A stretch of 64,000 nucleotides of DNA, from the NCBI GenBank assembly GCA_003565295.1, contig PXCO01000254.1, positions 1-64,000 on the forward strand, given 5' to 3'. The position numbers and the translations under genes are program-made. Of the stretch, positions 1 through 64,000 are shown piece after piece. Every line of letters begins with the position of its first letter. Position 1 is the stretch's first letter. The stretch is from Cyclobacteriaceae bacterium. Its GTDB lineage: Bacteria > Bacteroidota > Bacteroidia > Cytophagales > Cyclobacteriaceae. The notes under the pieces were generated by a model that ran no database searches, had not been told where the DNA came from, and saw nothing but the letters and a program-made list of their open reading frames with translations.

Positions 1-125
1 ATCTGTTTATAATTGTCTTTTTATGGTCAGATGGAATCTCGCAACGATAATCATCCCCCCGTGTGTCGCTCTCGTCATGCCCTGACTGCCGTCAGGACAG
101 GCTCGATTTCATGTGTTTATAGGGC
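1..125 (-). repeat. Dispersed ~120-bp structured repeat, copy A (may be cut by the window edge)
   Basis: The reverse complement of 1-120 (ataaacacatgaaatcgagcctgtcctgacggcagtcagggcatga...cacac..gg.atgattatcgttgcgagattcc...acaattataaaca) matches 8326-8460 over most of its length. It contains the palindrome cctgac-ggca-gtcagg. Confidence 0.8.
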
Positions 126-239
126 AGGGCTGCGAGAAACCAAATGTCATTTCCTTTCGGGATTTGCTGATTTTTAAAATTCCATGGGTCGTTTTCGTCT
201 TGCTCGATTTCATTTTGGAAGAAAAAGGTAAATATCCCA

Positions 240-1202
240 TCACACACAATTTAATATCACATTTCCAATTTTCTTACCGCTAAGCACATATTGATAGGCT
301 AGGGCAGCCTCATCTAAAAGAAATTCGCTATCGATCAAGGGTTTGAATGTACCTGTCTTCAACATTTCCTGTATGACCTTCATACTCCCCCTTATATTAT
401 TTGGAAGGGGGAAAATAACCCTTTTCCCTCCCTTGAGTTTGGTTAATAATGGCAAATAAATGTTTTCAATCCCGTCACCCAATTCCGAGGAAAGGTATTG
501 CCCCTTGGGCTTGAGCAACTTACTGCATTTCCGAAAAGTACTCTTTCCCACGGCATCAAAAATCACATCGAATTTTCTATCCATATTCAGAAAGCTTTCT
601 TTTTCGAAGTCCCAAACCCGGTCTGCAGCTAAAGTATAAACTTTTTCCAAATGCTCACTGGGAGCAGTTGCAGTCACCTTTATCCCATTGGCCTTCAATA
701 ACTGGATCAATGCCGATCCAATGCCTCCGGTTCCCCCATTGACCAATACATCCGCCTTACCTGGGAGCCGTGCATGGCGCATAAAATTTACCGCATAATG
801 GGCTGCCTCGGCACTTGCAGCAGCCTGGGCAAAAGTAATCCCCTCAGGAATAAGAGATATATTCTTACCCTCCCCATACACCAGGTACTCTGCCTGTGAG
901 GGCAATCCGTTATCATCAAATCCCCATACCCTATCTCCCAAATTAAATTTAGTTACATTGGCCCCAATTTCTTCCACCACGCCCGCAAAGTCAGTCCCTA
1001 ATACGGGAAACCTTGGGCGGGGCCAGCCCACAAAAAAGCGGAACACATAAGGCTTTCCTTGCAATACCCCGCAGTCGGTCCTATTGACAGTGGTGGCATG
1101 TACTTTTATCAACACCTCATGAGGCTGGGGAATAGGCCTGGGCCAGGAGGTTACCTTGATGGCACTGGGATCACCGTAGTTTAACCTTATTGCAGCTTTC
1201 AT
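240..1202 (-). CDS. NAD(P)-dependent alcohol dehydrogenase / quinone oxidoreductase-like (MDR superfamily)
   Basis: MKAAIRLNYGDPSAIKV..., GTDFAGVVEEIG, NGGTGGIGSALIQLLKANG Rossmann motif. Start taken as ATG at 1202 (MKAAIRL) rather than the upstream ORF start. Confidence 0.88.
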   Translation of the reverse strand: MKAAIRLNYGDPSAIKVTSWPRPIPQPHEVLIKVHATTVNRTDCGVLQGKPYVFRFFVGWPRPRFPVLGTDFAGVVEEIGANVTKFNLGDRVWGFDDNGLPSQAEYLVYGEGKNISLIPEGITFAQAAASAEAAHYAVNFMRHARLPGKADVLVNGGTGGIGSALIQLLKANGIKVTATAPSEHLEKVYTLAADRVWDFEKESFLNMDRKFDVIFDAVGKSTFRKCSKLLKPKGQYLSSELGDGIENIYLPLLTKLKGGKRVIFPLPNNIRGSMKVIQEMLKTGTFKPLIDSEFLLDEAALAYQYVLSGKKIGNVILNCV

Positions 1203-1311
1203 AGTACATTGGCATAAAAAGGACATGAAAAATAAATCACCAACCCCCCAACAAAAAACCATCTTCTATACCGATTGGCCTAGTAAATATAGAAACAAAT
1301 CATGAAAAACC

Positions 1312-3600
1312 TTATGGTGAATCCGCCAGTTCCAACAATAATTCCCCTCCCTTTATCAATTCATTATGCCCCACTGCAAATCCATCCAGGGCGCTCCCTT
1401 GCCAATAAGCTTCTTTTAAAAAGTAATGATCTTCACCGTTACCTTTAGCTTCGATTACAACCGCTGAACCGGGATAGTAATCCGGGTTAAGTTGTAGGGT
1501 TACTTTATCAAAAATAGGGCTACCAATCTCGTACTGAGGATTCTCTTCCGTACCTGCGTTCATTTGAAACAAACCTATCTTCATCAATACGGCCAAGGAC
1601 CCCATAAAGCCCTGATCTTCATCCCCGTTATAACCTAATTCGGGGGTAAGTGCGCTAAAAGCGGATTTCAGCACTTTTCTGGACCAGTATTGGGTTAAAT
1701 CAGGCCTATCTAATTGGTTGAATATATAGGCGGCCTGCATGGAAGGCTGGTTTCCATAGTTGATGGGAATTCTCCTGTACTCAGGATGCGTTTCTACGGC
1801 ATGGGAAGTGCCCGAGGTAAAGCCCAACTCCTCCGCAACCTCAAATTGGCCATTTAGCTTTTCCGCTGCTTTATCCTTGCCACCCATTAATTCCGCTAAG
1901 CCCTCCAAATCATGCGGCACAAACCAGGTAAATTGCGCAGCATTGGCCTCCACGAAACCTTTGGCATAATCATAGGGGTCAAAGGGCTCAAACCATTGCC
2001 CATTTTCGTCCTTTGGCCTCATCCATCCCGATTCCTTATCATAAACATTTTTGTAGTTCATGGATCTTCTCAAAAAACGGTCTGCATCTTCCTCTTTACC
2101 CAAAGCCTTTGCCAATTGGGCCAAGGTCCAATCCTGGTAGCTGTATTCCAATGTCTGCCCTGCCCCCTGCTCATGGCTGCCAAATCTTCCCTTTGGGTTG
2201 GGGTAGGGCACATAACCCAAGTCCATGTAGTAATCCACACCTCCTCCTGAGCTTGTATGATGTTCATAGCCCGACTTGCTCATCATCCCTCCCGGCAGAT
2301 GGTTTTTCACCAAAGCTGAATAGGCCAAGTCAATATCAAATCCCCTGATGCCTTTCTGGTAGGCGCTCACAAAGAAGGGAGTGGAGGATGCACCTGTCAT
2401 CACATAAGTGTAATTACCTCCTGACGGTCCCCTGGGGATTAAGCCCCCATCTTGGTAATACTGTAAAAAGCTATGGCAAAACTCTTCTACAATCTCAGGA
2501 TAAACCAGTCCCCAAAGTACGGTTATGGTCCATTGTGCACCCCAAAAAGAATCTGAGTTAAAATGTCTGAATTTAGGCTTCCCCACCTCATTTAATGGTA
2601 TTTGACCAATACGGAACTCCTCACCGGTATTATCTGGGTAGGCGCCATTGGCATCTGAAATCGTTCGCCTTCCCTGAAGTGATTTCCAAAGGTCGGTATA
2701 AAAGCGCCGACGCTGTTCCTTTGTGTTCCCTTCTACCTTAATTCTGCCTAGAAGCTCATTCCATATATCCTGGGTTTCCTCTACCACTTCATCAAACCCC
2801 CTTGCTTTTAGCTCTTCCTCCATGTTATTTGCGGCATTGTCAAAACTGGTATAAGAAATTGCCACTTTCATAAGCAAGGGTTGATCTATCCCCTTGCCGA
2901 AACAAACGATTATATTTTCAGAATTTTCAGCACCCACAAGCCCTTCTATGTCTCTGTCAAATTCCACCTTGAAATAAACGGTTATGGGTTTGGGTCTTCT
3001 GATGGTTGGGGTGTTGGTAACTTGCCCCTTCAAGGTACGGTTATCCAGCTTCTCCAATTTTCCTTCTACCATTTCGCTAGGTCCTAGCACACCAGCGAGT
3101 TGAAACAGCACCCCTGCCTCTTTATCCTCCGGAAAGGTGTATCGGTGATATCCTCCCCTATGGGTAGCCGTTAGCTCCGCATCTATGCCGTAGCGGTCCA
3201 GGTAAACCTTGTGGTACCCCACCTCTACCACTTCATGATCGTGGGAAAAAGAAGAAAAATAGTCATTAAGCAAAGATTCGGGGACGTTTTGGTAACTGAT
3301 CGGCATTACGGAAACCCCGGACATCTGCCATGCATGGATATGGCTAAATCCTTTCACCGTATCTGTGTCATAGCGATATCCACTGCCCCAGGCCCCATCA
3401 ATTTGGGTATCCGGGCTTAAATTCACCATGCCAAAAGGCCTGGTGGCAGAACTAAAATAAAACCAACGGGAGTTCACAGCATCCAACAAGGGATAAACCA
3501 AGTCCACAGGCTTCTCTTGCCCATGAGTTTCCTCCCGGCCCTGGTCTTTTGATGTACATGCTAAGGCTAAAAGGAAAAGTAATAAATAGCTCCTGGACAT
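1312..3600 (-). CDS. GH92 family alpha-mannosidase-like glycoside hydrolase, lipoprotein
   Basis: Lipobox-like LLALACTSKD. Contains GH92-type segments (FSHIHAWQMSGVSVMPIS, EGNTKEQRRRFYTDLWKSLQGRR, GYNGDEDQGFMGSLAVLMKIGLFQM). Confidence 0.9.
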   Translation of the reverse strand: MSRSYLLLFLLALACTSKDQGREETHGQEKPVDLVYPLLDAVNSRWFYFSSATRPFGMVNLSPDTQIDGAWGSGYRYDTDTVKGFSHIHAWQMSGVSVMPISYQNVPESLLNDYFSSFSHDHEVVEVGYHKVYLDRYGIDAELTATHRGGYHRYTFPEDKEAGVLFQLAGVLGPSEMVEGKLEKLDNRTLKGQVTNTPTIRRPKPITVYFKVEFDRDIEGLVGAENSENIIVCFGKGIDQPLLMKVAISYTSFDNAANNMEEELKARGFDEVVEETQDIWNELLGRIKVEGNTKEQRRRFYTDLWKSLQGRRTISDANGAYPDNTGEEFRIGQIPLNEVGKPKFRHFNSDSFWGAQWTITVLWGLVYPEIVEEFCHSFLQYYQDGGLIPRGPSGGNYTYVMTGASSTPFFVSAYQKGIRGFDIDLAYSALVKNHLPGGMMSKSGYEHHTSSGGGVDYYMDLGYVPYPNPKGRFGSHEQGAGQTLEYSYQDWTLAQLAKALGKEEDADRFLRRSMNYKNVYDKESGWMRPKDENGQWFEPFDPYDYAKGFVEANAAQFTWFVPHDLEGLAELMGGKDKAAEKLNGQFEVAEELGFTSGTSHAVETHPEYRRIPINYGNQPSMQAAYIFNQLDRPDLTQYWSRKVLKSAFSALTPELGYNGDEDQGFMGSLAVLMKIGLFQMNAGTEENPQYEIGSPIFDKVTLQLNPDYYPGSAVVIEAKGNGEDHYFLKEAYWQGSALDGFAVGHNELIKGGELLLELADSP

Positions 3601-3621
3601 AATTTGTTCAGTTAAAAGGAT

Positions 3622-4638
3622 TCATTTATCGGCCAATGCTAACTGCCATCTCCAACTGTCCCTCAAGGCATCCTCCAGATTGAATTTAGGCTGCCAATTC
3701 AGCTTTGCGGTAATTTTCGAGGTATCAGCCCATACTTTTTCCACATCACCGGGCCGCCTGGGGCCTATCTGGAAATTCAGTGTCTTGGCACTTACCTTTT
3801 CAAAAGCCTTGATCACCTCCATTACGGTATTACCTTGGCCTGTCCCCACATTGAACAAGTCCATAAAGTTATCGGGTTTGTCCTTAAGATAATCTATGGA
3901 TTTGACGTGGGCATCTGCCAAGTCCATCACGTGGATATAATCTCTGATGCAAGTGCCATCGGGTGTGTCATAATCGTCACCATACACGGTGAGCCTTTCC
4001 CTAATCCCCGCCCCGGTTTGGGTTACAAAAGGAACCAGGTTGGCCGGTACACCTAAGGGTAGCTCTCCTATCTTGGCGCTATTATGTGCTCCTATGGGGT
4101 TAAAGTAACGTAAGGATATCATCCTGAGGCCAAGCGCACTACGGGTTACATCGTTAAGGATGTCCTCGCAAATTTTCTTGGTGTTTCCATAAGGGCTTTC
4201 TGCGGGCTTTCTTGGTGAGTCCTCTTTGACGGGCAGCTTTTCGGGCTGGCCATAGACGGTACATGAAGAAGAAAACACCAGGTTCTTCACTCCAAACTCC
4301 TTCATGGTTTCCAGCAACACAAGTAATGACCCCACATTGTTTTTGTAATATTTTATGGGATGAGCCACGCTTTCCCCTACAGCCTTGTAGGCAGCAAAGT
4401 GAATAACCCCTGCTAGCTGATGTTCCATAAATACCTTGCTCATGATGCCTGAGTCATTGCAGTCACCAGTATAACAGTGCACCTCCCTACCCAGTATTTC
4501 ATGGAGTCCCTTTAAGACACTCGTATTTGAATTCGAAAAATCATCAATAATGATGGGCTGATAACCTGCATTTACCAAGGCTATGGCCGTATGAGAACCT
4601 ATATATCCGGCACCGCCTGTAATTAAAATTTTCTCCAT
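3622..4638 (-). CDS. galE: UDP-glucose 4-epimerase
   Basis: MEKILITGGAGYIGSHTAIAL, FSSSCTVYGQPEKLPVKED, SPYGNTKKICEDIL (YxxxK). Start placed at the internal Met (4638). Confidence 0.93.
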   Translation of the reverse strand: MEKILITGGAGYIGSHTAIALVNAGYQPIIIDDFSNSNTSVLKGLHEILGREVHCYTGDCNDSGIMSKVFMEHQLAGVIHFAAYKAVGESVAHPIKYYKNNVGSLLVLLETMKEFGVKNLVFSSSCTVYGQPEKLPVKEDSPRKPAESPYGNTKKICEDILNDVTRSALGLRMISLRYFNPIGAHNSAKIGELPLGVPANLVPFVTQTGAGIRERLTVYGDDYDTPDGTCIRDYIHVMDLADAHVKSIDYLKDKPDNFMDLFNVGTGQGNTVMEVIKAFEKVSAKTLNFQIGPRRPGDVEKVWADTSKITAKLNWQPKFNLEDALRDSWRWQLALADK

Positions 4639-4767
4639 GAACCAAATATACATCTTCCTGCTATTTTTGGGAAAAATTAAGACTTTTAAAAAGGGTTGAA
4701 ACTTTCTGTGGCCAAAAAAGTATAACTTAATACAAAAAAGCCTATTACATACTTAACTAATTTTATT

Positions 4768-5910
4768 ATGAATCAGCTAATGCTCAATGAGAATCAGTCC
4801 ATGATTGCAGACATGATTCGGGATTTTGGAGCAAAGTCCATCACCCCATTTAGAAAGGAATGGGACGACAACCAAGAGTTCCCTGTCAAATTGATGAAAG
4901 AATTAGGCCAGTTGGGCCTGATGGGGGTATTGGTGCCCTCAAGCTACCATGGTTCCGGTTTCGGGTATTTCGAATACATCACTGCCATCGTGGAACTTGC
5001 CAAACTTGATCCTGGAATCGCCCTCTCCATGGCAGCCCATAATTCCTTATGCACCGGACATATTCAATTGTTCGGAACTGAGGAGCAAAAGGAAAAATAC
5101 CTTCCTAAATTGGCCACCTGTGAATGGCTGGGTGCCTGGGGACTCACTGAACCAAACACGGGTTCAGATGCCGCCAATATGAAAACAGTGGCCAGGAAAG
5201 ACGGGGATTACTTCATCCTTAATGGCACCAAAAACTTCATCACACATGGGGTATCAGGGGATGTGGCGGTGGTGATCGCCAGGACAGGGGAAGTAAGGGA
5301 TTCCCATGGCATGACGGCTTTTATAGTGGATAAAGGCACAAAAGGTTTTCGCGGAGGCAGGAAAGAAGACAAGTTGGGCATGAGGACTTCGGAAACCGCA
5401 GAAATCATCTTCGAAGACTGTAGGCTGCACAAATCCCAGGTGCTGGGGGAAGTGGGTGAGGGTTTTATCCAGTCCATGAAGGTGCTGGAAGGAGGGAGAA
5501 TCTCTATAGCTGCTCTCTCACTGGGCATTGCCGAAGGGGCCCTGGAAGCCTCCATCAAATATGCCAAGGAAAGGCATCAATTTGACAGGCCCATTTCGGA
5601 TTTTCAGGGAATCTCTTTCAAGTTGGCTGAAATGGCCACAGAGTTGGATGCCGCAAAGTTGCTTACCTTCAGGGCCGCTGCCATGAAAAACGAAGGAAAA
5701 TCGGTAAAACTTGAAAGTGCCATGGCTAAATATTACGCCTCAGAAGTAGCTGTAAAACTTTCAAACGAAGCTGTTCAGATTTTTGGGGGATATGGCTTCA
5801 CCAAAGATTACCCTGTAGAAAAATATTATCGCGACGTGAAGTTATGTACCATAGGCGAGGGCACCACAGAAATTCAGAAACTGGTTATTGCCAAATGCAT
5901 CCTGCAATGA
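4768..5910 (+). CDS. Acyl-CoA dehydrogenase
   Basis: WGLTEPNTGSDAANMKT, RISIAALSLGIAEGALEAS, QIFGGYGFTKDYPVEKYYRDVKLCTIGEGTTEIQ. Confidence 0.95.
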   Translation: MNQLMLNENQSMIADMIRDFGAKSITPFRKEWDDNQEFPVKLMKELGQLGLMGVLVPSSYHGSGFGYFEYITAIVELAKLDPGIALSMAAHNSLCTGHIQLFGTEEQKEKYLPKLATCEWLGAWGLTEPNTGSDAANMKTVARKDGDYFILNGTKNFITHGVSGDVAVVIARTGEVRDSHGMTAFIVDKGTKGFRGGRKEDKLGMRTSETAEIIFEDCRLHKSQVLGEVGEGFIQSMKVLEGGRISIAALSLGIAEGALEASIKYAKERHQFDRPISDFQGISFKLAEMATELDAAKLLTFRAAAMKNEGKSVKLESAMAKYYASEVAVKLSNEAVQIFGGYGFTKDYPVEKYYRDVKLCTIGEGTTEIQKLVIAKCILQ

Positions 5911-5936
5911 CAAAGGCGGGGCCTCTGGCCTTATAA

Positions 5937-6752
5937 TTGAGGTGGTTTGAGTACCACCATCGGTTTATTACAACGTTGAAGTTTCTTATCAGGTTATTAC
6001 AGCAAAAGGCAAGAATTCTTTTGTTGGTTTATTTTTCCTTTTGCGCCTTTACATCAGCAGCACAAGTTTCGACTTTTGAGGAAGGGTGGCTCTATTGGAC
6101 GCGTTACTTCCTGGAGGTAGAAACCGGGGAAAAAACAATGTTTGGCCTGGAATTGGACAACAGACGGTTTGCTGAGGCCGACCGTCAGTATCAAAGTATA
6201 GGAAGAGCGAGTCTGATGAGACAATCCCATGACTGGGTGAGTTTCGGAGGAGGACTCTCCTATTCCATGCTGTATAGCCTTTTTACCAGTGTAATTCAGC
6301 CAGAGATACGACCCCATCAGGAAGTGAATTTCTCCTATGGTGAAGACAGGTTTAACTTCAACCACCGCCTCCGTATAGAGCAACGGTTTGTAGGGGATAC
6401 GCTAAGGCAGATAAAAAATGGAGAGGTAGCAATTGAGGAAAACCTGGGTACATATGATTTCACCATTCGTAGCAGATATATGTTGTCTATGGACTTCGTC
6501 CTGGTGGATAAAAAAGAGGAAAAAGGCCACTTTAACTTTGAAACCAATGCTGAAATCATGGTGAATGATTCCATAGAAGAATGGCTGGATACGTTGCGTT
6601 ATTATTTTGGTTTGAAATATTTTCTGAGCAGGGACCTGCAAATACATCTTGGTTATCTTAAATCTATAGAGAAAGAATACCAATTTGACACTTTGTTTGA
6701 CTATGAAAACATAAGGTTTACCCTTAGGCACAGGATAAGAAAAGGTGATTAA
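5937..6752 (+). CDS. DUF2490-like secreted/outer-membrane protein
   Basis: Signal-like LLLVYFSFCAFTSAAQ followed by alternating beta-barrel-type sequence (HRLRIEQRFVGD, RSRYMLSMDF, YFLSRDLQIHLGYLKS). The start codon is uncertain because no ATG lies near the 5' end. Confidence 0.65.
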   Translation: MRWFEYHHRFITTLKFLIRLLQQKARILLLVYFSFCAFTSAAQVSTFEEGWLYWTRYFLEVETGEKTMFGLELDNRRFAEADRQYQSIGRASLMRQSHDWVSFGGGLSYSMLYSLFTSVIQPEIRPHQEVNFSYGEDRFNFNHRLRIEQRFVGDTLRQIKNGEVAIEENLGTYDFTIRSRYMLSMDFVLVDKKEEKGHFNFETNAEIMVNDSIEEWLDTLRYYFGLKYFLSRDLQIHLGYLKSIEKEYQFDTLFDYENIRFTLRHRIRKGD

Positions 6753-6817
6753 ATTGGAAGGGTTAAAAGGAACCGGCTGTTTTTCAACAAAATGTTTTCA
6801 TTCGGAAAAATAAATTA

Positions 6818-6825
6818 TACCTTTG
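6818..6825 (+). promoter_or_regulatory. Bacteroidota sigma-A-type -7 element (TACCTTTG) for rpsU
   Basis: ttaTACCTTTGcatg about 25 nt upstream of the rpsU ATG. Matches the TAnnTTTG consensus. The tool ORF start at 6823 lies inside this box. Confidence 0.6.
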
Positions 6826-6849
6826 CATGCTCGAAAGGGGGTGTACAAT

Positions 6850-7044
6850 ATGATAGTAGTAAACGTAAAAGAAAACGAAAGTATAGAGAAAGCATTAAAA
6901 CGCTTTAAAAAGAAGTTTGACAAAACAGGTGTAATCAGGGAACTGAGAAGCCGTCAGCACTTCGAAAAGCCTTCAATTACAAGGAGGTCTGAAGTGATCC
7001 GTGCAGCATACCGCCAGAAAATGCGGGACATGGAGAACAACTAA
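6850..7044 (+). CDS. rpsU: 30S ribosomal protein S21
   Basis: MIVVNVKENESIEKALKRFKKKFDKTGVIRELRSRQHFEKPSITRR, 64 aa. Start revised to ATG at 6850. Confidence 0.97.
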   Translation: MIVVNVKENESIEKALKRFKKKFDKTGVIRELRSRQHFEKPSITRRSEVIRAAYRQKMRDMENN

Positions 7045-7104
7045 TCAAAGGCGTATTTTTCTTTCTGAAAAAGATTGAGCATATTGGTGAATCAAGTAAC
7101 CGAT

Positions 7105-7989
7105 ATGCTTTTTTCATTTATCAATTATCTACAGCACGAAAAAAGGGTAAGCCCTCATACCATCTTGGCTTACCAAAAAGACCTGGAACAATTTCAGGAA
7201 TTTTTAATCTCCAACTTTGGGATTGATGACATCAGCATTGCGGGACATGCCGATATCCGCGCCTGGATGATCCACCTGATAGAACTCCCCCTCAGCACCG
7301 GAAGCATCAACCGAAAAATCGCCACTTTACGGTCCTACTACAAGTTCCTGCTCAGGAATGGGAGCATCCCAAAGGACCCCACCTATAAAATTCAAGCCCT
7401 CAAAAAAGGCAAAAGATTGCCCACCTTCGTCACCGAGCCCACAATGGAGGACATCCTTAATGAAATGCGTTTTGGTGATCATTTTGAGGACCAACGGGAC
7501 AAGATCATCCTGGAAATCTTATACCTCACCGGCATGAGGCTTTCTGAATTGATAGGGCTAAAATGGACCGAGGTGGACCTCTACGAATGTCAGATCAAGG
7601 TAAACGGAAAAGGCAATAAAAACAGAATTATCCCTCTTTCGATCGGGATGAAAAAGAATATTGTTTCTTACAAAAAAGTATTTGAGGAAACATTTTCAAT
7701 TGTCAACTCAAGTGATTATTTTATCGTTAGAAAAAGCAAGGAGCCAGCATATCCTATGATGATATACCGTGTAGTAAGGAAAAATCTAGATCTTTTTGTA
7801 AAAACTTCCAAGCGAAGTCCCCATGTGTTACGGCATACTTTCGCCACCCATTTGCTGAACAAGGGTGCTGATCTGAACGCGGTCAAGGACCTTCTGGGGC
7901 ATGCGAGCCTGGCGGCAACTCAGGTATATACCCATAATTCTATTGAAAAACTTAAGGCTGTGTTTGAACAGGCACACCCTAAAGCTTAA
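7105..7989 (+). CDS. xerC: Tyrosine recombinase, XerC/XerD family
   Basis: SPHTILAYQKDLEQF, LYLTGMRLSELIGLKW (R), SPHVLRHTFATHLLNKGADLNAVKDLLGHASLAATQVYTH (HxxR...H...Y). Located between rpsU and hpf. Confidence 0.93.
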   Translation: MLFSFINYLQHEKRVSPHTILAYQKDLEQFQEFLISNFGIDDISIAGHADIRAWMIHLIELPLSTGSINRKIATLRSYYKFLLRNGSIPKDPTYKIQALKKGKRLPTFVTEPTMEDILNEMRFGDHFEDQRDKIILEILYLTGMRLSELIGLKWTEVDLYECQIKVNGKGNKNRIIPLSIGMKKNIVSYKKVFEETFSIVNSSDYFIVRKSKEPAYPMMIYRVVRKNLDLFVKTSKRSPHVLRHTFATHLLNKGADLNAVKDLLGHASLAATQVYTHNSIEKLKAVFEQAHPKA

Positions 7990-8019
7990 ATAAAAGTTCA
8001 ACTTTTAATCGTAAACAAC

Positions 8020-8325
8020 ATGAAATTACAAATGCATTCCATTCATTTCGATGCTGATGGCAAACTCATCAATTTTATCCAGAAGAAAGCAGATAAGCTG
8101 GAGACCTATTATGACCAAATCATTGACGGAGAGGTTTTCATGCGGTTGGATAAAAACGACAAAAGCGAGAATAAAATCGTAGAAATCAAACTGAATGTAC
8201 CTGGAAGGCAATTTTTTGCCAAGAGCCAAACAGACTCCTTTGAGGCCGCAGCCGACGACTCCGTGGAGGCACTTAGAAGGCAAATCAAGAAATACAAGGA
8301 GAAAATGGTCCTTGCCAAACAATAG
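8020..8325 (+). CDS. hpf: Ribosome hibernation promoting factor HPF/RaiA
   Basis: MKLQMHSIHFDADGKLINFIQKKADKLETYYDQIIDGEVFMRL...DSFEAAADDSVEALRRQIKKYKEK. Confidence 0.93.
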   Translation: MKLQMHSIHFDADGKLINFIQKKADKLETYYDQIIDGEVFMRLDKNDKSENKIVEIKLNVPGRQFFAKSQTDSFEAAADDSVEALRRQIKKYKEKMVLAKQ

Positions 8326-8463
8326 GAAATCGAGCCTGTCCTGACGGCAGTCAGGGCATGAGGAGCACGTCACACACTGGCATGATTATCATTTGCGAGA
8401 TTCCCCCGAAGCAAGTTCGGGGCAGGCTATGTGACAACTGAAAAACAATTATAAACACATGAA
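8326..8463 (+). repeat. Dispersed structured repeat, copy B (inverted relative to copy A)
   Basis: gaaatcgagcctgtcctgacggcagtcagggcatga...catgattatcatttgcgagattcc...acaattataaacacatgaaac. Contains two hairpins, cctgac-ggca-gtcagg and ccccgaa-gcaag-ttcgggg (8404-8422). Confidence 0.8.
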
Positions 8464-8490
8464 ACTGTATGGGGGTTGAGCTCGCCCCCG

Positions 8491-8519
8491 GGGCTGTTCG
8501 AAAGGACGGCCCTTTTTTT
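8491..8519 (+). terminator. Rho-independent terminator-like hairpin
   Basis: gggctgttc-GAAA-ggacggccc followed by TTTTTTT. The 9-bp stem includes G-U pairs and a GAAA tetraloop. Confidence 0.65.
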
Positions 8520-8566
8520 ATGCCCTTTTTACAAATAATACGCATATTTGCGCAAAACTTTTCACT

Positions 8567-10075
8567 ATGGCACCTGAGCAACGCTACCGTAACTACTTAA
8601 TAGCCGTATTGGCGGCGGTTTCCATCTTTAAAATACAATTCACCCTGTTCACCCCCCTTAGCCTATTTACGGAGGAAGCGCAATATTGGCTTTGGTCTAG
8701 AAACCTGGACTGGAATTATTACAGCAAGCCGCTCATGATAGCCATCTATAACAGATTGAGCACTTCCCTTTTCGGTCAAAATGAATTTGCTGTCCGGATC
8801 AATGCTGTTTTATTTGCTGCGGGGACGGCCTGGATCGTTTTTGAATTGGCTCTTCGGATGTTTAAAGAGGCAAAGCTTGCATTTTGGGCAGCGATCCTTC
8901 TCATGGTGATGCCCTTTTACCACCTGGCCTCGCTCTTCCATACCACTGATTCCTCATTGGTGTTTTTCTGGGCCCTGGCTTTGTTTTGGATTTGGAAGGC
9001 AATGGAGTCCAGAAAACTTAAACATTGGCTTTTGGCAGGGCTGGCTGTGGCCTTGGGCATACTCTCCAAAAACGTCATGGTGCTCATTTTACCTTATACA
9101 TTCTTGTTTCTACTGATCACGGATAGCAGGCGACTACTGACCCGACAAACCTTACTCTTTACAGGAATGGCCTCCCTGTCTTTCGTCCCCATTATGGTTT
9201 GGAACCTTCAAAATGACTGGGTCACCTTCAGGCACGTAGGTACCCTGGGGGGAGTTGGCGGATCGGGCACGGGGTTTCAATGGTCGGATGCGGCAAGGTA
9301 CATGGGGGAATATGTGGGGGGACAACTCGCAGTGGTTTCCCTATTCCTGGTGCCTCTTATTTTCCTCGCCTTAAAAACCTGGAGGAAGGAAATGGACCAT
9401 CGATTGCTTTTCATCTTGTTGCCGGTGGTATTGACCTGGTGTTTATTCCTGGGTATTTCTTTGGTGAAAAGGGTGGAGGTTAACTGGCCCGCTTTTGTAT
9501 ATGTGCCCCTTCCCATTGCTATGACATATGCCATCAGGCAGCAGCAAGGATGGTTCAGCTATACGAAGATAGCCACTCTGGTATCGGGGGTTTTACTGGT
9601 GCTGATCATGTATCCGGGGCCCATTGATGCAATTGGTTTTAGAAATGTGCTTAGACCAGAAAAGGATCCTTTTGCCCGCCTGGCAGGATACCGTGAGCTA
9701 GGGGAAAGGGTAGATCACCTTATCGACTCCCTGGGATTAGCCCCTCATTTTGTCTTCAGCGACAGCTACCATGTGGCCTCTTCACTAAGTTTTTACATGC
9801 AGGGCCACCCGCAAACCTACAACCCCAACCTCGGTAGAAGGAAAAACCAATTCGATCTTTGGCCTGGATTACAGCAATTCGAACAACGCCAATTTAATGG
9901 GGTTTTTGTAAAATGGGGGGAAGAAAAAATTCCAGCGGTGGAAGAAGCGTTTGAAGGCCTTGTGTATGAAGAAAAGCTGACTGCCCAGTATAGGGGAAAG
10001 GTGGTCAGGGTATTTCTTATTCAGGTTTTAGAAAATTATCGCTATCTTAAGGAGCTGGAGGTAGAGGCGTATTGA
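8567..10075 (+). CDS. ArnT/PMT-like glycosyltransferase family 39 integral membrane protein
   Basis: N-terminal FTEEAQYWLWSRNLDWNYYSKPLMIAIYNRLSTSLFGQNEFAVRINAVLF, multiple TM helices, LSKNVMVLILPY. Confidence 0.88.
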   Translation: MAPEQRYRNYLIAVLAAVSIFKIQFTLFTPLSLFTEEAQYWLWSRNLDWNYYSKPLMIAIYNRLSTSLFGQNEFAVRINAVLFAAGTAWIVFELALRMFKEAKLAFWAAILLMVMPFYHLASLFHTTDSSLVFFWALALFWIWKAMESRKLKHWLLAGLAVALGILSKNVMVLILPYTFLFLLITDSRRLLTRQTLLFTGMASLSFVPIMVWNLQNDWVTFRHVGTLGGVGGSGTGFQWSDAARYMGEYVGGQLAVVSLFLVPLIFLALKTWRKEMDHRLLFILLPVVLTWCLFLGISLVKRVEVNWPAFVYVPLPIAMTYAIRQQQGWFSYTKIATLVSGVLLVLIMYPGPIDAIGFRNVLRPEKDPFARLAGYRELGERVDHLIDSLGLAPHFVFSDSYHVASSLSFYMQGHPQTYNPNLGRRKNQFDLWPGLQQFEQRQFNGVFVKWGEEKIPAVEEAFEGLVYEEKLTAQYRGKVVRVFLIQVLENYRYLKELEVEAY

Positions 10076-10142
10076 TTTGGTCATAATCTCTCACTGTAAG
10101 TTTTAAGGGGGATGATTTGTATTGAAAATTGAATGATTGTCC

Positions 10143-11177
10143 ATGAATAGAAGAAGATTTGCTTTGCGAAGCATTGCTGCCGCTTTTGGTTTAGGCCTTC
10201 CGCATGGGTATTCAAGAGGGCAGTCGCAAACATTGACTACTAAAAAAACCAGCGTTTCCACCTTTAGCACAGAAGGCAACAAAGTCAAATGCTATTTAGA
10301 AGGCTTAGAGACACCCTCCAGATTATTGCATGTGACAGATACCCACCTATTTATGGATGACGACAGGGGGAAACCCTTCCAGCAATACAGCGGGAGAATG
10401 GCTAAAGCCTATAATGAAACCAAGCATTTTGAAACCGGGGAGCCAACCCATCCTGAGAAAGCTTTTCTGGAAACTATTGCCTATGCAAAAGAACAGGGCA
10501 TTGATCTACTCGGGCTTTCTGGTGACATATTTAGTTTTCCGTCAGAAGCGGCCATAGATTGGGTGCTAAACCATCTTTCCGAAAGTGGATTGGATTACCT
10601 CTATACAGCAGGTAACCATGATTGGCACTATGAGGGGATGAAAGGCAGTTTGCATGAACTACGTGATACTTGGACAAAAGAAAGACTGCTGCCCTTGTAT
10701 CAGGGGGGACACCCACTAATGAACAGCAAGACCATCAACGGCATAAAATTTATCAGTATAGACAATTCGCTTTACGAAATCAACGAAGACCAATTATCCT
10801 ACTTCAGGGAAGAAGTCAAATCCGGGGAACCTGTGGTGCTATTAGTGCATATTCCATTTTACGCCCCTGGCAGATATGTGAGCTATGGCTGTGGCCATCC
10901 TGAATGGGGTGCTGAATCAGATACCATATTCGAAATCGAGGGCCGGATCAGGTGGCCTGAAAGCGGGCACAATGCCACTACGTATGCCTTTTATGAGGAA
11001 GTTTTTGGAGGGGGAAATGTCACTTCTGTATTCGCCGGGCACGTACACCGGCAGACTGTGGATGTGATTAACGGTATACCCCAGTTCCTGGCCCCACCCA
11101 ATGCCATGGGAGGGTTCCTCGAAGTGGAATTTTTACCTTTAGCGGAAAAGTGGCCACCGGGCATTAAGCAAGAATGA
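10143..11177 (+). CDS. Metallophosphoesterase, probably exported (Tat-like RRR signal)
   Basis: MNRRRFALRSIAAAFGLGLP; VTDTHLFMDDD, GLSGDIFSFPS, TAGNHDWHYEG, VLLVHIPFY, VFAGHVHRQ (GDxx, GNHD and GHxH motifs). Confidence 0.9.
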   Translation: MNRRRFALRSIAAAFGLGLPHGYSRGQSQTLTTKKTSVSTFSTEGNKVKCYLEGLETPSRLLHVTDTHLFMDDDRGKPFQQYSGRMAKAYNETKHFETGEPTHPEKAFLETIAYAKEQGIDLLGLSGDIFSFPSEAAIDWVLNHLSESGLDYLYTAGNHDWHYEGMKGSLHELRDTWTKERLLPLYQGGHPLMNSKTINGIKFISIDNSLYEINEDQLSYFREEVKSGEPVVLLVHIPFYAPGRYVSYGCGHPEWGAESDTIFEIEGRIRWPESGHNATTYAFYEEVFGGGNVTSVFAGHVHRQTVDVINGIPQFLAPPNAMGGFLEVEFLPLAEKWPPGIKQE

Positions 11178-11925
11178 CCTCTATACCTTTTTCTTCCAAT
11201 TTCTGTACATAATGAGAAGACAACCTATGATCAGAAATAATGATGTCCACATCTTCCAATGCCCCGATCTTTCCGAAACTCTTTTTCCCGAATTTACTAG
11301 AGTCTGCCAGAATGATGGTCTTTTGCACGGCCTGAATCATTTTTGCATTAAGGTGAGCCTCCATCATATTTGAGGTAGTAAAACCAAATTCCAGGTCTAT
11401 GCCATCCACGCTCAAGAATAACATGCTGCAGGCGAAATCCCTGATCATGGATTCCGCATAATGCCCCACTACCGAACTACTGCTTTTTCTCACCACCCCC
11501 CCCAGCTGCACGAGTTCGATGGATGCATGTTCCATTAGCGCCATGGTCACGTTCATGGCTCCCGTGAGCACGGTAAGTGGGATATATTTGGGAATAGCTT
11601 GGGCAAAATACACCACGGTGGTACCGGAACCCACAATCACCGCATCATTCTCATGGAGAAGTTCAATTGCCTTTTGGGCGATCAATTGCTTTTCTTTTGA
11701 CTGAACACTTTTCTTTTCACTCACCGACCTGTCGTTCACATAAGGGGATACAGGCGTGGCACTGCCATGGGTCCTAAATAGCAGCCCTTTGTCTTCCAGT
11801 GCCTTGAGGTCCTTTCTCACCGTCACCATGGTGACATTCATTTCCCTGCTCAGCTCTGCAACACTCACGTAACCGTCTTGTTGGAGTTTTTCCAATATCA
11901 ATTTATGTCTTTCGGCAATCGTCAT
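11164..11925 (-). CDS. DeoR/GlpR-family transcriptional regulator
   Basis: MTIAERHKLILEKLQQDGYVSVAELSREMNVTMVTVRKDLKALEDKGLLFRTHGSA. Divergent from glpD. Confidence 0.93.
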   Translation of the reverse strand: MTIAERHKLILEKLQQDGYVSVAELSREMNVTMVTVRKDLKALEDKGLLFRTHGSATPVSPYVNDRSVSEKKSVQSKEKQLIAQKAIELLHENDAVIVGSGTTVVYFAQAIPKYIPLTVLTGAMNVTMALMEHASIELVQLGGVVRKSSSSVVGHYAESMIRDFACSMLFLSVDGIDLEFGFTTSNMMEAHLNAKMIQAVQKTIILADSSKFGKKSFGKIGALEDVDIIISDHRLSSHYVQKLEEKGIEVILA

Positions 11926-11980
11926 ATTTCCAAATTTAACTATTTGAACCAATCTTTTTCAATTCGAAGAAAATTACGGT

Positions 11981-12021
11981 AAAAAGAAACAAAAAGAAAC
12001 AAAAAAAATTCAAAAGGAAAC
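11981..12021. promoter_or_regulatory. Candidate GlpR/DeoR operator: direct repeats of aaaaagaaac
   Basis: aaaaagaaac|aaaaagaaac (11981-12000), then caaaaggaaac (12011-12021), just upstream of the glpD promoter and between the divergent glpR and glpD. Confidence 0.5.
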
Positions 12022-12052
12022 TTTTTTAATTTTCTTTTCGTAATTTATGTAC

Positions 12053-12060
12053 TACTTTTG
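12053..12060 (+). promoter_or_regulatory. Candidate -7 element TACTTTTG for glpDKF
   Basis: TActTTTG (TAnnTTTG) 17 nt upstream of ATG at 12077. Confidence 0.5.
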
Positions 12061-12076
12061 TTTTAAATCGGCAGCA

Positions 12077-13636
12077 ATGAACAGAGACAAAAACCTAAAG
12101 GAACTTAACAATAAAGACAAGGTATGGGACCTTGTGATCATAGGGGGCGGAGCCTCTGGTCTGGGTGTGGCCTTAGATGCCCTTTCCAGAAGTTTGGATG
12201 TAGCTCTTTTTGAAAAAGCAGATTTTGCCAAAGGCACCTCCAGCAGGAGTACCAAGCTGGTTCATGGAGGGGTAAGGTATTTGGCCCAGGGAGAGATAGG
12301 CCTTGTGCTGGAAGCACTTAAAGAGAGGGGACGCCTGCTTAAAAATGCCCCACACCTAACCCGCAATCAACCTTTCATCATTCCTGTTTATACATTCTTT
12401 GACAGATGGAAATACAGCATAGGGCTGAAGATTTATGACTGGATGGCTGGAAAACTGCGGCTGGGAAAATCCAGATTTATTTCCCGTAAGGATACCTTGA
12501 ATCGCATGCCCATGATCAATCCAAAGGGCTTAAAAGGGGGGATCGTGTACCATGACGGACAGTTTGACGATGCCCGACTTGCGCTGATGGCCGCCAGAAC
12601 CTGCGCCAGCATGGGGGGATGCTTGATCAACTATTGCGAAGTGAAAAATCTCGAAAAAGACATCAACGGATGGATCACCGGGGTAAGGATAAAAGACCAG
12701 GTCAGTGGAAAACAGTATACGGTAAAAGCAAAATCAGTGGTCAATGCCACCGGGGTCTTTGCGAATAAAATCCTTAAGATGGACCAGCCCGATATTGGTA
12801 AGATGATTCAGCCCAGTCAAGGGATCCATTTGGTGTTGGATCATTCTTTTTTGGGTGGCAAAGACGCCTTAATGATTCCACAAACCACAGATGGAAGAGT
12901 CCTCTTTGCGGTACCTTGGCAAGGCAAGCTTGTGGTAGGCACCACGGATACGATTAGGGAAAAAGCCAAACTAGAACCTCGCCCACTGGAAAGTGAAATC
13001 GATTTCATCCTGGATACAGCCAAGCAATACCTGGTGAAAGCCCCCAGCCGGGAGGATGTTCTTTCGGTATTTGCCGGGCTTAGACCCCTAGCCGCCCCGA
13101 AAGAAGAAGGAGCTAAATCTAAAGAAATATCGAGAAGCCATAAAGTAATTGTATCCAAAAGCGGACTCATCACCCTTACGGGTGGAAAATGGACGACCTT
13201 CAGGAAAATGGGGGAAGACACGGTGGATCAATTTTATAAATTCCATAACCGCCAACCGGTGAAAAGTGATTCTGCTGATATCAAACTTCATGGATACACT
13301 AAGAAGCACGAAGCAGGGCACTGGAAGGGATACGGCAGTGATGCCCCAATCATCCGAAAAATGGCCACGGACGACCCGGTGTTAGGTCAAAAACTGCACC
13401 CCCAATACCCTTATTTGCTTGCAGAGGTAGTGTGGGCGATCCGGGAGGAAATGGCGTTGAAAATAGAGGACATCCTTTCCCGTAGAATCAGGTTGCTGAT
13501 TCAGGATGCACACGCTGCCAAGGATGCCGCTCCCGTGGTAGCCGATCTGCTGGCAGAAGAACTTGGGTGGAATGAAGACCAAGTGAAAAAAGAATTAGAA
13601 GATTTTAATAAATTAGCAGGCAAATATTTAATTTAA
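12077..13636 (+). CDS. glpD: Glycerol-3-phosphate dehydrogenase (FAD-dependent)
   Basis: [53 protein letters not shown]. Start set to ATG 12077 (MNRDKN) because the upstream ORF start precedes the candidate promoter. Confidence 0.96.
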
Positions 13637-13640
13637 ACCC

Positions 13641-15140
13641 ATGGATAACCCCAACAATTATATTTTGGCCCTGGATCAGGGCACCACTAGCTCCCGCGCT
13701 ATCCTTTTTGACCCGAAGGGAAAAATTACCGCAATGGCACAAAGGGACTTTGAGCAGCATTTCCCAAAATCAGGTTGGGTGGAGCACGATCCTAATGAAA
13801 TATGGACATCCCAGGCCGCAGTGGCCACTGAAGCCATCACGAAGGCAAATATCAAAGCCGTCCAAATTGCAGGTATAGGCATCACCAATCAAAGGGAAAC
13901 CACTATTCTGTGGGACAGGAAATCCGGAAAACCCATTTATAACGCCATCGTTTGGCAAGATCGAAGAACTTCCTCCTATTGCAACGAGCTAAAAAGTAAA
14001 GGGCTTTCTGAAAAAATCAATAAAAAGACAGGGCTGATCATAGATGCCTATTTTTCAGGTACCAAGATCAAGTGGATTTTGGACCATGTGAAAGGCGCTC
14101 GTGAAAAAGCCGAAAACGGGGAATTATGTTTCGGGACAGTGGATTCCTGGTTAGTATGGAAACTGACCAGTGGCACTGAGCATATCACAGATATCACCAA
14201 TGCCAGTAGAACTATGTTGTTCAATATCCATGAACAGTGCTGGGACGAGGAGCTGTTAGGCCTATTGGATATTCCCAAATCCATTCTACCGGAAGTCAAA
14301 TCCAGTTCTGAGGTATATTGCACTACGGCGGGGGATGTATTCTCTGCTAAAATTCCCATTGCGGGAATTGCCGGCGACCAGCAGGCGGCCTTATTTGGCC
14401 AGCTATGCTTGCATCCGGGAATGACCAAAACCACCTATGGTACGGGCTGTTTTTTGGTGATGAACACTGGAAAATCTCCGGTAAAATCAGCCAACCGGCT
14501 TCTAACCACCATTGCCTGGAAAATAGGGGATGAAGTTAATTATGCCTTAGAGGGATCGGTATTTATAGGAGGGGCCGCTATCCAATGGCTCAGGGACGGC
14601 ATCTCCCTTTTTGAGCATGCTCAGGAAACCGAGGCCTTGGCCGAAAGTCTCCCCGATAATGACGGGGTGTACTTTGTGCCAGCCCTTACAGGACTGGGGG
14701 CCCCACATTGGGATCAAAATGCCAGGGGGGCTTTTTTTGGGATTACAAGGGGCACCACCATCGCACACATGACCCGTGCTGCACTTGAAGCGATCGCGTA
14801 TCAGGTAAATGACGTGCTGCAAGCCATGGAAAAAGACAGTGGTGAAAAAACCAAGGAGATGCGAGTGGACGGGGGGGCTTCAGCCAACAATTTTCTAATG
14901 CAGTTTCAGGCAGACCTGGTACGCACCTCCATAAAACGACCAAAGATGACCGAAACCACAGCCCTTGGGGCGGCTTACCTGGCCGGACTGGCAATAGGAT
15001 TTTGGAAACTGGAAGATTTGAAATCATTATGGGAATCGGACAAAACCTTTGATCCTGAAATGGAGCAAGAAAAAGTGAAAGGTTATTTGCACTTTTGGAA
15101 GAAGGCAGTGGAACGTTCTAAAAACTGGATAGAGGAATAG
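13641..15140 (+). CDS. glpK: Glycerol kinase
   Basis: [62 protein letters not shown]. Confidence 0.98.
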
Positions 15141-15143
15141 GCC

Positions 15144-15890
15144 ATGAATATTTTTGTAGCAGAATTTGTGGGTACCTCCCTACTGTTGGCCATGGGGTCA
15201 GGAGTTGTGGCCAATGTAGTGCTCAAAGACACCAAAGGCAATAATTCCGGATGGATAGTGATCACCACCGCATGGGCTTTGGGGGTTTTCATAGGAGTGG
15301 TAGTGGCCAGCCCTTATAGTGGTGCCCATTTAAACCCCGCAGTGAGTGTTGGATTGGCCATTGCCGGGGATTTCGAATGGGCAATGGTGCCTAAGTATGT
15401 GCTCGCACAGGTCTTGGGAGCCATGTTCGGGTCCGGTATGGCATGGCTCGTTTATAAAGACCACTTTGACCGGACTGAGGATGCAGGGCTTAAGTTCGCC
15501 CCCTTTGCCACCTCCCCCGCCATCAGAAATTATCCCTCAAACCTGATCTCCGAGGCAGTAGGTACCTCTGTGCTGATCATCGTGATTTTATATTCCACCC
15601 CAGCAGTGCTAGAGGACGGCAGGGGAACGCCCATTGGTTTAGGGTCTTTAGGTGCCTTGCCGGTGGCTTTTCTGGTATGGGTTATTGGTTTATCGCTGGG
15701 TGGCACTACTGGATATGCCATAAATCCCGCCAGGGATTTAGGTCCCAGGATCATGCACCAGTTGCTCCCCATAAGAGGTAAGGGGTCCTCCGATTGGGCC
15801 TATAGCTGGGTTCCCATTTTGGGGCCCCTGTTAGGTGCGGCCATTGCTGCGGGCATTTACCTATTACTGGGAGTTGGAAATTTGGTTTAG
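15144..15890 (+). CDS. glpF: Glycerol uptake facilitator / aquaporin (MIP family)
   Basis: Two NPA motifs (GAHLNPAVSVG, GYAINPARDLGPR), six hydrophobic segments. Follows glpK by 3 nt. Confidence 0.95.
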   Translation: MNIFVAEFVGTSLLLAMGSGVVANVVLKDTKGNNSGWIVITTAWALGVFIGVVVASPYSGAHLNPAVSVGLAIAGDFEWAMVPKYVLAQVLGAMFGSGMAWLVYKDHFDRTEDAGLKFAPFATSPAIRNYPSNLISEAVGTSVLIIVILYSTPAVLEDGRGTPIGLGSLGALPVAFLVWVIGLSLGGTTGYAINPARDLGPRIMHQLLPIRGKGSSDWAYSWVPILGPLLGAAIAAGIYLLLGVGNLV

Positions 15891-16429
15891 CGGTTTCAAG
15901 GCCAAACCATAAATGGGTTTTCGCAGGGGAACCTGTATACTACATGTGTACTTAGGGCTAGTGTAACGTTAGGAATAAATTGACGGTCGGATTCCCGCAG
16001 CGTAACTTGTGTACCGTGGAGGTCCTCTTCGAATAGCTGCGAAATCTGCAGGAGATATTTGTCCATAGTTTGATTAACATAGTACTGGTTACATAGGATT
16101 CCAAATACCCTCCTGCACCTGAACTTCTCATTGAAATCCTAACTCCAGAAATGCTGTTTTTAAAATAAACTGGATTCTTTTTTTGATCCGGTAATTTGAT
16201 TTCAAACTTGTTACCTTCAAGTTTAATCAAAATATATACAAAATGTCAATTGGAGAAAGATCATAAATAAACGTTTGGGATATTTTTCATGCAATTACAT
16301 GCGCTAAAGGGAATCTTTATCATTTTCCTTAGCAAATTCGGAATCTCTAGGCAAAAATCAACATAAAGTCATTTGGATGACAAATTGAATAGGGTTTTTA
16401 AACTTACTTTTAAAAAAATATAAAATCTT

Positions 16430-16969
16430 ATGAACCCATCAAACCAATCACTTCTATTAAAGAAAGCACCAGATTTTGAATCTACCGATTTCCTTGGAAA
16501 CAGCGTAGAACTAAAGTCCTATAAGGGCCAAAGAATCATGTTGAGCTTCTTTCGTGGAGCCTCCTGCCCTTTTTGCAATATGCGAGTCAGAGAGTTAATC
16601 ATGGCCGAACCGGAATTTGAGGAAAATGGGATTCAGGTAATAGCTGTTTTTGCATCAACTGCGGCTGAAATTACCGAATATGCCGGCAAACAAAATGCTC
16701 CTTTCCCTATTATTCCTGATCCTCAGATGGAACTTTATAGCCTTTACGGTGTGGAATCCTCCCCTAAAGGGATGCTCCGCATAATGCTTCAGCCTTTGAA
16801 AATGATGAAAATGTTGCTCAGCGGATTTTTTAATTTGAAATCCATCAATGACGACCCCATTCTACCTGCTGATTTCCTTATTGATGCCGAACAAAAGATT
16901 ATTCAAATCTACCAAGGAAAGGATTTTGGAGATCATATTCCGATAAGTAAAGTGTTGGATTGGAAATAA
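16430..16969 (+). CDS. Peroxiredoxin / AhpC-TSA-like thioredoxin-fold protein
   Basis: APDFESTDFLGNSVELKSYKGQRIMLSFFRGASCPFCNMRVRELI. Confidence 0.88.
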   Translation: MNPSNQSLLLKKAPDFESTDFLGNSVELKSYKGQRIMLSFFRGASCPFCNMRVRELIMAEPEFEENGIQVIAVFASTAAEITEYAGKQNAPFPIIPDPQMELYSLYGVESSPKGMLRIMLQPLKMMKMLLSGFFNLKSINDDPILPADFLIDAEQKIIQIYQGKDFGDHIPISKVLDWK

Positions 16970-17059
16970 TGGGATTAAACATTTAACATGGGCCAATTTG
17001 ATTTTAAAGTAACTACGAATTGTAACTTCCAACCAACAGGTTTAGTGCCTCCAATTCCA

Positions 17060-17340
17060 GATGTCAATGATTATCAGATTGGCATCGCTTTCCCTCATGT
17101 AGATATATGCGGGCATCTCCATAACCGAGTAAATAGGCAATTTCCTGTATTTGCATCATCGGATTGGGTGAAAGATAGTTCGACAGTTCTTACCATATCT
17201 CGACGGTAATCCTACGGTAAGAAAACCCCTCTTCTTTCAGCTGTCTTAAAATAGATCTCTTATTAAGAGGGAATTGAGTGGCTACTTGTTCAATGCTTAA
17301 AGGCTCGAGATCGGTGAGGCTCAAGCACTCTGAACGGAAG
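17060..17340 (-). pseudogene. AraC-family transcriptional regulator remnant (C-terminal double HTH only, frameshifted)
   Basis: Minus strand encodes LSLTDLEPLSIEQVATQFPLNKRSILRQLKEEGFSYRR (first HTH). In shifted frames it encodes VRT..ELSFTQSDD and MQIQEIAYLLGYGDARIYLHEGK (second HTH). No N-terminal domain is present. Confidence 0.7.
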
Positions 17341-17702
17341 AAAGGCATTCGATCCCTGATGAACTTAAGGTTTTGATCCAAACTTATGTGGCTATCTTAA
17401 ATGGTTGTTTCTTTTGTATGAATGTCTCAGAACTCAAGGCAGTCCGATCTGGGATACCTATAAAAAAATCTTTTCACCTCCTCAAATTCAATAACAGTGA
17501 ACTGTATAGTCCTAAAGAAAAGGCTGCTTTGGCTTTTGTGGAAGAAGTAACCAAAAAGGTCCAAGTAGACGATGCTGTTTTGCTGGAGCTCAAGAGCCAT
17601 TGGTCTGATAGAGAAATCATTGAAATCACCTATGCTGCCTCGGTTGAGAACTTTCTCAACAGGATGGTAAAGCCTCTTGGAATCGGTTCCGACAATCTTT
17701 AG
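17334..17702 (+). pseudogene. Carboxymuconolactone decarboxylase/AhpD-like protein lacking its N-terminus
   Basis: Reading frame TEERHSIPDELKVLIQTYVAILNGCFFCMNVSELKAVRSG... contains the CxxC core (NGCFFC). It opens at a stop codon (17331) with no ATG in a normal position. Confidence 0.65.
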
Positions 17703-17831
17703 ATTCGTAATCGGTGTGAAAAAAATTCACTTTTGATCGCACTATTAACAGTGATATTGTTTTTGTAAATTTAAACACCTAAAACAAAGCAGACATTTAC
17801 TTTTAATTATCAAAGTTCCCATCAAAAAACC

Positions 17832-18659
17832 ATGATGTTTTCTTCCCTTTCCAAATCCCGCCTAGCCCATATCGTTTTTGAACATGATGACAGGGCATCT
17901 AAGACCTTTGACGTGGTGCTTTTGGTAGCTATTCTTTTAAGCGTGGGTATCGTCATTTTGGATTCTGTTAGGGATTTTCATGATCAATATGGTCATGTTT
18001 TTTATTTACTGGAATGGGGCTTTACCTTTCTCTTTACCATTGAATACGGCTTGAGACTTTGGCTGAGTAAGCGGAAATCAGGCTATGTATTCAGTTTTTT
18101 TGGTCTTGTCGATTTATTGGCCATTATCCCCACTTACCTGAGTATTTTCTTTATCAATACCCAGTTTTTGGTGGTGATCCGTTCATTGAGATTACTAAGG
18201 GTGATCAGGGTATTGAAACTCGGGAGGTATGTGAAGGATGCTGAATTCCTAGCTGAAGCACTAAGGGCAAGCCGGGCTAAAATCCAGATTTTTATCGCTT
18301 CGATGATTACGATAGTATTGATAGCGGGAACAGTTATGTATATTATAGAGGGGCCAGAAAGTGGTTTTACAAGTATCCCCATGTCCATGTATTGGGCAAT
18401 AGTCACACTGACAACCGTAGGTTTCGGAGACATTACACCTTTAACTCCGATCGGGAAGTTTTTGGCCTCCATCATCATGCTGATGGGCTATGGCATCATT
18501 GCAGTTCCCACGGGGATTGTTACCTCTGAAATGACTCAGGCTAAAAGCAGGAGAAAAATGGCCACGGCCAGGTTGTGTCGTAAATGCGAACAATTGGTCA
18601 TGGACAAAGAAGCATATTTTTGTAAGCATTGTGGGGAAGAGCTGCCGGCATTAAAGTAG
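17832..18659 (+). CDS. Voltage-gated-like potassium channel with C-terminal zinc ribbon
   Basis: S4-like RSLRLLRVIRVLKLGRYV, filter TTVGFGD, C-terminus CRKCEQLVMDKEAYFCKHCGEELP (two CxxC pairs). Confidence 0.92.
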   Translation: MMFSSLSKSRLAHIVFEHDDRASKTFDVVLLVAILLSVGIVILDSVRDFHDQYGHVFYLLEWGFTFLFTIEYGLRLWLSKRKSGYVFSFFGLVDLLAIIPTYLSIFFINTQFLVVIRSLRLLRVIRVLKLGRYVKDAEFLAEALRASRAKIQIFIASMITIVLIAGTVMYIIEGPESGFTSIPMSMYWAIVTLTTVGFGDITPLTPIGKFLASIIMLMGYGIIAVPTGIVTSEMTQAKSRRKMATARLCRKCEQLVMDKEAYFCKHCGEELPALK

Positions 18660-18661
18660 GG

Positions 18662-19351
18662 TTATTCCTCGAGCTTAAGTATAGCCTGAATATCCTTTAT
18701 ATGCCCAAAAAGCAATAAGATATCCCCTTTCTCAATCTTAGTATTCGCTGTCACTACTCCTGTAACCTTTTTACTTTTTGCCTTCACTCCAAAAATATTC
18801 GGTTTCTCTTCCATCTTGATTAACGTAAGGATGTTAATGTTATAGTCTTGACGGATTTTAGTTTCAGCGATGGTAAGTCCCACATACCTTTTTGGTGCTT
18901 TTACCTCGATAATATTGTAATCGTCAGAAACATCCAAGGAGTCTAGAACCCCCTTCATCTGTAGGCTCTTGGCCATTCTTTCAGCAGAATCTTCTTCAGG
19001 ATGGAGAATTTCATCTACTCCAATGGCCTGGATTACTGTCTCGTGTACCTTATTTATAGACCTGGATATAAGCCGTTTAATCTGGAGTTGTTTAAAAAGG
19101 GCAGTCACCATAATCGAGGCACCAAAGTCTTCCCCTATGGCAATAATCACTGCATCAGCTTCCCTACAGGGAAGATTTTTGACCGCATGAAGGTCAGTAG
19201 CGTCCATGACAATCGCATGGGTGACTTTGTCTTTGATCGCCTCCACCTTGTCTTCGCTGGCATCAACGCCTATCACTTCATGGCCATAACTTGTCAGCCT
19301 GGCAGCCAGGTGTCCTCCGAAATTCCCCAATCCTACTATGATATATTTCAT
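18662..19351 (-). CDS. trkA: TrkA/KtrA-family potassium uptake regulatory protein
   Basis: MKYIIVGLGNFGGHLAARLTSYGHEVIGVDASEDKVEAI (RCK/NAD fold), C-terminal TrkA_C-like region. Confidence 0.92.
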   Translation of the reverse strand: MKYIIVGLGNFGGHLAARLTSYGHEVIGVDASEDKVEAIKDKVTHAIVMDATDLHAVKNLPCREADAVIIAIGEDFGASIMVTALFKQLQIKRLISRSINKVHETVIQAIGVDEILHPEEDSAERMAKSLQMKGVLDSLDVSDDYNIIEVKAPKRYVGLTIAETKIRQDYNINILTLIKMEEKPNIFGVKAKSKKVTGVVTANTKIEKGDILLLFGHIKDIQAILKLEE

Positions 19352-19368
19352 AATCCTGAATAAATTGA

Positions 19369-21180
19369 TTAAGTGATGAAAACCCCCTCCTCAGGGTACT
19401 TGTACCTGAGTGTTTTGGCTTTTCTGATAAAAGCCACCAATACGGTGAGGGTTCCTACCCTTCCCAAAAACATGATAATGGTCACAACGATTTTACTACC
19501 TATGGACAAATCTCCCGTAATTCCCAAACTCAATCCCACCGTGGAGAATGCAGAGAATATTTCAAAAGCCACACTCACCAAAGTCATTTGAGGATCAAAC
19601 AGCAGCACCAGAAACACCCCTAAACCGATCACCAAAAAAGACAAAAGAATTACAGCAAATGCTTTTCTCAAGGTTTCGTTGCCTATCTGCCTTTTAAATA
19701 TTTCCACACGGTCTTTTCCTCTGGCAATACTTATGGCATTGAGTACCGCCACTGCGATGGTGCTGGTTTTCAGGCCCCCTCCTGTAGAACCCGGTGAGGC
19801 GCCTATCCACATCAATATCAAGTAAATGAGGATTGTAGGCAAGGCCAAAGCTGACATGTCCACAGTGTTGAACCCTGCCGTCCTTGGAGTCACGGAACCA
19901 AAAAAAGCAGTGACAAATTTCCCATAACCGGAAAGCCCTTTCAAAGTATGCTCTGCCTCAAAAACCCAAAAAGTGACAAAGCCGAGAACCAATAGGATGG
20001 TAGTGGTATAAACAATCAACCTGATGTTGACATTGACTACCCTTGAGGCATGTCTATATTCTTCTTCACCGGTAATCAGTTTTTTGGTGCCGACCATTAC
20101 GTGCTTGAGGTAATTGTAATATCCTAAAACTACGGGAAATCCGATTCCACCCAAAATGATGACCAAGGCAATGATCAGATGGACAGTATATTGATCTTGG
20201 AATCCCATCTCATAAAGTCCATCACTCAAAATGGAAAAACCAGCGTTGCAAAAACCGGAAACCGAATGAAAAATCGAGAAGAAAAATTGGTCGCCCACAT
20301 GATCAAACAATCCCTCATCTACAAAGGAAAAAATCAGCAAAGCCGCCATACTTTCTGTAATCAAGGTGAACAGGATTATTTTCAATAGTGTAGAATTGAT
20401 TGCTCCAATATTTTCCTCATTGATATAATCCTTAAGAAAAAGTTGGTTTTGCAAGGAAAATGAACCCTTGAAAAAAAACCCAAAAAAAGAGGTGAAAGTC
20501 ATCATTCCAAGCCCCCCCACTTGAAAGAGGATAAGAATAAAGAGTTGCCCCAGAAAGGTGAAATCTGTTGCTGTGTCTAAGACTATAAGCCCGGTAACGC
20601 ATACAGCAGAAGTGGAAGTGAACAAAGCATCAATGAAGCTAATTCCGTTGGTAGTGGCATTGGGAAGCGATAAAAGGGCTGTACCTATTAGAATTACTAC
20701 TATGAAACTTAAGATAAACACCAAAGCTGGATGGATATTAAGCTGGTTCACAGAGAGGCTTAACTTGCTCACCTCAACAATAAATAACAAAAAGACCAGG
20801 ACTGAAATAAAAATTTTTTCTTGCACCTCTCCAAATTGATTTAGGTATGTAGAAGATGCTAATAGATCAAAATACAAAATAGTACCCAAAGACAATAAAA
20901 AAAAAATGAATGAATCTAAAACAACCTTTATCCAAGAATACCTTTCCTCCTTAGATACCAGCTTAATGGAATAAGCAATGGTCATCAAAACTAAGATCAT
21001 CCCGAAACCATAATATAACCATCCCTCCAGAAACTCATCTGAAACACCTACTTCGTAAGTAACAATGAATATTGCCAGAGCAGAAAGCAGAGAAATTATA
21101 ATATCATTTATAAAGAAAATTTTTTTCTTTAGAATAATTCTTTGATCCGCACTAATAAATCCAAAAATACTGAATATCAT
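19369..21180 (-). CDS. trkH: TrkH/KtrB-family potassium transporter with extended hydrophobic N-terminus
   Basis: FTSTSAVCVTGLIVLDTATDFT, SVSGFCNAGFSI, GSVTPRTAGFNTVDM, GASPGSTGGGLKTSTIAV, FSAFSTVGLSLG (four P-loops). 603 aa. Confidence 0.93.
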   Translation of the reverse strand: MIFSIFGFISADQRIILKKKIFFINDIIISLLSALAIFIVTYEVGVSDEFLEGWLYYGFGMILVLMTIAYSIKLVSKEERYSWIKVVLDSFIFFLLSLGTILYFDLLASSTYLNQFGEVQEKIFISVLVFLLFIVEVSKLSLSVNQLNIHPALVFILSFIVVILIGTALLSLPNATTNGISFIDALFTSTSAVCVTGLIVLDTATDFTFLGQLFILILFQVGGLGMMTFTSFFGFFFKGSFSLQNQLFLKDYINEENIGAINSTLLKIILFTLITESMAALLIFSFVDEGLFDHVGDQFFFSIFHSVSGFCNAGFSILSDGLYEMGFQDQYTVHLIIALVIILGGIGFPVVLGYYNYLKHVMVGTKKLITGEEEYRHASRVVNVNIRLIVYTTTILLVLGFVTFWVFEAEHTLKGLSGYGKFVTAFFGSVTPRTAGFNTVDMSALALPTILIYLILMWIGASPGSTGGGLKTSTIAVAVLNAISIARGKDRVEIFKRQIGNETLRKAFAVILLSFLVIGLGVFLVLLFDPQMTLVSVAFEIFSAFSTVGLSLGITGDLSIGSKIVVTIIMFLGRVGTLTVLVAFIRKAKTLRYKYPEEGVFIT

Positions 21181-21528
21181 CTCATTATAAACAGCTATTA
21201 ATCGGCAAAATCTGTCTACCGGGAAGGCAGTATGTCTTGTAAATAATAATCATCTCGCTATGTGTCATTCTTTGCATGCACAAATTCTTCTAATTTTAAT
21301 TTTCAAAGAAAAGAAAAAATTAGACGAATTTAAGACCATATTTGAATATTTATTTTGCAAAAAACTTTAATGCCCTCTGGCAATTTGAATAAAGAATAAC
21401 AGGTCCAATCATGTGGGTTTCTTAAAACCTATTTTTTTATCTTAAGCAGCCCCTTTTTCTTAATATATGCCTGCCGAACCCTTTATGGCTTTGGTTACCT
21501 GACGCCAGGTAAGTCAACTATAACCAAT

Positions 21529-21558
21529 AAAAAAAGGAGCCTAAAGACTCCTTTTTTT
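21529..21558 (-). terminator. Rho-independent terminator downstream of the ABC/NEW3 operon
   Basis: aaaaaaaggag-loop-ctccttttttt perfect stem between convergence-free minus-strand genes. Confidence 0.65.
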
Positions 21559-21579
21559 CAGTACTAGGTAATTTTCAAC

Positions 21580-22635
21580 CTAACGAGACCTAACCTCCCT
21601 GCGCATAAAAGAATAATAGGCCAAAGCAAAACAGGACACGGTTGCCAATACCAACCCTGTCATTTGCGCCCAAACCAAAAGCAGGCTCTGACCCAGTGGT
21701 AAGGGACTGGGCACCGTGCCCACCACTTGCTCGGTGGTCAAAGGCCCTAGACTTCTAATCGATGGCATCAGGAGGGTTGTGGTGGCGTCACTGTAGAGCT
21801 GGCTGGGAACTACTCGCATCAAATTGGTGATGAATTGCTGATACCGGACCATTTGATCGGGAGTGGCAAATTGCCCAGGAGCAGTAGCATTTGCAATGAA
21901 ATTGACGATGATCCCGTAAAAAACCGTAATGAAAAGCCAGACGGCAATCGTACAGAGAGCAGATGTAGCTGCCTGCTTAAATTTCACGGAAAATAAAATG
22001 GACAAATTCATCCAGAATCCCACATAGCATATGGTCACAAAAGTGAAAATCAGGATACGCAAAAACTCCTCAGGGGTGGGCGGAATTCCTATTTTCACTA
22101 TTCCAATACTCATAAATATCAAGGTAAGCCCGGTAAACAAGGCTGAAATCACGATAAGTCCTCCTGCAAACTTTGCATTGAGCCATTGGTCCCTGTACAA
22201 TGGCTGGGACAGCACCCTGGCCATGGTTCCCCGGTTTTGTTCTGAGTTGATGGCATCAAACCCTAGCCCTATCCCAAGCAAAGGGCCAAGGAAACTGATA
22301 AAGACCACAAATGAGGGCAATCCTGAACCTGAGGCAGAGAACAACTTCAAAAAGAAGAAACTGCCTTCGGGGGCATTGGCTGAAACTGCATCTTTGAAAT
22401 GCATCAAACCAGTAATCAAGGAACCTGCACAAGCTATGGTAATGATTGCCACCAAAATCACCAATCTCCAACTCCGTATATGATCTGCTACTTCCTTATT
22501 CACGATCACCCAAAAGGGAGAGGTCACTTTGGACGAAAGCTCATTTGTCTTAGCTTGGGTTTTTGTTTGGTGCAATGAAAGGGAAGGTAAACTTATGCCT
22601 GCTATGTAATGCTTAGCTTGATTGATCAACTTCAT
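21580..22635 (-). CDS. ABC-2 type transporter permease (NosY-like)
   Basis: Hydrophobic; DAINSEQNRGTMARVLSQPLYRDQWLNAKFAGGL. Start placed at the internal Met (MKLINQAKHY). Confidence 0.87.
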   Translation of the reverse strand: MKLINQAKHYIAGISLPSLSLHQTKTQAKTNELSSKVTSPFWVIVNKEVADHIRSWRLVILVAIITIACAGSLITGLMHFKDAVSANAPEGSFFFLKLFSASGSGLPSFVVFISFLGPLLGIGLGFDAINSEQNRGTMARVLSQPLYRDQWLNAKFAGGLIVISALFTGLTLIFMSIGIVKIGIPPTPEEFLRILIFTFVTICYVGFWMNLSILFSVKFKQAATSALCTIAVWLFITVFYGIIVNFIANATAPGQFATPDQMVRYQQFITNLMRVVPSQLYSDATTTLLMPSIRSLGPLTTEQVVGTVPSPLPLGQSLLLVWAQMTGLVLATVSCFALAYYSFMRREVRSR

Positions 22636-23581
22636 GGGAAGTGGTATTTTCAAAATAACGTTGATAAATATCATCTAAACCGTAGGTTTTTTTGCTCAAA
22701 TGGGTCAATTGAGCTCCTGATGCCATTATGGCATTTGCTATTGCCGCTGTGTTGTCCGCGGAGCAGCCAATGTGTAAAAGCCCCTCCGCGAGCAGGGTCA
22801 CTTCTTCCACTCCGGGTATCTTACTGAGATTTTCCCGTAGTACCGGATCCTGGAATTCATCCCCTATTTTAGCTTCTATGAGATAGGGGTGCTTAGCAAT
22901 CAATTGAGAGGATAGAGACTCCACATCTCCTGATGCTATGAGTTTCCCAGTCACAAACAACCCGACCCGGGTACAAATTTGCTGAACCTGATGCAAATGG
23001 TGGGAAGATAGCAATACGGTAAGCCCTTTTTCCCTGCTGAGGTGAAGAATCAATTCCAGCAGCTCCTTTACTCCCTTGGGATCTATGCCGAGCGTAGGCT
23101 CATCAAGAATGATCACCTCAGGGTCTTTTACCAATACATCGGCAAGCCCTAACCTTTGCCTCATCCCTCTGGAATATTTACCCACCTTTTTCTCTGCATG
23201 AGCTCCAAGCCCAACTTTATTTAATAGTTCGGCAGCTTTTGGATAAGCTTGTTGATCACTTTGGCCATTAAGCCTGGCCGTGAAGAGAAGATTCTCAAAA
23301 CCGGTCAGATCATCATAAAAGCCCACATCCTCTGGCAGGTATCCTACTTTTCGTTTTACTTCCACAGGATGCCTGGTGGCATCAAGTCCGCAGACCTTCA
23401 CGCTACCTCCACTGGGTTCAGTGAGCCCTAGCATCATAAGGATAGTAGTGGACTTCCCGGCACCATTAGGTCCTAGAAGTCCAAATACTTCACCCTTTTG
23501 GATGGTAAGGTTGAGGTCATCTACAGCCTTGAAGTCCCCATAGCATTTACTAAGGTTTTCAAGTTCGATTACCGGATCCAC
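22613..23581 (-). CDS. ABC transporter ATP-binding protein
   Basis: Walker A GPNGAGKS, YSRGMRQRLGLADVLVKDPEVIILDEPT. Confidence 0.95.
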   Translation of the reverse strand: MDPVIELENLSKCYGDFKAVDDLNLTIQKGEVFGLLGPNGAGKSTTILMMLGLTEPSGGSVKVCGLDATRHPVEVKRKVGYLPEDVGFYDDLTGFENLLFTARLNGQSDQQAYPKAAELLNKVGLGAHAEKKVGKYSRGMRQRLGLADVLVKDPEVIILDEPTLGIDPKGVKELLELILHLSREKGLTVLLSSHHLHQVQQICTRVGLFVTGKLIASGDVESLSSQLIAKHPYLIEAKIGDEFQDPVLRENLSKIPGVEEVTLLAEGLLHIGCSADNTAAIANAIMASGAQLTHLSKKTYGLDDIYQRYFENTTSHEVDQSS

Positions 23582-23584
23582 TGC

Positions 23585-24748
23585 TTACCTCCTTCCGTAT
23601 TTTTTGAAGAGTTGAAAAACACCACCAAAAACCCCAAGGATGAGCATGATCCCCAACCATCCCCAAACCACTGGAGTTTTCACGGAAACCCTGAATGCAG
23701 CTTTCTCTGAAACATCTGGGTTATTAGCCTCAAGGGTGGCCATATAATCTCCGGCTATGGCTTTTTTAGAGGCCTGAATGGTGGCAAACACCTTGGAGCT
23801 TTCCCCGGGCTCAAGGCTCTTGATTTCATTGGGCTCAAAAATCACATCCCAATCCACAGGGGCTCTCTTATCCAGCTTAATGTCATTGACCGTGGAAGAA
23901 CCATTATTTTTCACCAGCAATTCCAATCGTTTATTCCCTCCCGCCGTCACACTTGTGCTCAATAATCCGGAGGGAGTGGTCAATTCAATTTCATAACTGC
24001 CCTTTATAGCAGCTTCCAGTTCGAGGTCAGCAGAGGTGGATCTGGTCACCGCCTGAACGGGGATTTTGTAAGTGCCGGCTTTGATCTTTTTTGGCGGGGT
24101 AATTTCGACTGCCACATCAAGGGTTTGATTGGCATCAATATTCACTGAACTTACCTGCTTCCCGTTGGCCCGAAAGTTCACATTCCAACCTCTGGGTGCA
24201 TCAGACCTCAGGGCATAGAATTGGGGTTCGGAGGTCATGTTACGGAGCTTGGCATTAAACGAAAAAGTGGAATTGGAATGCCCCTCCACATTGGGTTGGG
24301 TGCTGGTGAATTCCGTCTTAAAGGTACCCGTTTCAGAAACCGTAACCATTAATGGTAAAGAGGTAAGGCCCTGAGCAATTACCTGAAACTTATACACCCC
24401 CTTTTCCACTTGGTGGGGCACATCCACTTTTAAGGAAAGGGTTTTCTTTTCACCTGGCATCACGGCCACCTTTCCTATGGTCCATCCGCCCGATTTCAAT
24501 GAATACTCCCAACCCTCAGGTATTCCTGATAATGAAACCCCTACATTTTTTATGGTAGAGGTATTGTTAATCACATCCACACTATAGTCAATTGACTCCC
24601 CGGGTGAAACAGTGATTTCAGGGTAGGGCGTATACAAAGCCACGGAATTAGCTACAGCCTCGTGGCCACCAAAAGACATCATCCACATTACGTGGGCCAT
24701 ACAAATCAAGAACATTTTTGTACGAGTGGACAGTAAAAAACCTTTCAT
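23585..24748 (-). CDS. NEW3-domain membrane-anchored exported protein
   Basis: Signal peptide, repeated Ig-like/NEW3 segments (VSPGESIDYSVDVINNTSTIKNVGVSLSGIPEGWEYSL; LLVKNNGSSTVNDIKLDKRAPVDWDVIFEP), C-terminal TM. Confidence 0.82.
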   Translation of the reverse strand: MKGFLLSTRTKMFLICMAHVMWMMSFGGHEAVANSVALYTPYPEITVSPGESIDYSVDVINNTSTIKNVGVSLSGIPEGWEYSLKSGGWTIGKVAVMPGEKKTLSLKVDVPHQVEKGVYKFQVIAQGLTSLPLMVTVSETGTFKTEFTSTQPNVEGHSNSTFSFNAKLRNMTSEPQFYALRSDAPRGWNVNFRANGKQVSSVNIDANQTLDVAVEITPPKKIKAGTYKIPVQAVTRSTSADLELEAAIKGSYEIELTTPSGLLSTSVTAGGNKRLELLVKNNGSSTVNDIKLDKRAPVDWDVIFEPNEIKSLEPGESSKVFATIQASKKAIAGDYMATLEANNPDVSEKAAFRVSVKTPVVWGWLGIMLILGVFGGVFQLFKKYGRR

Positions 24749-25054
24749 AATCTTTTAACATCTGGTTGTACAAGCACCAAAACTAAATAAGCGGGAAAAA
24801 ATAGTAAATGCCAGAAATGTTAAAAATTGTTAAAGAATTAAATTTGGCCATTACAATATCCCCTGTCAATATCATGCATTAAATAAAAAACCGCAGGCAA
24901 TAAATAAAGAACATCCCTTTTATACGGCAATGCACGCACTAATCAAGGCCAACCTAAGGAGCTAAAAAGAATTCCCCAGCATTGAAAGGAAGCTTCTTAA
25001 AAATCCACATAACTCCTTATATTGCCATTCGTCCAACAACGGTAAATCGGATCC

Positions 25055-25909
25055 ATGCCAGCACCAAAAATCATAGAATGCCCTAGAGATGCCCTTCAGG
25101 GGCTTAAAGTATTTGTGCCCACCGATAAAAAAATTGAATGGATTAATACCTTGCTGAAAGTGGGGTTTGACACCCTGGATTTCGGTGCTTTTGTGAGCCC
25201 CAAAGCCGTACCGCAAATGAGTGACACGGAGGCTGTGCTGGAGGGCATGGACCTATCGGTGAGCAGAACCAAGCTCCTCGCCATAGTGGCAAATATCAAA
25301 GGTGCCATCAGGGCAGGCATTTATTCCCAAATCCGATATCTAGGATTTCCCCTCTCCCTGTCTGAAACATTTCAACTGAGGAACACCAATAAAACCATCG
25401 CGCAAGCAAAGACTGAAATGTATGGTATCCAAGACCTATGTTTGAAAAATGACCAGGAATTAGTGGTTTATTTGAGCATGGGGTTTGGAAATCCATATGG
25501 TGATCCCTTCCATCCTGAAATGGTATATGCGCTAGTAGAAGAATTGTCGGGCAAAGGCATACGTACCTTATCCTTTGCTGACACAGTAGGGATTGCCCAA
25601 AAAAATGACATCATGGAATTGGTGGCCAACAGCGCCCCACATTTCCCGGAGGTAGAATTTGGTGTGCATTTACACAGCAGGACAGAACATAGCCGGGAGA
25701 AAATTCAGGCCGCTTACGATGCCGGGTGCAGAAGGTTTGATGGAGTAATCAATGGTAAGGGAGGTTGCCCCATGGCCAAGGACGAATTGATGGGTAACAT
25801 ACCCACGGAAACCATCATTACGGTTTTGGAAGATAAGGGACATGTTTTAAATTTTAACGCTGAGGCGCTAGAACAAGGGAAAAAAATTGCGGGAGAAATT
25901 TTTAGATGA
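25055..25909 (+). CDS. Hydroxymethylglutaryl-CoA lyase
   Basis: IIECPRDALQGL, TLLKVGFDTLDFGAFVSPKAVPQM, SFADTVGIA, FGVHLHSR, CRRFDGVINGKGGCPMA. Confidence 0.9.
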   Translation: MPAPKIIECPRDALQGLKVFVPTDKKIEWINTLLKVGFDTLDFGAFVSPKAVPQMSDTEAVLEGMDLSVSRTKLLAIVANIKGAIRAGIYSQIRYLGFPLSLSETFQLRNTNKTIAQAKTEMYGIQDLCLKNDQELVVYLSMGFGNPYGDPFHPEMVYALVEELSGKGIRTLSFADTVGIAQKNDIMELVANSAPHFPEVEFGVHLHSRTEHSREKIQAAYDAGCRRFDGVINGKGGCPMAKDELMGNIPTETIITVLEDKGHVLNFNAEALEQGKKIAGEIFR

Positions 25910-25951
25910 ATTCATTTCCATTTTTTCCCCCATAATAACCTAAAAATCCCC

Positions 25952-27070
25952 TTACTCCAAACTGGCGTATTTTTTACCTGGCAAAGCCTTGATGAAACCT
26001 TGAAACTCCAGGTTCAACAACTTAGCGGCCAATATGGATAGTGGTAAGGAAGTTTCCCAACTTAACTTATCGATTTCCATGGCACCTTTTTCAATTAAGG
26101 TTTCCATAATGCAGCGCTCCGCTTGTTCAAGATTGTCCAGGTTAACCTTAATCGTCGGTACTGGCTCCTGGTGGGGTTTATGCCAGGACAGAGTCTCTTC
26201 CAATTCACGGGGTCCCATGTAAATTCCTGCTTTCATACTACGAATCAGGTTATTACAACCTTCGCTAAAGGTGCTTTGTAAATTTCCTGGTACAGCAAAC
26301 ACCTCCCTGTTATAACTGTAGGCTATTTCAGCGGTAATGAGTGCTCCCCCTTTTTTAGCAGCTTCCACCACGATCAATGCGTCGGAAAGGCCCGCTATGA
26401 TTCTGTTTCTTTGAGGAAAATTACTGGGATTAAGTGCAGCGGTGGCGGGGTACTCGGATACCAGCCCACCAATTTTCATCATTTGGGCAGCTATGGGTTT
26501 ATGGTGGGCAGGGTAAATCCTCTCAATTGGGGTTCCCAGAACGCCAATAGTTGGCAAATCGTATTGCAAGGCAGCCCTGTGAGCTTCCACATCTATTCCA
26601 TAAGCCAATCCACTGATTACCGTTGGTTGATAAGGTGCAAGTTCTTCTACGATTTTGGAAGTGATCGATTTACCGTAGGTAGTGGCATTCCTGGTCCCCA
26701 CTATGCCAATGCTCCTGGTGGGATTTAAGTCTACATTTCCTTTCAAAAAAAGTAATATGGGGGCATCCGAAAGCCCTTTGAGCCTCTTGGGATACATGGG
26801 GTCCCAATACGAAAGCATTCGAATACCCGACTTGTCGGCTTCCTCGATCAATGCTGCTGCCTGTTTCAAATAGTTGCCCTTATCCGTCTGTAAAGCTAGA
26901 AGTTTCGGCCCCACCCCGGGTATTTTGCCTGCCTTGCCCTTAGGCATTTCAAAAAATCTCCTTGCCGATCCGCTATAACTAACAATGTTTTTATAAACGC
27001 CAGGGCCGATTTTAGGCATTAGACTTAACGCCACATTGTAAAGCATTTCATCTTCAGTGGGCTTCGTCAT
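25952..27070 (-). CDS. dprA: DNA-processing protein DprA
   Basis: SIGIVGTRNATTYGKSIT, VISGLAYGIDVEAHRAAL, FPQRNRIIAGLSDALIVVEAAKKGGALITAEIA. Confidence 0.95.
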   Translation of the reverse strand: MTKPTEDEMLYNVALSLMPKIGPGVYKNIVSYSGSARRFFEMPKGKAGKIPGVGPKLLALQTDKGNYLKQAAALIEEADKSGIRMLSYWDPMYPKRLKGLSDAPILLFLKGNVDLNPTRSIGIVGTRNATTYGKSITSKIVEELAPYQPTVISGLAYGIDVEAHRAALQYDLPTIGVLGTPIERIYPAHHKPIAAQMMKIGGLVSEYPATAALNPSNFPQRNRIIAGLSDALIVVEAAKKGGALITAEIAYSYNREVFAVPGNLQSTFSEGCNNLIRSMKAGIYMGPRELEETLSWHKPHQEPVPTIKVNLDNLEQAERCIMETLIEKGAMEIDKLSWETSLPLSILAAKLLNLEFQGFIKALPGKKYASLE

Positions 27071-27404
27071 TCAGTTTGTCCCTAATTTCTATTAAAAAAC
27101 CCTTAATCTCGTTAAGCCGCTGTATCATGGCTGCCTTATCATGAATCAGGTAATGCTCCTTTTTGATGATTTCCTGAGCCCCTTGCAGCGTATACCCTTT
27201 TTCTTTTACCAGGTGATAGATGAGTTGAATTTTATCTATGTCGTCCTTGGTGAACCTGCGGTTGCCCTTTTTATCTTTTTTGGGTCTAATGATATCGAAT
27301 TCACCCTCCCAATACCTAATAAGTGAGGTGGCAACCTTGAATTTTTCTGCAACCTCACCTATTGAAAAGTATTTTTTCTCTATTTCTTTTTCTTTGTAGG
27401 GCAA
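27054..27404 (-). CDS. MerR-family transcriptional regulator
   Basis: KKYFSIGEVAEKFKVATSLIRYWEGEFDIIRPKKDKKGNRRFTKDDI. Confidence 0.93.
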   Translation of the reverse strand: MPYKEKEIEKKYFSIGEVAEKFKVATSLIRYWEGEFDIIRPKKDKKGNRRFTKDDIDKIQLIYHLVKEKGYTLQGAQEIIKKEHYLIHDKAAMIQRLNEIKGFLIEIRDKLNDEAH

Positions 27405-27462
27405 TGTGATGTTGTTTTTAAATTATGGTATCAAAAATAAAAAAAAATTAACACAAAAAGCC

Positions 27463-27503
27463 TTCCAGAAAACCATTTTACAATGGTACTGAAAGGCTAT
27501 GAA
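27463..27503 (-). terminator. Putative terminator hairpin downstream of the M23 peptidase gene
   Basis: Imperfect inverted repeat agccttccagaaaaccatt-ttac-aatggtactgaaaggct. T-rich on the minus strand beyond it. Confidence 0.45.
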
Positions 27504-27537
27504 GTTTTATGTGGATGGGGAATTAAATTCCGTACCC

Positions 27538-28515
27538 TTAGGAAAGGGATTGATTCTCCCTGGAAGCCAGTTCCAAAATCTTATCAAACTCAGATGGCTC
27601 CAAGTCTTTAAAGAAGTAATTGACAGGATTCACATATTTACCGTCTTTAATCACTTCATAATGCACATGAGGAGCGGTGGAGGAGCCGGTATTGCCGACA
27701 GTACCAATTTGATCTCCACGCTTGATTTTTTGCCCAACTTTTACTTTGAAATCATTCATGTGGGCATACCTACTGGTAAAACCAAAGCCATGGTCTATCA
27801 TAATGTGCTTTCCATAACCCCCGAATTCTGTCCTTACCAATGTAACCACCCCATCTCCCGTGGCATATATAGGCGTACCTTTAGGGGCTGAAAAATCCAC
27901 ACCTGTGTGCATTTTCCTCACCTTTAGAATAGGGTGGATCCTCATCCCATAACCGGATGCCAACCTATTCAATTCTTCATTGTGTATGGGTTGTATGGCT
28001 GGAATAGAAGCCCAATATTCTTCTTTATTGAGCGCAGTTTCAGAAAGTTCATCATAGGATCTGGACTGGATATACATTTGTCTTTTTAGGGACTCCACCT
28101 TTTCCATGGTAGAAACAATGAGGAATTCCTGTTTCAGCCCCTTTTCTTTGATTTCCCTGAAACGATCTGTTCCACCATACCCTGCTTTCCTCACTGAGGT
28201 GGGGATGGGTTCGGACTCGAAGATCACCCGGTACAGGTTGTCGTCCCGTTCCTGCAGGTCTTCCATCATGGCATTCAGCTTACTTACTTCCTGCTCCAGG
28301 AATTCATAATACAAATTTAGCTCTTTGTTTTCACGCTTTAGCAACAGTTCCTTTGGGCTGTCAAAATACATGCTAAAAACAATCAAGATGCCCACAGCAA
28401 AAAGAGAAGACAGCGACAAAAATCCAAGCACATTGAGCGTGATATCCCATTTGCTCTTCACATACCTTTCATACTTGCACGTCTTGGGATCGTAATAATA
28501 TTTTATTCTACTCAT
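27538..28515 (-). CDS. M23 family metallopeptidase (LytM domain), membrane anchored
   Basis: TM segment, coiled-coil, then MRIHPILKVRKMHTGVDFSAPKGTPIYATGDGVV...GNTGSSTAPHVHYEV. Confidence 0.94.
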   Translation of the reverse strand: MSRIKYYYDPKTCKYERYVKSKWDITLNVLGFLSLSSLFAVGILIVFSMYFDSPKELLLKRENKELNLYYEFLEQEVSKLNAMMEDLQERDDNLYRVIFESEPIPTSVRKAGYGGTDRFREIKEKGLKQEFLIVSTMEKVESLKRQMYIQSRSYDELSETALNKEEYWASIPAIQPIHNEELNRLASGYGMRIHPILKVRKMHTGVDFSAPKGTPIYATGDGVVTLVRTEFGGYGKHIMIDHGFGFTSRYAHMNDFKVKVGQKIKRGDQIGTVGNTGSSTAPHVHYEVIKDGKYVNPVNYFFKDLEPSEFDKILELASRENQSLS

Positions 28516-28669
28516 CTGTAATTTGAATGATAAATCCTCTAATTTTGTAATCCTTTTGAAAATCCTTGGTGGTCAGCTAATTTAAATGACCTTTCCCTGG
28601 GTGACAAACCACAAATATAATCAATAATACCTTAAAGGCCTCGAAAATAATCGATTAACCACAAAAAAC

Positions 28670-31306
28670 ATGGATGCTAAGCTTATTAGGGAGAAATTTA
28701 TTCAATTTTTTCAAAACAAACAACATCATCTTGTTCCTTCAGCTCCGATCGTTGTGAAAAACGACCCCACTTTGATGTTCACCAATGCGGGCATGAACCA
28801 ATTCAAGGATTATTTTTTAGGAAACGAAACCCCAAAGTTTTCACGAATAGCTAACAGCCAAAAATGTCTAAGGGTTTCAGGAAAGCACAATGATTTGGAA
28901 GAAGTGGGTGTGGACACCTATCATCACACCATGTTTGAGATGTTGGGCAACTGGTCCTTTGGAGATTATTTCAAGAAGGAAGCTATCGCCTGGGCGTGGG
29001 AATTATTGACTAAGGAATACGGGCTGGAGAAAAACAGGTTATATGTCACTGTGTTTGGTGGTGACGAATCCGATGGACTGGGTAAAGACCAGGAGGCATT
29101 GGGGATATGGAAAAACTGGATTGAAGAAGACCGGATTCTATACGGGTCCAAGAAAGACAACTTCTGGGAAATGGGGGAACAAGGTCCTTGCGGCCCTTGT
29201 TCCGAAATCCATATTGATATACGTACCGATGAGGAAAGGCGGAAAATCGATGGAAAAACTCTGGTGAACGCCGATCACCCTCAGGTCATTGAAATTTGGA
29301 ATTTGGTGTTTATTCAATACAACCGATTGGCCGAGGGGTCACTACAGGCCTTACCCGCCAAACACGTAGACACCGGAATGGGGCTGGAAAGGCTAGTGAG
29401 GGTAATTCAAGGCAAATCCTCCAATTACGACACCGACCTGTTTACCCCCTTTATTCAGGAGGTTGAGAAAATGTGTGGTAAAAAATACGGCAATGATGAG
29501 CACACGGATATTGCCTTTCGGGTGATTGTGGATCACATCAGGGCCATTGCATTTACCATTGCAGATGGACAACTCCCCTCTAACAACAAAGCTGGGTATG
29601 TGATCCGCCGAATTCTTAGAAGGGCTGTGCGTTATGGATATACCTTTCTAGGGCTTAAGGAACCTTTTCTCTTCCAACTTGTGCCCCAGTTGGCCAAGAC
29701 CTTTGGTGACGTTTACCCTGAGTTGGGGGGACAACAGGCTTTTATCGCCAAAGTTATCGAGCAAGAAGAGAGCTCTTTTTTGAAAACCTTGGAAAACGGC
29801 TTGAAAAAATTGGAGCAGATTAAGGCCGACTTGTCAAAAACAGGAAAAAACATCATTCCCGGGGCATGGGCATTTGAACTTTATGACACCTATGGGTTTC
29901 CTCTTGATCTCACTTCCCTGATCGCAAGGGAAAACCTCCTTTCGGTGGATGAAAAAGGATTTCAGGCCTCCATGGAGGAACAAAAAGAAAGGTCCAGGTC
30001 TGCGGCAGGATTTCAAACTGGAGATTGGACGATCGTTCACCAAGATGGAGAAGTGGAGTTCGTGGGGTACGATTCCTTGAAAACGCAGGCTAAAATCCTT
30101 AGGTACCGTGAAGTGAAAACCAAAAATGGCACACAGTATCAAATGGTATTGGACAAGACTCCCTTTTATGCGGAAAGCGGAGGGCAGGTAGGTGATGTGG
30201 GTACGATCCATACCGACAAAGAAAAATTCCGTGTCAAGGACACTGTGAAGGAGAATGACCTTATTATTCATATTGTGGATAAAATTCCACAGTTTCCTGA
30301 GATGATGGTCACCTGCCAGGTGGATGAGGAGAAAAGGAAATTGACCATGAACAACCACAGCGCCACACATTTGTTGCAGGCGGCGCTCAAACAGGTTTTG
30401 GGTGACCATGTACAACAAAAAGGCTCCTTGGTAAACAGCGAAATGCTGAGGTTTGACTTTGCGCATTTTGCCAAAATGAGCGAGGATGAAATTGAGGAGG
30501 TGGAGCGATTGGTGAACGAGAAGATCAGGGAGAACATCAGGCTGGAAGAGATGCGGGATGTTCCAATTGCATTGGCCAGATCCATGGGGGCCACAGCCTT
30601 ATTTGGGGAAAAATATGGAGAAGAGGTACGTGTCGTTGCCTTTGACAAGGATTATTCCATAGAGTTGTGTGGAGGTACTCACGTAAGCGCCACCGGCCAG
30701 ATCGGCACTTTTAAAATCCTCTCCGAAAGTTCCATCTCTGCCGGGGTAAGAAGAATTGAAGCCGTGACCGCGGATAAGGCCGAGACTTTTATCAGAGAGC
30801 AGATGCAATTGCTCAAGGAGGTGCAACACATCTTGAGAAACCCAAAGAACATCAAAAAATCCATTGAGGATTTAATTGAAGAAAGAAACGAACTTCGCAA
30901 AGCCATAGAACAACTTCAGCTTAAGGAGGCTGCTCACTTGAAAAATCAATTGAGCACACAATTTGCAGATATGGGAAGCTTCAAACTATTAGTGGCCCTG
31001 GTAAAGCTTCCCAATGCAGACGCTTTGAAAAAATTGGCGTTTGAATTAAAAAATGAACATAGCAGGGTTGTGGCTGTTTTGGCGGCAGATATTGAGGGAA
31101 AACCGCAACTGGCGGTAGTCATTTCAGAGGAATTGGTAAAGGAAAAGGAATATGATGCAGGTAAAATCGTTAGGGAATTAGCCAAGGAAATCAAAGGAGG
31201 CGGAGGGGGTCAACCCTTCTTTGCAACCGCAGGGGGAAAGGACCTTGGGGGTTTGCCTACTGTGATGGAGCTTGCCAAAAAACTATTTTCAAAGCCAAAC
31301 ACCTAA
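28670..31306 (+). CDS. alaS: Alanine--tRNA ligase
   Basis: KFIQFFQNKQHHLVPSAPIVVKNDPTLMFTNAGMNQFKDYFLG; HSATHLLQAAL; CGGTHVSATG. Confidence 0.98.
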   Translation: MDAKLIREKFIQFFQNKQHHLVPSAPIVVKNDPTLMFTNAGMNQFKDYFLGNETPKFSRIANSQKCLRVSGKHNDLEEVGVDTYHHTMFEMLGNWSFGDYFKKEAIAWAWELLTKEYGLEKNRLYVTVFGGDESDGLGKDQEALGIWKNWIEEDRILYGSKKDNFWEMGEQGPCGPCSEIHIDIRTDEERRKIDGKTLVNADHPQVIEIWNLVFIQYNRLAEGSLQALPAKHVDTGMGLERLVRVIQGKSSNYDTDLFTPFIQEVEKMCGKKYGNDEHTDIAFRVIVDHIRAIAFTIADGQLPSNNKAGYVIRRILRRAVRYGYTFLGLKEPFLFQLVPQLAKTFGDVYPELGGQQAFIAKVIEQEESSFLKTLENGLKKLEQIKADLSKTGKNIIPGAWAFELYDTYGFPLDLTSLIARENLLSVDEKGFQASMEEQKERSRSAAGFQTGDWTIVHQDGEVEFVGYDSLKTQAKILRYREVKTKNGTQYQMVLDKTPFYAESGGQVGDVGTIHTDKEKFRVKDTVKENDLIIHIVDKIPQFPEMMVTCQVDEEKRKLTMNNHSATHLLQAALKQVLGDHVQQKGSLVNSEMLRFDFAHFAKMSEDEIEEVERLVNEKIRENIRLEEMRDVPIALARSMGATALFGEKYGEEVRVVAFDKDYSIELCGGTHVSATGQIGTFKILSESSISAGVRRIEAVTADKAETFIREQMQLLKEVQHILRNPKNIKKSIEDLIEERNELRKAIEQLQLKEAAHLKNQLSTQFADMGSFKLLVALVKLPNADALKKLAFELKNEHSRVVAVLAADIEGKPQLAVVISEELVKEKEYDAGKIVRELAKEIKGGGGGQPFFATAGGKDLGGLPTVMELAKKLFSKPNT

Positions 31307-31379
31307 TTTAGCCTTGCTATCATTTGGTTTTGGCTGAAAACTCTGCCATTTTTGGTAGAATAACCAAGTAATTTGGATA

Positions 31380-32864
31380 ATGATTGAAGAAACTAAAACC
31401 GCCCCTATTTCCGCGGAAATCAAGGGCAAATATGAGCTGGTCATAGGACTAGAGGTACATGCCCAGTTATTGACGAATAGTAAAATGTACACCTCGGATT
31501 CCACCACTTTCGGGAATCTGCCCAATACTAACATTTCCGTAATCACGCTGGGGCATCCCGGCACCTTGCCCAAAGTAAACAAGCGGGCCGTGGAATATGC
31601 TATAAGGATGGGATTGGCCTGCGATTGTGAAGTCACCAGAAGGAATATTTTTTCAAGGAAAAACTATTTCTATCCCGACTTGCCCAAGGGTTATCAGATC
31701 ACCCAGGACAAGGGGCCTATATGCGTAGGGGGGCAAATCCCCATCATCTTGGGAGACGGCACCAAGAAAAACGTTAAACTCAACCGAATTCATATGGAGG
31801 AGGACGCAGGTAAATCCATGCACTTGGTAGGCGAGACAGATACCCTGGTGGACTTCAACAGGGCGGGAGTGCCTTTGATTGAAATTGTTTCCGAACCGGA
31901 CATGAGATCTTCCGAGGAGGCGTATATGTTCCTTATGGAAATCAAGAAGCTGGTAAGGTACCTTGAAATATGTGACGGAAACATGGAAGAGGGTTCCCTA
32001 AGATGTGACGCCAACATTTCCATAATGCCCAAAGGCGCAAAGGAATTCGGTAAAAAGGTAGAGGTGAAAAACATGAACTCCTTCAGGAATGTGGCCAGGG
32101 CGATAGAACATGAGTTTGAAAGACAAATCGTAATGGTGGAAAGTGGTGAGGAGATTATTTCTGAAACCAGGACCTTTGATGCCACTAGCGGTCTTACCAG
32201 CAGCATGCGGACCAAGGAGGACTTAAATGACTACCGGTATTTCCCCGAACCGGATCTGAGCCCAGTAGTGGTATCAGAAGAATGGCTTGAGAATATCCAA
32301 AACGAACTGCCCCCGCTCCCCAGGGAATTGTTTCAAAAGTTCGTGGACAAGTATGGCTTGCCGCCCTACGATGCCGGTGTCCTTACTGACTCCAAGGAAA
32401 TCGCCCTTTATTTCGAATCATTATGCCAATCTACAAAAAATTATAAAGCGGCCTCAAACTGGATGATGGGGCCTGTTAAATCTTATTTAAATGAGCTGAC
32501 CCTCCACATTGATGATTTCCCCATAAAACCCGAAGGGATTGCGGCGTTGATCAAAATGGTGGACGAGGGAAAAGTGAGTTTTTCGGTGGCTTCCCAGCGG
32601 GTTTACCCGGAGATGCTTAAAGCAGACGGAAGGGACCCTTCGGAAATTGCACAAGCCTTAAACCTGATACAAGATAGTGATGAGGGATCCATTAAACCTA
32701 TCATTGAACAAGTCCTTGCCGAAAACCCTGGGAAAGTAAACGAGTATAAAGCAGGTAAAAAGGGCTTACTGGGGATGTTCATGGGGCAGGTGATGAAAAG
32801 ATCCAAGGGAAAGGCGGACCCCAAATTGGCCAACAAAATCCTTATTGAATTATTGGAAAAATAA
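31380..32864 (+). CDS. gatB: Asp-tRNA(Asn)/Glu-tRNA(Gln) amidotransferase subunit GatB
   Basis: YELVIGLEVHAQL, GHPGTLPKVNKRAVEYAIRMGLA, FSRKNYFYPDLPKGYQITQ. Confidence 0.98.
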   Translation: MIEETKTAPISAEIKGKYELVIGLEVHAQLLTNSKMYTSDSTTFGNLPNTNISVITLGHPGTLPKVNKRAVEYAIRMGLACDCEVTRRNIFSRKNYFYPDLPKGYQITQDKGPICVGGQIPIILGDGTKKNVKLNRIHMEEDAGKSMHLVGETDTLVDFNRAGVPLIEIVSEPDMRSSEEAYMFLMEIKKLVRYLEICDGNMEEGSLRCDANISIMPKGAKEFGKKVEVKNMNSFRNVARAIEHEFERQIVMVESGEEIISETRTFDATSGLTSSMRTKEDLNDYRYFPEPDLSPVVVSEEWLENIQNELPPLPRELFQKFVDKYGLPPYDAGVLTDSKEIALYFESLCQSTKNYKAASNWMMGPVKSYLNELTLHIDDFPIKPEGIAALIKMVDEGKVSFSVASQRVYPEMLKADGRDPSEIAQALNLIQDSDEGSIKPIIEQVLAENPGKVNEYKAGKKGLLGMFMGQVMKRSKGKADPKLANKILIELLEK

Positions 32865-32865
32865 C

Positions 32866-33981
32866 ATGAGAACTAAAAGCACACCCCTATATATCCTATT
32901 GATATGCAGTATGTTAATTATTGCATGCGGTGAGGAGGAAAAAAAGTTTGACGGAAAGGTGAAAATTTCCGGCAGTTTAGATAACTATCCGGAGGGCTTT
33001 CTCGTACTCTCCGAATACGCAAATGACAGGACTAACGTAGTTGACACTATTAAGGTGAAAAATGGAGGGAAGTTTGAATACGAACTCACCCTTGATGGCC
33101 CTAACTTTTACGAATTAAACCTGATGGATGCAGAGACGGTAAGATTGGCCTTATATCATGAAGATGTGGAAATCAATTATGATTTTGAATCCCAGGAATT
33201 AGCACTGAAAGGTTCGAGGGACAGCGAAATGCTGAGAAAGATTGATGAGGTTACGTTGCTATATCAGGAAGAAGGAAATGAGTTAAACACGGAGTTTTAT
33301 GAAGCCATGGCAGACAGGGACCAGGAAGCCATTAAGGCTATCCAAGAAAAGGCGATGCAGCTTGAGGTAAACCATGCCAGCCGGGTAAAGGAAAGTATTA
33401 ATCAAATGGACGGCAGTTTCGCCGCATTGGCAGGATTGGGAATGCTAAACCCCAGGAATGATTTCAATTACATAGACAGTACGTTGAACGCTTTAGGGGA
33501 ACGCTATCCTGATATGAAAATGATCACTACCTGGAAGCAGGAGTTGGATGAGATGCGTGCATTGAGCGTGGGGCAGCCAGCTCCCGAAATTGCCCTTCCC
33601 AACCCTGATGGTAATATTCAAAAGCTTTCGGAACTGCGCGGGAAATACGTATTGGTGGACTTTTGGGCAGGGTGGTGCAGACCTTGCAGGGAAGAAAACC
33701 CCAATGTGGTCAGGTTATATAACAAATACAAGGATCAAGGGTTTGAGGTGTTTGGCGTTTCTTTGGACAGGACAAGAGAAATGTGGGAAAAAGCTATTGA
33801 GGAAGATGGGCTGGAGTGGACTCAAGTATCCGATCTCAAATATTTTAATTCGGAGGCTGCTGCCACTTATCAGATAAATGCTATTCCGGCTACCTATATG
33901 ATAGACCCTGATGGAAACATTTTGGCGAAAGATTTGAGGGGCATAACGCTTGAAAACAAATTGGCCGAAATCTTTGATTAA
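32866..33981 (+). CDS. TlpA-family thioredoxin with DUF4369-like N-terminus, lipoprotein
   Basis: ICSMLIIACGEEEKK lipobox-like; ISGSLDNYPEGFLVLSEY; ALPNPDGNIQKLSELRGKYVLVDFWAGWCRPCREENP. ATG at 32866. Confidence 0.92.
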   Translation: MRTKSTPLYILLICSMLIIACGEEEKKFDGKVKISGSLDNYPEGFLVLSEYANDRTNVVDTIKVKNGGKFEYELTLDGPNFYELNLMDAETVRLALYHEDVEINYDFESQELALKGSRDSEMLRKIDEVTLLYQEEGNELNTEFYEAMADRDQEAIKAIQEKAMQLEVNHASRVKESINQMDGSFAALAGLGMLNPRNDFNYIDSTLNALGERYPDMKMITTWKQELDEMRALSVGQPAPEIALPNPDGNIQKLSELRGKYVLVDFWAGWCRPCREENPNVVRLYNKYKDQGFEVFGVSLDRTREMWEKAIEEDGLEWTQVSDLKYFNSEAAATYQINAIPATYMIDPDGNILAKDLRGITLENKLAEIFD

Positions 33982-34264
33982 TTGCCAAACGTTTCTCAAA
34001 TAAAATATTTGTTATATACAAATTTAATATTATATATTCGCAACCGCTTAGGTATTCCATGAAAAAGCATGAAAAGTTAAAAAATACTACTGCAAAAACA
34101 GTAAATTACGAAACCAACTATTATAAAAACTGATATTGCCCTTTGTTAGAAAAAGTCAGTGGCTTCAAATCAAAAGAAGCAAGGAATTGGGAATATTAAT
34201 TTTGTAAATACCCATTATTTGAATTAAAAATTGAAATTACACACACTATCTATTATTATTTAAC

Positions 34265-34738
34265 ATGAAAAAAAGAAGTTTTAATTACCCATTGAATCGG
34301 TTGGTTACCGTGATGCTTCTTGGCTTATTGGTCTTTGGAGCATGCAAGAGCAAAAAGAAGGTGGTAGAAGCTGCCCCTGAGCCAGAGCCCGTGGAAGAGC
34401 CAGCGCCAGCGCCCAAGGAGGAAAAACCTGCCCAGCCTACGGCAGAGGAGGTTGCAGTCGGAAAATTGGAGGGATATTTCAATTCCATCGCCAATGCCAG
34501 TAACGTACAGAGCGCAAACAACACCATTAGGGAAGCCTTAGGATTGTTTACCAATCAGAACACACCCGTCTTGATTGTCATCCATGAAGAGTCCGGCATC
34601 AAGGACTATGATGAGCCTACTACCATAGAGAAGTACCTACACTACCTGAAAGACACTAAGAAAAACCTCAATTTTGTGAGTGACATCAGGATGGACGGTA
34701 GTGGAAAGGTGACCGAACTTGAACTCCGAAGAAGATAA
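34265..34738 (+). CDS. Hypothetical lipoprotein with Pro/Glu-rich linker and small C-terminal domain
   Basis: LLVFGACKSKKK lipobox, EAAPEPEPVEEPAPAPKEEKPAQP linker, YFNSIANASNVQSANNTIREALGLF... Confidence 0.75.
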   Translation: MKKRSFNYPLNRLVTVMLLGLLVFGACKSKKKVVEAAPEPEPVEEPAPAPKEEKPAQPTAEEVAVGKLEGYFNSIANASNVQSANNTIREALGLFTNQNTPVLIVIHEESGIKDYDEPTTIEKYLHYLKDTKKNLNFVSDIRMDGSGKVTELELRRR

Positions 34739-34764
34739 TTTACCACCATAGCAATTAGACAATC

Positions 34765-35343
34765 ATGAAAAAATACGTTTCATCCCTTTTGATCCTTTTT
34801 ATGGCCAGCACAATGATGGCCATGGCGCAAGATGACAACATCAGTCCTTCCAGGAAGCAAGCAATTGATTCTTTGGCTTTGGAAAAAGTGAAGGACCTCA
34901 GTAAATATATCAGTATCATCGGGAGCAAGGAAACCCAATTTTCCGAAGCTACCCGGGTAATGGACAGGGCTGAGGAGCTTTTTGCCCCTGATGCGGAAAT
35001 GGGTGTGTCCTCCGTTAACAGAAGTGAAATCGCTTATTATAAAATCAGGCGTTATTTCGAGCGGTTAATGGCCTTGAATTATGACCGGGTCAACATCAGC
35101 TGGTATGATATTCACTACATCAGTGACCTTGAGCGACAGCCCGACGGCAGGTATGTGGGCGTAATCACCATCTATCAACGATTTGAAGGCACCTCTCAAG
35201 AGGCCGGATTAAATTACAGAGACACCACCAAAAAAGACATCACCATCTACGTGGAGAAAAAGCAGACCCAGATCGCCGGAAGGACCATCGAGTTTTGGGA
35301 TGTGCTTCTAGGTGATGTGAGGGTGACCGAAACTTCAGCATGA
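34765..35343 (+). CDS. Hypothetical secreted protein (GSKET-type small domain)
   Basis: Signal peptide LILFMASTMMAMAQ; KYISIIGSKETQFSEATRVMDRAEELF... Confidence 0.75.
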   Translation: MKKYVSSLLILFMASTMMAMAQDDNISPSRKQAIDSLALEKVKDLSKYISIIGSKETQFSEATRVMDRAEELFAPDAEMGVSSVNRSEIAYYKIRRYFERLMALNYDRVNISWYDIHYISDLERQPDGRYVGVITIYQRFEGTSQEAGLNYRDTTKKDITIYVEKKQTQIAGRTIEFWDVLLGDVRVTETSA

Positions 35344-36179
35344 GAATAAGCATAGTATCTTTATTATTAATTTTCATATCCTTTCATAGTTCCCCGGGGC
35401 AGACATTCAACAGCTCCGGGCAACTGGAGGATGATGGGCGGTTCGCCGCCTCCACAAAGCAAGTAAACCAGTTTTTCAGGAGGTTTAATGCAGAAGAAAG
35501 TAAAGAAGGGAATATCAGGTATTACCCAGAAGACGAAAACTATAGGGATAGGGATTTAAGGAGGAATTTTATCAATATCCTCTTTGACAATGAGACCTCC
35601 GATGTTCCCGTGGAATTGAAACGGGAATTTATCAATAACGTGACATCTGAATCCTACCCTCAATACCTGAGGTTTCACGGTGGGGATTGGTTCGCCGAAG
35701 CCACCACTGTATTCAATTTTGAGGGGAAGAAACATGATGTAACCTTGTTTTTAAAATTGCAGCCAGAGGGCCTGGGGTATGAGTGGGTAATTGAAAATGT
35801 GAATTTTGAGCCTTTCCGCCAGGCTTTCGACAAGCCAAAAGGAGACGATAAGAAGTTCCTGCATCCGCTGAGCCATGAACTCGGGTTTATGAATTTACGT
35901 AAAGCTATACAGGACAACCCTAAACCGGAGTCTTATACGCCAAAGGATTTCAAGCCGGAATACCTCACCTTGTTCATCTACGAAATAAAAAAAGGGAGGC
36001 TCAAGTTTGAAACGGTGAAGGAGGTGAAATACCATTTTTTCCAAATCGACAAATGGTATTTTGAATTAGCACAATTCAACCGTCCTGGTTTCAACACCGG
36101 CTGGCTGATTTCTAACTTGGTAAAGTTAGACGATGGAGACAAGGAGGTGATATTAGATTTTATTTATGAACAGCGCTAA
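35340..36179 (+). CDS. Hypothetical secreted protein
   Basis: Signal peptide SLLLIFISFHSSPGQ. ATGA overlap with the upstream gene and overlap with the downstream gene. Confidence 0.75.
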   Translation: MRISIVSLLLIFISFHSSPGQTFNSSGQLEDDGRFAASTKQVNQFFRRFNAEESKEGNIRYYPEDENYRDRDLRRNFINILFDNETSDVPVELKREFINNVTSESYPQYLRFHGGDWFAEATTVFNFEGKKHDVTLFLKLQPEGLGYEWVIENVNFEPFRQAFDKPKGDDKKFLHPLSHELGFMNLRKAIQDNPKPESYTPKDFKPEYLTLFIYEIKKGRLKFETVKEVKYHFFQIDKWYFELAQFNRPGFNTGWLISNLVKLDDGDKEVILDFIYEQR

Positions 36180-38619
36180 AAAATGTTTGCTACTTTTAAT
36201 CCTTTGCTTTGGAAATCATTTCCCCACATTTGCTCAAGATCTGGGAGATTATGATAAGCAGGAAATTAAAGACCTCACCGATCAGGTGCAGGATCAAATC
36301 AGGTTTTTGCAATACTTTTTGAACACAGTAGGAAGCAAGGAGACCTCGGCCAGAGACAAGGATGTGATCATTAGGGAAAGTTTCAGGAAAATTTTCCGGG
36401 ACGATCAGGTGCAAGTGGAAGATGACTTATTGCTAGACCGTAAGGTCATCACTAATAAAAGTATCACCGCCTATCTCAAGGATGTGGATTTCTTTTTCAA
36501 AGATGTGAATTTCAATTTCAAGGTCAGGGAAATTAAACCTCATCTAAAGGATAATGGCGAACTCTACTTTCAAGTCACCCTAGATCGAACCCTTAATGGC
36601 ATAGGCATCAACAATGAAAAAGTAGAAAACACAAGGGAGCGCTTTGTTGAAATTAACTGGGAAAAGGACGCCAAAGAGCTGAAAATCGCAAGTATCTACA
36701 CTACTAAACTTAGCAGGGATGAAGAACTCAGGGAATGGTGGGAATCTTTGTCTTATCAGTGGGACCTGTACTTCAGGGAAAAATTTGGTATTGAGGAAGA
36801 GGACAGCGTATCGCTCGACCATATCTATAAATTCAGCAGCATTGACAGTCTGGATCTTTCCGGCAACAGGGTGCTAGTGGACCTAGCCCCTATTCATGCT
36901 CTAAGGGAGCTGAAATATGTGAATATCAGTGGGACAAATATTGAAGAGTTGGGCCCTATCAGTAATGTCACTTTTCTGGCACATTTAGACATTTCAAATA
37001 CCCCCGCAAATGACATACAATTCATTAAATATTCCGATAGGATAACCTACTTAGATATATCCGACACCGAAATCCGAAATATCGATGATTTGGGAAATCT
37101 TAAGAACCTTAAAATACTAAAAGCTGCCAGAACGCCATTAATTGGTTTTGGAGTAATCAATAATTTCACCAACCTAGAACACCTGGACCTTGAAGAAAGT
37201 GGGTTTAACAATGTCGAGAACATCAAAGAACTCACCAACCTGAAAACGCTAAATTTAAAGGGAAATTTCCTGATCAATTTTGGTTTCTTAGGAGATCTGG
37301 AAAACCTTGAAGAAATCAATCTGGAGGAAACCAATATCCTTGACCTATCCCCATTGGCTGTTCTCAAAAAACTCTGGCGCATCAATATAAACGGCACCGA
37401 GGTCAGCAGCCTAGCTCCATTATCCGGTTCTAGCAACCTGAGAAGAATTTATGCGGACAGAACAAGCATAACAGAAGAAGATGCGGACAATTTTGCCAGA
37501 AGTAACCGGCGAATCCTTTTAATCCATAACGTGGAAAACCTCCAAACCTGGTGGGAAACCCTTCCAGAGGGATGGAATAAAATGCTCGAAAAAATCTACC
37601 CAGAAATAAGCAGGGGTTCTCCTAGCGTAGAAGAACTCACCGAAATGGTAGGGATAGACTCTTTGAATCTCTCAGGAAGCGAGATCATCAACTTGAGGCC
37701 TGCTTTGAAATTTAAAAAGGTATCTTACCTGGCTTTTGATAATACCAAAGTGCATGACCTATCCCCGCTTGCTGAAATGAAAACACTTACCCATATCAGC
37801 GGAGAGAACAGTGCAGTCACTAATGTGGAGGCACTAGAGAACCTTGGTGCGTTGGAATACCTTTCCCTTAAAAGAAGTAAAATTGCCTCAGTAAACCCCT
37901 TGAAACGCCTTTCCGGTCTTAAGTTATTGGATTTGGACGGCACCGAAGTAGCGGCCTGGGAGATTCAAGAATTGACAAGGGTACTCCCTGCAGCAACGGT
38001 AGTGTTCAGGACAGAAGAACTGGAACAATGGTGGGAGAATTTAAATAACGACTGGAGAGGGGTTCTGGAAAATCAATTTGACCTTGACGAGGGACCAAGT
38101 TCTATTCAGCTTCATAAAATGACCTCTTCGGATAAAGTCATAGCCGAGAATGTGAACATAGAAGACCTTGAGCCCTTGTTGGCCTTTTTCAATTTGAGAG
38201 AATTAAGCATCCATAATGCCCCACTCAGGGATATTAGTGCTGTCAGCAGAATGGAAAACCTAAATTCACTCAGGCTATCTCAGTCACCCCTCAGAGATTT
38301 GACCCCCATTTCTGAGTTGAGTTACCTGGAGTCCCTGGACGTATCCAATACTGGCGTAGAAGATCTTAGACCCCTTGGAGATTTAAACAGGCTAAGAAAA
38401 TTAAACCTGTCAGGGACAAATATCAGTAGGCTTAGGGGCCTAGACACACTCTATGACCTAAGAGAATTAGACATCGCCAGCACAAATGTGAGAAATCTAA
38501 ACCCTATTATGCATTTGGTGAATTTGGAAAAGTTGGTCTGTTTCAATACGAGAATCAACCGGAGAAGGGTAGAAAAGTTCCAGCAAAACAATCCTGACGC
38601 AGAAGTGAGATTTTATTGA
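36166..38619 (+). CDS. Secreted leucine-rich repeat protein with three WWE-cap/LRR modules
   Basis: Signal peptide CLLLLILCFGNHFPTFAQ; many LxxLxLxxT/N repeats; WWESL, WWETL and WWENL segments each preceding an LRR block. Confidence 0.88.
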   Translation: MNSAKKCLLLLILCFGNHFPTFAQDLGDYDKQEIKDLTDQVQDQIRFLQYFLNTVGSKETSARDKDVIIRESFRKIFRDDQVQVEDDLLLDRKVITNKSITAYLKDVDFFFKDVNFNFKVREIKPHLKDNGELYFQVTLDRTLNGIGINNEKVENTRERFVEINWEKDAKELKIASIYTTKLSRDEELREWWESLSYQWDLYFREKFGIEEEDSVSLDHIYKFSSIDSLDLSGNRVLVDLAPIHALRELKYVNISGTNIEELGPISNVTFLAHLDISNTPANDIQFIKYSDRITYLDISDTEIRNIDDLGNLKNLKILKAARTPLIGFGVINNFTNLEHLDLEESGFNNVENIKELTNLKTLNLKGNFLINFGFLGDLENLEEINLEETNILDLSPLAVLKKLWRININGTEVSSLAPLSGSSNLRRIYADRTSITEEDADNFARSNRRILLIHNVENLQTWWETLPEGWNKMLEKIYPEISRGSPSVEELTEMVGIDSLNLSGSEIINLRPALKFKKVSYLAFDNTKVHDLSPLAEMKTLTHISGENSAVTNVEALENLGALEYLSLKRSKIASVNPLKRLSGLKLLDLDGTEVAAWEIQELTRVLPAATVVFRTEELEQWWENLNNDWRGVLENQFDLDEGPSSIQLHKMTSSDKVIAENVNIEDLEPLLAFFNLRELSIHNAPLRDISAVSRMENLNSLRLSQSPLRDLTPISELSYLESLDVSNTGVEDLRPLGDLNRLRKLNLSGTNISRLRGLDTLYDLRELDIASTNVRNLNPIMHLVNLEKLVCFNTRINRRRVEKFQQNNPDAEVRFY

Positions 38620-38630
38620 TCTTTTACACT

Positions 38631-38670
38631 AAAAAGAAAGCCCGCAATATTAAATTGCGGGCTTTCTTTT
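38631..38670. terminator. Bidirectional terminator between the LRR gene and dps
   Basis: AAAGAAAGCCCGCAAT-attaa-ATTGCGGGCTTTCTTTT. Perfect stem with A-tract and T-tract between convergent genes. Confidence 0.9.
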
Positions 38671-38687
38671 GGTGTGCTAAGGACAGG

Positions 38688-39179
38688 TTATTCCTTAATG
38701 AAAGAGGAGAGCATCCAGTGGTGCAATTCCAAACTTTTGATAAAGGCAATCAACATGTCTTCAGTAGCAGTATCTCCTAGGTCGGCTACCTTAATAGCGC
38801 ATTCATTCATGGTGTCCACCAGGACCTGAAAATCCCTTAAGGTTTCTTCCACCATCTCTTTGGAACTCAAATCGGTGCCTACCTCCTTTATATCCGCATG
38901 GGAAAGATAATCCTTCATCAAGCTTAATGGCGTCATACCAAATACCCTGATCCTTTCGGCAACAAGGTCAATATTCGCAAAAGCCTCGTCGTATAGCTCT
39001 TCAAATTTATCATGGAGGTCAAAGAAGTCCCCACCAGTCACGTTCCAATGGAAATTCCTCAATTTTTGGTAATGCACATGATAGTTCGCCAACAACTTGT
39101 TGAGGGAGTCAACGATTTTTTCAGACTCATCCTTATTATACCCAAGTTTTTTAAAAACTCTTTTTTCTGATACGCTCAT
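38688..39179 (-). CDS. dps: Dps-family DNA starvation/stress ferritin-like protein
   Basis: NKLLANYHVHYQKLRNFHWNVTGGDFFDLHDKFEELYDEAFANIDLVAERIRVFG. Confidence 0.93.
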   Translation of the reverse strand: MSVSEKRVFKKLGYNKDESEKIVDSLNKLLANYHVHYQKLRNFHWNVTGGDFFDLHDKFEELYDEAFANIDLVAERIRVFGMTPLSLMKDYLSHADIKEVGTDLSSKEMVEETLRDFQVLVDTMNECAIKVADLGDTATEDMLIAFIKSLELHHWMLSSFIKE

Positions 39180-39427
39180 AGTGTAACCAGTTTATTTAGT
39201 TGTAAAATGAATAAAAGAAATAAACCTCTTCACAATGTAAGAGGATTTTCTATTTACATTAAATTGAATCATAAATGATGCCAATCCTTAACATCATATT
39301 CTTTTAAAAGAAACGAATAAACAGGTTTAAAGTTTAAGATTATGGCATACTTTAGGCAACTGGCAAAATAATCCTAAAATAACAGAGATTTTCAATAGGG
39401 AATTCCTAAAAACCTGCTTGTAGGTTG

Positions 39428-40456
39428 TTACCGATGAAAAACCATTTGCAAACTAAGCCTTAAGAGTTCTCCCATATTCTTGCACTGAAGGAATTGTTGG
39501 TTTTTGTAATGCCTGGCCAAATCCCGTGTTAAGGAGGCCGTATTTTCAGGAGTAGAGATCACGTCCAATTCCATAGCGGAAAGGATATCTTCTATTTCCT
39601 TCGTAGACGACTTAAGCCTGGTCGCAATCAGGGCCCTTTCCTCTCGTTGATATTGCGCCATGGATTCAGGGGTAATATGTTTGATGCCAAGCTGAATAAG
39701 GGCGTTGTTTTGCTTAAAATATTGAGGCAGATAAATCGACTTCTTTCCCTCATAGGATTGTTGGTCAAAATCTATGGCCCTAATCCTGTAATGAGTTTCC
39801 TCAAAGTCGGGAGTAACATCAATCACAAAATTGGAAGAGTGCATATCTCCCAGCAGCCTCACAAAACAACGCTCATTAAACTTCACAAACTCTTTGGCCA
39901 GCCTAATGGGATTGATCAAGGGGTCATGGATCTGTTGTTTCATAAACTGCTCCCCGGGAATACCTGCTATATGTTCCTCTATCAAGGAATCCTTGTACAC
40001 CAAATAACTAATCCTATTTGGGGAAAGCAAATGCTCCAACTCCAACCCATATACACGGGATGCGTCTGCATTTTTGATATAAAAATAATCAAAGTTGTCA
40101 TTAATCCGGTTTACGATCCTCACACGAAATGGCTGGGTGTTGCCGTAAATACATAGGTCAATCCGGTCTATGTATAAATGCTGCATCACACTCATGTCCC
40201 CATCAGCCTTTAATAGGGCATAAATCTTTTTTACCTTATAATGAATATCCGTCCTGTCGCTCTCATCGTAAAAAACGGTTTCCCAAAGCGTGTCATTCCC
40301 TTTAAAATCATATAGGGCTATGGAATTGCTATACCTCAACAAATCCTTGTAGTGAATGGGGATATCCACTTCCCTCCCATACTTCACCAGGTAAGCCCTA
40401 AGTTGCTCACTAATGGGGTATATGATCTTTTTTTTACTTATGACTGCCATAGGCAA
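39428..40456 (-). CDS. Uncharacterised protein with kinase-like (APH/HipA-type) C-terminal signature
   Basis: LIEEHIAGIPGEQF ... VRLLGDMHSSNFVIDV ... YRIRAIDFDQQSYEGKK resembles xxEyIpG, GDxHxxN and DFD kinase-fold motifs. Confidence 0.6.
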   Translation of the reverse strand: MPMAVISKKKIIYPISEQLRAYLVKYGREVDIPIHYKDLLRYSNSIALYDFKGNDTLWETVFYDESDRTDIHYKVKKIYALLKADGDMSVMQHLYIDRIDLCIYGNTQPFRVRIVNRINDNFDYFYIKNADASRVYGLELEHLLSPNRISYLVYKDSLIEEHIAGIPGEQFMKQQIHDPLINPIRLAKEFVKFNERCFVRLLGDMHSSNFVIDVTPDFEETHYRIRAIDFDQQSYEGKKSIYLPQYFKQNNALIQLGIKHITPESMAQYQREERALIATRLKSSTKEIEDILSAMELDVISTPENTASLTRDLARHYKNQQFLQCKNMGELLRLSLQMVFHR

Positions 40457-40461
40457 TTAGG

Positions 40462-40785
40462 CTAGCCTCTCTCGGTGATCATTTTCTCCTCCTTCTTCAG
40501 CTTCCTGTCAAAAAGGAAAGGGCCAAAAGGCAAGATTGCAGCAATCACCCCAAAGACGGCCTTTCTAAAGTCCCAACGTAATTTCCGGCTGGTGGGAAAA
40601 AGAACCAGCATGTAAACAATAAACAATACCCCATGTATCCATCCCACATAAGTTACCATTTTTGGCAACTCGAAAATCCACTTCAGGGGCATGGCAATAA
40701 ATATCAATACCAGCAAGGAAATACCCTCGGTTATACTTATTACCCTAAACCTATTCAATATGGCTAATCTTTCTTCTTGAGTCAT
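40462..40785 (-). CDS. DUF3817-like small membrane protein
   Basis: RFRVISITEGISLLVLIFIAMPLKWIFELPKMVTYVGWIHGVLFIVYMLVLF. Confidence 0.8.
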   Translation of the reverse strand: MTQEERLAILNRFRVISITEGISLLVLIFIAMPLKWIFELPKMVTYVGWIHGVLFIVYMLVLFPTSRKLRWDFRKAVFGVIAAILPFGPFLFDRKLKKEEKMITERG

Positions 40786-40791
40786 GAGTTT

Positions 40792-41352
40792 CTATTTAAT
40801 GTTAAATAACACTTGCAGGGATGTCCATAGTTTCTTTTTGAGGGGAATATTGTCAGTAAATTCATCTAACTCATCCGCATAAAAATACTCAGTGCTTTCT
40901 GCCTGGGAATATACTTCGTAGTTCTCTTTTCTCCATTGCATAAGGGGGTGATTTATTCTTCCAAATACCAGCACCTTATTAGGGGCTAGGCTCTCCAAAC
41001 TTTTTAGTCCAGTGCCTTCAAGTGCCTGCTCCGACACGAGTGCAATATCTCCAAGCGAACAACCTACCGCCTGTAGCACCTTCAATAGGAATTCGGTGTT
41101 TTGCTCCGATAGCCCCTTTCCTGTATAAATTACCAAAATACCCTTCTTGAACTCACCTTCATAGACCAGTGCTACCCGGTCTTCATCCGCATAATTCTCA
41201 CTAGGTTCTTCTACCAAAGCACTCTTTTGGTTTGCTTCAACTGTTAAGCCATGTTTTTCCATAAAACGGTTGGCCAAAATATGCTGAGATGATTCTTTGA
41301 CATCCACAATCAAGGGGTCAGTAATAAAAAGGCTGAGTTCTTTCAGGTTCAT
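40792..41352 (-). CDS. Hypothetical protein
   Basis: Open reading frame with ATG at 41352 (MNLKELSLFITDPLIVD...). No family confidently recognised. Confidence 0.6.
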   Translation of the reverse strand: MNLKELSLFITDPLIVDVKESSQHILANRFMEKHGLTVEANQKSALVEEPSENYADEDRVALVYEGEFKKGILVIYTGKGLSEQNTEFLLKVLQAVGCSLGDIALVSEQALEGTGLKSLESLAPNKVLVFGRINHPLMQWRKENYEVYSQAESTEYFYADELDEFTDNIPLKKKLWTSLQVLFNIK

Positions 41353-41495
41353 ACCATAAGGTTTAGAACGGATAATAATCAAAATTCTTTACATTTCACA
41401 AACTTACTCAGCTTCCGGGAAAATCAATACTATTGTGAGGCCCCCTACAAAAAAAAACGTCCCGAAGGAATACCTAAACTTCATCAGGTATATTT

Positions 41496-41650
41496 TCATT
41501 CCATACTTAATGCCCTAATAAAGTGTTCTACATATCCAACCTGGACCTTCCCCACCAGCCCTCGTTCGCCAATAATAAAAAATGAAGGATATCCACTTAC
41601 CCCATAGGTTTTTGCCACGTATCCTTAAGGAAATTTCTAAGATAGCTATC
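41496..41650 (-). pseudogene. C-terminal remnant of a thioredoxin/TlpA-like protein
   Basis: The minus strand reads GYVAKTYGVSGYPSFFIIGERGLVGKVQVGYVEHFIRALSME* (thioredoxin cis-Pro region). A frameshift/stop lies immediately upstream (SYLRNFLKD in another frame). Confidence 0.6.
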
Positions 41651-41811
41651 GGGGGGCCGTCCCAGTGTGTGACGATTTAGTTTTGCCCGGTTTCATGTTA
41701 AACATGGTTAAAATAATACACCAATTAAAAGATAGTCAATACTTTAAAAACACCAAAGAATTAGTTAATCTAAGTGGGATAGAATCATTTTCTAGGCCAA
41801 ATAATAAACCT

Positions 41812-41819
41812 TACCTTTG
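41812..41819 (+). promoter_or_regulatory. Candidate -7 element TACCTTTG for the FKBP gene
   Basis: TACCTTTG 19 nt upstream of ATG at 41838. Confidence 0.5.
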
Positions 41820-41837
41820 TAGAAGAAATTATCACTT

Positions 41838-42341
41838 ATGGATATCAATGAAAATACAGTAGTAGGGCTCACCTACGAACTGAAAGTAACGAATGAGGAA
41901 AAGGGAAGCGTTCCCTTTAGTGTAGAGGTAAGGGATCAGGAGGATCCTTTCTATTTTGTCTTTGGCAGTAGCGGTCTTCCGGCAAGGTTTGAGGAATTAC
42001 TTGAAGAAAAAAGTACTGGGGATACTTTTAACTTTACTCTTGAAATAGAGGATGCTTATGGCTATCCCGATGATGAACTAATCGTCACTGTACCAAAATC
42101 TCAGTTTTCCAATGATAAGGGCTTTAAGCCCGACATGCTCGAAGAAGGGAATTTTCTGCCTTTGATCGATGAGGAAGGTTATCCCATGCAGGCTAAAATC
42201 GTAAAAGACCTTGGTGAAGAATTGTTGCTGGATTTTAATCATCCCCTTGCCGGGATGAACCTGCACTTTGATGGGGAAGTACATTTAGTGAGAGAGGCGA
42301 CAGAGGAGGAATTGGCAAAGGGCTTTATTGGTGATTTTTAA
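41838..42341 (+). CDS. FKBP-type peptidyl-prolyl cis-trans isomerase (SlyD-like)
   Basis: VGLTYELKVT...FVFGSSGLPARFEELLEEKSTGDTFNFTLEIEDAYGYPDDELIVTVPKSQF; NHPLAGMNLHFDGEV. Confidence 0.93.
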   Translation: MDINENTVVGLTYELKVTNEEKGSVPFSVEVRDQEDPFYFVFGSSGLPARFEELLEEKSTGDTFNFTLEIEDAYGYPDDELIVTVPKSQFSNDKGFKPDMLEEGNFLPLIDEEGYPMQAKIVKDLGEELLLDFNHPLAGMNLHFDGEVHLVREATEEELAKGFIGDF

Positions 42342-42342
42342 T

Positions 42343-43314
42343 TCACTCCCCTAATTTCAATATTTCTTGAGTTGGGTAACTGATATATACGTTATCCCCT
42401 ACTTCGAAGGCTCTTGAGGGGTCTTCTGCCAACCATGATCCGCCAAATTCATGTAGTTTTAATTTGATAATGTTATGATTGGGAAGAAACCTGGCAAATA
42501 CCACCTGTGCCGGTATCCTGCCCTTTGCATTTTCTCTGTATAGCTTCAGCGCCCCTGGCCGTACATAATGGCCATTTCGAGATGGAATTTTGTTAATGGG
42601 ACTGAATAGGGCAGCAACATAAAAAGAGTTAGGATATTTATAGAGTTCGGCAGTAGTACCTACCTGTACAGGCTTACCCCTTCGCATCACGCAAAGATGC
42701 TCACTGATGGCAAGTGCATCCAGCAAATCATGGGTTACCAAGATCACCGTGGTGGATAGGCTTGCGAAGATTTCCCTTAGTTCTTCCAACAAATCCCTCT
42801 TTTGAATGGGGTCCAATTGACTAAAAGGCTCATCTAGCAACAATAGTTTTGGTTCAATGCTTAATGCCCTGGCTATGGCTACTTTCTGTTGCTGTCCGCC
42901 AGAGAGTTGCTTAGGTCGTCGGTCCTTCATCGGAAATAGCTTGAACAGCTTAAGCAGCGTATCCAACCTTTCCCTTGTATATTCCTTATCAAAAAGAAGC
43001 AGTGGTCTGGCAATATTCTCTTCTACAGTAGAATTGGGGTACAGTTGGAACTGCTGATGTACGAGCTGGATTTCCTCATATCCTGGCACCAATTTCTCAT
43101 CAGGTCCTAGGATTTTCTCTCCCTGGACCATGATCGTCCCGCTATCCAAACTTTCCAGCCCAGCAATGGCCCTCAAGAGCGTACTCTTTCCGGAACCGCT
43201 TTCACCAATTATGCATAAGACTTGTCCTTTTTCCAAGGAAAGCTTAAAATTATCCAAAGCCTTGGTCCCATGCTCAAAGGACTTGATGATCTGATTTACC
43301 TCTAAAATACACAT
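42343..43314 (-). CDS. ABC transporter ATP-binding protein (orphan; polyamine/sulfate-like with C-terminal extension)
   Basis: GESGSGKST, LSGGQQQKVAIARALSIEPKLLLLDEPFSQLDP, C-terminal TOBE-like region. Confidence 0.9.
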   Translation of the reverse strand: MCILEVNQIIKSFEHGTKALDNFKLSLEKGQVLCIIGESGSGKSTLLRAIAGLESLDSGTIMVQGEKILGPDEKLVPGYEEIQLVHQQFQLYPNSTVEENIARPLLLFDKEYTRERLDTLLKLFKLFPMKDRRPKQLSGGQQQKVAIARALSIEPKLLLLDEPFSQLDPIQKRDLLEELREIFASLSTTVILVTHDLLDALAISEHLCVMRRGKPVQVGTTAELYKYPNSFYVAALFSPINKIPSRNGHYVRPGALKLYRENAKGRIPAQVVFARFLPNHNIIKLKLHEFGGSWLAEDPSRAFEVGDNVYISYPTQEILKLGE

Positions 43315-43661
43315 TAGCTTAAGCTCTCCCTAACCTTTTTGGGCAAACTATTCAGGACCAATTCATACGAATGGTCCACCCACTCCAATATAAGATGATC
43401 CGGAATACTCCCATCAAAGCTTACAGTGCTCCAGTGCTTTTTGTTCATATGGTAACCGGGGATTACACCGTCATAGCTCTCCCTCAAATCCTGGGCACGC
43501 TCAGGTTCACACTTTAGGTTTACACTCTCAAACTTCAACATATCTATAATGGCAAAGATTTTACCACCCACCTTAAAACAAAGGGTGTCCTCATCAAATG
43601 GGGTGGTCTCGGTGGCTCCTGCCTTCCCCAGACAGTATTTCCTAAAAAATTCTATGTCCAT
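43314..43661 (-). CDS. MmcQ/YjbR-family DNA-binding protein
   Basis: IEFFRKYCLGKAGATETTPFDEDTLCFKVGGKIFAIIDM...VIPGYHMNKKHWSTV. Confidence 0.9.
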   Translation of the reverse strand: MDIEFFRKYCLGKAGATETTPFDEDTLCFKVGGKIFAIIDMLKFESVNLKCEPERAQDLRESYDGVIPGYHMNKKHWSTVSFDGSIPDHLILEWVDHSYELVLNSLPKKVRESLS

Positions 43662-43684
43662 TCGAGTGTTCTTTCAATCATGGC

Positions 43685-43873
43685 TTATGCCAGTCGTTTG
43701 ATCAGCCAGACAATGATGGCAAATAAAAACATGAGGATGGAAATCTTATTGATTCCATGCATCATCCTCAGGTTGAAATTAGTTTTTTTGTCGGGGTCGG
43801 GTTTTTGAAAAACCCGGATGAAATAGTTTCCCACTTCCCCCAGTTGAAAAAACTCTTTGATCTTGTTAGCCAT
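43685..43873 (-). CDS. Small membrane protein (DUF6728-like)
   Basis: KIKEFFQLGEVGNYFIRVFQKPDPDKKTNFNLRMMHGINKISILMFLFAIIVWLIKRL. Confidence 0.65.
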   Translation of the reverse strand: MANKIKEFFQLGEVGNYFIRVFQKPDPDKKTNFNLRMMHGINKISILMFLFAIIVWLIKRLA

Positions 43874-43891
43874 AATATTTTTGATTATTTC

Positions 43892-45877
43892 TTATTCTAC
43901 TTTTTCAGGCTCTATCCACTGTCCATCCTGACGTATGATATCAATTAACTCGTCCACCGCTTTTTCGGAAGGCACAGATCTTTTCACCACTTCCTTACCC
44001 TTATATAGGGTGATCTTGCCTTTTCCAGAGCCTACATATCCATAATCAGCATCGGCCATCTCACCGGGACCATTTACGATACAACCCATAATGCCAATTT
44101 TCACGCCTTTTAAATGATCGGTTCTCTTCCGAATCATAGCAGTGGTTTCCTGAAGGTCAAACAAGGTCCTTCCACATGAGGGGCAGCTTATGTATTCCGT
44201 CTTGGACATTCTCGTCCTGGCGGCTTGTAAAACCCCAAAACTAACTGAGTTATGAAGTTTTACCCTTTCGAAGAGCGCATCCCTTTTCTCCAATTCTAAT
44301 TTGTCCAAGCCTAATAAAATGCCGTCACCCAACCCATCCACCAACAAGCCCCCTGCATCTGTTGCGGGGTAAAGCATCATTTTATCCTGGTGTTGTTCCG
44401 GGTATTCCAATTTAATGACCACCGGCAATTTGATTTCCTCCTGAATCAACCGTACAAATGCCCTTCTTAGCGCAGGCATTGTATGTGCATTATCCGTGGA
44501 TAAGACAAGCACGGTATCCTTACGGTTTTTTACTAACTGAATCGCTTCCTCGATGGCTACATCTTTGACAAATAGAAAGTTCAAGTCAGCATGAAAATGT
44601 CTGGAACTGCTGTAACTACTAAGGTCAAAGGCCGGGAACTTATTTTTCCTGTCCTCTGACTTCCACCAAAGTTCCCTATCCAGGATCTCCCTTACCCCAT
44701 TGGGTAGCATAAATGATATAGGAAACCGACCTGTGTACACATAATCACACCCAAGGTCGTTCATTTTCCATTTGTCCAACTCCGGCAAGTAGAAATGCCC
44801 CACATTCCTCATTTCCTTATCTGTGATGCCATTTACTTTACTTAGGTCTGTAATCACCCTCGGGACATTTCCATCACCAAAATTGCCTACCTCCAACACC
44901 TTTCTCTTATGGTATTCAAAGGGGTTTAAAGGGTACCTGCTGATTTCTGGAATAGCCTTGTGACCAGCCCTGTCAGCATACCGGTCGATTAAGGCCTTCA
45001 CAACTGGAGCTTCAAATTCAGGGTCTTCTGTAAGCGACACACGTACAGTATCGCCAAGTCCATCCTCTAACAAGGTGCCAATTCCCACGGCGGATTTCAC
45101 CCTGCCATCCTCCCCTTCACCTGCCTCTGTCACTCCCAGGTGCAGTGGATAAGGCCTAAAATTTCCTTCTTCCAACTTCTGAACCAACAAGCGGTAAGCC
45201 TGAACCATTACCTGGGTATTGGAGGACTTCATGGAAATTACGATATCGTGGTAATTTTCGTCCTCACAAATTCTAAGGAATTCTAGGGCGGATTCCACCA
45301 TTCCCAGAGGGGTATCTCCATACCTACTCATGATCCTATCAGAAAGGGACCCATGGTTTGTGCCAATTCTCATGGCCGTCCCATATTCTTTACATATCTT
45401 CACCAGAGGTAGAAAGCGTTCCCTTATACGTTCTAGCTCCGCTTGGTAACTTTCATCGGTATATTCTATTACTTCAAATTTTTTCTTGTCCGCATAGTTA
45501 CCCGGGTTGATCCTTACCTTTTCCACAATTCTGGCCGCCACCTCTGCGGCATTCGGCGTAAAATGTATATCGGCTACCAAAGGGGCATTATACCCCCTTT
45601 CCCGGAGTCCTTCCTTAATATTCTTGAGATTTTCCGCCTCTTTGATACTTGGAGCTGTGATCCTCACCAGTTGACAGCCACCCTCTATCATTCTTATACT
45701 TTGAGCGATGGAGCCCTCTGTGTCCATGGTGTCCACGGTAGTCATGGATTGAATCACGATGGGGTGGTCACCACCTATCCAAACGTCCCCTATCTGTACG
45801 GGTAAAGTCTTCCTTCTGGAATAGGTGGTCAGGCTATTGCAATAATTTATTTTTTCAATAAGTGTGTTAATTTCCAT
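43892..45877 (-). CDS. ispG: 4-hydroxy-3-methylbut-2-en-1-yl diphosphate synthase (long bacteroidete-type)
   Basis: RKTLPVQIGDVWIGGDHPIVIQSMTTVDTMDTEG; EYISCPSCGRTLFDLQ; IMGCIVNGPGEMADADYGYVGSG. 661 aa with insertion domain. Confidence 0.97.
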   Translation of the reverse strand: MEINTLIEKINYCNSLTTYSRRKTLPVQIGDVWIGGDHPIVIQSMTTVDTMDTEGSIAQSIRMIEGGCQLVRITAPSIKEAENLKNIKEGLRERGYNAPLVADIHFTPNAAEVAARIVEKVRINPGNYADKKKFEVIEYTDESYQAELERIRERFLPLVKICKEYGTAMRIGTNHGSLSDRIMSRYGDTPLGMVESALEFLRICEDENYHDIVISMKSSNTQVMVQAYRLLVQKLEEGNFRPYPLHLGVTEAGEGEDGRVKSAVGIGTLLEDGLGDTVRVSLTEDPEFEAPVVKALIDRYADRAGHKAIPEISRYPLNPFEYHKRKVLEVGNFGDGNVPRVITDLSKVNGITDKEMRNVGHFYLPELDKWKMNDLGCDYVYTGRFPISFMLPNGVREILDRELWWKSEDRKNKFPAFDLSSYSSSRHFHADLNFLFVKDVAIEEAIQLVKNRKDTVLVLSTDNAHTMPALRRAFVRLIQEEIKLPVVIKLEYPEQHQDKMMLYPATDAGGLLVDGLGDGILLGLDKLELEKRDALFERVKLHNSVSFGVLQAARTRMSKTEYISCPSCGRTLFDLQETTAMIRKRTDHLKGVKIGIMGCIVNGPGEMADADYGYVGSGKGKITLYKGKEVVKRSVPSEKAVDELIDIIRQDGQWIEPEKVE

Positions 45878-45878
45878 A

Positions 45879-46583
45879 TCAGATATCTCCTAATTGGGGA
45901 CGAATCACTATCTCTTCAACAACGGATTGGGGTGAAAGGTTGTAGGCAGACCAAACAGATTCTGCCACATCCGTGGGTTTCATGAATCTTTCTTCCGGAA
46001 TATCCACTCCCGCCCAACTGGCCGTATAGGTAGCTCCGGGCAGCACTGAGGTCACTTTGACATTGTAAGGGAGCAACTCCTGTCTTAGGCATTTTGTAAA
46101 TCCCAGCATGGCCCATTTGGAAATGGCATAGCTCCCCCCATTTGGATAAGCCGTAAGTCCAGCTACCGAACCTATAGAAAAGATGTGCCCGCCTTTTCTA
46201 GCAATAAATTCATCCGTAAATGCCCTTGTCAAGTAATATGCGGAAAACAAATTGGTGTGCATGGTAAGCTCAAAATTCTCCTCTGGTTCACTATGTATGG
46301 CCCCCGGCAAAAATACCCCCGTATTATTGATCAACACATCCGGGATGCTTATTCCCTTTACAAATTGCGCAAATGCCTTAACCGCATTTTTATCTGAAAG
46401 ATCCACTGCTTGATAGGATACAGCGCAGGAGGGATAGGAAGCTTTTATTTCATCTTCCAACGCCTTAAGATCTTTCTCATTCCTTGAACAGGTGATGATA
46501 TCAAACCCCTCTTTGGCAAACCTCATATTGATTGATTTTCCAATCCCCTTGGTTCCACCTGTCACCAATATTGTCTTAGACAT
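45879..46583 (-). CDS. SDR-family oxidoreductase
   Basis: ILVTGGTKGIGKSINMRFAKEG; VLINNTGVF; YAISKWAMLGFTKCL. Confidence 0.93.
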   Translation of the reverse strand: MSKTILVTGGTKGIGKSINMRFAKEGFDIITCSRNEKDLKALEDEIKASYPSCAVSYQAVDLSDKNAVKAFAQFVKGISIPDVLINNTGVFLPGAIHSEPEENFELTMHTNLFSAYYLTRAFTDEFIARKGGHIFSIGSVAGLTAYPNGGSYAISKWAMLGFTKCLRQELLPYNVKVTSVLPGATYTASWAGVDIPEERFMKPTDVAESVWSAYNLSPQSVVEEIVIRPQLGDI

Positions 46584-46659
46584 TTGTTTGTGTTTTAACT
46601 ATTAGTACAACAACTATCTCCAGCTTACAAAGTTACGGGAATTCCTGATTTTTACCCCA

Positions 46660-49600
46660 TTAAAATAATGCCGAAACTTGCATACGTCCTGTATGTACAA
46701 CCCTGTTTAGCCCCTGAGAATTCCTCCCCTCATATACCATAGTGAGCTGTAGTCCCTCTCCTATTTTCTGAAGCCAATTGATATTCCAAATGTAATTGTT
46801 GCCAATGGTCAATGCCTGAAGCATCTCATAACCGGTGGGGCTGTTGGGCTGGCCATTATAGGCTATATAGGTGTATTTCAGTTGGGTATTAAGTGTAGTT
46901 TTTATGGCTTTTGCAAATCTAATGTTCACACCTGCCTGATGATGTTTGGCCTGCTCCTTCATTTCAGTATTGAAGAGGTTGTCTTTGTGGGTGAATTGGT
47001 ACTGAAATGAAGCCCTGAAAAAGCTGGATGGCTGAAGGGCCAACTCTGGGCCTAATCCTCTTTGCAGGATAAGGTAGTTTCTGTTCTCCAAAAAGTCCGA
47101 ACTAGATTGTCGAATCCCCTTATTCAACATTACCTGAAGGTTTATGTGTTGGGTTAGATTGTATCTGGTATTTAAACGCCAATCCTCTTGGTACAGATCC
47201 TCAAATCCCCCGGTGAGCAGTTGTTTATGCTGGCTCTCAAATAAGGACAGGTCGAATCCGTATTTTGCAGAAGAACGATTAAAGAAAAACGTGGAGCGGA
47301 AAGTACTTCGGGCAGAAACCAAATCTTTATCATTTATCCCCTTTGTAACGGGACTTAGTCTTTCCATTAATCCAGCTGAGGTCACTTTTTTTTCCACGTT
47401 CCAATTGGTGTTATTGGAAAAGCGGCTAAGAAAACGCTTCACCCCCTTTTCTTTCTTCCATTCATCAGGAAATTTGGCGTTTAGCCTGTAATTGAAGATA
47501 GTGGTATAAGCCTGGATATAATCGTCCGTTGGAACGAAAACCTTTATGTAGTTTTTTTCTTCGGGATTGACGGCTATATAGAATTCGTTCAATTGCTGAA
47601 CACCGTCACCGTTATCGTCTCTCCAAGTATGTGTCCCTTCACCCGTGGGAACCGGGAGGAATACAAATTCCCTGCGGAGTTCCCTGCCATTGCCCAGGGC
47701 ATAGCTAAGCTCATTTCTAAGGTTATTATCTGCCAGGTTACCAAAATAATCTAATTTGCCCATCACAGTCAATTCTTCAGGCAATTCTCTCATCAAGTGC
47801 TCCAACCGCCTATAGGTGAATGTAGTCTTCAGGTCATGGTTTCCCATGGCCTTCTGAAACCCATATTGATTGGTAAATGCACGGGTTTCTGGAGTCAATT
47901 GCCCCCCCACAGGAAACTGATCTTCCCGCCAGGCCGCATTCACAAAGAAACTGTAATCCAGGGTGTCGTTTGATTTTAAAAAAAAATGATGCTCCAAAAA
48001 ATTCATGGCGGTATTCACCACTGAATCTGTTTCAGCTAACCTTATCTCGTTTCTGTCCACCATAAGTTTATAACCGGGTTCAAGGATTTTTGAACGATAG
48101 CTTAACTCCCCATTATACCTCACCCATTGGTTATTCAGCGGCCCCACCTCACTATTCAATGCAAACCAATCATTCCTAAACCTCCACCTTTTCCCAAGAA
48201 GTTGATGAAGTTTAGCCGATTGTTGTATCCCGGAAAGGACCTCTCCCCTATTTCGGATATTCGCAGTATAAGAGAGTAGATTGTCAGCATCCTTCCTCAT
48301 CTCCAGATGTGCTGTGCCAATGCGTTCTATTTGGGCATTTTGCGAGTTCTCCGGATTCAGCCCCCAGTCCCTGTCAAATTCTATATAGCGCATCCTGTCT
48401 ATAAAGGAGAAGTGTGAAGAATTGTATTCTAACTCTACCTGACTGTTGAATACATATTTATCCAAACCTTTGAATTCCCTATTTTCACTTACTATACCAG
48501 ACTTGAGGGCATAACCTGTATTATTTTGATTTTCCAGGCTAGAAAATAGGTTTTGGTCTTGATTTGAAAATGCCACTTCTGCGAATACTGATTCATGGGA
48601 ACTAAGTTTCACCCTGCTACCTGCGGTTACCATTTCCTTTTTGGTGGGGACAGGAAGGGGTGACTTTATGGAAAACTTCCCTTGGGGTATGCCATTTATC
48701 CTAGGCACAAATTCATATACCACCCCATTGGCCAATTGTTGTCGTCTTCTGTAGTCTCCTGAGCCGGTTTCTATAAAGTTGATGGCAAAAAAGGCCTTCT
48801 CAGGGTCTGTGGAATATTCATAGTATTCCACCCATTCCTCAGCATTGTTTCTTTCTCTTACTTTTTTATATAAAATCCGGTTGGGGTCAAAGGGCACACT
48901 ATCCACTCTTGGCACTGCGGCCATTTCTGTCTGATTTCCCACACTGGCCAACAGTTGCTTATCCCTGTCCGAGAGTTCTACAAATAGGGGTCGGTTTCTA
49001 TCATCCTGCTCCCTATAATAATTGAAATAAAAACTTACCTTTTCGGATTCCTGGATGTGGTTGGCAGTGAGAATGGACCTGGAAAAATTTCTTTCTGCAT
49101 ATTCAAAATCCACCCTTACCCTTGAGTACTGGGTAATCACCACGTTTGGGGTAAATGTAATTTCCCCTTGATTATAGTCTATCACATAATCCTGGTTAAA
49201 ACCTCTCTTTAACTGCTTGCCGTCTAGAAACACCTTTTCAGAATTGGCCAAAATGATCACGAAACGTTCATTGCCAGGCCCCCTTACCCTGTAGGGGCCT
49301 AAAACACCCTCTAATACCTCCAGGGGCATGGAGGCAAATTTACCCTTCGCAATGGAAAAAGCAGCCTGGCTGCTAGCCTTCCAATTCCCGTTCATGGGAT
49401 AGTCGGTCGTGAACTGTAACCCTTGCACATTTTTGTAATACCTTAAAAACTCGGAATGCCTTTGGCGCAGCACCACATCACCTGCAGACAAATTAAATTT
49501 GTCATTATAAAGCTCCACCAGTACATTGTCAAAATCCTGGATTTGTTGTGTATTGCCTTCCGGCTGAAATGGTACGTTTTGATCGGTAATACTGGCTTTT

Positions 49601-50127
49601 ATATGTAAATTATCCGTCAATTCTCCATCCATTTGCAAATTTAGGGCAGAATTGACAAATACATTTTGGCTGTTTCCAAAACTTATCCCTCTGGTGAGGC
49701 TTCCTGACTGATTTAATCTATGAGATGAAAAGACCTCTTCTCTAAAATCAAACAGTTCTTTGGCCTTAGGGCTATCCTTGAAGTAGGCCATGGAATCATA
49801 ATCTGCCATCAAGGTTCGATGGCTATAGGTGGAATGCAATGCATACGGAAAGGTGGTATAGCAGATGAAAAGGGAGTCGAAATGCAATTCCTCCGGATGC
49901 TCTATTTTAAGCAGTCCCTTACCCAAGTCGTATTCGGCATCTAAGGTATCCCCCGAAGGAGCCAACACTTTTAACGAGGGGGGATAAATGGAAAGAGAAT
50001 CGGGATGGTAAGGGTTTAATAGTACTTCTTTGGCCACCCATTTACAGGTTTCCTCTTGGGAAAAGGCACACCTAATACCCACAAAACAGACCAAAAGAAT
50101 AGCAAAAAAATACCTGCCCAAGCACAT
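46660..50127 (-). CDS. Very large exported beta-rich (probable outer-membrane) protein
   Basis: Signal peptide; YRVRGPGNERFVIILANSEKVFLDGKQLKRGFNQDYVIDYNQGEITFTPNVVITQYSRVRVDFEYAERNF; long alternating-strand C-terminal half ending ...TMVYEGRNSQGLNRVVHTGRMQVSALF. Confidence 0.8.
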   Translation of the reverse strand: MCLGRYFFAILLVCFVGIRCAFSQEETCKWVAKEVLLNPYHPDSLSIYPPSLKVLAPSGDTLDAEYDLGKGLLKIEHPEELHFDSLFICYTTFPYALHSTYSHRTLMADYDSMAYFKDSPKAKELFDFREEVFSSHRLNQSGSLTRGISFGNSQNVFVNSALNLQMDGELTDNLHIKASITDQNVPFQPEGNTQQIQDFDNVLVELYNDKFNLSAGDVVLRQRHSEFLRYYKNVQGLQFTTDYPMNGNWKASSQAAFSIAKGKFASMPLEVLEGVLGPYRVRGPGNERFVIILANSEKVFLDGKQLKRGFNQDYVIDYNQGEITFTPNVVITQYSRVRVDFEYAERNFSRSILTANHIQESEKVSFYFNYYREQDDRNRPLFVELSDRDKQLLASVGNQTEMAAVPRVDSVPFDPNRILYKKVRERNNAEEWVEYYEYSTDPEKAFFAINFIETGSGDYRRRQQLANGVVYEFVPRINGIPQGKFSIKSPLPVPTKKEMVTAGSRVKLSSHESVFAEVAFSNQDQNLFSSLENQNNTGYALKSGIVSENREFKGLDKYVFNSQVELEYNSSHFSFIDRMRYIEFDRDWGLNPENSQNAQIERIGTAHLEMRKDADNLLSYTANIRNRGEVLSGIQQSAKLHQLLGKRWRFRNDWFALNSEVGPLNNQWVRYNGELSYRSKILEPGYKLMVDRNEIRLAETDSVVNTAMNFLEHHFFLKSNDTLDYSFFVNAAWREDQFPVGGQLTPETRAFTNQYGFQKAMGNHDLKTTFTYRRLEHLMRELPEELTVMGKLDYFGNLADNNLRNELSYALGNGRELRREFVFLPVPTGEGTHTWRDDNGDGVQQLNEFYIAVNPEEKNYIKVFVPTDDYIQAYTTIFNYRLNAKFPDEWKKEKGVKRFLSRFSNNTNWNVEKKVTSAGLMERLSPVTKGINDKDLVSARSTFRSTFFFNRSSAKYGFDLSLFESQHKQLLTGGFEDLYQEDWRLNTRYNLTQHINLQVMLNKGIRQSSSDFLENRNYLILQRGLGPELALQPSSFFRASFQYQFTHKDNLFNTEMKEQAKHHQAGVNIRFAKAIKTTLNTQLKYTYIAYNGQPNSPTGYEMLQALTIGNNYIWNINWLQKIGEGLQLTMVYEGRNSQGLNRVVHTGRMQVSALF

Positions 50128-50183
50128 AACTTAATCATAAACAGCGAGGTAAAGTAATGAAATCATTTCAACAAATCCTAACC

Positions 50184-53100
50184 TTACCTCAAGAGAGGAA
50201 AAGAAAGGTAAAAAGATGTACCCTCTCCAATTTTTGTCAAAAACCAGATTCTACCTCCGGCTGTTTCCACACCCCTTTTTGCAATGGCAAGTCCCAACCC
50301 GGAACCTTCCGATTTGGTGCTAAAATTGGGAATAAATATTTTCCTCTCCAAATCCTCGGGAATGCCGGAGCCGTTGTCCTTGATTTCCAAAATCACCTCT
50401 TCACTTTCAATTTCCAGCTTTACCTCTACACAGGGCTTTCTATCTGCAGGTACCGCCTGTATGCCATTAATAATCAGGTTAGATATCACCCTTCCGAACA
50501 ATTTGGAATCTCCCAAAATGGTGACAGGTGCCACCTCAGGGGAACAGTCATGGAAAGAAAAGCAAATATCCTCCCGGTTTGAATATAGCTCAACTGCCTC
50601 TATAACCACCTGCCTAAAGTCCATGGACTCATTTTTCGGGAGGGGCATCTTTGCAAATGTGGAAAATGAAGTGGCAATATCACTCAAGGTATCCACTTGG
50701 TGAATTAAAGTCTCCACAGGTTTTTTCAACTTGGAGGGATCGTCTATTCTACCCGCCTCTTGCAACCTAAGGAGATGTTGCAGGGTAAGCTTCATGGGGG
50801 TAAGGGGATTCTTAATTTCATGTGCCACCTGTTTGGCCATTTCCCTCCATGCCGACTCTTTTTCAGTAGAGGATAAAATCCTCTTACTGGCTTCCAGCTT
50901 AGAAAGCATGTTATTGTACTCATCTACCAGCAGCCCTATTTCATCCTTAGTCGGCCAATTCATATATTCATTGGACTCCAAATCTGTAGTTTTAAGTTTC
51001 TGAGTGAGTAATTTAAAGGGATAGGTGAGATGCTTGGAAACAAAATAAGATATCGCCAGAAAGATAATAAAGATGACCACGAAAATAATGAGGATATTGC
51101 TGAACACATCGGCAATCAGGTCATTGAGCTCATCCTCCGACTCAAAGAAAGGAATGGCTATGATTGCCTGAACCCGTTGCCTCTCCACATCCCTTAATGC
51201 CAAATAGACCGTTTTATAACTTAGCTGGCTCACCTCTTCCCTTAGCAACAGTCGGTTATTTTGCGCCTCGATCAATGATGCATATGCATAAGGGTTGATA
51301 TGTTCTGTTAGAATTTTTTTATCAAATATAGTACGTTGGTTGGTAGCCATAAGACGACCATTGGGCAAATAAATATTAATATCTGTATTGGTGTTTTTGG
51401 CCAGATCGTTTAACTGATTCAGTAGCTCTTCCCTATTGATCACACCACTGGCCTGATTTTCCCAATAGCTGGTCAAGTTATCACGGATAATAGAAGCTTT
51501 TTCGAAATATTGATTATGTAGATCCTCTGTATAAGATTGCCCCAAAAACCCCATGGAAACCACACTAATCACCATCATGGGGAAGAAAAATGCAAAATTT
51601 AAGTAAAATTGAAGCTTGGTGGAATAGGTGAATTTGACTTGGTCTAAACTAAAAAACAGCACATATACAAAAATTGAAATCAAGGTCAGCAATAAATACG
51701 CTACAAAGAAAAGTGCGGTATCGGCAAGAATATAGTGCACTGGATAAGAAGGTGAAGAAATTACCACTAAATGTGTTTCGCCCTCCACGGCTAAATGATG
51801 GTAACCCTTGTAGTTAATGCCAAATTGAAAAAGGTTTTCCTCATCCAGTACATCCTCCATACCCGGATCTCTATAATTGAAAACCCCTGAACTTGTACTC
51901 AATACTCCATCCTTATAAATCGCAAAATCGTATCCTCCCATGGTTACATCAAATTCAAACCTTGAATCTGCCAGCAACTTTGGATATACTGAGTTGGTAA
52001 GCATTTTTTGTTGAGTGAGTTCTAAAAATATGGTTCCCAAAAATGAATTGCCTCTATACATGCTGATAAAGGCTGCATAGCGGTTGGGGCGCCCGGCCGC
52101 AGTACCCCTGTCATAATACAGGTTGCGGAAGCTGGTCGCGTTATCGCTGTTCATGTATAACTTCCTAAATTCCTGCAAAGGAAGTTCTTTTTCCCTGTTC
52201 AGTAGGCTCTCACCTACCCGGTTATACACCTTGACTTCTGTCTGATACTGGTCAAAATAATTACTCAGGTATATCTTTTTTATTTTTTGTTCTATGGGTT
52301 CTTTACTTAAAAAAGGATCTCCCATTCTTGACTGGATAAAAATGTCTTCTCTTACCTTCTCCATGACCTCATTGAGCAGGTATTCAGCAAACCTATTGTT
52401 TTCTTCTAGGATATTCCTACCAAATTGACGTTTTTGCTTAATGGATTCTTTCATTAAATGTTGATAGGAGGCTGTTCCGGTAATCATTGCCCCTAAAAGG
52501 CATCCAAAGAAGAAGGTAAGAAAGGTATCAAGTTCTAATTTATATAGATTATTGTAAAGACTAAAAGCGATAACAGCGCCCAAAAGCAGGAAGTGGACCA
52601 AAAAAGCCACCATCAAAGAACGGTCAAAATAAAACAACCCTGCGGCAATGGGAAGTGAAAAATAGAGCAAGTAATTGAGGGCTTTTTTCTTGTCTATCGC
52701 ACTTTTAAAAAGTACCATGTTCAACACCAAAATGGAGAAAAGTAAATATCCCGCCCCACCTAAAAATACGATGATGAGGCTAATCACCTTCACATAGTTA
52801 AAGTTAATAATGGCCACTACGTTAAGGTTCCAATCTGAGTTGCTGGCGATATTGGTGAACAAGTGATAAAATAGCAGCATAAATACCGTGGAAAAGGCAT
52901 AAGCCCCAAAAAGAAACCAGGCATTATTGTAGTTATCTCTGATCTGAATAAAATTGATCAAAAACCGTTTTCTGCTCAAAATACCAACCAACATCGTAAG
53001 TATGATCAGGCTACAAAAAACATTCAACAGCAAGTCACCCAGGCTTGGGTTTAACCAAGAGGAGCTATAATAGGAAGAATTAAAGAGGCCTGTTTCAAAA

Positions 53101-53885
53101 AAGTTCTGTGGGAACTTAAAAGTGATCATCAGTAGTCTGATGCTACTTAAAAAGACTGCAGTATAAAAAACAGATGCGAAACGCTCACCCTTATGCCATA
53201 AGGTGACAACAAAATTCCCGCCCAATAATAGAACTAAACCCAGCAGGGAAAAGAAAAAAACCAGTAACGTTCTGCTGCTGAAGGCACTCACGGACTCATA
53301 CCCCACCATAAAGGACACGGAAAAAAGATAATGCCCATTATGTTGTAAATCTAAAAAGCCCTCCTCTGGTTCTTTAGACAATTGAAACCTATCATTCCCG
53401 AAAACATCAGGGTTGTGCCCCGCTCTGATAAACTCATTTTGAATCTCAACCTTGTCGTACAGGGGGTAAACTTGTACTAGCGAAAATTCGGTGCTTCCAC
53501 GAGATAAAGTCCTTATCTTGGTAAGGTATTGACCTTTGGAGTTATCCAATAATTGAACATTCCTTTTCAGGTCTAAATCCTCAAAGGCTGGAATCATGGT
53601 AATATCCGACCAATAAACCAAGGCTCCGTCCGAGGCGAAGAGGTAAAAGGGGTGATGAGAAGTAATATTAAGCGTTTGAAAAGAAACCTGCTGATCAGGA
53701 CGGTTCTTCATCAGTATTTCAATGTAATCCTCATCAAACTCCCTAATCACTTTCCCGAGTTTTTCCTGGATTTCCGCTCCATAGGTATCCATGCCGGGAT
53801 CCTTTTTCCAAAGAAAATTCACCGCAAGGACTACCCCAATTACCAGAATGGAAGAGAATATGATTACCCGTCTTTTTTTGAGCAT
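50184..53885 (-). CDS. Sensor histidine kinase (multi-TM, HAMP, HisKA, HATPase)
   Basis: TYPFKLLTQKLKTTDLESNEYMNWPTKDEIGLLVDEYNNML (HAMP), MAKQVAHEIKNPLTPMKLTLQHLLRLQ (H box), NLIINGIQAV, DNGSGIPEDL, GSGLGLAIAKRGVE. Confidence 0.93.
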   Translation of the reverse strand: MLKKRRVIIFSSILVIGVVLAVNFLWKKDPGMDTYGAEIQEKLGKVIREFDEDYIEILMKNRPDQQVSFQTLNITSHHPFYLFASDGALVYWSDITMIPAFEDLDLKRNVQLLDNSKGQYLTKIRTLSRGSTEFSLVQVYPLYDKVEIQNEFIRAGHNPDVFGNDRFQLSKEPEEGFLDLQHNGHYLFSVSFMVGYESVSAFSSRTLLVFFFSLLGLVLLLGGNFVVTLWHKGERFASVFYTAVFLSSIRLLMITFKFPQNFFETGLFNSSYYSSSWLNPSLGDLLLNVFCSLIILTMLVGILSRKRFLINFIQIRDNYNNAWFLFGAYAFSTVFMLLFYHLFTNIASNSDWNLNVVAIINFNYVKVISLIIVFLGGAGYLLFSILVLNMVLFKSAIDKKKALNYLLYFSLPIAAGLFYFDRSLMVAFLVHFLLLGAVIAFSLYNNLYKLELDTFLTFFFGCLLGAMITGTASYQHLMKESIKQKRQFGRNILEENNRFAEYLLNEVMEKVREDIFIQSRMGDPFLSKEPIEQKIKKIYLSNYFDQYQTEVKVYNRVGESLLNREKELPLQEFRKLYMNSDNATSFRNLYYDRGTAAGRPNRYAAFISMYRGNSFLGTIFLELTQQKMLTNSVYPKLLADSRFEFDVTMGGYDFAIYKDGVLSTSSGVFNYRDPGMEDVLDEENLFQFGINYKGYHHLAVEGETHLVVISSPSYPVHYILADTALFFVAYLLLTLISIFVYVLFFSLDQVKFTYSTKLQFYLNFAFFFPMMVISVVSMGFLGQSYTEDLHNQYFEKASIIRDNLTSYWENQASGVINREELLNQLNDLAKNTNTDINIYLPNGRLMATNQRTIFDKKILTEHINPYAYASLIEAQNNRLLLREEVSQLSYKTVYLALRDVERQRVQAIIAIPFFESEDELNDLIADVFSNILIIFVVIFIIFLAISYFVSKHLTYPFKLLTQKLKTTDLESNEYMNWPTKDEIGLLVDEYNNMLSKLEASKRILSSTEKESAWREMAKQVAHEIKNPLTPMKLTLQHLLRLQEAGRIDDPSKLKKPVETLIHQVDTLSDIATSFSTFAKMPLPKNESMDFRQVVIEAVELYSNREDICFSFHDCSPEVAPVTILGDSKLFGRVISNLIINGIQAVPADRKPCVEVKLEIESEEVILEIKDNGSGIPEDLERKIFIPNFSTKSEGSGLGLAIAKRGVETAGGRIWFLTKIGEGTSFYLSFPLLR

Positions 53886-53957
53886 GGTTTAGTGTATAAC
53901 GGAAAAGAGCAAAGTTCTTACCAAACTTTGCTCCAAACTACACTGAAAATCCCTACT

Positions 53958-54206
53958 TCAAAAGGAAAATTTTTTTTTAGCCTTGGCATGCCTATACCAA
54001 AGAATACCCACCACGGCTATAAGAAGGTAAGGGGCTACAAATAAATATAAGATCCCCATGTTTAGTCCTGCACCAACTGTGGTGTCTCCATTGCTGATAT
54101 TGTTTTCCACAGTTGCCCTGCACATGGCACATTGGCCGAAAGCTTCTGCCAATCCAACAAGCAGGAATAAAACTAAGCCGGATGGAACGCTGATCAACTT
54201 CTTCAT
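53958..54206 (-). CDS. Small exported/membrane protein with CxxC (QCAMC), COX-cluster associated
   Basis: MKKLISVPSGLVLFLLVGLAEAFGQCAMCRATVENNISNG...YLFVAPYLLIAVVGILWYRH. Confidence 0.75.
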   Translation of the reverse strand: MKKLISVPSGLVLFLLVGLAEAFGQCAMCRATVENNISNGDTTVGAGLNMGILYLFVAPYLLIAVVGILWYRHAKAKKKFSF

Positions 54207-54237
54207 ACCTGAATAACCATTTTACTTTTAAATAAGT

Positions 54238-54789
54238 TTAATGTGAATAATAAGGGCTAATCATAAGATATACCACCACTCCTGTGATGGTGACATATAA
54301 CCAAATTGGATAGGCATATTTGACGGTTTTTCTGTGCTTATCGATTTTACCGGTATACCCATAATAGTAGGCAAACAAAATGGGGAAAAGGGCAACCGCT
54401 GCCAAAACGATATGAGTAAGCAGTAAAAAATAATAAACGGCTTTGACCCAACCTTCACCGCCGAAGGTAGTGCTTTCTGCCGAGGCATGATAGATCACAT
54501 AGGAAACCAAGAAGATGGCCCCAAGCCCAAATGCAGTAGTCATGGATGCCTTATGATAAGCCACATTCCCATTTTTGACAAATAGTAAACCTGCAATCAA
54601 TGCGATTGTGGCTGCAGAGTTGATAACTGCATTAAGATGCGGCAAGAAATATACCCATGATGCCCCTAATTCTAATTTGGCGGGCATAAATAAGAGCACG
54701 GCCACTAGAACAGGGACCACTACAGCTATTATGGTTATCCATTTTTGGACCCCCTTTTCAGTATCTACATTTAGTTGGTTAGTTCCCAT
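54238..54789 (-). CDS. DUF420 membrane protein (CtaM/YozB-like)
   Basis: HLNAVINSAATIALIAGLLFVKNGNVAYHKASMTTAF...HIVLAAVALFPILFAYYYGYTGKIDKHRKTVKYAYPIWLYVTITGVVVYLM. Confidence 0.88.
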   Translation of the reverse strand: MGTNQLNVDTEKGVQKWITIIAVVVPVLVAVLLFMPAKLELGASWVYFLPHLNAVINSAATIALIAGLLFVKNGNVAYHKASMTTAFGLGAIFLVSYVIYHASAESTTFGGEGWVKAVYYFLLLTHIVLAAVALFPILFAYYYGYTGKIDKHRKTVKYAYPIWLYVTITGVVVYLMISPYYSH

Positions 54790-55444
54790 GCAATAGAATT
54801 TTAGTTTCTAAAATTAATTCGTCTACCCCTTCACGCTGAGTTCCACTATAATAGCCTCTAATCCGGCCAAGTTCATCTACCAGAACGAATTTATCGCTAT
54901 GGATAAAATCATCGGGTTCCTCCTCACCATGAGTAGCCGGTAGTACAAACCCACACCTGGCTAAATCATAGGTTTCATCCCTTGGCCCGGAAAGAAAAAA
55001 CCATTTACCTTCTTTAGCCGCATGTTTAGCGGCATATCCAGCCAGTACTTCCGGAGTATCGTAGTCTGGGTCTAAGCTAATGGAATATATCTGCACCTTG
55101 TCCTGATTCCTAAAGGCATCTTGCACCCTTTCCATTTCTGCCGACATTACCGGGCAAATACTGGGACAACTAGTAAAGAAAAAATCCACTATAGTGATTT
55201 TCCCTTTCATCTGTTGACTTCCCATCAATGAACTATCGGTATGGTAAAAAGAAAATTCCGGGATATAATGTTGCTCACCTTCGGCAAAATCACACTCCCC
55301 AAAAGGATCTTCTACCCCTTCCTGATACAACACCGGTATTTCATAGGTATTTGTCCCAAAAGTTCTTAGGAAAAGAAACACCAAAATCGGAATCATCAAA
55401 ATACAGATCAACACCATGAACTGTAATAATCTTAAAGATCTCAT
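54779..55444 (-). CDS. SCO1/SenC-family copper metallochaperone
   Basis: KGKITIVDFFFTSCPSICPVMSAEMERVQDAF (CxxxC), ISLDPDYDTPEVLAGYA, IHSDKFVLVDELGRIRGYY. Confidence 0.93.
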   Translation of the reverse strand: MRSLRLLQFMVLICILMIPILVFLFLRTFGTNTYEIPVLYQEGVEDPFGECDFAEGEQHYIPEFSFYHTDSSLMGSQQMKGKITIVDFFFTSCPSICPVMSAEMERVQDAFRNQDKVQIYSISLDPDYDTPEVLAGYAAKHAAKEGKWFFLSGPRDETYDLARCGFVLPATHGEEEPDDFIHSDKFVLVDELGRIRGYYSGTQREGVDELILETKILLHGN

Positions 55445-55512
55445 ATCTTTATAACAAAAAATGGTTGAAGAATTCCCCAACCATTTCCCGTTTTTTTTAT
55501 TTTTTTTATGAA

Positions 55513-55839
55513 TTACCAGCGCATTAGGAAAATGTCAGCTCCTTCCTTCATCAAAGCTATTATCAGCCAGACCAAGAATATGAGCGGAACGATAATGGAA
55601 TAGAACAAGGGTTTTGCCTCTTCTCCCAAATGCATGAATTCCATCATTATATAATACGCCTTTACTATAGTGAGTAAAATAAATATCACATATAACAATA
55701 TCCCTCTAGGCATGGTGAAGGCAAAAACGAATTCAATCGCCGTTACCACGAGTAGTATAAGAGCCGTCAACCAAATTTTCCTTATTTTGGCGGCATCCTT
55801 AGGGATGACTTCCATTTCTTTTTTATTATCTAGCGCCAT
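55513..55839 (-). CDS. Cytochrome c oxidase subunit IV-like
   Basis: Three TM helices, IWLTALILLVVTAIEFVFAFTMPRGILLYVIFILLTIVKAYYIMMEFMHLGEE. Confidence 0.88.
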   Translation of the reverse strand: MALDNKKEMEVIPKDAAKIRKIWLTALILLVVTAIEFVFAFTMPRGILLYVIFILLTIVKAYYIMMEFMHLGEEAKPLFYSIIVPLIFLVWLIIALMKEGADIFLMRW

Positions 55840-55857
55840 GATCTATGCTTTTATTGG

Positions 55858-56628
55858 TTAAATCAAATAGAAGAAGGTGAAAACAAATACCCAAACAAGG
55901 TCCACAAAGTGCCAATATAGCCCAATTTTCTCCACCATCTCATAATGGCCTCTTTGCTGGTATATTCCCACGGCAGCTTGATAGAATGCCAAGAAAAGCA
56001 ATACCACGCCAATGGTAACGTGAAAACCATGAAAACCAGTAATAAAGAAAAATAATTGAGCAAATGCAGGAGGCCCATATTCATTTACAACAAGATTAGC
56101 TCCATACACTGTTTCTGTTACAATGTTATTAAAAGAATTTATATACGTCAACATGGTGCCATCATCCGTGCCGTGAATAAAGTGAGTCCATTCCCAAGCT
56201 TGACAACTCAAGAAGGTTATCCCCCCCAATAGTGTCCACAACAACCATTTTACCACATCATTTTTGTCATTCCTATGACCCGCTTCAACTGCCAAAACCA
56301 TTGTAACGGAACTCATGATCAAAATAAATGTCATTAACCCTACAAATACCAAAGGTAAGTGAGCTCCGTGAAAAAACGGAAAGGCATCAAATATCCTTTC
56401 AGGGATGGGCCAATACTCATTAGAACTCACGAAATCAGCAGCAGCACCTTCATAAGCGGGATAGCTCATTCGGATAGCCCCATAAGTGATCAGAAAGGCT
56501 CCAAAAGTGAATATGTCGGAAAGCAGGAAAAACCACATCATGAGTTTCCCATAGCTCGCCTTAAGGGGTTCATTTCCTCCACCCCATATCCCTCTTTTTG
56601 AGTTTACTTGAATTGCAGTCGACGACAT
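55858..56628 (-). CDS. Cytochrome c oxidase subunit III
   Basis: MMWFFLLSDIFTFGAFLITYG; GAHLPLVFVGLMTFILIMSSVTM; HGFHVTIGVVLL; YWHFVDLVWVFVFTFFYLI. ATG at 56628. Confidence 0.93.
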   Translation of the reverse strand: MSSTAIQVNSKRGIWGGGNEPLKASYGKLMMWFFLLSDIFTFGAFLITYGAIRMSYPAYEGAAADFVSSNEYWPIPERIFDAFPFFHGAHLPLVFVGLMTFILIMSSVTMVLAVEAGHRNDKNDVVKWLLWTLLGGITFLSCQAWEWTHFIHGTDDGTMLTYINSFNNIVTETVYGANLVVNEYGPPAFAQLFFFITGFHGFHVTIGVVLLFLAFYQAAVGIYQQRGHYEMVEKIGLYWHFVDLVWVFVFTFFYLI

Positions 56629-56648
56629 AACGTATAGGTTGTATATAT

Positions 56649-57230
56649 TTAATGATTCAGCAATAAAAACATAAACAAATAAAGCCACAAGGCCCCAAGA
56701 AAATGCCAATAGGTGACGCACATCTCCATTTGAGCCATATTCTGGGAATGAATTTTAAATCTCAGGGACGAAATTAACACAATAATTAGAAAAATCACAC
56801 CACTGATCAAATGTAATGCATGTAAGCCAGTGAAAACATATAGAAATGAACCTGAAGGATTCCCTACAAAATAAACATCCCTATCCACAAGTGCCACCCA
56901 ACTGTACCATTGACCTATCAAGAAGACAATTCCCAGAAAGGAAGTGATGACCAAAGCCAGTCTTAGGGTGTCCAAAGCATCCCGCTTTGCCGATAGATAT
57001 GCCCAATGCATGGTCACACTGCTAGCAATGATAACCAGGGAGGTATACCAGAAAATATCTGGTAAATTAAACTCCAGCCAATTCCCTTCCCCCTGTCTAA
57101 CAATATAGGCAGAGGTTAAGGAAGCAAAAACCATCACCACGCTCACTATGAATAGCCAAAGAGCAAATTTCTTAGGGTGCATGGATAAGGGTTGCTCTGC
57201 CCCTTCCTGATAACTTAATTTTTCTTCCAT
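56649..57230 (-). CDS. Cytochrome c oxidase subunit III family protein (second copy)
   Basis: MHPKKFALWLFIVSVVMVFASLTSAYIVRQ; FTGLHALHLISGVIFLI; VTYWHFLGALWLYLFMFLLLNH. Confidence 0.9.
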   Translation of the reverse strand: MEEKLSYQEGAEQPLSMHPKKFALWLFIVSVVMVFASLTSAYIVRQGEGNWLEFNLPDIFWYTSLVIIASSVTMHWAYLSAKRDALDTLRLALVITSFLGIVFLIGQWYSWVALVDRDVYFVGNPSGSFLYVFTGLHALHLISGVIFLIIVLISSLRFKIHSQNMAQMEMCVTYWHFLGALWLYLFMFLLLNH

Positions 57231-57236
57231 ATCGAT

Positions 57237-58139
57237 TTACACCTTGTCTAAGAGGTACGCAATTTGTACTATTGGCAGGTACAGGAAAGATCCAAACATA
57301 ATCTTTAAAGCTGACTTTCTACTACAGTCTCGCATTAAAGAAAAAGTTTGTGCCAGGAACAACACACCACATATAGTGGCAACAATCCCAGAGTTAAGCC
57401 CTGTAAGACCAAAATAAGTGGGTAAAAGACCCAATGGCAATAAAAACAGGGTGTATATCATGATTTGAAATGCAGTATTCAAGTCTTTTCCTCCACCGGA
57501 GGGAAGTAGCTTAAATCCAGCTTTCTTATAATCCTCATCACTTACCCAGGCAATGGCCCAAAAATGGGGGAATTGCCATATGAATTGGATACCGAAAATG
57601 ATTAACGCCTCATAAGTGATCGCCCCAGTAGCAGCGGTCCAACCCAGCAAAGGAGGCATCGCACCGGGTATAGCTCCTACTAGCACAGCGATTGGCCCCA
57701 CCCGCTTCAAAGGGGTATACACAAACACATATAAAACCATGCTTGACAATCCTAAAACCGTGGTTAAAGGATTGGTGAAAAACCAAAGAATCATTAAACC
57801 TAATGCAGCAGTAAAAATGGTGAACCATTGTGCTTCAAGAACAGAGATCACGTTCATTGGCAGTGGTCTTCCCTGTGTGCGTTTCATAAGGCCATCAAAC
57901 TCCCTTTCGAGAATTTCATTGGCAGCACCAGAAGCACCACTGATCAAAAATCCACCAATTACGAGGCCTGCAAGCCCCGCCCAAGAAAAAGCAGGGGATT
58001 GTTGTCCAAGAACGAACCCGAAAGCAGCAGAAAAGGTGACCAGTGCAGATAACCTTACTTTAAGCAGGTCTGCATAAGCCTTTAGCCTTAATGGCCAACT
58101 TAAATTTGTAGATTCTTTTGATATATTTAATAAACTCAT
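57237..58139 (-). CDS. ctaB: Protoheme IX farnesyltransferase (heme O synthase)
   Basis: SGAANEILEREFDGLMKRTQGRPLP; TPLKRVGPIAVLVGAIPGAMPPLLGW; QFPHFWAIAWVSDEDYKKAGFKLLP. Confidence 0.95.
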   Translation of the reverse strand: MSLLNISKESTNLSWPLRLKAYADLLKVRLSALVTFSAAFGFVLGQQSPAFSWAGLAGLVIGGFLISGASGAANEILEREFDGLMKRTQGRPLPMNVISVLEAQWFTIFTAALGLMILWFFTNPLTTVLGLSSMVLYVFVYTPLKRVGPIAVLVGAIPGAMPPLLGWTAATGAITYEALIIFGIQFIWQFPHFWAIAWVSDEDYKKAGFKLLPSGGGKDLNTAFQIMIYTLFLLPLGLLPTYFGLTGLNSGIVATICGVLFLAQTFSLMRDCSRKSALKIMFGSFLYLPIVQIAYLLDKV

Positions 58140-58143
58140 TTTC

Positions 58144-59223
58144 CTATACTTTTTCTAGGGGATATTTTTGATAATAAAGCTCAAGCCAAATAATAAATTG
58201 AGCACCAATGATCAAAGTCCCATTTAAAAGGTGTATTGGCTGTATCCAGCCAGGAAGACCGAAATAACTAAGGATCGCACCGGAAGCAATAGCCAGCATG
58301 ATCAACCCTAGCAATAATTTGCTCCAGAATACGATTACGCTGTTTTCCCTGGCAAATTTATAAATCAAATACCCCAACCAAACATGCAACGCCAGCAACA
58401 AAAGACTGTAAGAACGGTGTATCAGGAATTTAACCCCAAGTAAATCAATCCATTTATCGCTGTCGAGATAAGCATATTCCCTAGACACAATATCTACTTG
58501 TTCCCTAACTTGGGTCCCCAAGATAACTTGTCCAAGCATCAATAAACCACATACCACAATAAGCCAGGTAAGTCCACTCGCATGATCAATATCCAACCGG
58601 CCCATACCCTGCTTAAGTTTGACTGCCCGGTAATAAATAAATAATAGAAGGCAGACAATAACTAACGCAAGCACCATATGAAAGGAGATCATCCACTGCA
58701 ACAGATTCGTGGAAACTACTATTGAACCTATCCAACCTTGGAAGATCACCAGCAGCAGGGCAGCAAAGCTCCAATAGGTGAATGCCTTATCAATTTTCCA
58801 TAGCCCGAGGGCAAATATCAATGTCAATATGATCAATAACCCTATTAAAGCACCAATCAACCGATTAATATATTCTATCCATGTCTTAGTGGCATTAAAG
58901 GGTTGCTCCTCTTTAATATTAGGATCATTCTCTATCTCTTGGGCCTGCTTCTCAAGCCCAATAAAACGAAGCATCTCAACAAACCTATCGTTCTTTTCGA
59001 GGCGTTGAGCAACATATTGCTCCTTATAATCAGGAGGGAGCTGGCTCTCACTGGTAGGTGGCACCCAGCTCCCAAAACATTTTGGCCAGTCAGGACAACC
59101 CATCCCAGCACCGGAACTTCTTACAATTCCCCCGATTAGTATTAGAAAATAGATGGCTAAAGTGGTAATCAAGCTTACCCTAATAAAGCCATCTAATTTT
59201 TTACGATTCTTCTTTTGATTCAT
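58144..59223 (-). CDS. ctaA: Heme A synthase (COX15/CtaA)
   Basis: GGIVRSSGAGMGCPDWPKCFGSWVPP; WIEYINRLIGALIGL; FQGWIGSIVVSTNL; LGTQVREQVD. ATG 59223 overlaps the end of ctaD. Confidence 0.94.
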   Translation of the reverse strand: MNQKKNRKKLDGFIRVSLITTLAIYFLILIGGIVRSSGAGMGCPDWPKCFGSWVPPTSESQLPPDYKEQYVAQRLEKNDRFVEMLRFIGLEKQAQEIENDPNIKEEQPFNATKTWIEYINRLIGALIGLLIILTLIFALGLWKIDKAFTYWSFAALLLVIFQGWIGSIVVSTNLLQWMISFHMVLALVIVCLLLFIYYRAVKLKQGMGRLDIDHASGLTWLIVVCGLLMLGQVILGTQVREQVDIVSREYAYLDSDKWIDLLGVKFLIHRSYSLLLLALHVWLGYLIYKFARENSVIVFWSKLLLGLIMLAIASGAILSYFGLPGWIQPIHLLNGTLIIGAQFIIWLELYYQKYPLEKV

Positions 59224-61084
59224 TGGCCACCAATATTTGACCTTCCTCCGCAATGATTTCCTTTTCAAGATTCACCAATTTCTCTTCATGCGGTAGGTTA
59301 GATTCTGGGGTGGCAGATAAGGGGACGGTTTGAGGAATAAAATCCTCCTTAGAACCGGGTTTGGAATAATCATAGGGCCATCTGTACACTGTAGGTATTT
59401 CACCTGGCCAATTACCATGTTGCGGGTGCAATGGGGTCGTCCATTCCAAGGTATTTGACTTCCAAGGATTGAGGCTGGCCTTTCTCCCAAAGAACATACT
59501 GTAGAAGAAGTTGAAAACAATGATCATTTGACCCGCAAAAGTTATGATCGCAGCAGCCGAGACAAACATGTTAAGATCAGTGTACATATCTGAGAATGAA
59601 AATTCAGTCCAGGTATAATACCTTCTTGGGAATCCAGCAATACCAATGTAATGCATGGGGAAAAACACCATGTAAATCCCCACAAAGGTTATCCAAAAAT
59701 GAATATGCCCCAATTTCTCATCCATCATCCTACCAAACATTTTTGGGAACCAATGATACACGCCAGCCACCAATCCAAAGAAAGATGCAGATCCCATCAC
59801 CAGGTGGAAGTGGGCCACGACAAAGTAGGTGTCATGAAGCTGTATATCAATAGCTGAGTTTCCTAGAAAAATTCCTGTTAACCCACCGGAGATAAATACA
59901 GATACCAAACCGATTGAAAACAGCATGGCTGGAGTAAATCTAAGATTACCTCTCCATAGGGTGGTAAGGTAATTGAACACCTTTACGGCAGATGGAACGG
60001 CAATGATCAATGTCAGAAACATGAAAATAGAACCAAGAAATGGGTTCATTCCAGAAACGAACATGTGATGCGCCCATACCACAAATGATAAAATCGTAAT
60101 CCCCAACATGGAAATCACCATGGCCTTATAGCCAAATATGGGCTTACGTGAATTAGTCGCAATAATTTCTGAGGTAATGCCGAGGGCAGGCAGAAGCACG
60201 ATATATACTTCTGGGTGACCCAAAAACCAGAATAAATGCTGATACAGTACGGCACTACCACCTGTATTTGGAAGAGCTTCTCCTCCTATATAAATATCGG
60301 ATAAATAAAAACTGGTACCAAAGCTTCTGTCAAACACCAATAAAAGGGCTGCAGAAAACAATACGGGAAAGGACAGTAAACCAATAATAGCCGTGAGGAA
60401 GAATGACCAAATGGTCAAAGGTAACCGCGCAAAAGACATTCCTTTTGTCCTGAGATTGATTACCGTGGTAATATAATTAATCCCCCCCAATAATGAGGAA
60501 GCGATAAAGCAAGTCATGGCAATCAACCATAGGGTCATACCGAGACCGGATCCTGGAATGGCCTGCTCTAAAGCCGACAAAGGAGGATATACCACCCAGC
60601 CCCCTCCAGCGGGTCCTTTCTCCAGAAACAATGAAGTGAACATGATAACACTTGAAAGGAAGAAAAACCAGTAAGATAACATGTTCATAAAGCCAGATGC
60701 CATATCTCTTGCCCCAATCTGCAAAGGGATCAAGAAATTAGAGAAGGTGCCACTAAGGCCTGCTGTTAATACAAAGAATACCATAATGGTACCATGCATT
60801 GTTACCAAGGCCAAATAGAAATTGGGATCCAACTTTCCTGTTTCGTCTATCCATCCACCAAAGATCGGTCTTAGGAATTCCAGATTCATATCTGGAAAGC
60901 CTAATTGCAATCTAAAAACGATGGAAAGAAATCCTCCAATAAGTGCCCAAAAAATGCCGGTTACAAGAAACTGCTTACCGATCATTTTATGGTCCGTGGA
61001 GAAAATATACTTCGTGATGAAGCTATCATGGTGTTCGTGTTCATGATGCTCCACATCATGAGAAGAAACGTTAGCTACTGCCAT
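59201..61084 (-). CDS. ctaD: Cytochrome c oxidase subunit I
   Basis: FWFLGHPEVYIVLLPALGITSEI; VVWAHHMFVSGMNP; HDTYFVVAHFHLVMG. Confidence 0.98.
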   Translation of the reverse strand: MAVANVSSHDVEHHEHEHHDSFITKYIFSTDHKMIGKQFLVTGIFWALIGGFLSIVFRLQLGFPDMNLEFLRPIFGGWIDETGKLDPNFYLALVTMHGTIMVFFVLTAGLSGTFSNFLIPLQIGARDMASGFMNMLSYWFFFLSSVIMFTSLFLEKGPAGGGWVVYPPLSALEQAIPGSGLGMTLWLIAMTCFIASSLLGGINYITTVINLRTKGMSFARLPLTIWSFFLTAIIGLLSFPVLFSAALLLVFDRSFGTSFYLSDIYIGGEALPNTGGSAVLYQHLFWFLGHPEVYIVLLPALGITSEIIATNSRKPIFGYKAMVISMLGITILSFVVWAHHMFVSGMNPFLGSIFMFLTLIIAVPSAVKVFNYLTTLWRGNLRFTPAMLFSIGLVSVFISGGLTGIFLGNSAIDIQLHDTYFVVAHFHLVMGSASFFGLVAGVYHWFPKMFGRMMDEKLGHIHFWITFVGIYMVFFPMHYIGIAGFPRRYYTWTEFSFSDMYTDLNMFVSAAAIITFAGQMIIVFNFFYSMFFGRKASLNPWKSNTLEWTTPLHPQHGNWPGEIPTVYRWPYDYSKPGSKEDFIPQTVPLSATPESNLPHEEKLVNLEKEIIAEEGQILVANESKEES

Positions 61085-61098
61085 CTTATTTATTTTAA

Positions 61099-62133
61099 TT
61101 ATTTACTTTCATTGATATGGATTTCAGCCAACTCCTTCAGATCGGAAGGCAGGTCAGAAATCAGGTCTGGATTCCTTTGAATAAAGGATTCTTGCTCACT
61201 TACCCACTTTCTATACTCCTCAGGTTCTACCACAGTAATCACCCTCCTCATGGAGAAATGACCACGGCCGCAAACCTCTGTACACGCGATTTCGTATTCA
61301 AATTCGTCATCCCCTAGTTCAGCTCTCATTTCGGTGGTGGTCTTGGTAGGTACGAACCAAAAACGTGTCGGCATACCCGGCACCGCATCCATTTTCAATC
61401 TCATATGAGGAGCAAATACGGAATGTAAAACATCTCTGGCTCTTATTTTAAACAAAACAGGCTCACCCTTAGGAATAACCACCTGCTGAGCAGGGAAGTC
61501 ATCAAAGGAATTTTTGTCACTGAAGTCCACTCCTCTTGAGTTAGTTGCGTTGATAAGCCTATAATCATAATCGCCTAATATGTTGTCCTTACCTGGGTAT
61601 CTAATTTCCCAGGCAAATTGATAACCCATTATTTCCACCACATGGGCATCTTCCGGAGCCGGAGCAGTGATATCTTTCCAAGCCCTCCATCCAGTGAAAA
61701 CCAAGACGGTTAAAACCACAGCCGGAACCAAAGTCCAGATAACTTCTAGTTTGTTGTTATCGGGATAATAAGATGCCCTTTTGTTGTCGTCATATTGATA
61801 CCGATATCCAAACCAAAACAATAGGATGTGGGTAAGGACAAAGATGAATCCGGTAACAGCCATGGTGACCCAAAACAATTGATCGGTAATTACACCATGT
61901 TCAGAAGCTACAGGTAATTGATAGTTATCAAATTCTTTTATTGAATACCAAAACATCAATATGCATCCTCCAATGAGGAAAACCATCAAAAGAATTGCAT
62001 TGACTTTATTACTGGTTGTAGCGATTTTTTTCGAAGACCCTTTAGCTACCGAAATAAGGGCCTGTATCCTGTAAACCATCCACAACACGGATAGTAATAA
62101 CACGATACCTATAGCAATGAGAAGTCCGTACAT
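61099..62133 (-). CDS. ctaC: Cytochrome c oxidase subunit II
   Basis: IMGYQFAWEIRYPGKDN; HSVFAPHMRLKMDAVPGMPTRFWFVPT; EIACTEVCGRGHFSMRRVI (CuA site CxExCxxxH). Confidence 0.96.
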   Translation of the reverse strand: MYGLLIAIGIVLLLSVLWMVYRIQALISVAKGSSKKIATTSNKVNAILLMVFLIGGCILMFWYSIKEFDNYQLPVASEHGVITDQLFWVTMAVTGFIFVLTHILLFWFGYRYQYDDNKRASYYPDNNKLEVIWTLVPAVVLTVLVFTGWRAWKDITAPAPEDAHVVEIMGYQFAWEIRYPGKDNILGDYDYRLINATNSRGVDFSDKNSFDDFPAQQVVIPKGEPVLFKIRARDVLHSVFAPHMRLKMDAVPGMPTRFWFVPTKTTTEMRAELGDDEFEYEIACTEVCGRGHFSMRRVITVVEPEEYRKWVSEQESFIQRNPDLISDLPSDLKELAEIHINESK

Positions 62134-62156
62134 AGTTTTTTTTCTTTTCGGATATA

Positions 62157-63440
62157 TTAAATGTGGTGATGATAACTTTCCTCCAACATGGGGTGGTTTT
62201 TCGCAATTAAGTTCCCCTTAGCAAGATTGGTGAGCATTACTATGGAAAAGGCAGAGGCATAAACAAGCAACAATCCAATTTCCATTAATCCCAAGCCCCC
62301 ATTTTGTCCTAAAGTTCCCGGCTGTACCATCAAGAAGAAATCCAACCAATGGCCGAAGAGTATCAACGTACACATAAGTTTCAAAAACACCGAATGTCTT
62401 TTTGAATCTCTTGTCATAAGAACAAGGAAGGGTAGGAAGAAGTTTAATACTAGATTTACAATTATAAACCCTCCATATACATCACTTTCAAGTCTTTCTA
62501 CAAAATATACAGCTTCTTCAGGGATATTTGCATAATAGATCAAAAGAAACTGGGAAAACCAGATATAAGTCCAAAATATCGAGAAAGCAAATACGTACTT
62601 ACCAAGGTCATGGATATGATTTTCATTCACCATTTCAAGATATCCTTGCTCCTTAAGAAATATTGTGACTAAAGTAAGGGCGGCTAGTCCAGCCACAAAC
62701 CATGAAGCAAACACGTACCAGCCAAATAAGGTGGAGAACCAGTGTGTATCTATGGACATTACCCAATCCCATGCACTAACCGAAGAAGAAACAGCAAAGA
62801 ACACTAAGAAAATTGCTGACCAACTCCTGAGCCTGAACCAGTATTGAGTGCCACCGTGAAGGTCCTCTTGTTCTGATAATGTTTTTAACTTATTGAAGAA
62901 AAAGACCCAGAAACCAAAAAACAAAACCATGCGCACGATGTAGAATATAGGGAACGAGCCTTTTTCCAACGGCCAATAGAAGAAAGCACCCTTACCATCA
63001 ATTATAGCATCATAATGGCTGTCAGACTTATCGTAAATGTCGCTGTGCGTCCAGTGAAATAAATCATGACTGGCGACAAAGAAGGTGACAATCATTAACA
63101 CACCAGCTATAGGTAACCAGTGGCCAAAGGATATCATCACCTTTACCAGTGGAGCAGACCAACCTGCGGAAGCTGCATACTGTATAGCAAAGAAAAACAC
63201 CCCTATAATGGCAAGCCCTGTAAAATAAACATTGTTTATCCACAAATTAGCAAATAACCTTTGTGACCAGTGGTAAGCATGATCCCCATCATCGGCATGT
63301 CCGTGGCCTCCAAACATTTCCACAGCAATACCAGCAATAAAGAAAAGCAAGCCTATACCACCAACAATGAGAATCATCTTCCTGACCGCATCGGTGAATT
63401 CGAACTTTTGGTCTAAATTATATTGTGTAGCCTGTGCCAT
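62157..63440 (-). CDS. Quinol:cytochrome c oxidoreductase membrane subunit (ActF-like, alternative complex III)
   Basis: About ten TM helices; SWDWVMSIDTHWFSTLFGWYVFASWFVAGLAALTLV-type motif. Located between the ActE-like cytochrome and ctaC. Confidence 0.9.
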   Translation of the reverse strand: MAQATQYNLDQKFEFTDAVRKMILIVGGIGLLFFIAGIAVEMFGGHGHADDGDHAYHWSQRLFANLWINNVYFTGLAIIGVFFFAIQYAASAGWSAPLVKVMISFGHWLPIAGVLMIVTFFVASHDLFHWTHSDIYDKSDSHYDAIIDGKGAFFYWPLEKGSFPIFYIVRMVLFFGFWVFFFNKLKTLSEQEDLHGGTQYWFRLRSWSAIFLVFFAVSSSVSAWDWVMSIDTHWFSTLFGWYVFASWFVAGLAALTLVTIFLKEQGYLEMVNENHIHDLGKYVFAFSIFWTYIWFSQFLLIYYANIPEEAVYFVERLESDVYGGFIIVNLVLNFFLPFLVLMTRDSKRHSVFLKLMCTLILFGHWLDFFLMVQPGTLGQNGGLGLMEIGLLLVYASAFSIVMLTNLAKGNLIAKNHPMLEESYHHHI

Positions 63441-64000
63441 TATTGTTTTTGAATTTCTTGTTTAACATAGTGCACAATTTTCCAGCGCCTTTCTATGGAA
63501 ATCTGGGAAGCATGGGCACCCATTCTGCCTTTACCATGAGTGATCACGTGAAAAATATGCCCTTCAGGAAGATCTATGTAGGCTCCTCCCTTTAAATTGG
63601 CCACACCTCCAATTACTTCTCCAGCCTTTCCATCACCTTCTCCCTGTGAGCCATGGCAAGTAGCACAATACTGAATGTACAGTTGCTGTCCCTGGGACAT
63701 TACCTCATCATTGAGTTCAATAGGGTTTTCTACTCCTGCCGCACCTTCAAGGTCAGCCACACTCTTTCTATAAGGAAGCAATCCCCGGTTATTTCTGGGC
63801 ACAGTATTTGGCGCAGGCTCCCTCATGTTCATACCATGAGGATTATTGGGGTTGCTATTGTAGAATTCTCCCTTACCATCCTCCCTGGAGGATAACCAAC
63901 TGCCCTCATCTTCGTCAGTAATTTGAGTTAAAGGTTCATAGGCCACTGAATGATACATTTGAGGGGCATATTCCAAACCCGGGAAATCTCCCGAGGCACT
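63440..64000 (-). CDS. Cytochrome c subunit of alternative complex III (ActE-like), 5' end beyond the window
   Basis: CATCHGSQGEGDGKAGEVIGG (CxxCH). Frame stays open to 64000 (SASGDFPGLEYAPQMYHS...). Confidence 0.9.
   Translation of the reverse strand, partial: SASGDFPGLEYAPQMYHSVAYEPLTQITDEDEGSWLSSREDGKGEFYNSNPNNPHGMNMREPAPNTVPRNNRGLLPYRKSVADLEGAAGVENPIELNDEVMSQGQQLYIQYCATCHGSQGEGDGKAGEVIGGVANLKGGAYIDLPEGHIFHVITHGKGRMGAHASQISIERRWKIVHYVKQEIQKQ

Follow-up and report, generated by a model that had tools for sequence, protein, structure and literature searches.

What do four consecutive genes for exported proteins, the last of them encoding a modular LRR protein, accomplish together in the envelope of a Cyclobacteriaceae bacterium, and which of them forms the core of the system? 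The genes lie within a 64,000-nucleotide stretch of DNA, referred to below as the window. An interpretation made from the letters alone (the sequence-only reading) had taken their products for co-expressed periplasmic or surface components, with the LRR protein as a possible scaffold or ligand binder.

Organization of the locus

Inspection of the open reading frames revealed four genes in the same orientation, joined at two junctions by short overlaps and followed by a strong terminator (Table 1). Gene 1 encodes a lipoprotein with a lipobox ending at Cys27, followed by a P/E/A-rich linker and a C-terminal domain of about 90 aa. Each product of genes 2-4 starts with a Sec-type signal peptide whose last residues are AQ or GQ, as read from the sequence. 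The lipoprotein with a PE-rich linker, the three further exported proteins, the two overlaps and the terminator described in the sequence-only reading are therefore all present.

Table 1. Features of the four-gene locus (window coordinates)
Feature	Position	Strand	Description or basis
Four-gene locus	34265-38619	+	exported proteins; open reading frames
Gene 1	34265-34738	+	157 aa; lipoprotein
Gene 2	34765-35343	+	192 aa; Sec-exported, single domain
Gene 3	35340-36179	+	279 aa; Sec-exported
Gene 4	36166-38619	+	817 aa; Sec-exported, modular: N-terminal domain and three LRR arrays
ATGA stop/start overlap (4 nt), genes 2/3	35340-35343	+	sequence
14-nt overlap, genes 3/4	36166-36179	+	sequence
Gene 4 N-terminal domain	36241-36720	+	about aa 26-185; profile comparison with gene 2
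Gene 4 C-terminal part, three capped LRR modules	36721-38619	+	domain models, repeat reading
Bidirectional intrinsic terminator	38625-38676		fold -32.8 kcal/mol, z = -8.6

The terminator hairpin is bidirectional and separates gene 4 from the convergent Dps/ferritin-like gene (38688-39179), so it may serve both. Upstream of gene 1 there is an AT-rich gap of 283 nt, in which no Bacteroidota promoter consensus was found, preceded by a thioredoxin-like gene (32845-33981, + strand). The listed TTG start of the latter lies inside gatB, and an ATG at 32866 is a better fit to relatives. Rfam models gave no match anywhere in the window.

No usable match for genes 1-3 was found in Pfam, NCBIfam, PADLOC or the PDB sequences. 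None of the four members matched an enzyme family, in agreement with the absence of enzyme motifs noted earlier, and no PADLOC model of anti-phage defence was matched. The domain hit to an already characterized system that would have spoken against the sequence-only reading was thus not found in these collections. The open-access literature, to which the search was confined (subscription papers being outside its scope), yielded no paper on the operon. The folds of gene 2 and of the LRRs are of known kinds, and the novelty concerns the system itself.

Conservation and co-inheritance of the four genes

We compared 102 loci from Cyclobacteriaceae genera (the window, 21 from relatives and 80 from a genome collection, some genomes possibly being counted in both sets). 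The order 1-2-3-4 holds for 101 of them, the exception being a truncated contig. Genes 2 and 3 share the ATGA overlap (offset -4) in 95 of 101 loci and genes 3 and 4 the 14-nt overlap (offset -14) in 90 of 100, which is more than chance. The flanks of the unit are common to near relatives and different in more distant genera, and therefore its conservation does not reflect general synteny. Co-occurrence outside this strain, on which the sequence-only reading had staked its proposal, is thus well documented.

Among 59 relatives, gene 2 was detected in 29 (two of them with divergent or weak matches), gene 3 in 27, and the gene 4 domain in 25 of those same 27 genomes; the agreement in presence and absence gives a Fisher p of about 1e-14, with genomes taken without phylogenetic correction. 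All 16 genomes of other families that have a gene 2 ortholog also carry genes 3 and 4. In six genomes the set is split and nevertheless complete: in G475, G488, G522, G486 and G552 it occupies three contigs, one with genes 1-2, one with gene 3 and one with gene 4, and in G511 it is divided between two contigs, in each case amid unrelated genes. The LRR cap at the end of gene 4 is likewise of unchanged type in these genomes. Such retention without linkage is the strongest evidence here for a joint function. The four genes are a real conserved system whose members behave as obligate partners, and the four exported proteins very probably act together.

Gene 2 and its related domains

NTF2-like proteins share a common fold, but no sequence motif is common to the superfamily (PMC3924330). 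The AF2 model of gene 2 (pLDDT 89.7) has a predicted helix-helix-hairpin-helix-four-strand fold, for which Foldseek returned mostly NTF2-like structures. The best match was 3ef8 (E 5.7e-4), and the top matches included scytalone dehydratase, LinA, ActVI-ORFA, a bile-acid dehydratase and the CaMKII hub. TM-scores were modest, i.e. about 0.39-0.47 for the better NTF2-like matches when normalized to the query and mostly 0.4-0.6 when normalized to the target. An NTF2-like fold is therefore predicted for gene 2, although none of 29 gene 2 members matched the described NTF2-like Pfam families.

Comparison of profiles connected gene 2 with two of its partners, a relationship missed by the sequence-only reading. 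The gene 2 profile aligns with the N-terminal domain of gene 4 (hhalign E 9e-8), and its search of genomes also matched a gene 4 ortholog (E 2.9e-5). The initial portion of the gene 2 domain has a relative in the C-terminal domain of gene 1, with the moderate support of one comparison (hhalign E 1e-5). Gene 1 and the gene 4 N-terminal domain gave no direct profile signal, and their link runs through gene 2 only. On these alignments, genes 1 and 2 and the N-terminus of gene 4 appear to share one related domain. In L190 an extra exported protein of 125 aa (10590-10967, - strand) with a gene 2-like half domain is placed between genes 1 and 2.

Gene 3 stands apart. Its model (pLDDT 82.9) consists of two successive units, each of a helix and three strands; Foldseek found no confident match among solved structures (best E 0.048), and homology with gene 2 was rejected, as profile comparison showed no sequence relation.

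Lipoproteins of some Bacteroidota are directed to the cell surface by a K-(D/E)2 or Q-A-(D/E)2 motif, which has been defined in families other than that of the window (PMC5080379). This motif is absent from all 22 gene 1 orthologs. Within them C27-K28 is invariant and the stretch after the lipidated cysteine is basic (CKSKKK in the window). Because the post-Cys residues are basic and carry no known surface-export signal, the lipoprotein is suggested to face the periplasm, with the reservation that the signal was defined elsewhere in the phylum.

The LRR arm and evolutionary rates

The C-terminal part of gene 4 is composed of three modules, another feature absent from the earlier interpretation, in each of which a helical WW..L...W cap precedes SDS22/internalin-like LRRs of the LRR_4 type (22-residue repeats). 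The protein ends in a conserved C-terminal LRR cap, and further cap matches lie near residues 456-477 and 640-659 of one ortholog. Likeness to the NCBIfam InlA model (E 3e-38) amounts to 131.5 bits against a cut-off of 1600, so gene 4 is not a curated internalin. It differs from internalins also in its gene 2-related N-terminal domain, its three helical-capped arrays and its lack of a wall anchor.

Substitution rates were compared between the window and a congener by dN only, because dS was saturated for most genes. Values rise from gene 2 (0.009) through gene 1 (0.022) and gene 3 (0.044) to gene 4 (0.094), with 0.079 for gatB and 0.117 for alaS. Gene 2 thus evolves about ten times more slowly than the neighboring gatB. 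It is the most conserved of the four members, a property the earlier interpretation had overlooked, and is 91-94% identical to its Lunatimonas and Cyclobacterium orthologs. The core of the system is probably gene 2 rather than the LRR protein, which the sequence-only reading had cast as a possible scaffold or ligand binder: gene 2 looks like the hub, and gene 4, fastest-evolving and most replaceable, like a variable arm.

Replacement of the arm is seen in the wider family. Relatives of gene 2 were found in 157 of 391 genomes of the order Cytophagales and in 11 of 396 genomes of the phylum, all but three within the order. In the distant loci gene 2 is kept, often with an added N-terminal extension, and so are the gene 4-type domain and usually gene 3, while the arm is replaced by a TPR or TPR-like one (L057, L061, L196, L198, L201, L202) or by an Ig-like or other one (L059, L060, L186). 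The gene 4 N-terminal domain aligns with the domain heading these TPR- and Ig-like-tailed homologs (hhalign E 2e-15). The 802-aa protein of L062 could not be shown to contain the gene 4 domain, nor could the neighbor of the gene 2 relative in the distant lineage L204 be shown to be homologous with gene 3. A second, shorter copy of the system in L225 (8763-12238, - strand) has genes 1, 2 and 4 (218, 224 and 698 aa) without gene 3.

Proposed function

The chances are about even, in our estimation, that the locus encodes one periplasmic, membrane-tethered, non-enzymatic scaffold or adaptor complex, of which we infer the assembly, the side of the membrane, the scaffold role and the target alike. 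Gene 2, with its predicted NTF2-like domain, would be the invariant hub and gene 3 its constant partner. The related domain of gene 1, carried on a flexible linker, would tether the complex to the membrane on the periplasmic side, and gene 4 would join through its own gene 2-related domain. The LRR arm may then bind another protein or an envelope polymer, and a swapped repeat arm would change the target between lineages. In principle such a role would be comparable with that of VirB8 or the CaMKII hub, in which NTF2-like domains serve assembly.

This model is consistent with the conserved order and overlaps amid differing flanks, with the joint retention of unlinked genes and the matching presence and absence, with the predicted NTF2-like fold of gene 2 and the related domains of three members, and with the gradient of rates. 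The exchange of arms around a constant gene 2, and usually gene 3, also fits, as do the absence of a surface signal from gene 1 and the location of some paralogous units within T6SSiii operons, where periplasmic assembly parts abound. Against it, NTF2-like folds often belong to enzymes, the relation of genes 1 and 2 is moderate, gene 3 has no sequence relation to gene 2, and the Foldseek TM-scores are modest.

VirB8-like proteins have a known membrane-near assembly role (PMC4840375), and the predicted fold of gene 2 resembles the NTF2-like assembly domains of VirB8/TraH and the CaMKII hub as well as, by fold, scytalone dehydratase and LinA. The present system differs from these in that it matches no sequence family, has three related domains in one operon, and is coupled with an LRR arm and with gene 3, for which no fold match is known. 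A strictly co-inherited set with three members outside any curated family, one of them some tenfold slower than GatB, points to an important unnamed envelope function in a large order of bacteria.

Alternatively, the system might be an envelope sensor, with an LRR arm that responds to a ligand or to damage of the envelope and a gene 1 domain that relays this state to a signaling protein. A Ser/Thr kinase with a TM segment and a proline-rich linker is encoded directly upstream of gene 2/3/4-type genes in L057 (10660-12255, - strand), and its C-terminal region aligns end to end with gene 1 (E 0.002). The C-terminal region of a second such kinase, of 522 aa and from a different family (L245, 223-1791, + strand), likewise resembles gene 1, and TPR or LRR arms are suited to recognition. 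However, such gene 1-like kinases are uncommon, with 3 matches among 391 genomes, and of the two described here just one lies near gene 2. The window locus has no kinase, and no part of its gene 1 lipoprotein lies in the cytoplasm. Variation at some of the exposed LRR strand positions of gene 4 fits the binding of a ligand or of a partner alike. We therefore regard a sensor as rather unlikely.

Relation to secretion systems

The membrane complex of T6SSiii, TssN-Q-O-P-R (PMC10781749), is likewise a set of exported periplasmic proteins that includes a lipoprotein, and paralogs of genes 2 and 4 (in some cases also of gene 3) occur in or near T6SSiii clusters. Of the 31 gene 2-type copies listed in TssC-positive genomes, 20 lie within 20 kb of tssC, nearly all of these coming from one other family and many from related species. 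In G691 and G046 such copies are located inside the T6SSiii operon, whose order in G691 is tssK, membrane protein, tssH, protease, lipoproteins, gene 2 type, OmpA, gene 4 type, tssB and tssC, with tssN beyond. T6SSiii operons of L203 (6386-9799, + strand), L199 and L062/L207 likewise encode proteins of the gene 2 and gene 4 types (in L062, of genes 2 and 3), with OmpA, M10-like protease and Fn3 lipoprotein genes as neighbors. Some of the paralog loci have PorP/SprF or T9SS-cargo genes next to them.

These loci raise the question of whether the system of the window organism is itself a secretion or assembly factor related to T6SSiii or T9SS, which we consider unlikely. TssC is absent from the window genome, so that membership of the window system in a T6SSiii was rejected, and was found in only 3 of 59 relatives. 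Neither genes 1-4 nor the proteins aligned for gene 2 and for gene 3 matched the Pfam models of TssN, TssO or TssR. The copies linked to T6SS, most of them from a single family, are paralogs whose arms differ, whereas the stand-alone operon has LRR arms. GldM, a T9SS component, is present in 56 of the 59 relatives and the four-gene system in about half, so the latter is not a core T9SS part; being near-universal, T9SS was rejected as a discriminating trait.

T6SSiii systems without membrane-complex parts are concentrated in Spirosoma, Hymenobacter and Flavobacterium, according to a survey (PMC10781749). We hypothesize that the T6SSiii-linked paralogs replace such missing parts, and they are testable candidates for the envelope components that, as reported in 2024 (PMC10781749), are absent from Spirosoma and related systems or could not be identified there. 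More tentatively than the scaffold complex itself, we suggest that the family represents order-wide periplasmic machines of the Cytophagales, in which a fixed NTF2-like core, made up of gene 2 and in most cases gene 3, is combined with an N-terminal adaptor domain whose LRR, TPR or Ig-like arm can be exchanged. One branch would use them as stand-alone complexes, and in another they would be integrated into the envelope complex of the T6SSiii, perhaps in place of the missing parts.

Catalysis and surface display

Scytalone dehydratase, LinA and the bile-acid dehydratase among the top Foldseek matches, together with several polar residues of gene 2 that are invariant in the alignment (Q138, Y151, D153, T155 and K157), might indicate catalytic NTF2-like domains of the dehydratase/isomerase type, to which the LRR protein presents a substrate. 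This is very improbable: the enzyme-family searches were negative for every member, the best structural matches also include the non-catalytic CaMKII hubs, and assembly accounts better for the presence of three related domains in partners that are obligate. A ligand-binding complex displayed by a surface lipoprotein, which the joint presence of a lipoprotein and an internalin-like LRR protein in one operon might recommend, is just as improbable, since all 22 gene 1 orthologs lack the export signal (PMC5080379), no Pfam or NCBIfam T9SS sorting-domain model matched the gene 4 C-terminus, and the unit has no outer-membrane barrel. Of the earlier picture of co-expressed periplasmic or surface components, co-expression and joint action are thus supported and surface exposure is not.

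Beyond the Dps-like gene, the window encodes a protein of 342 aa (39428-40456, - strand) that is 83-92% identical in several genera. It belongs to no Pfam family (a V-SNARE match fell below the cut-off), and its GDMHSSNFV...IRAIDFD motif is reminiscent of the HxxN...DxD of kinase-like phosphotransferases.
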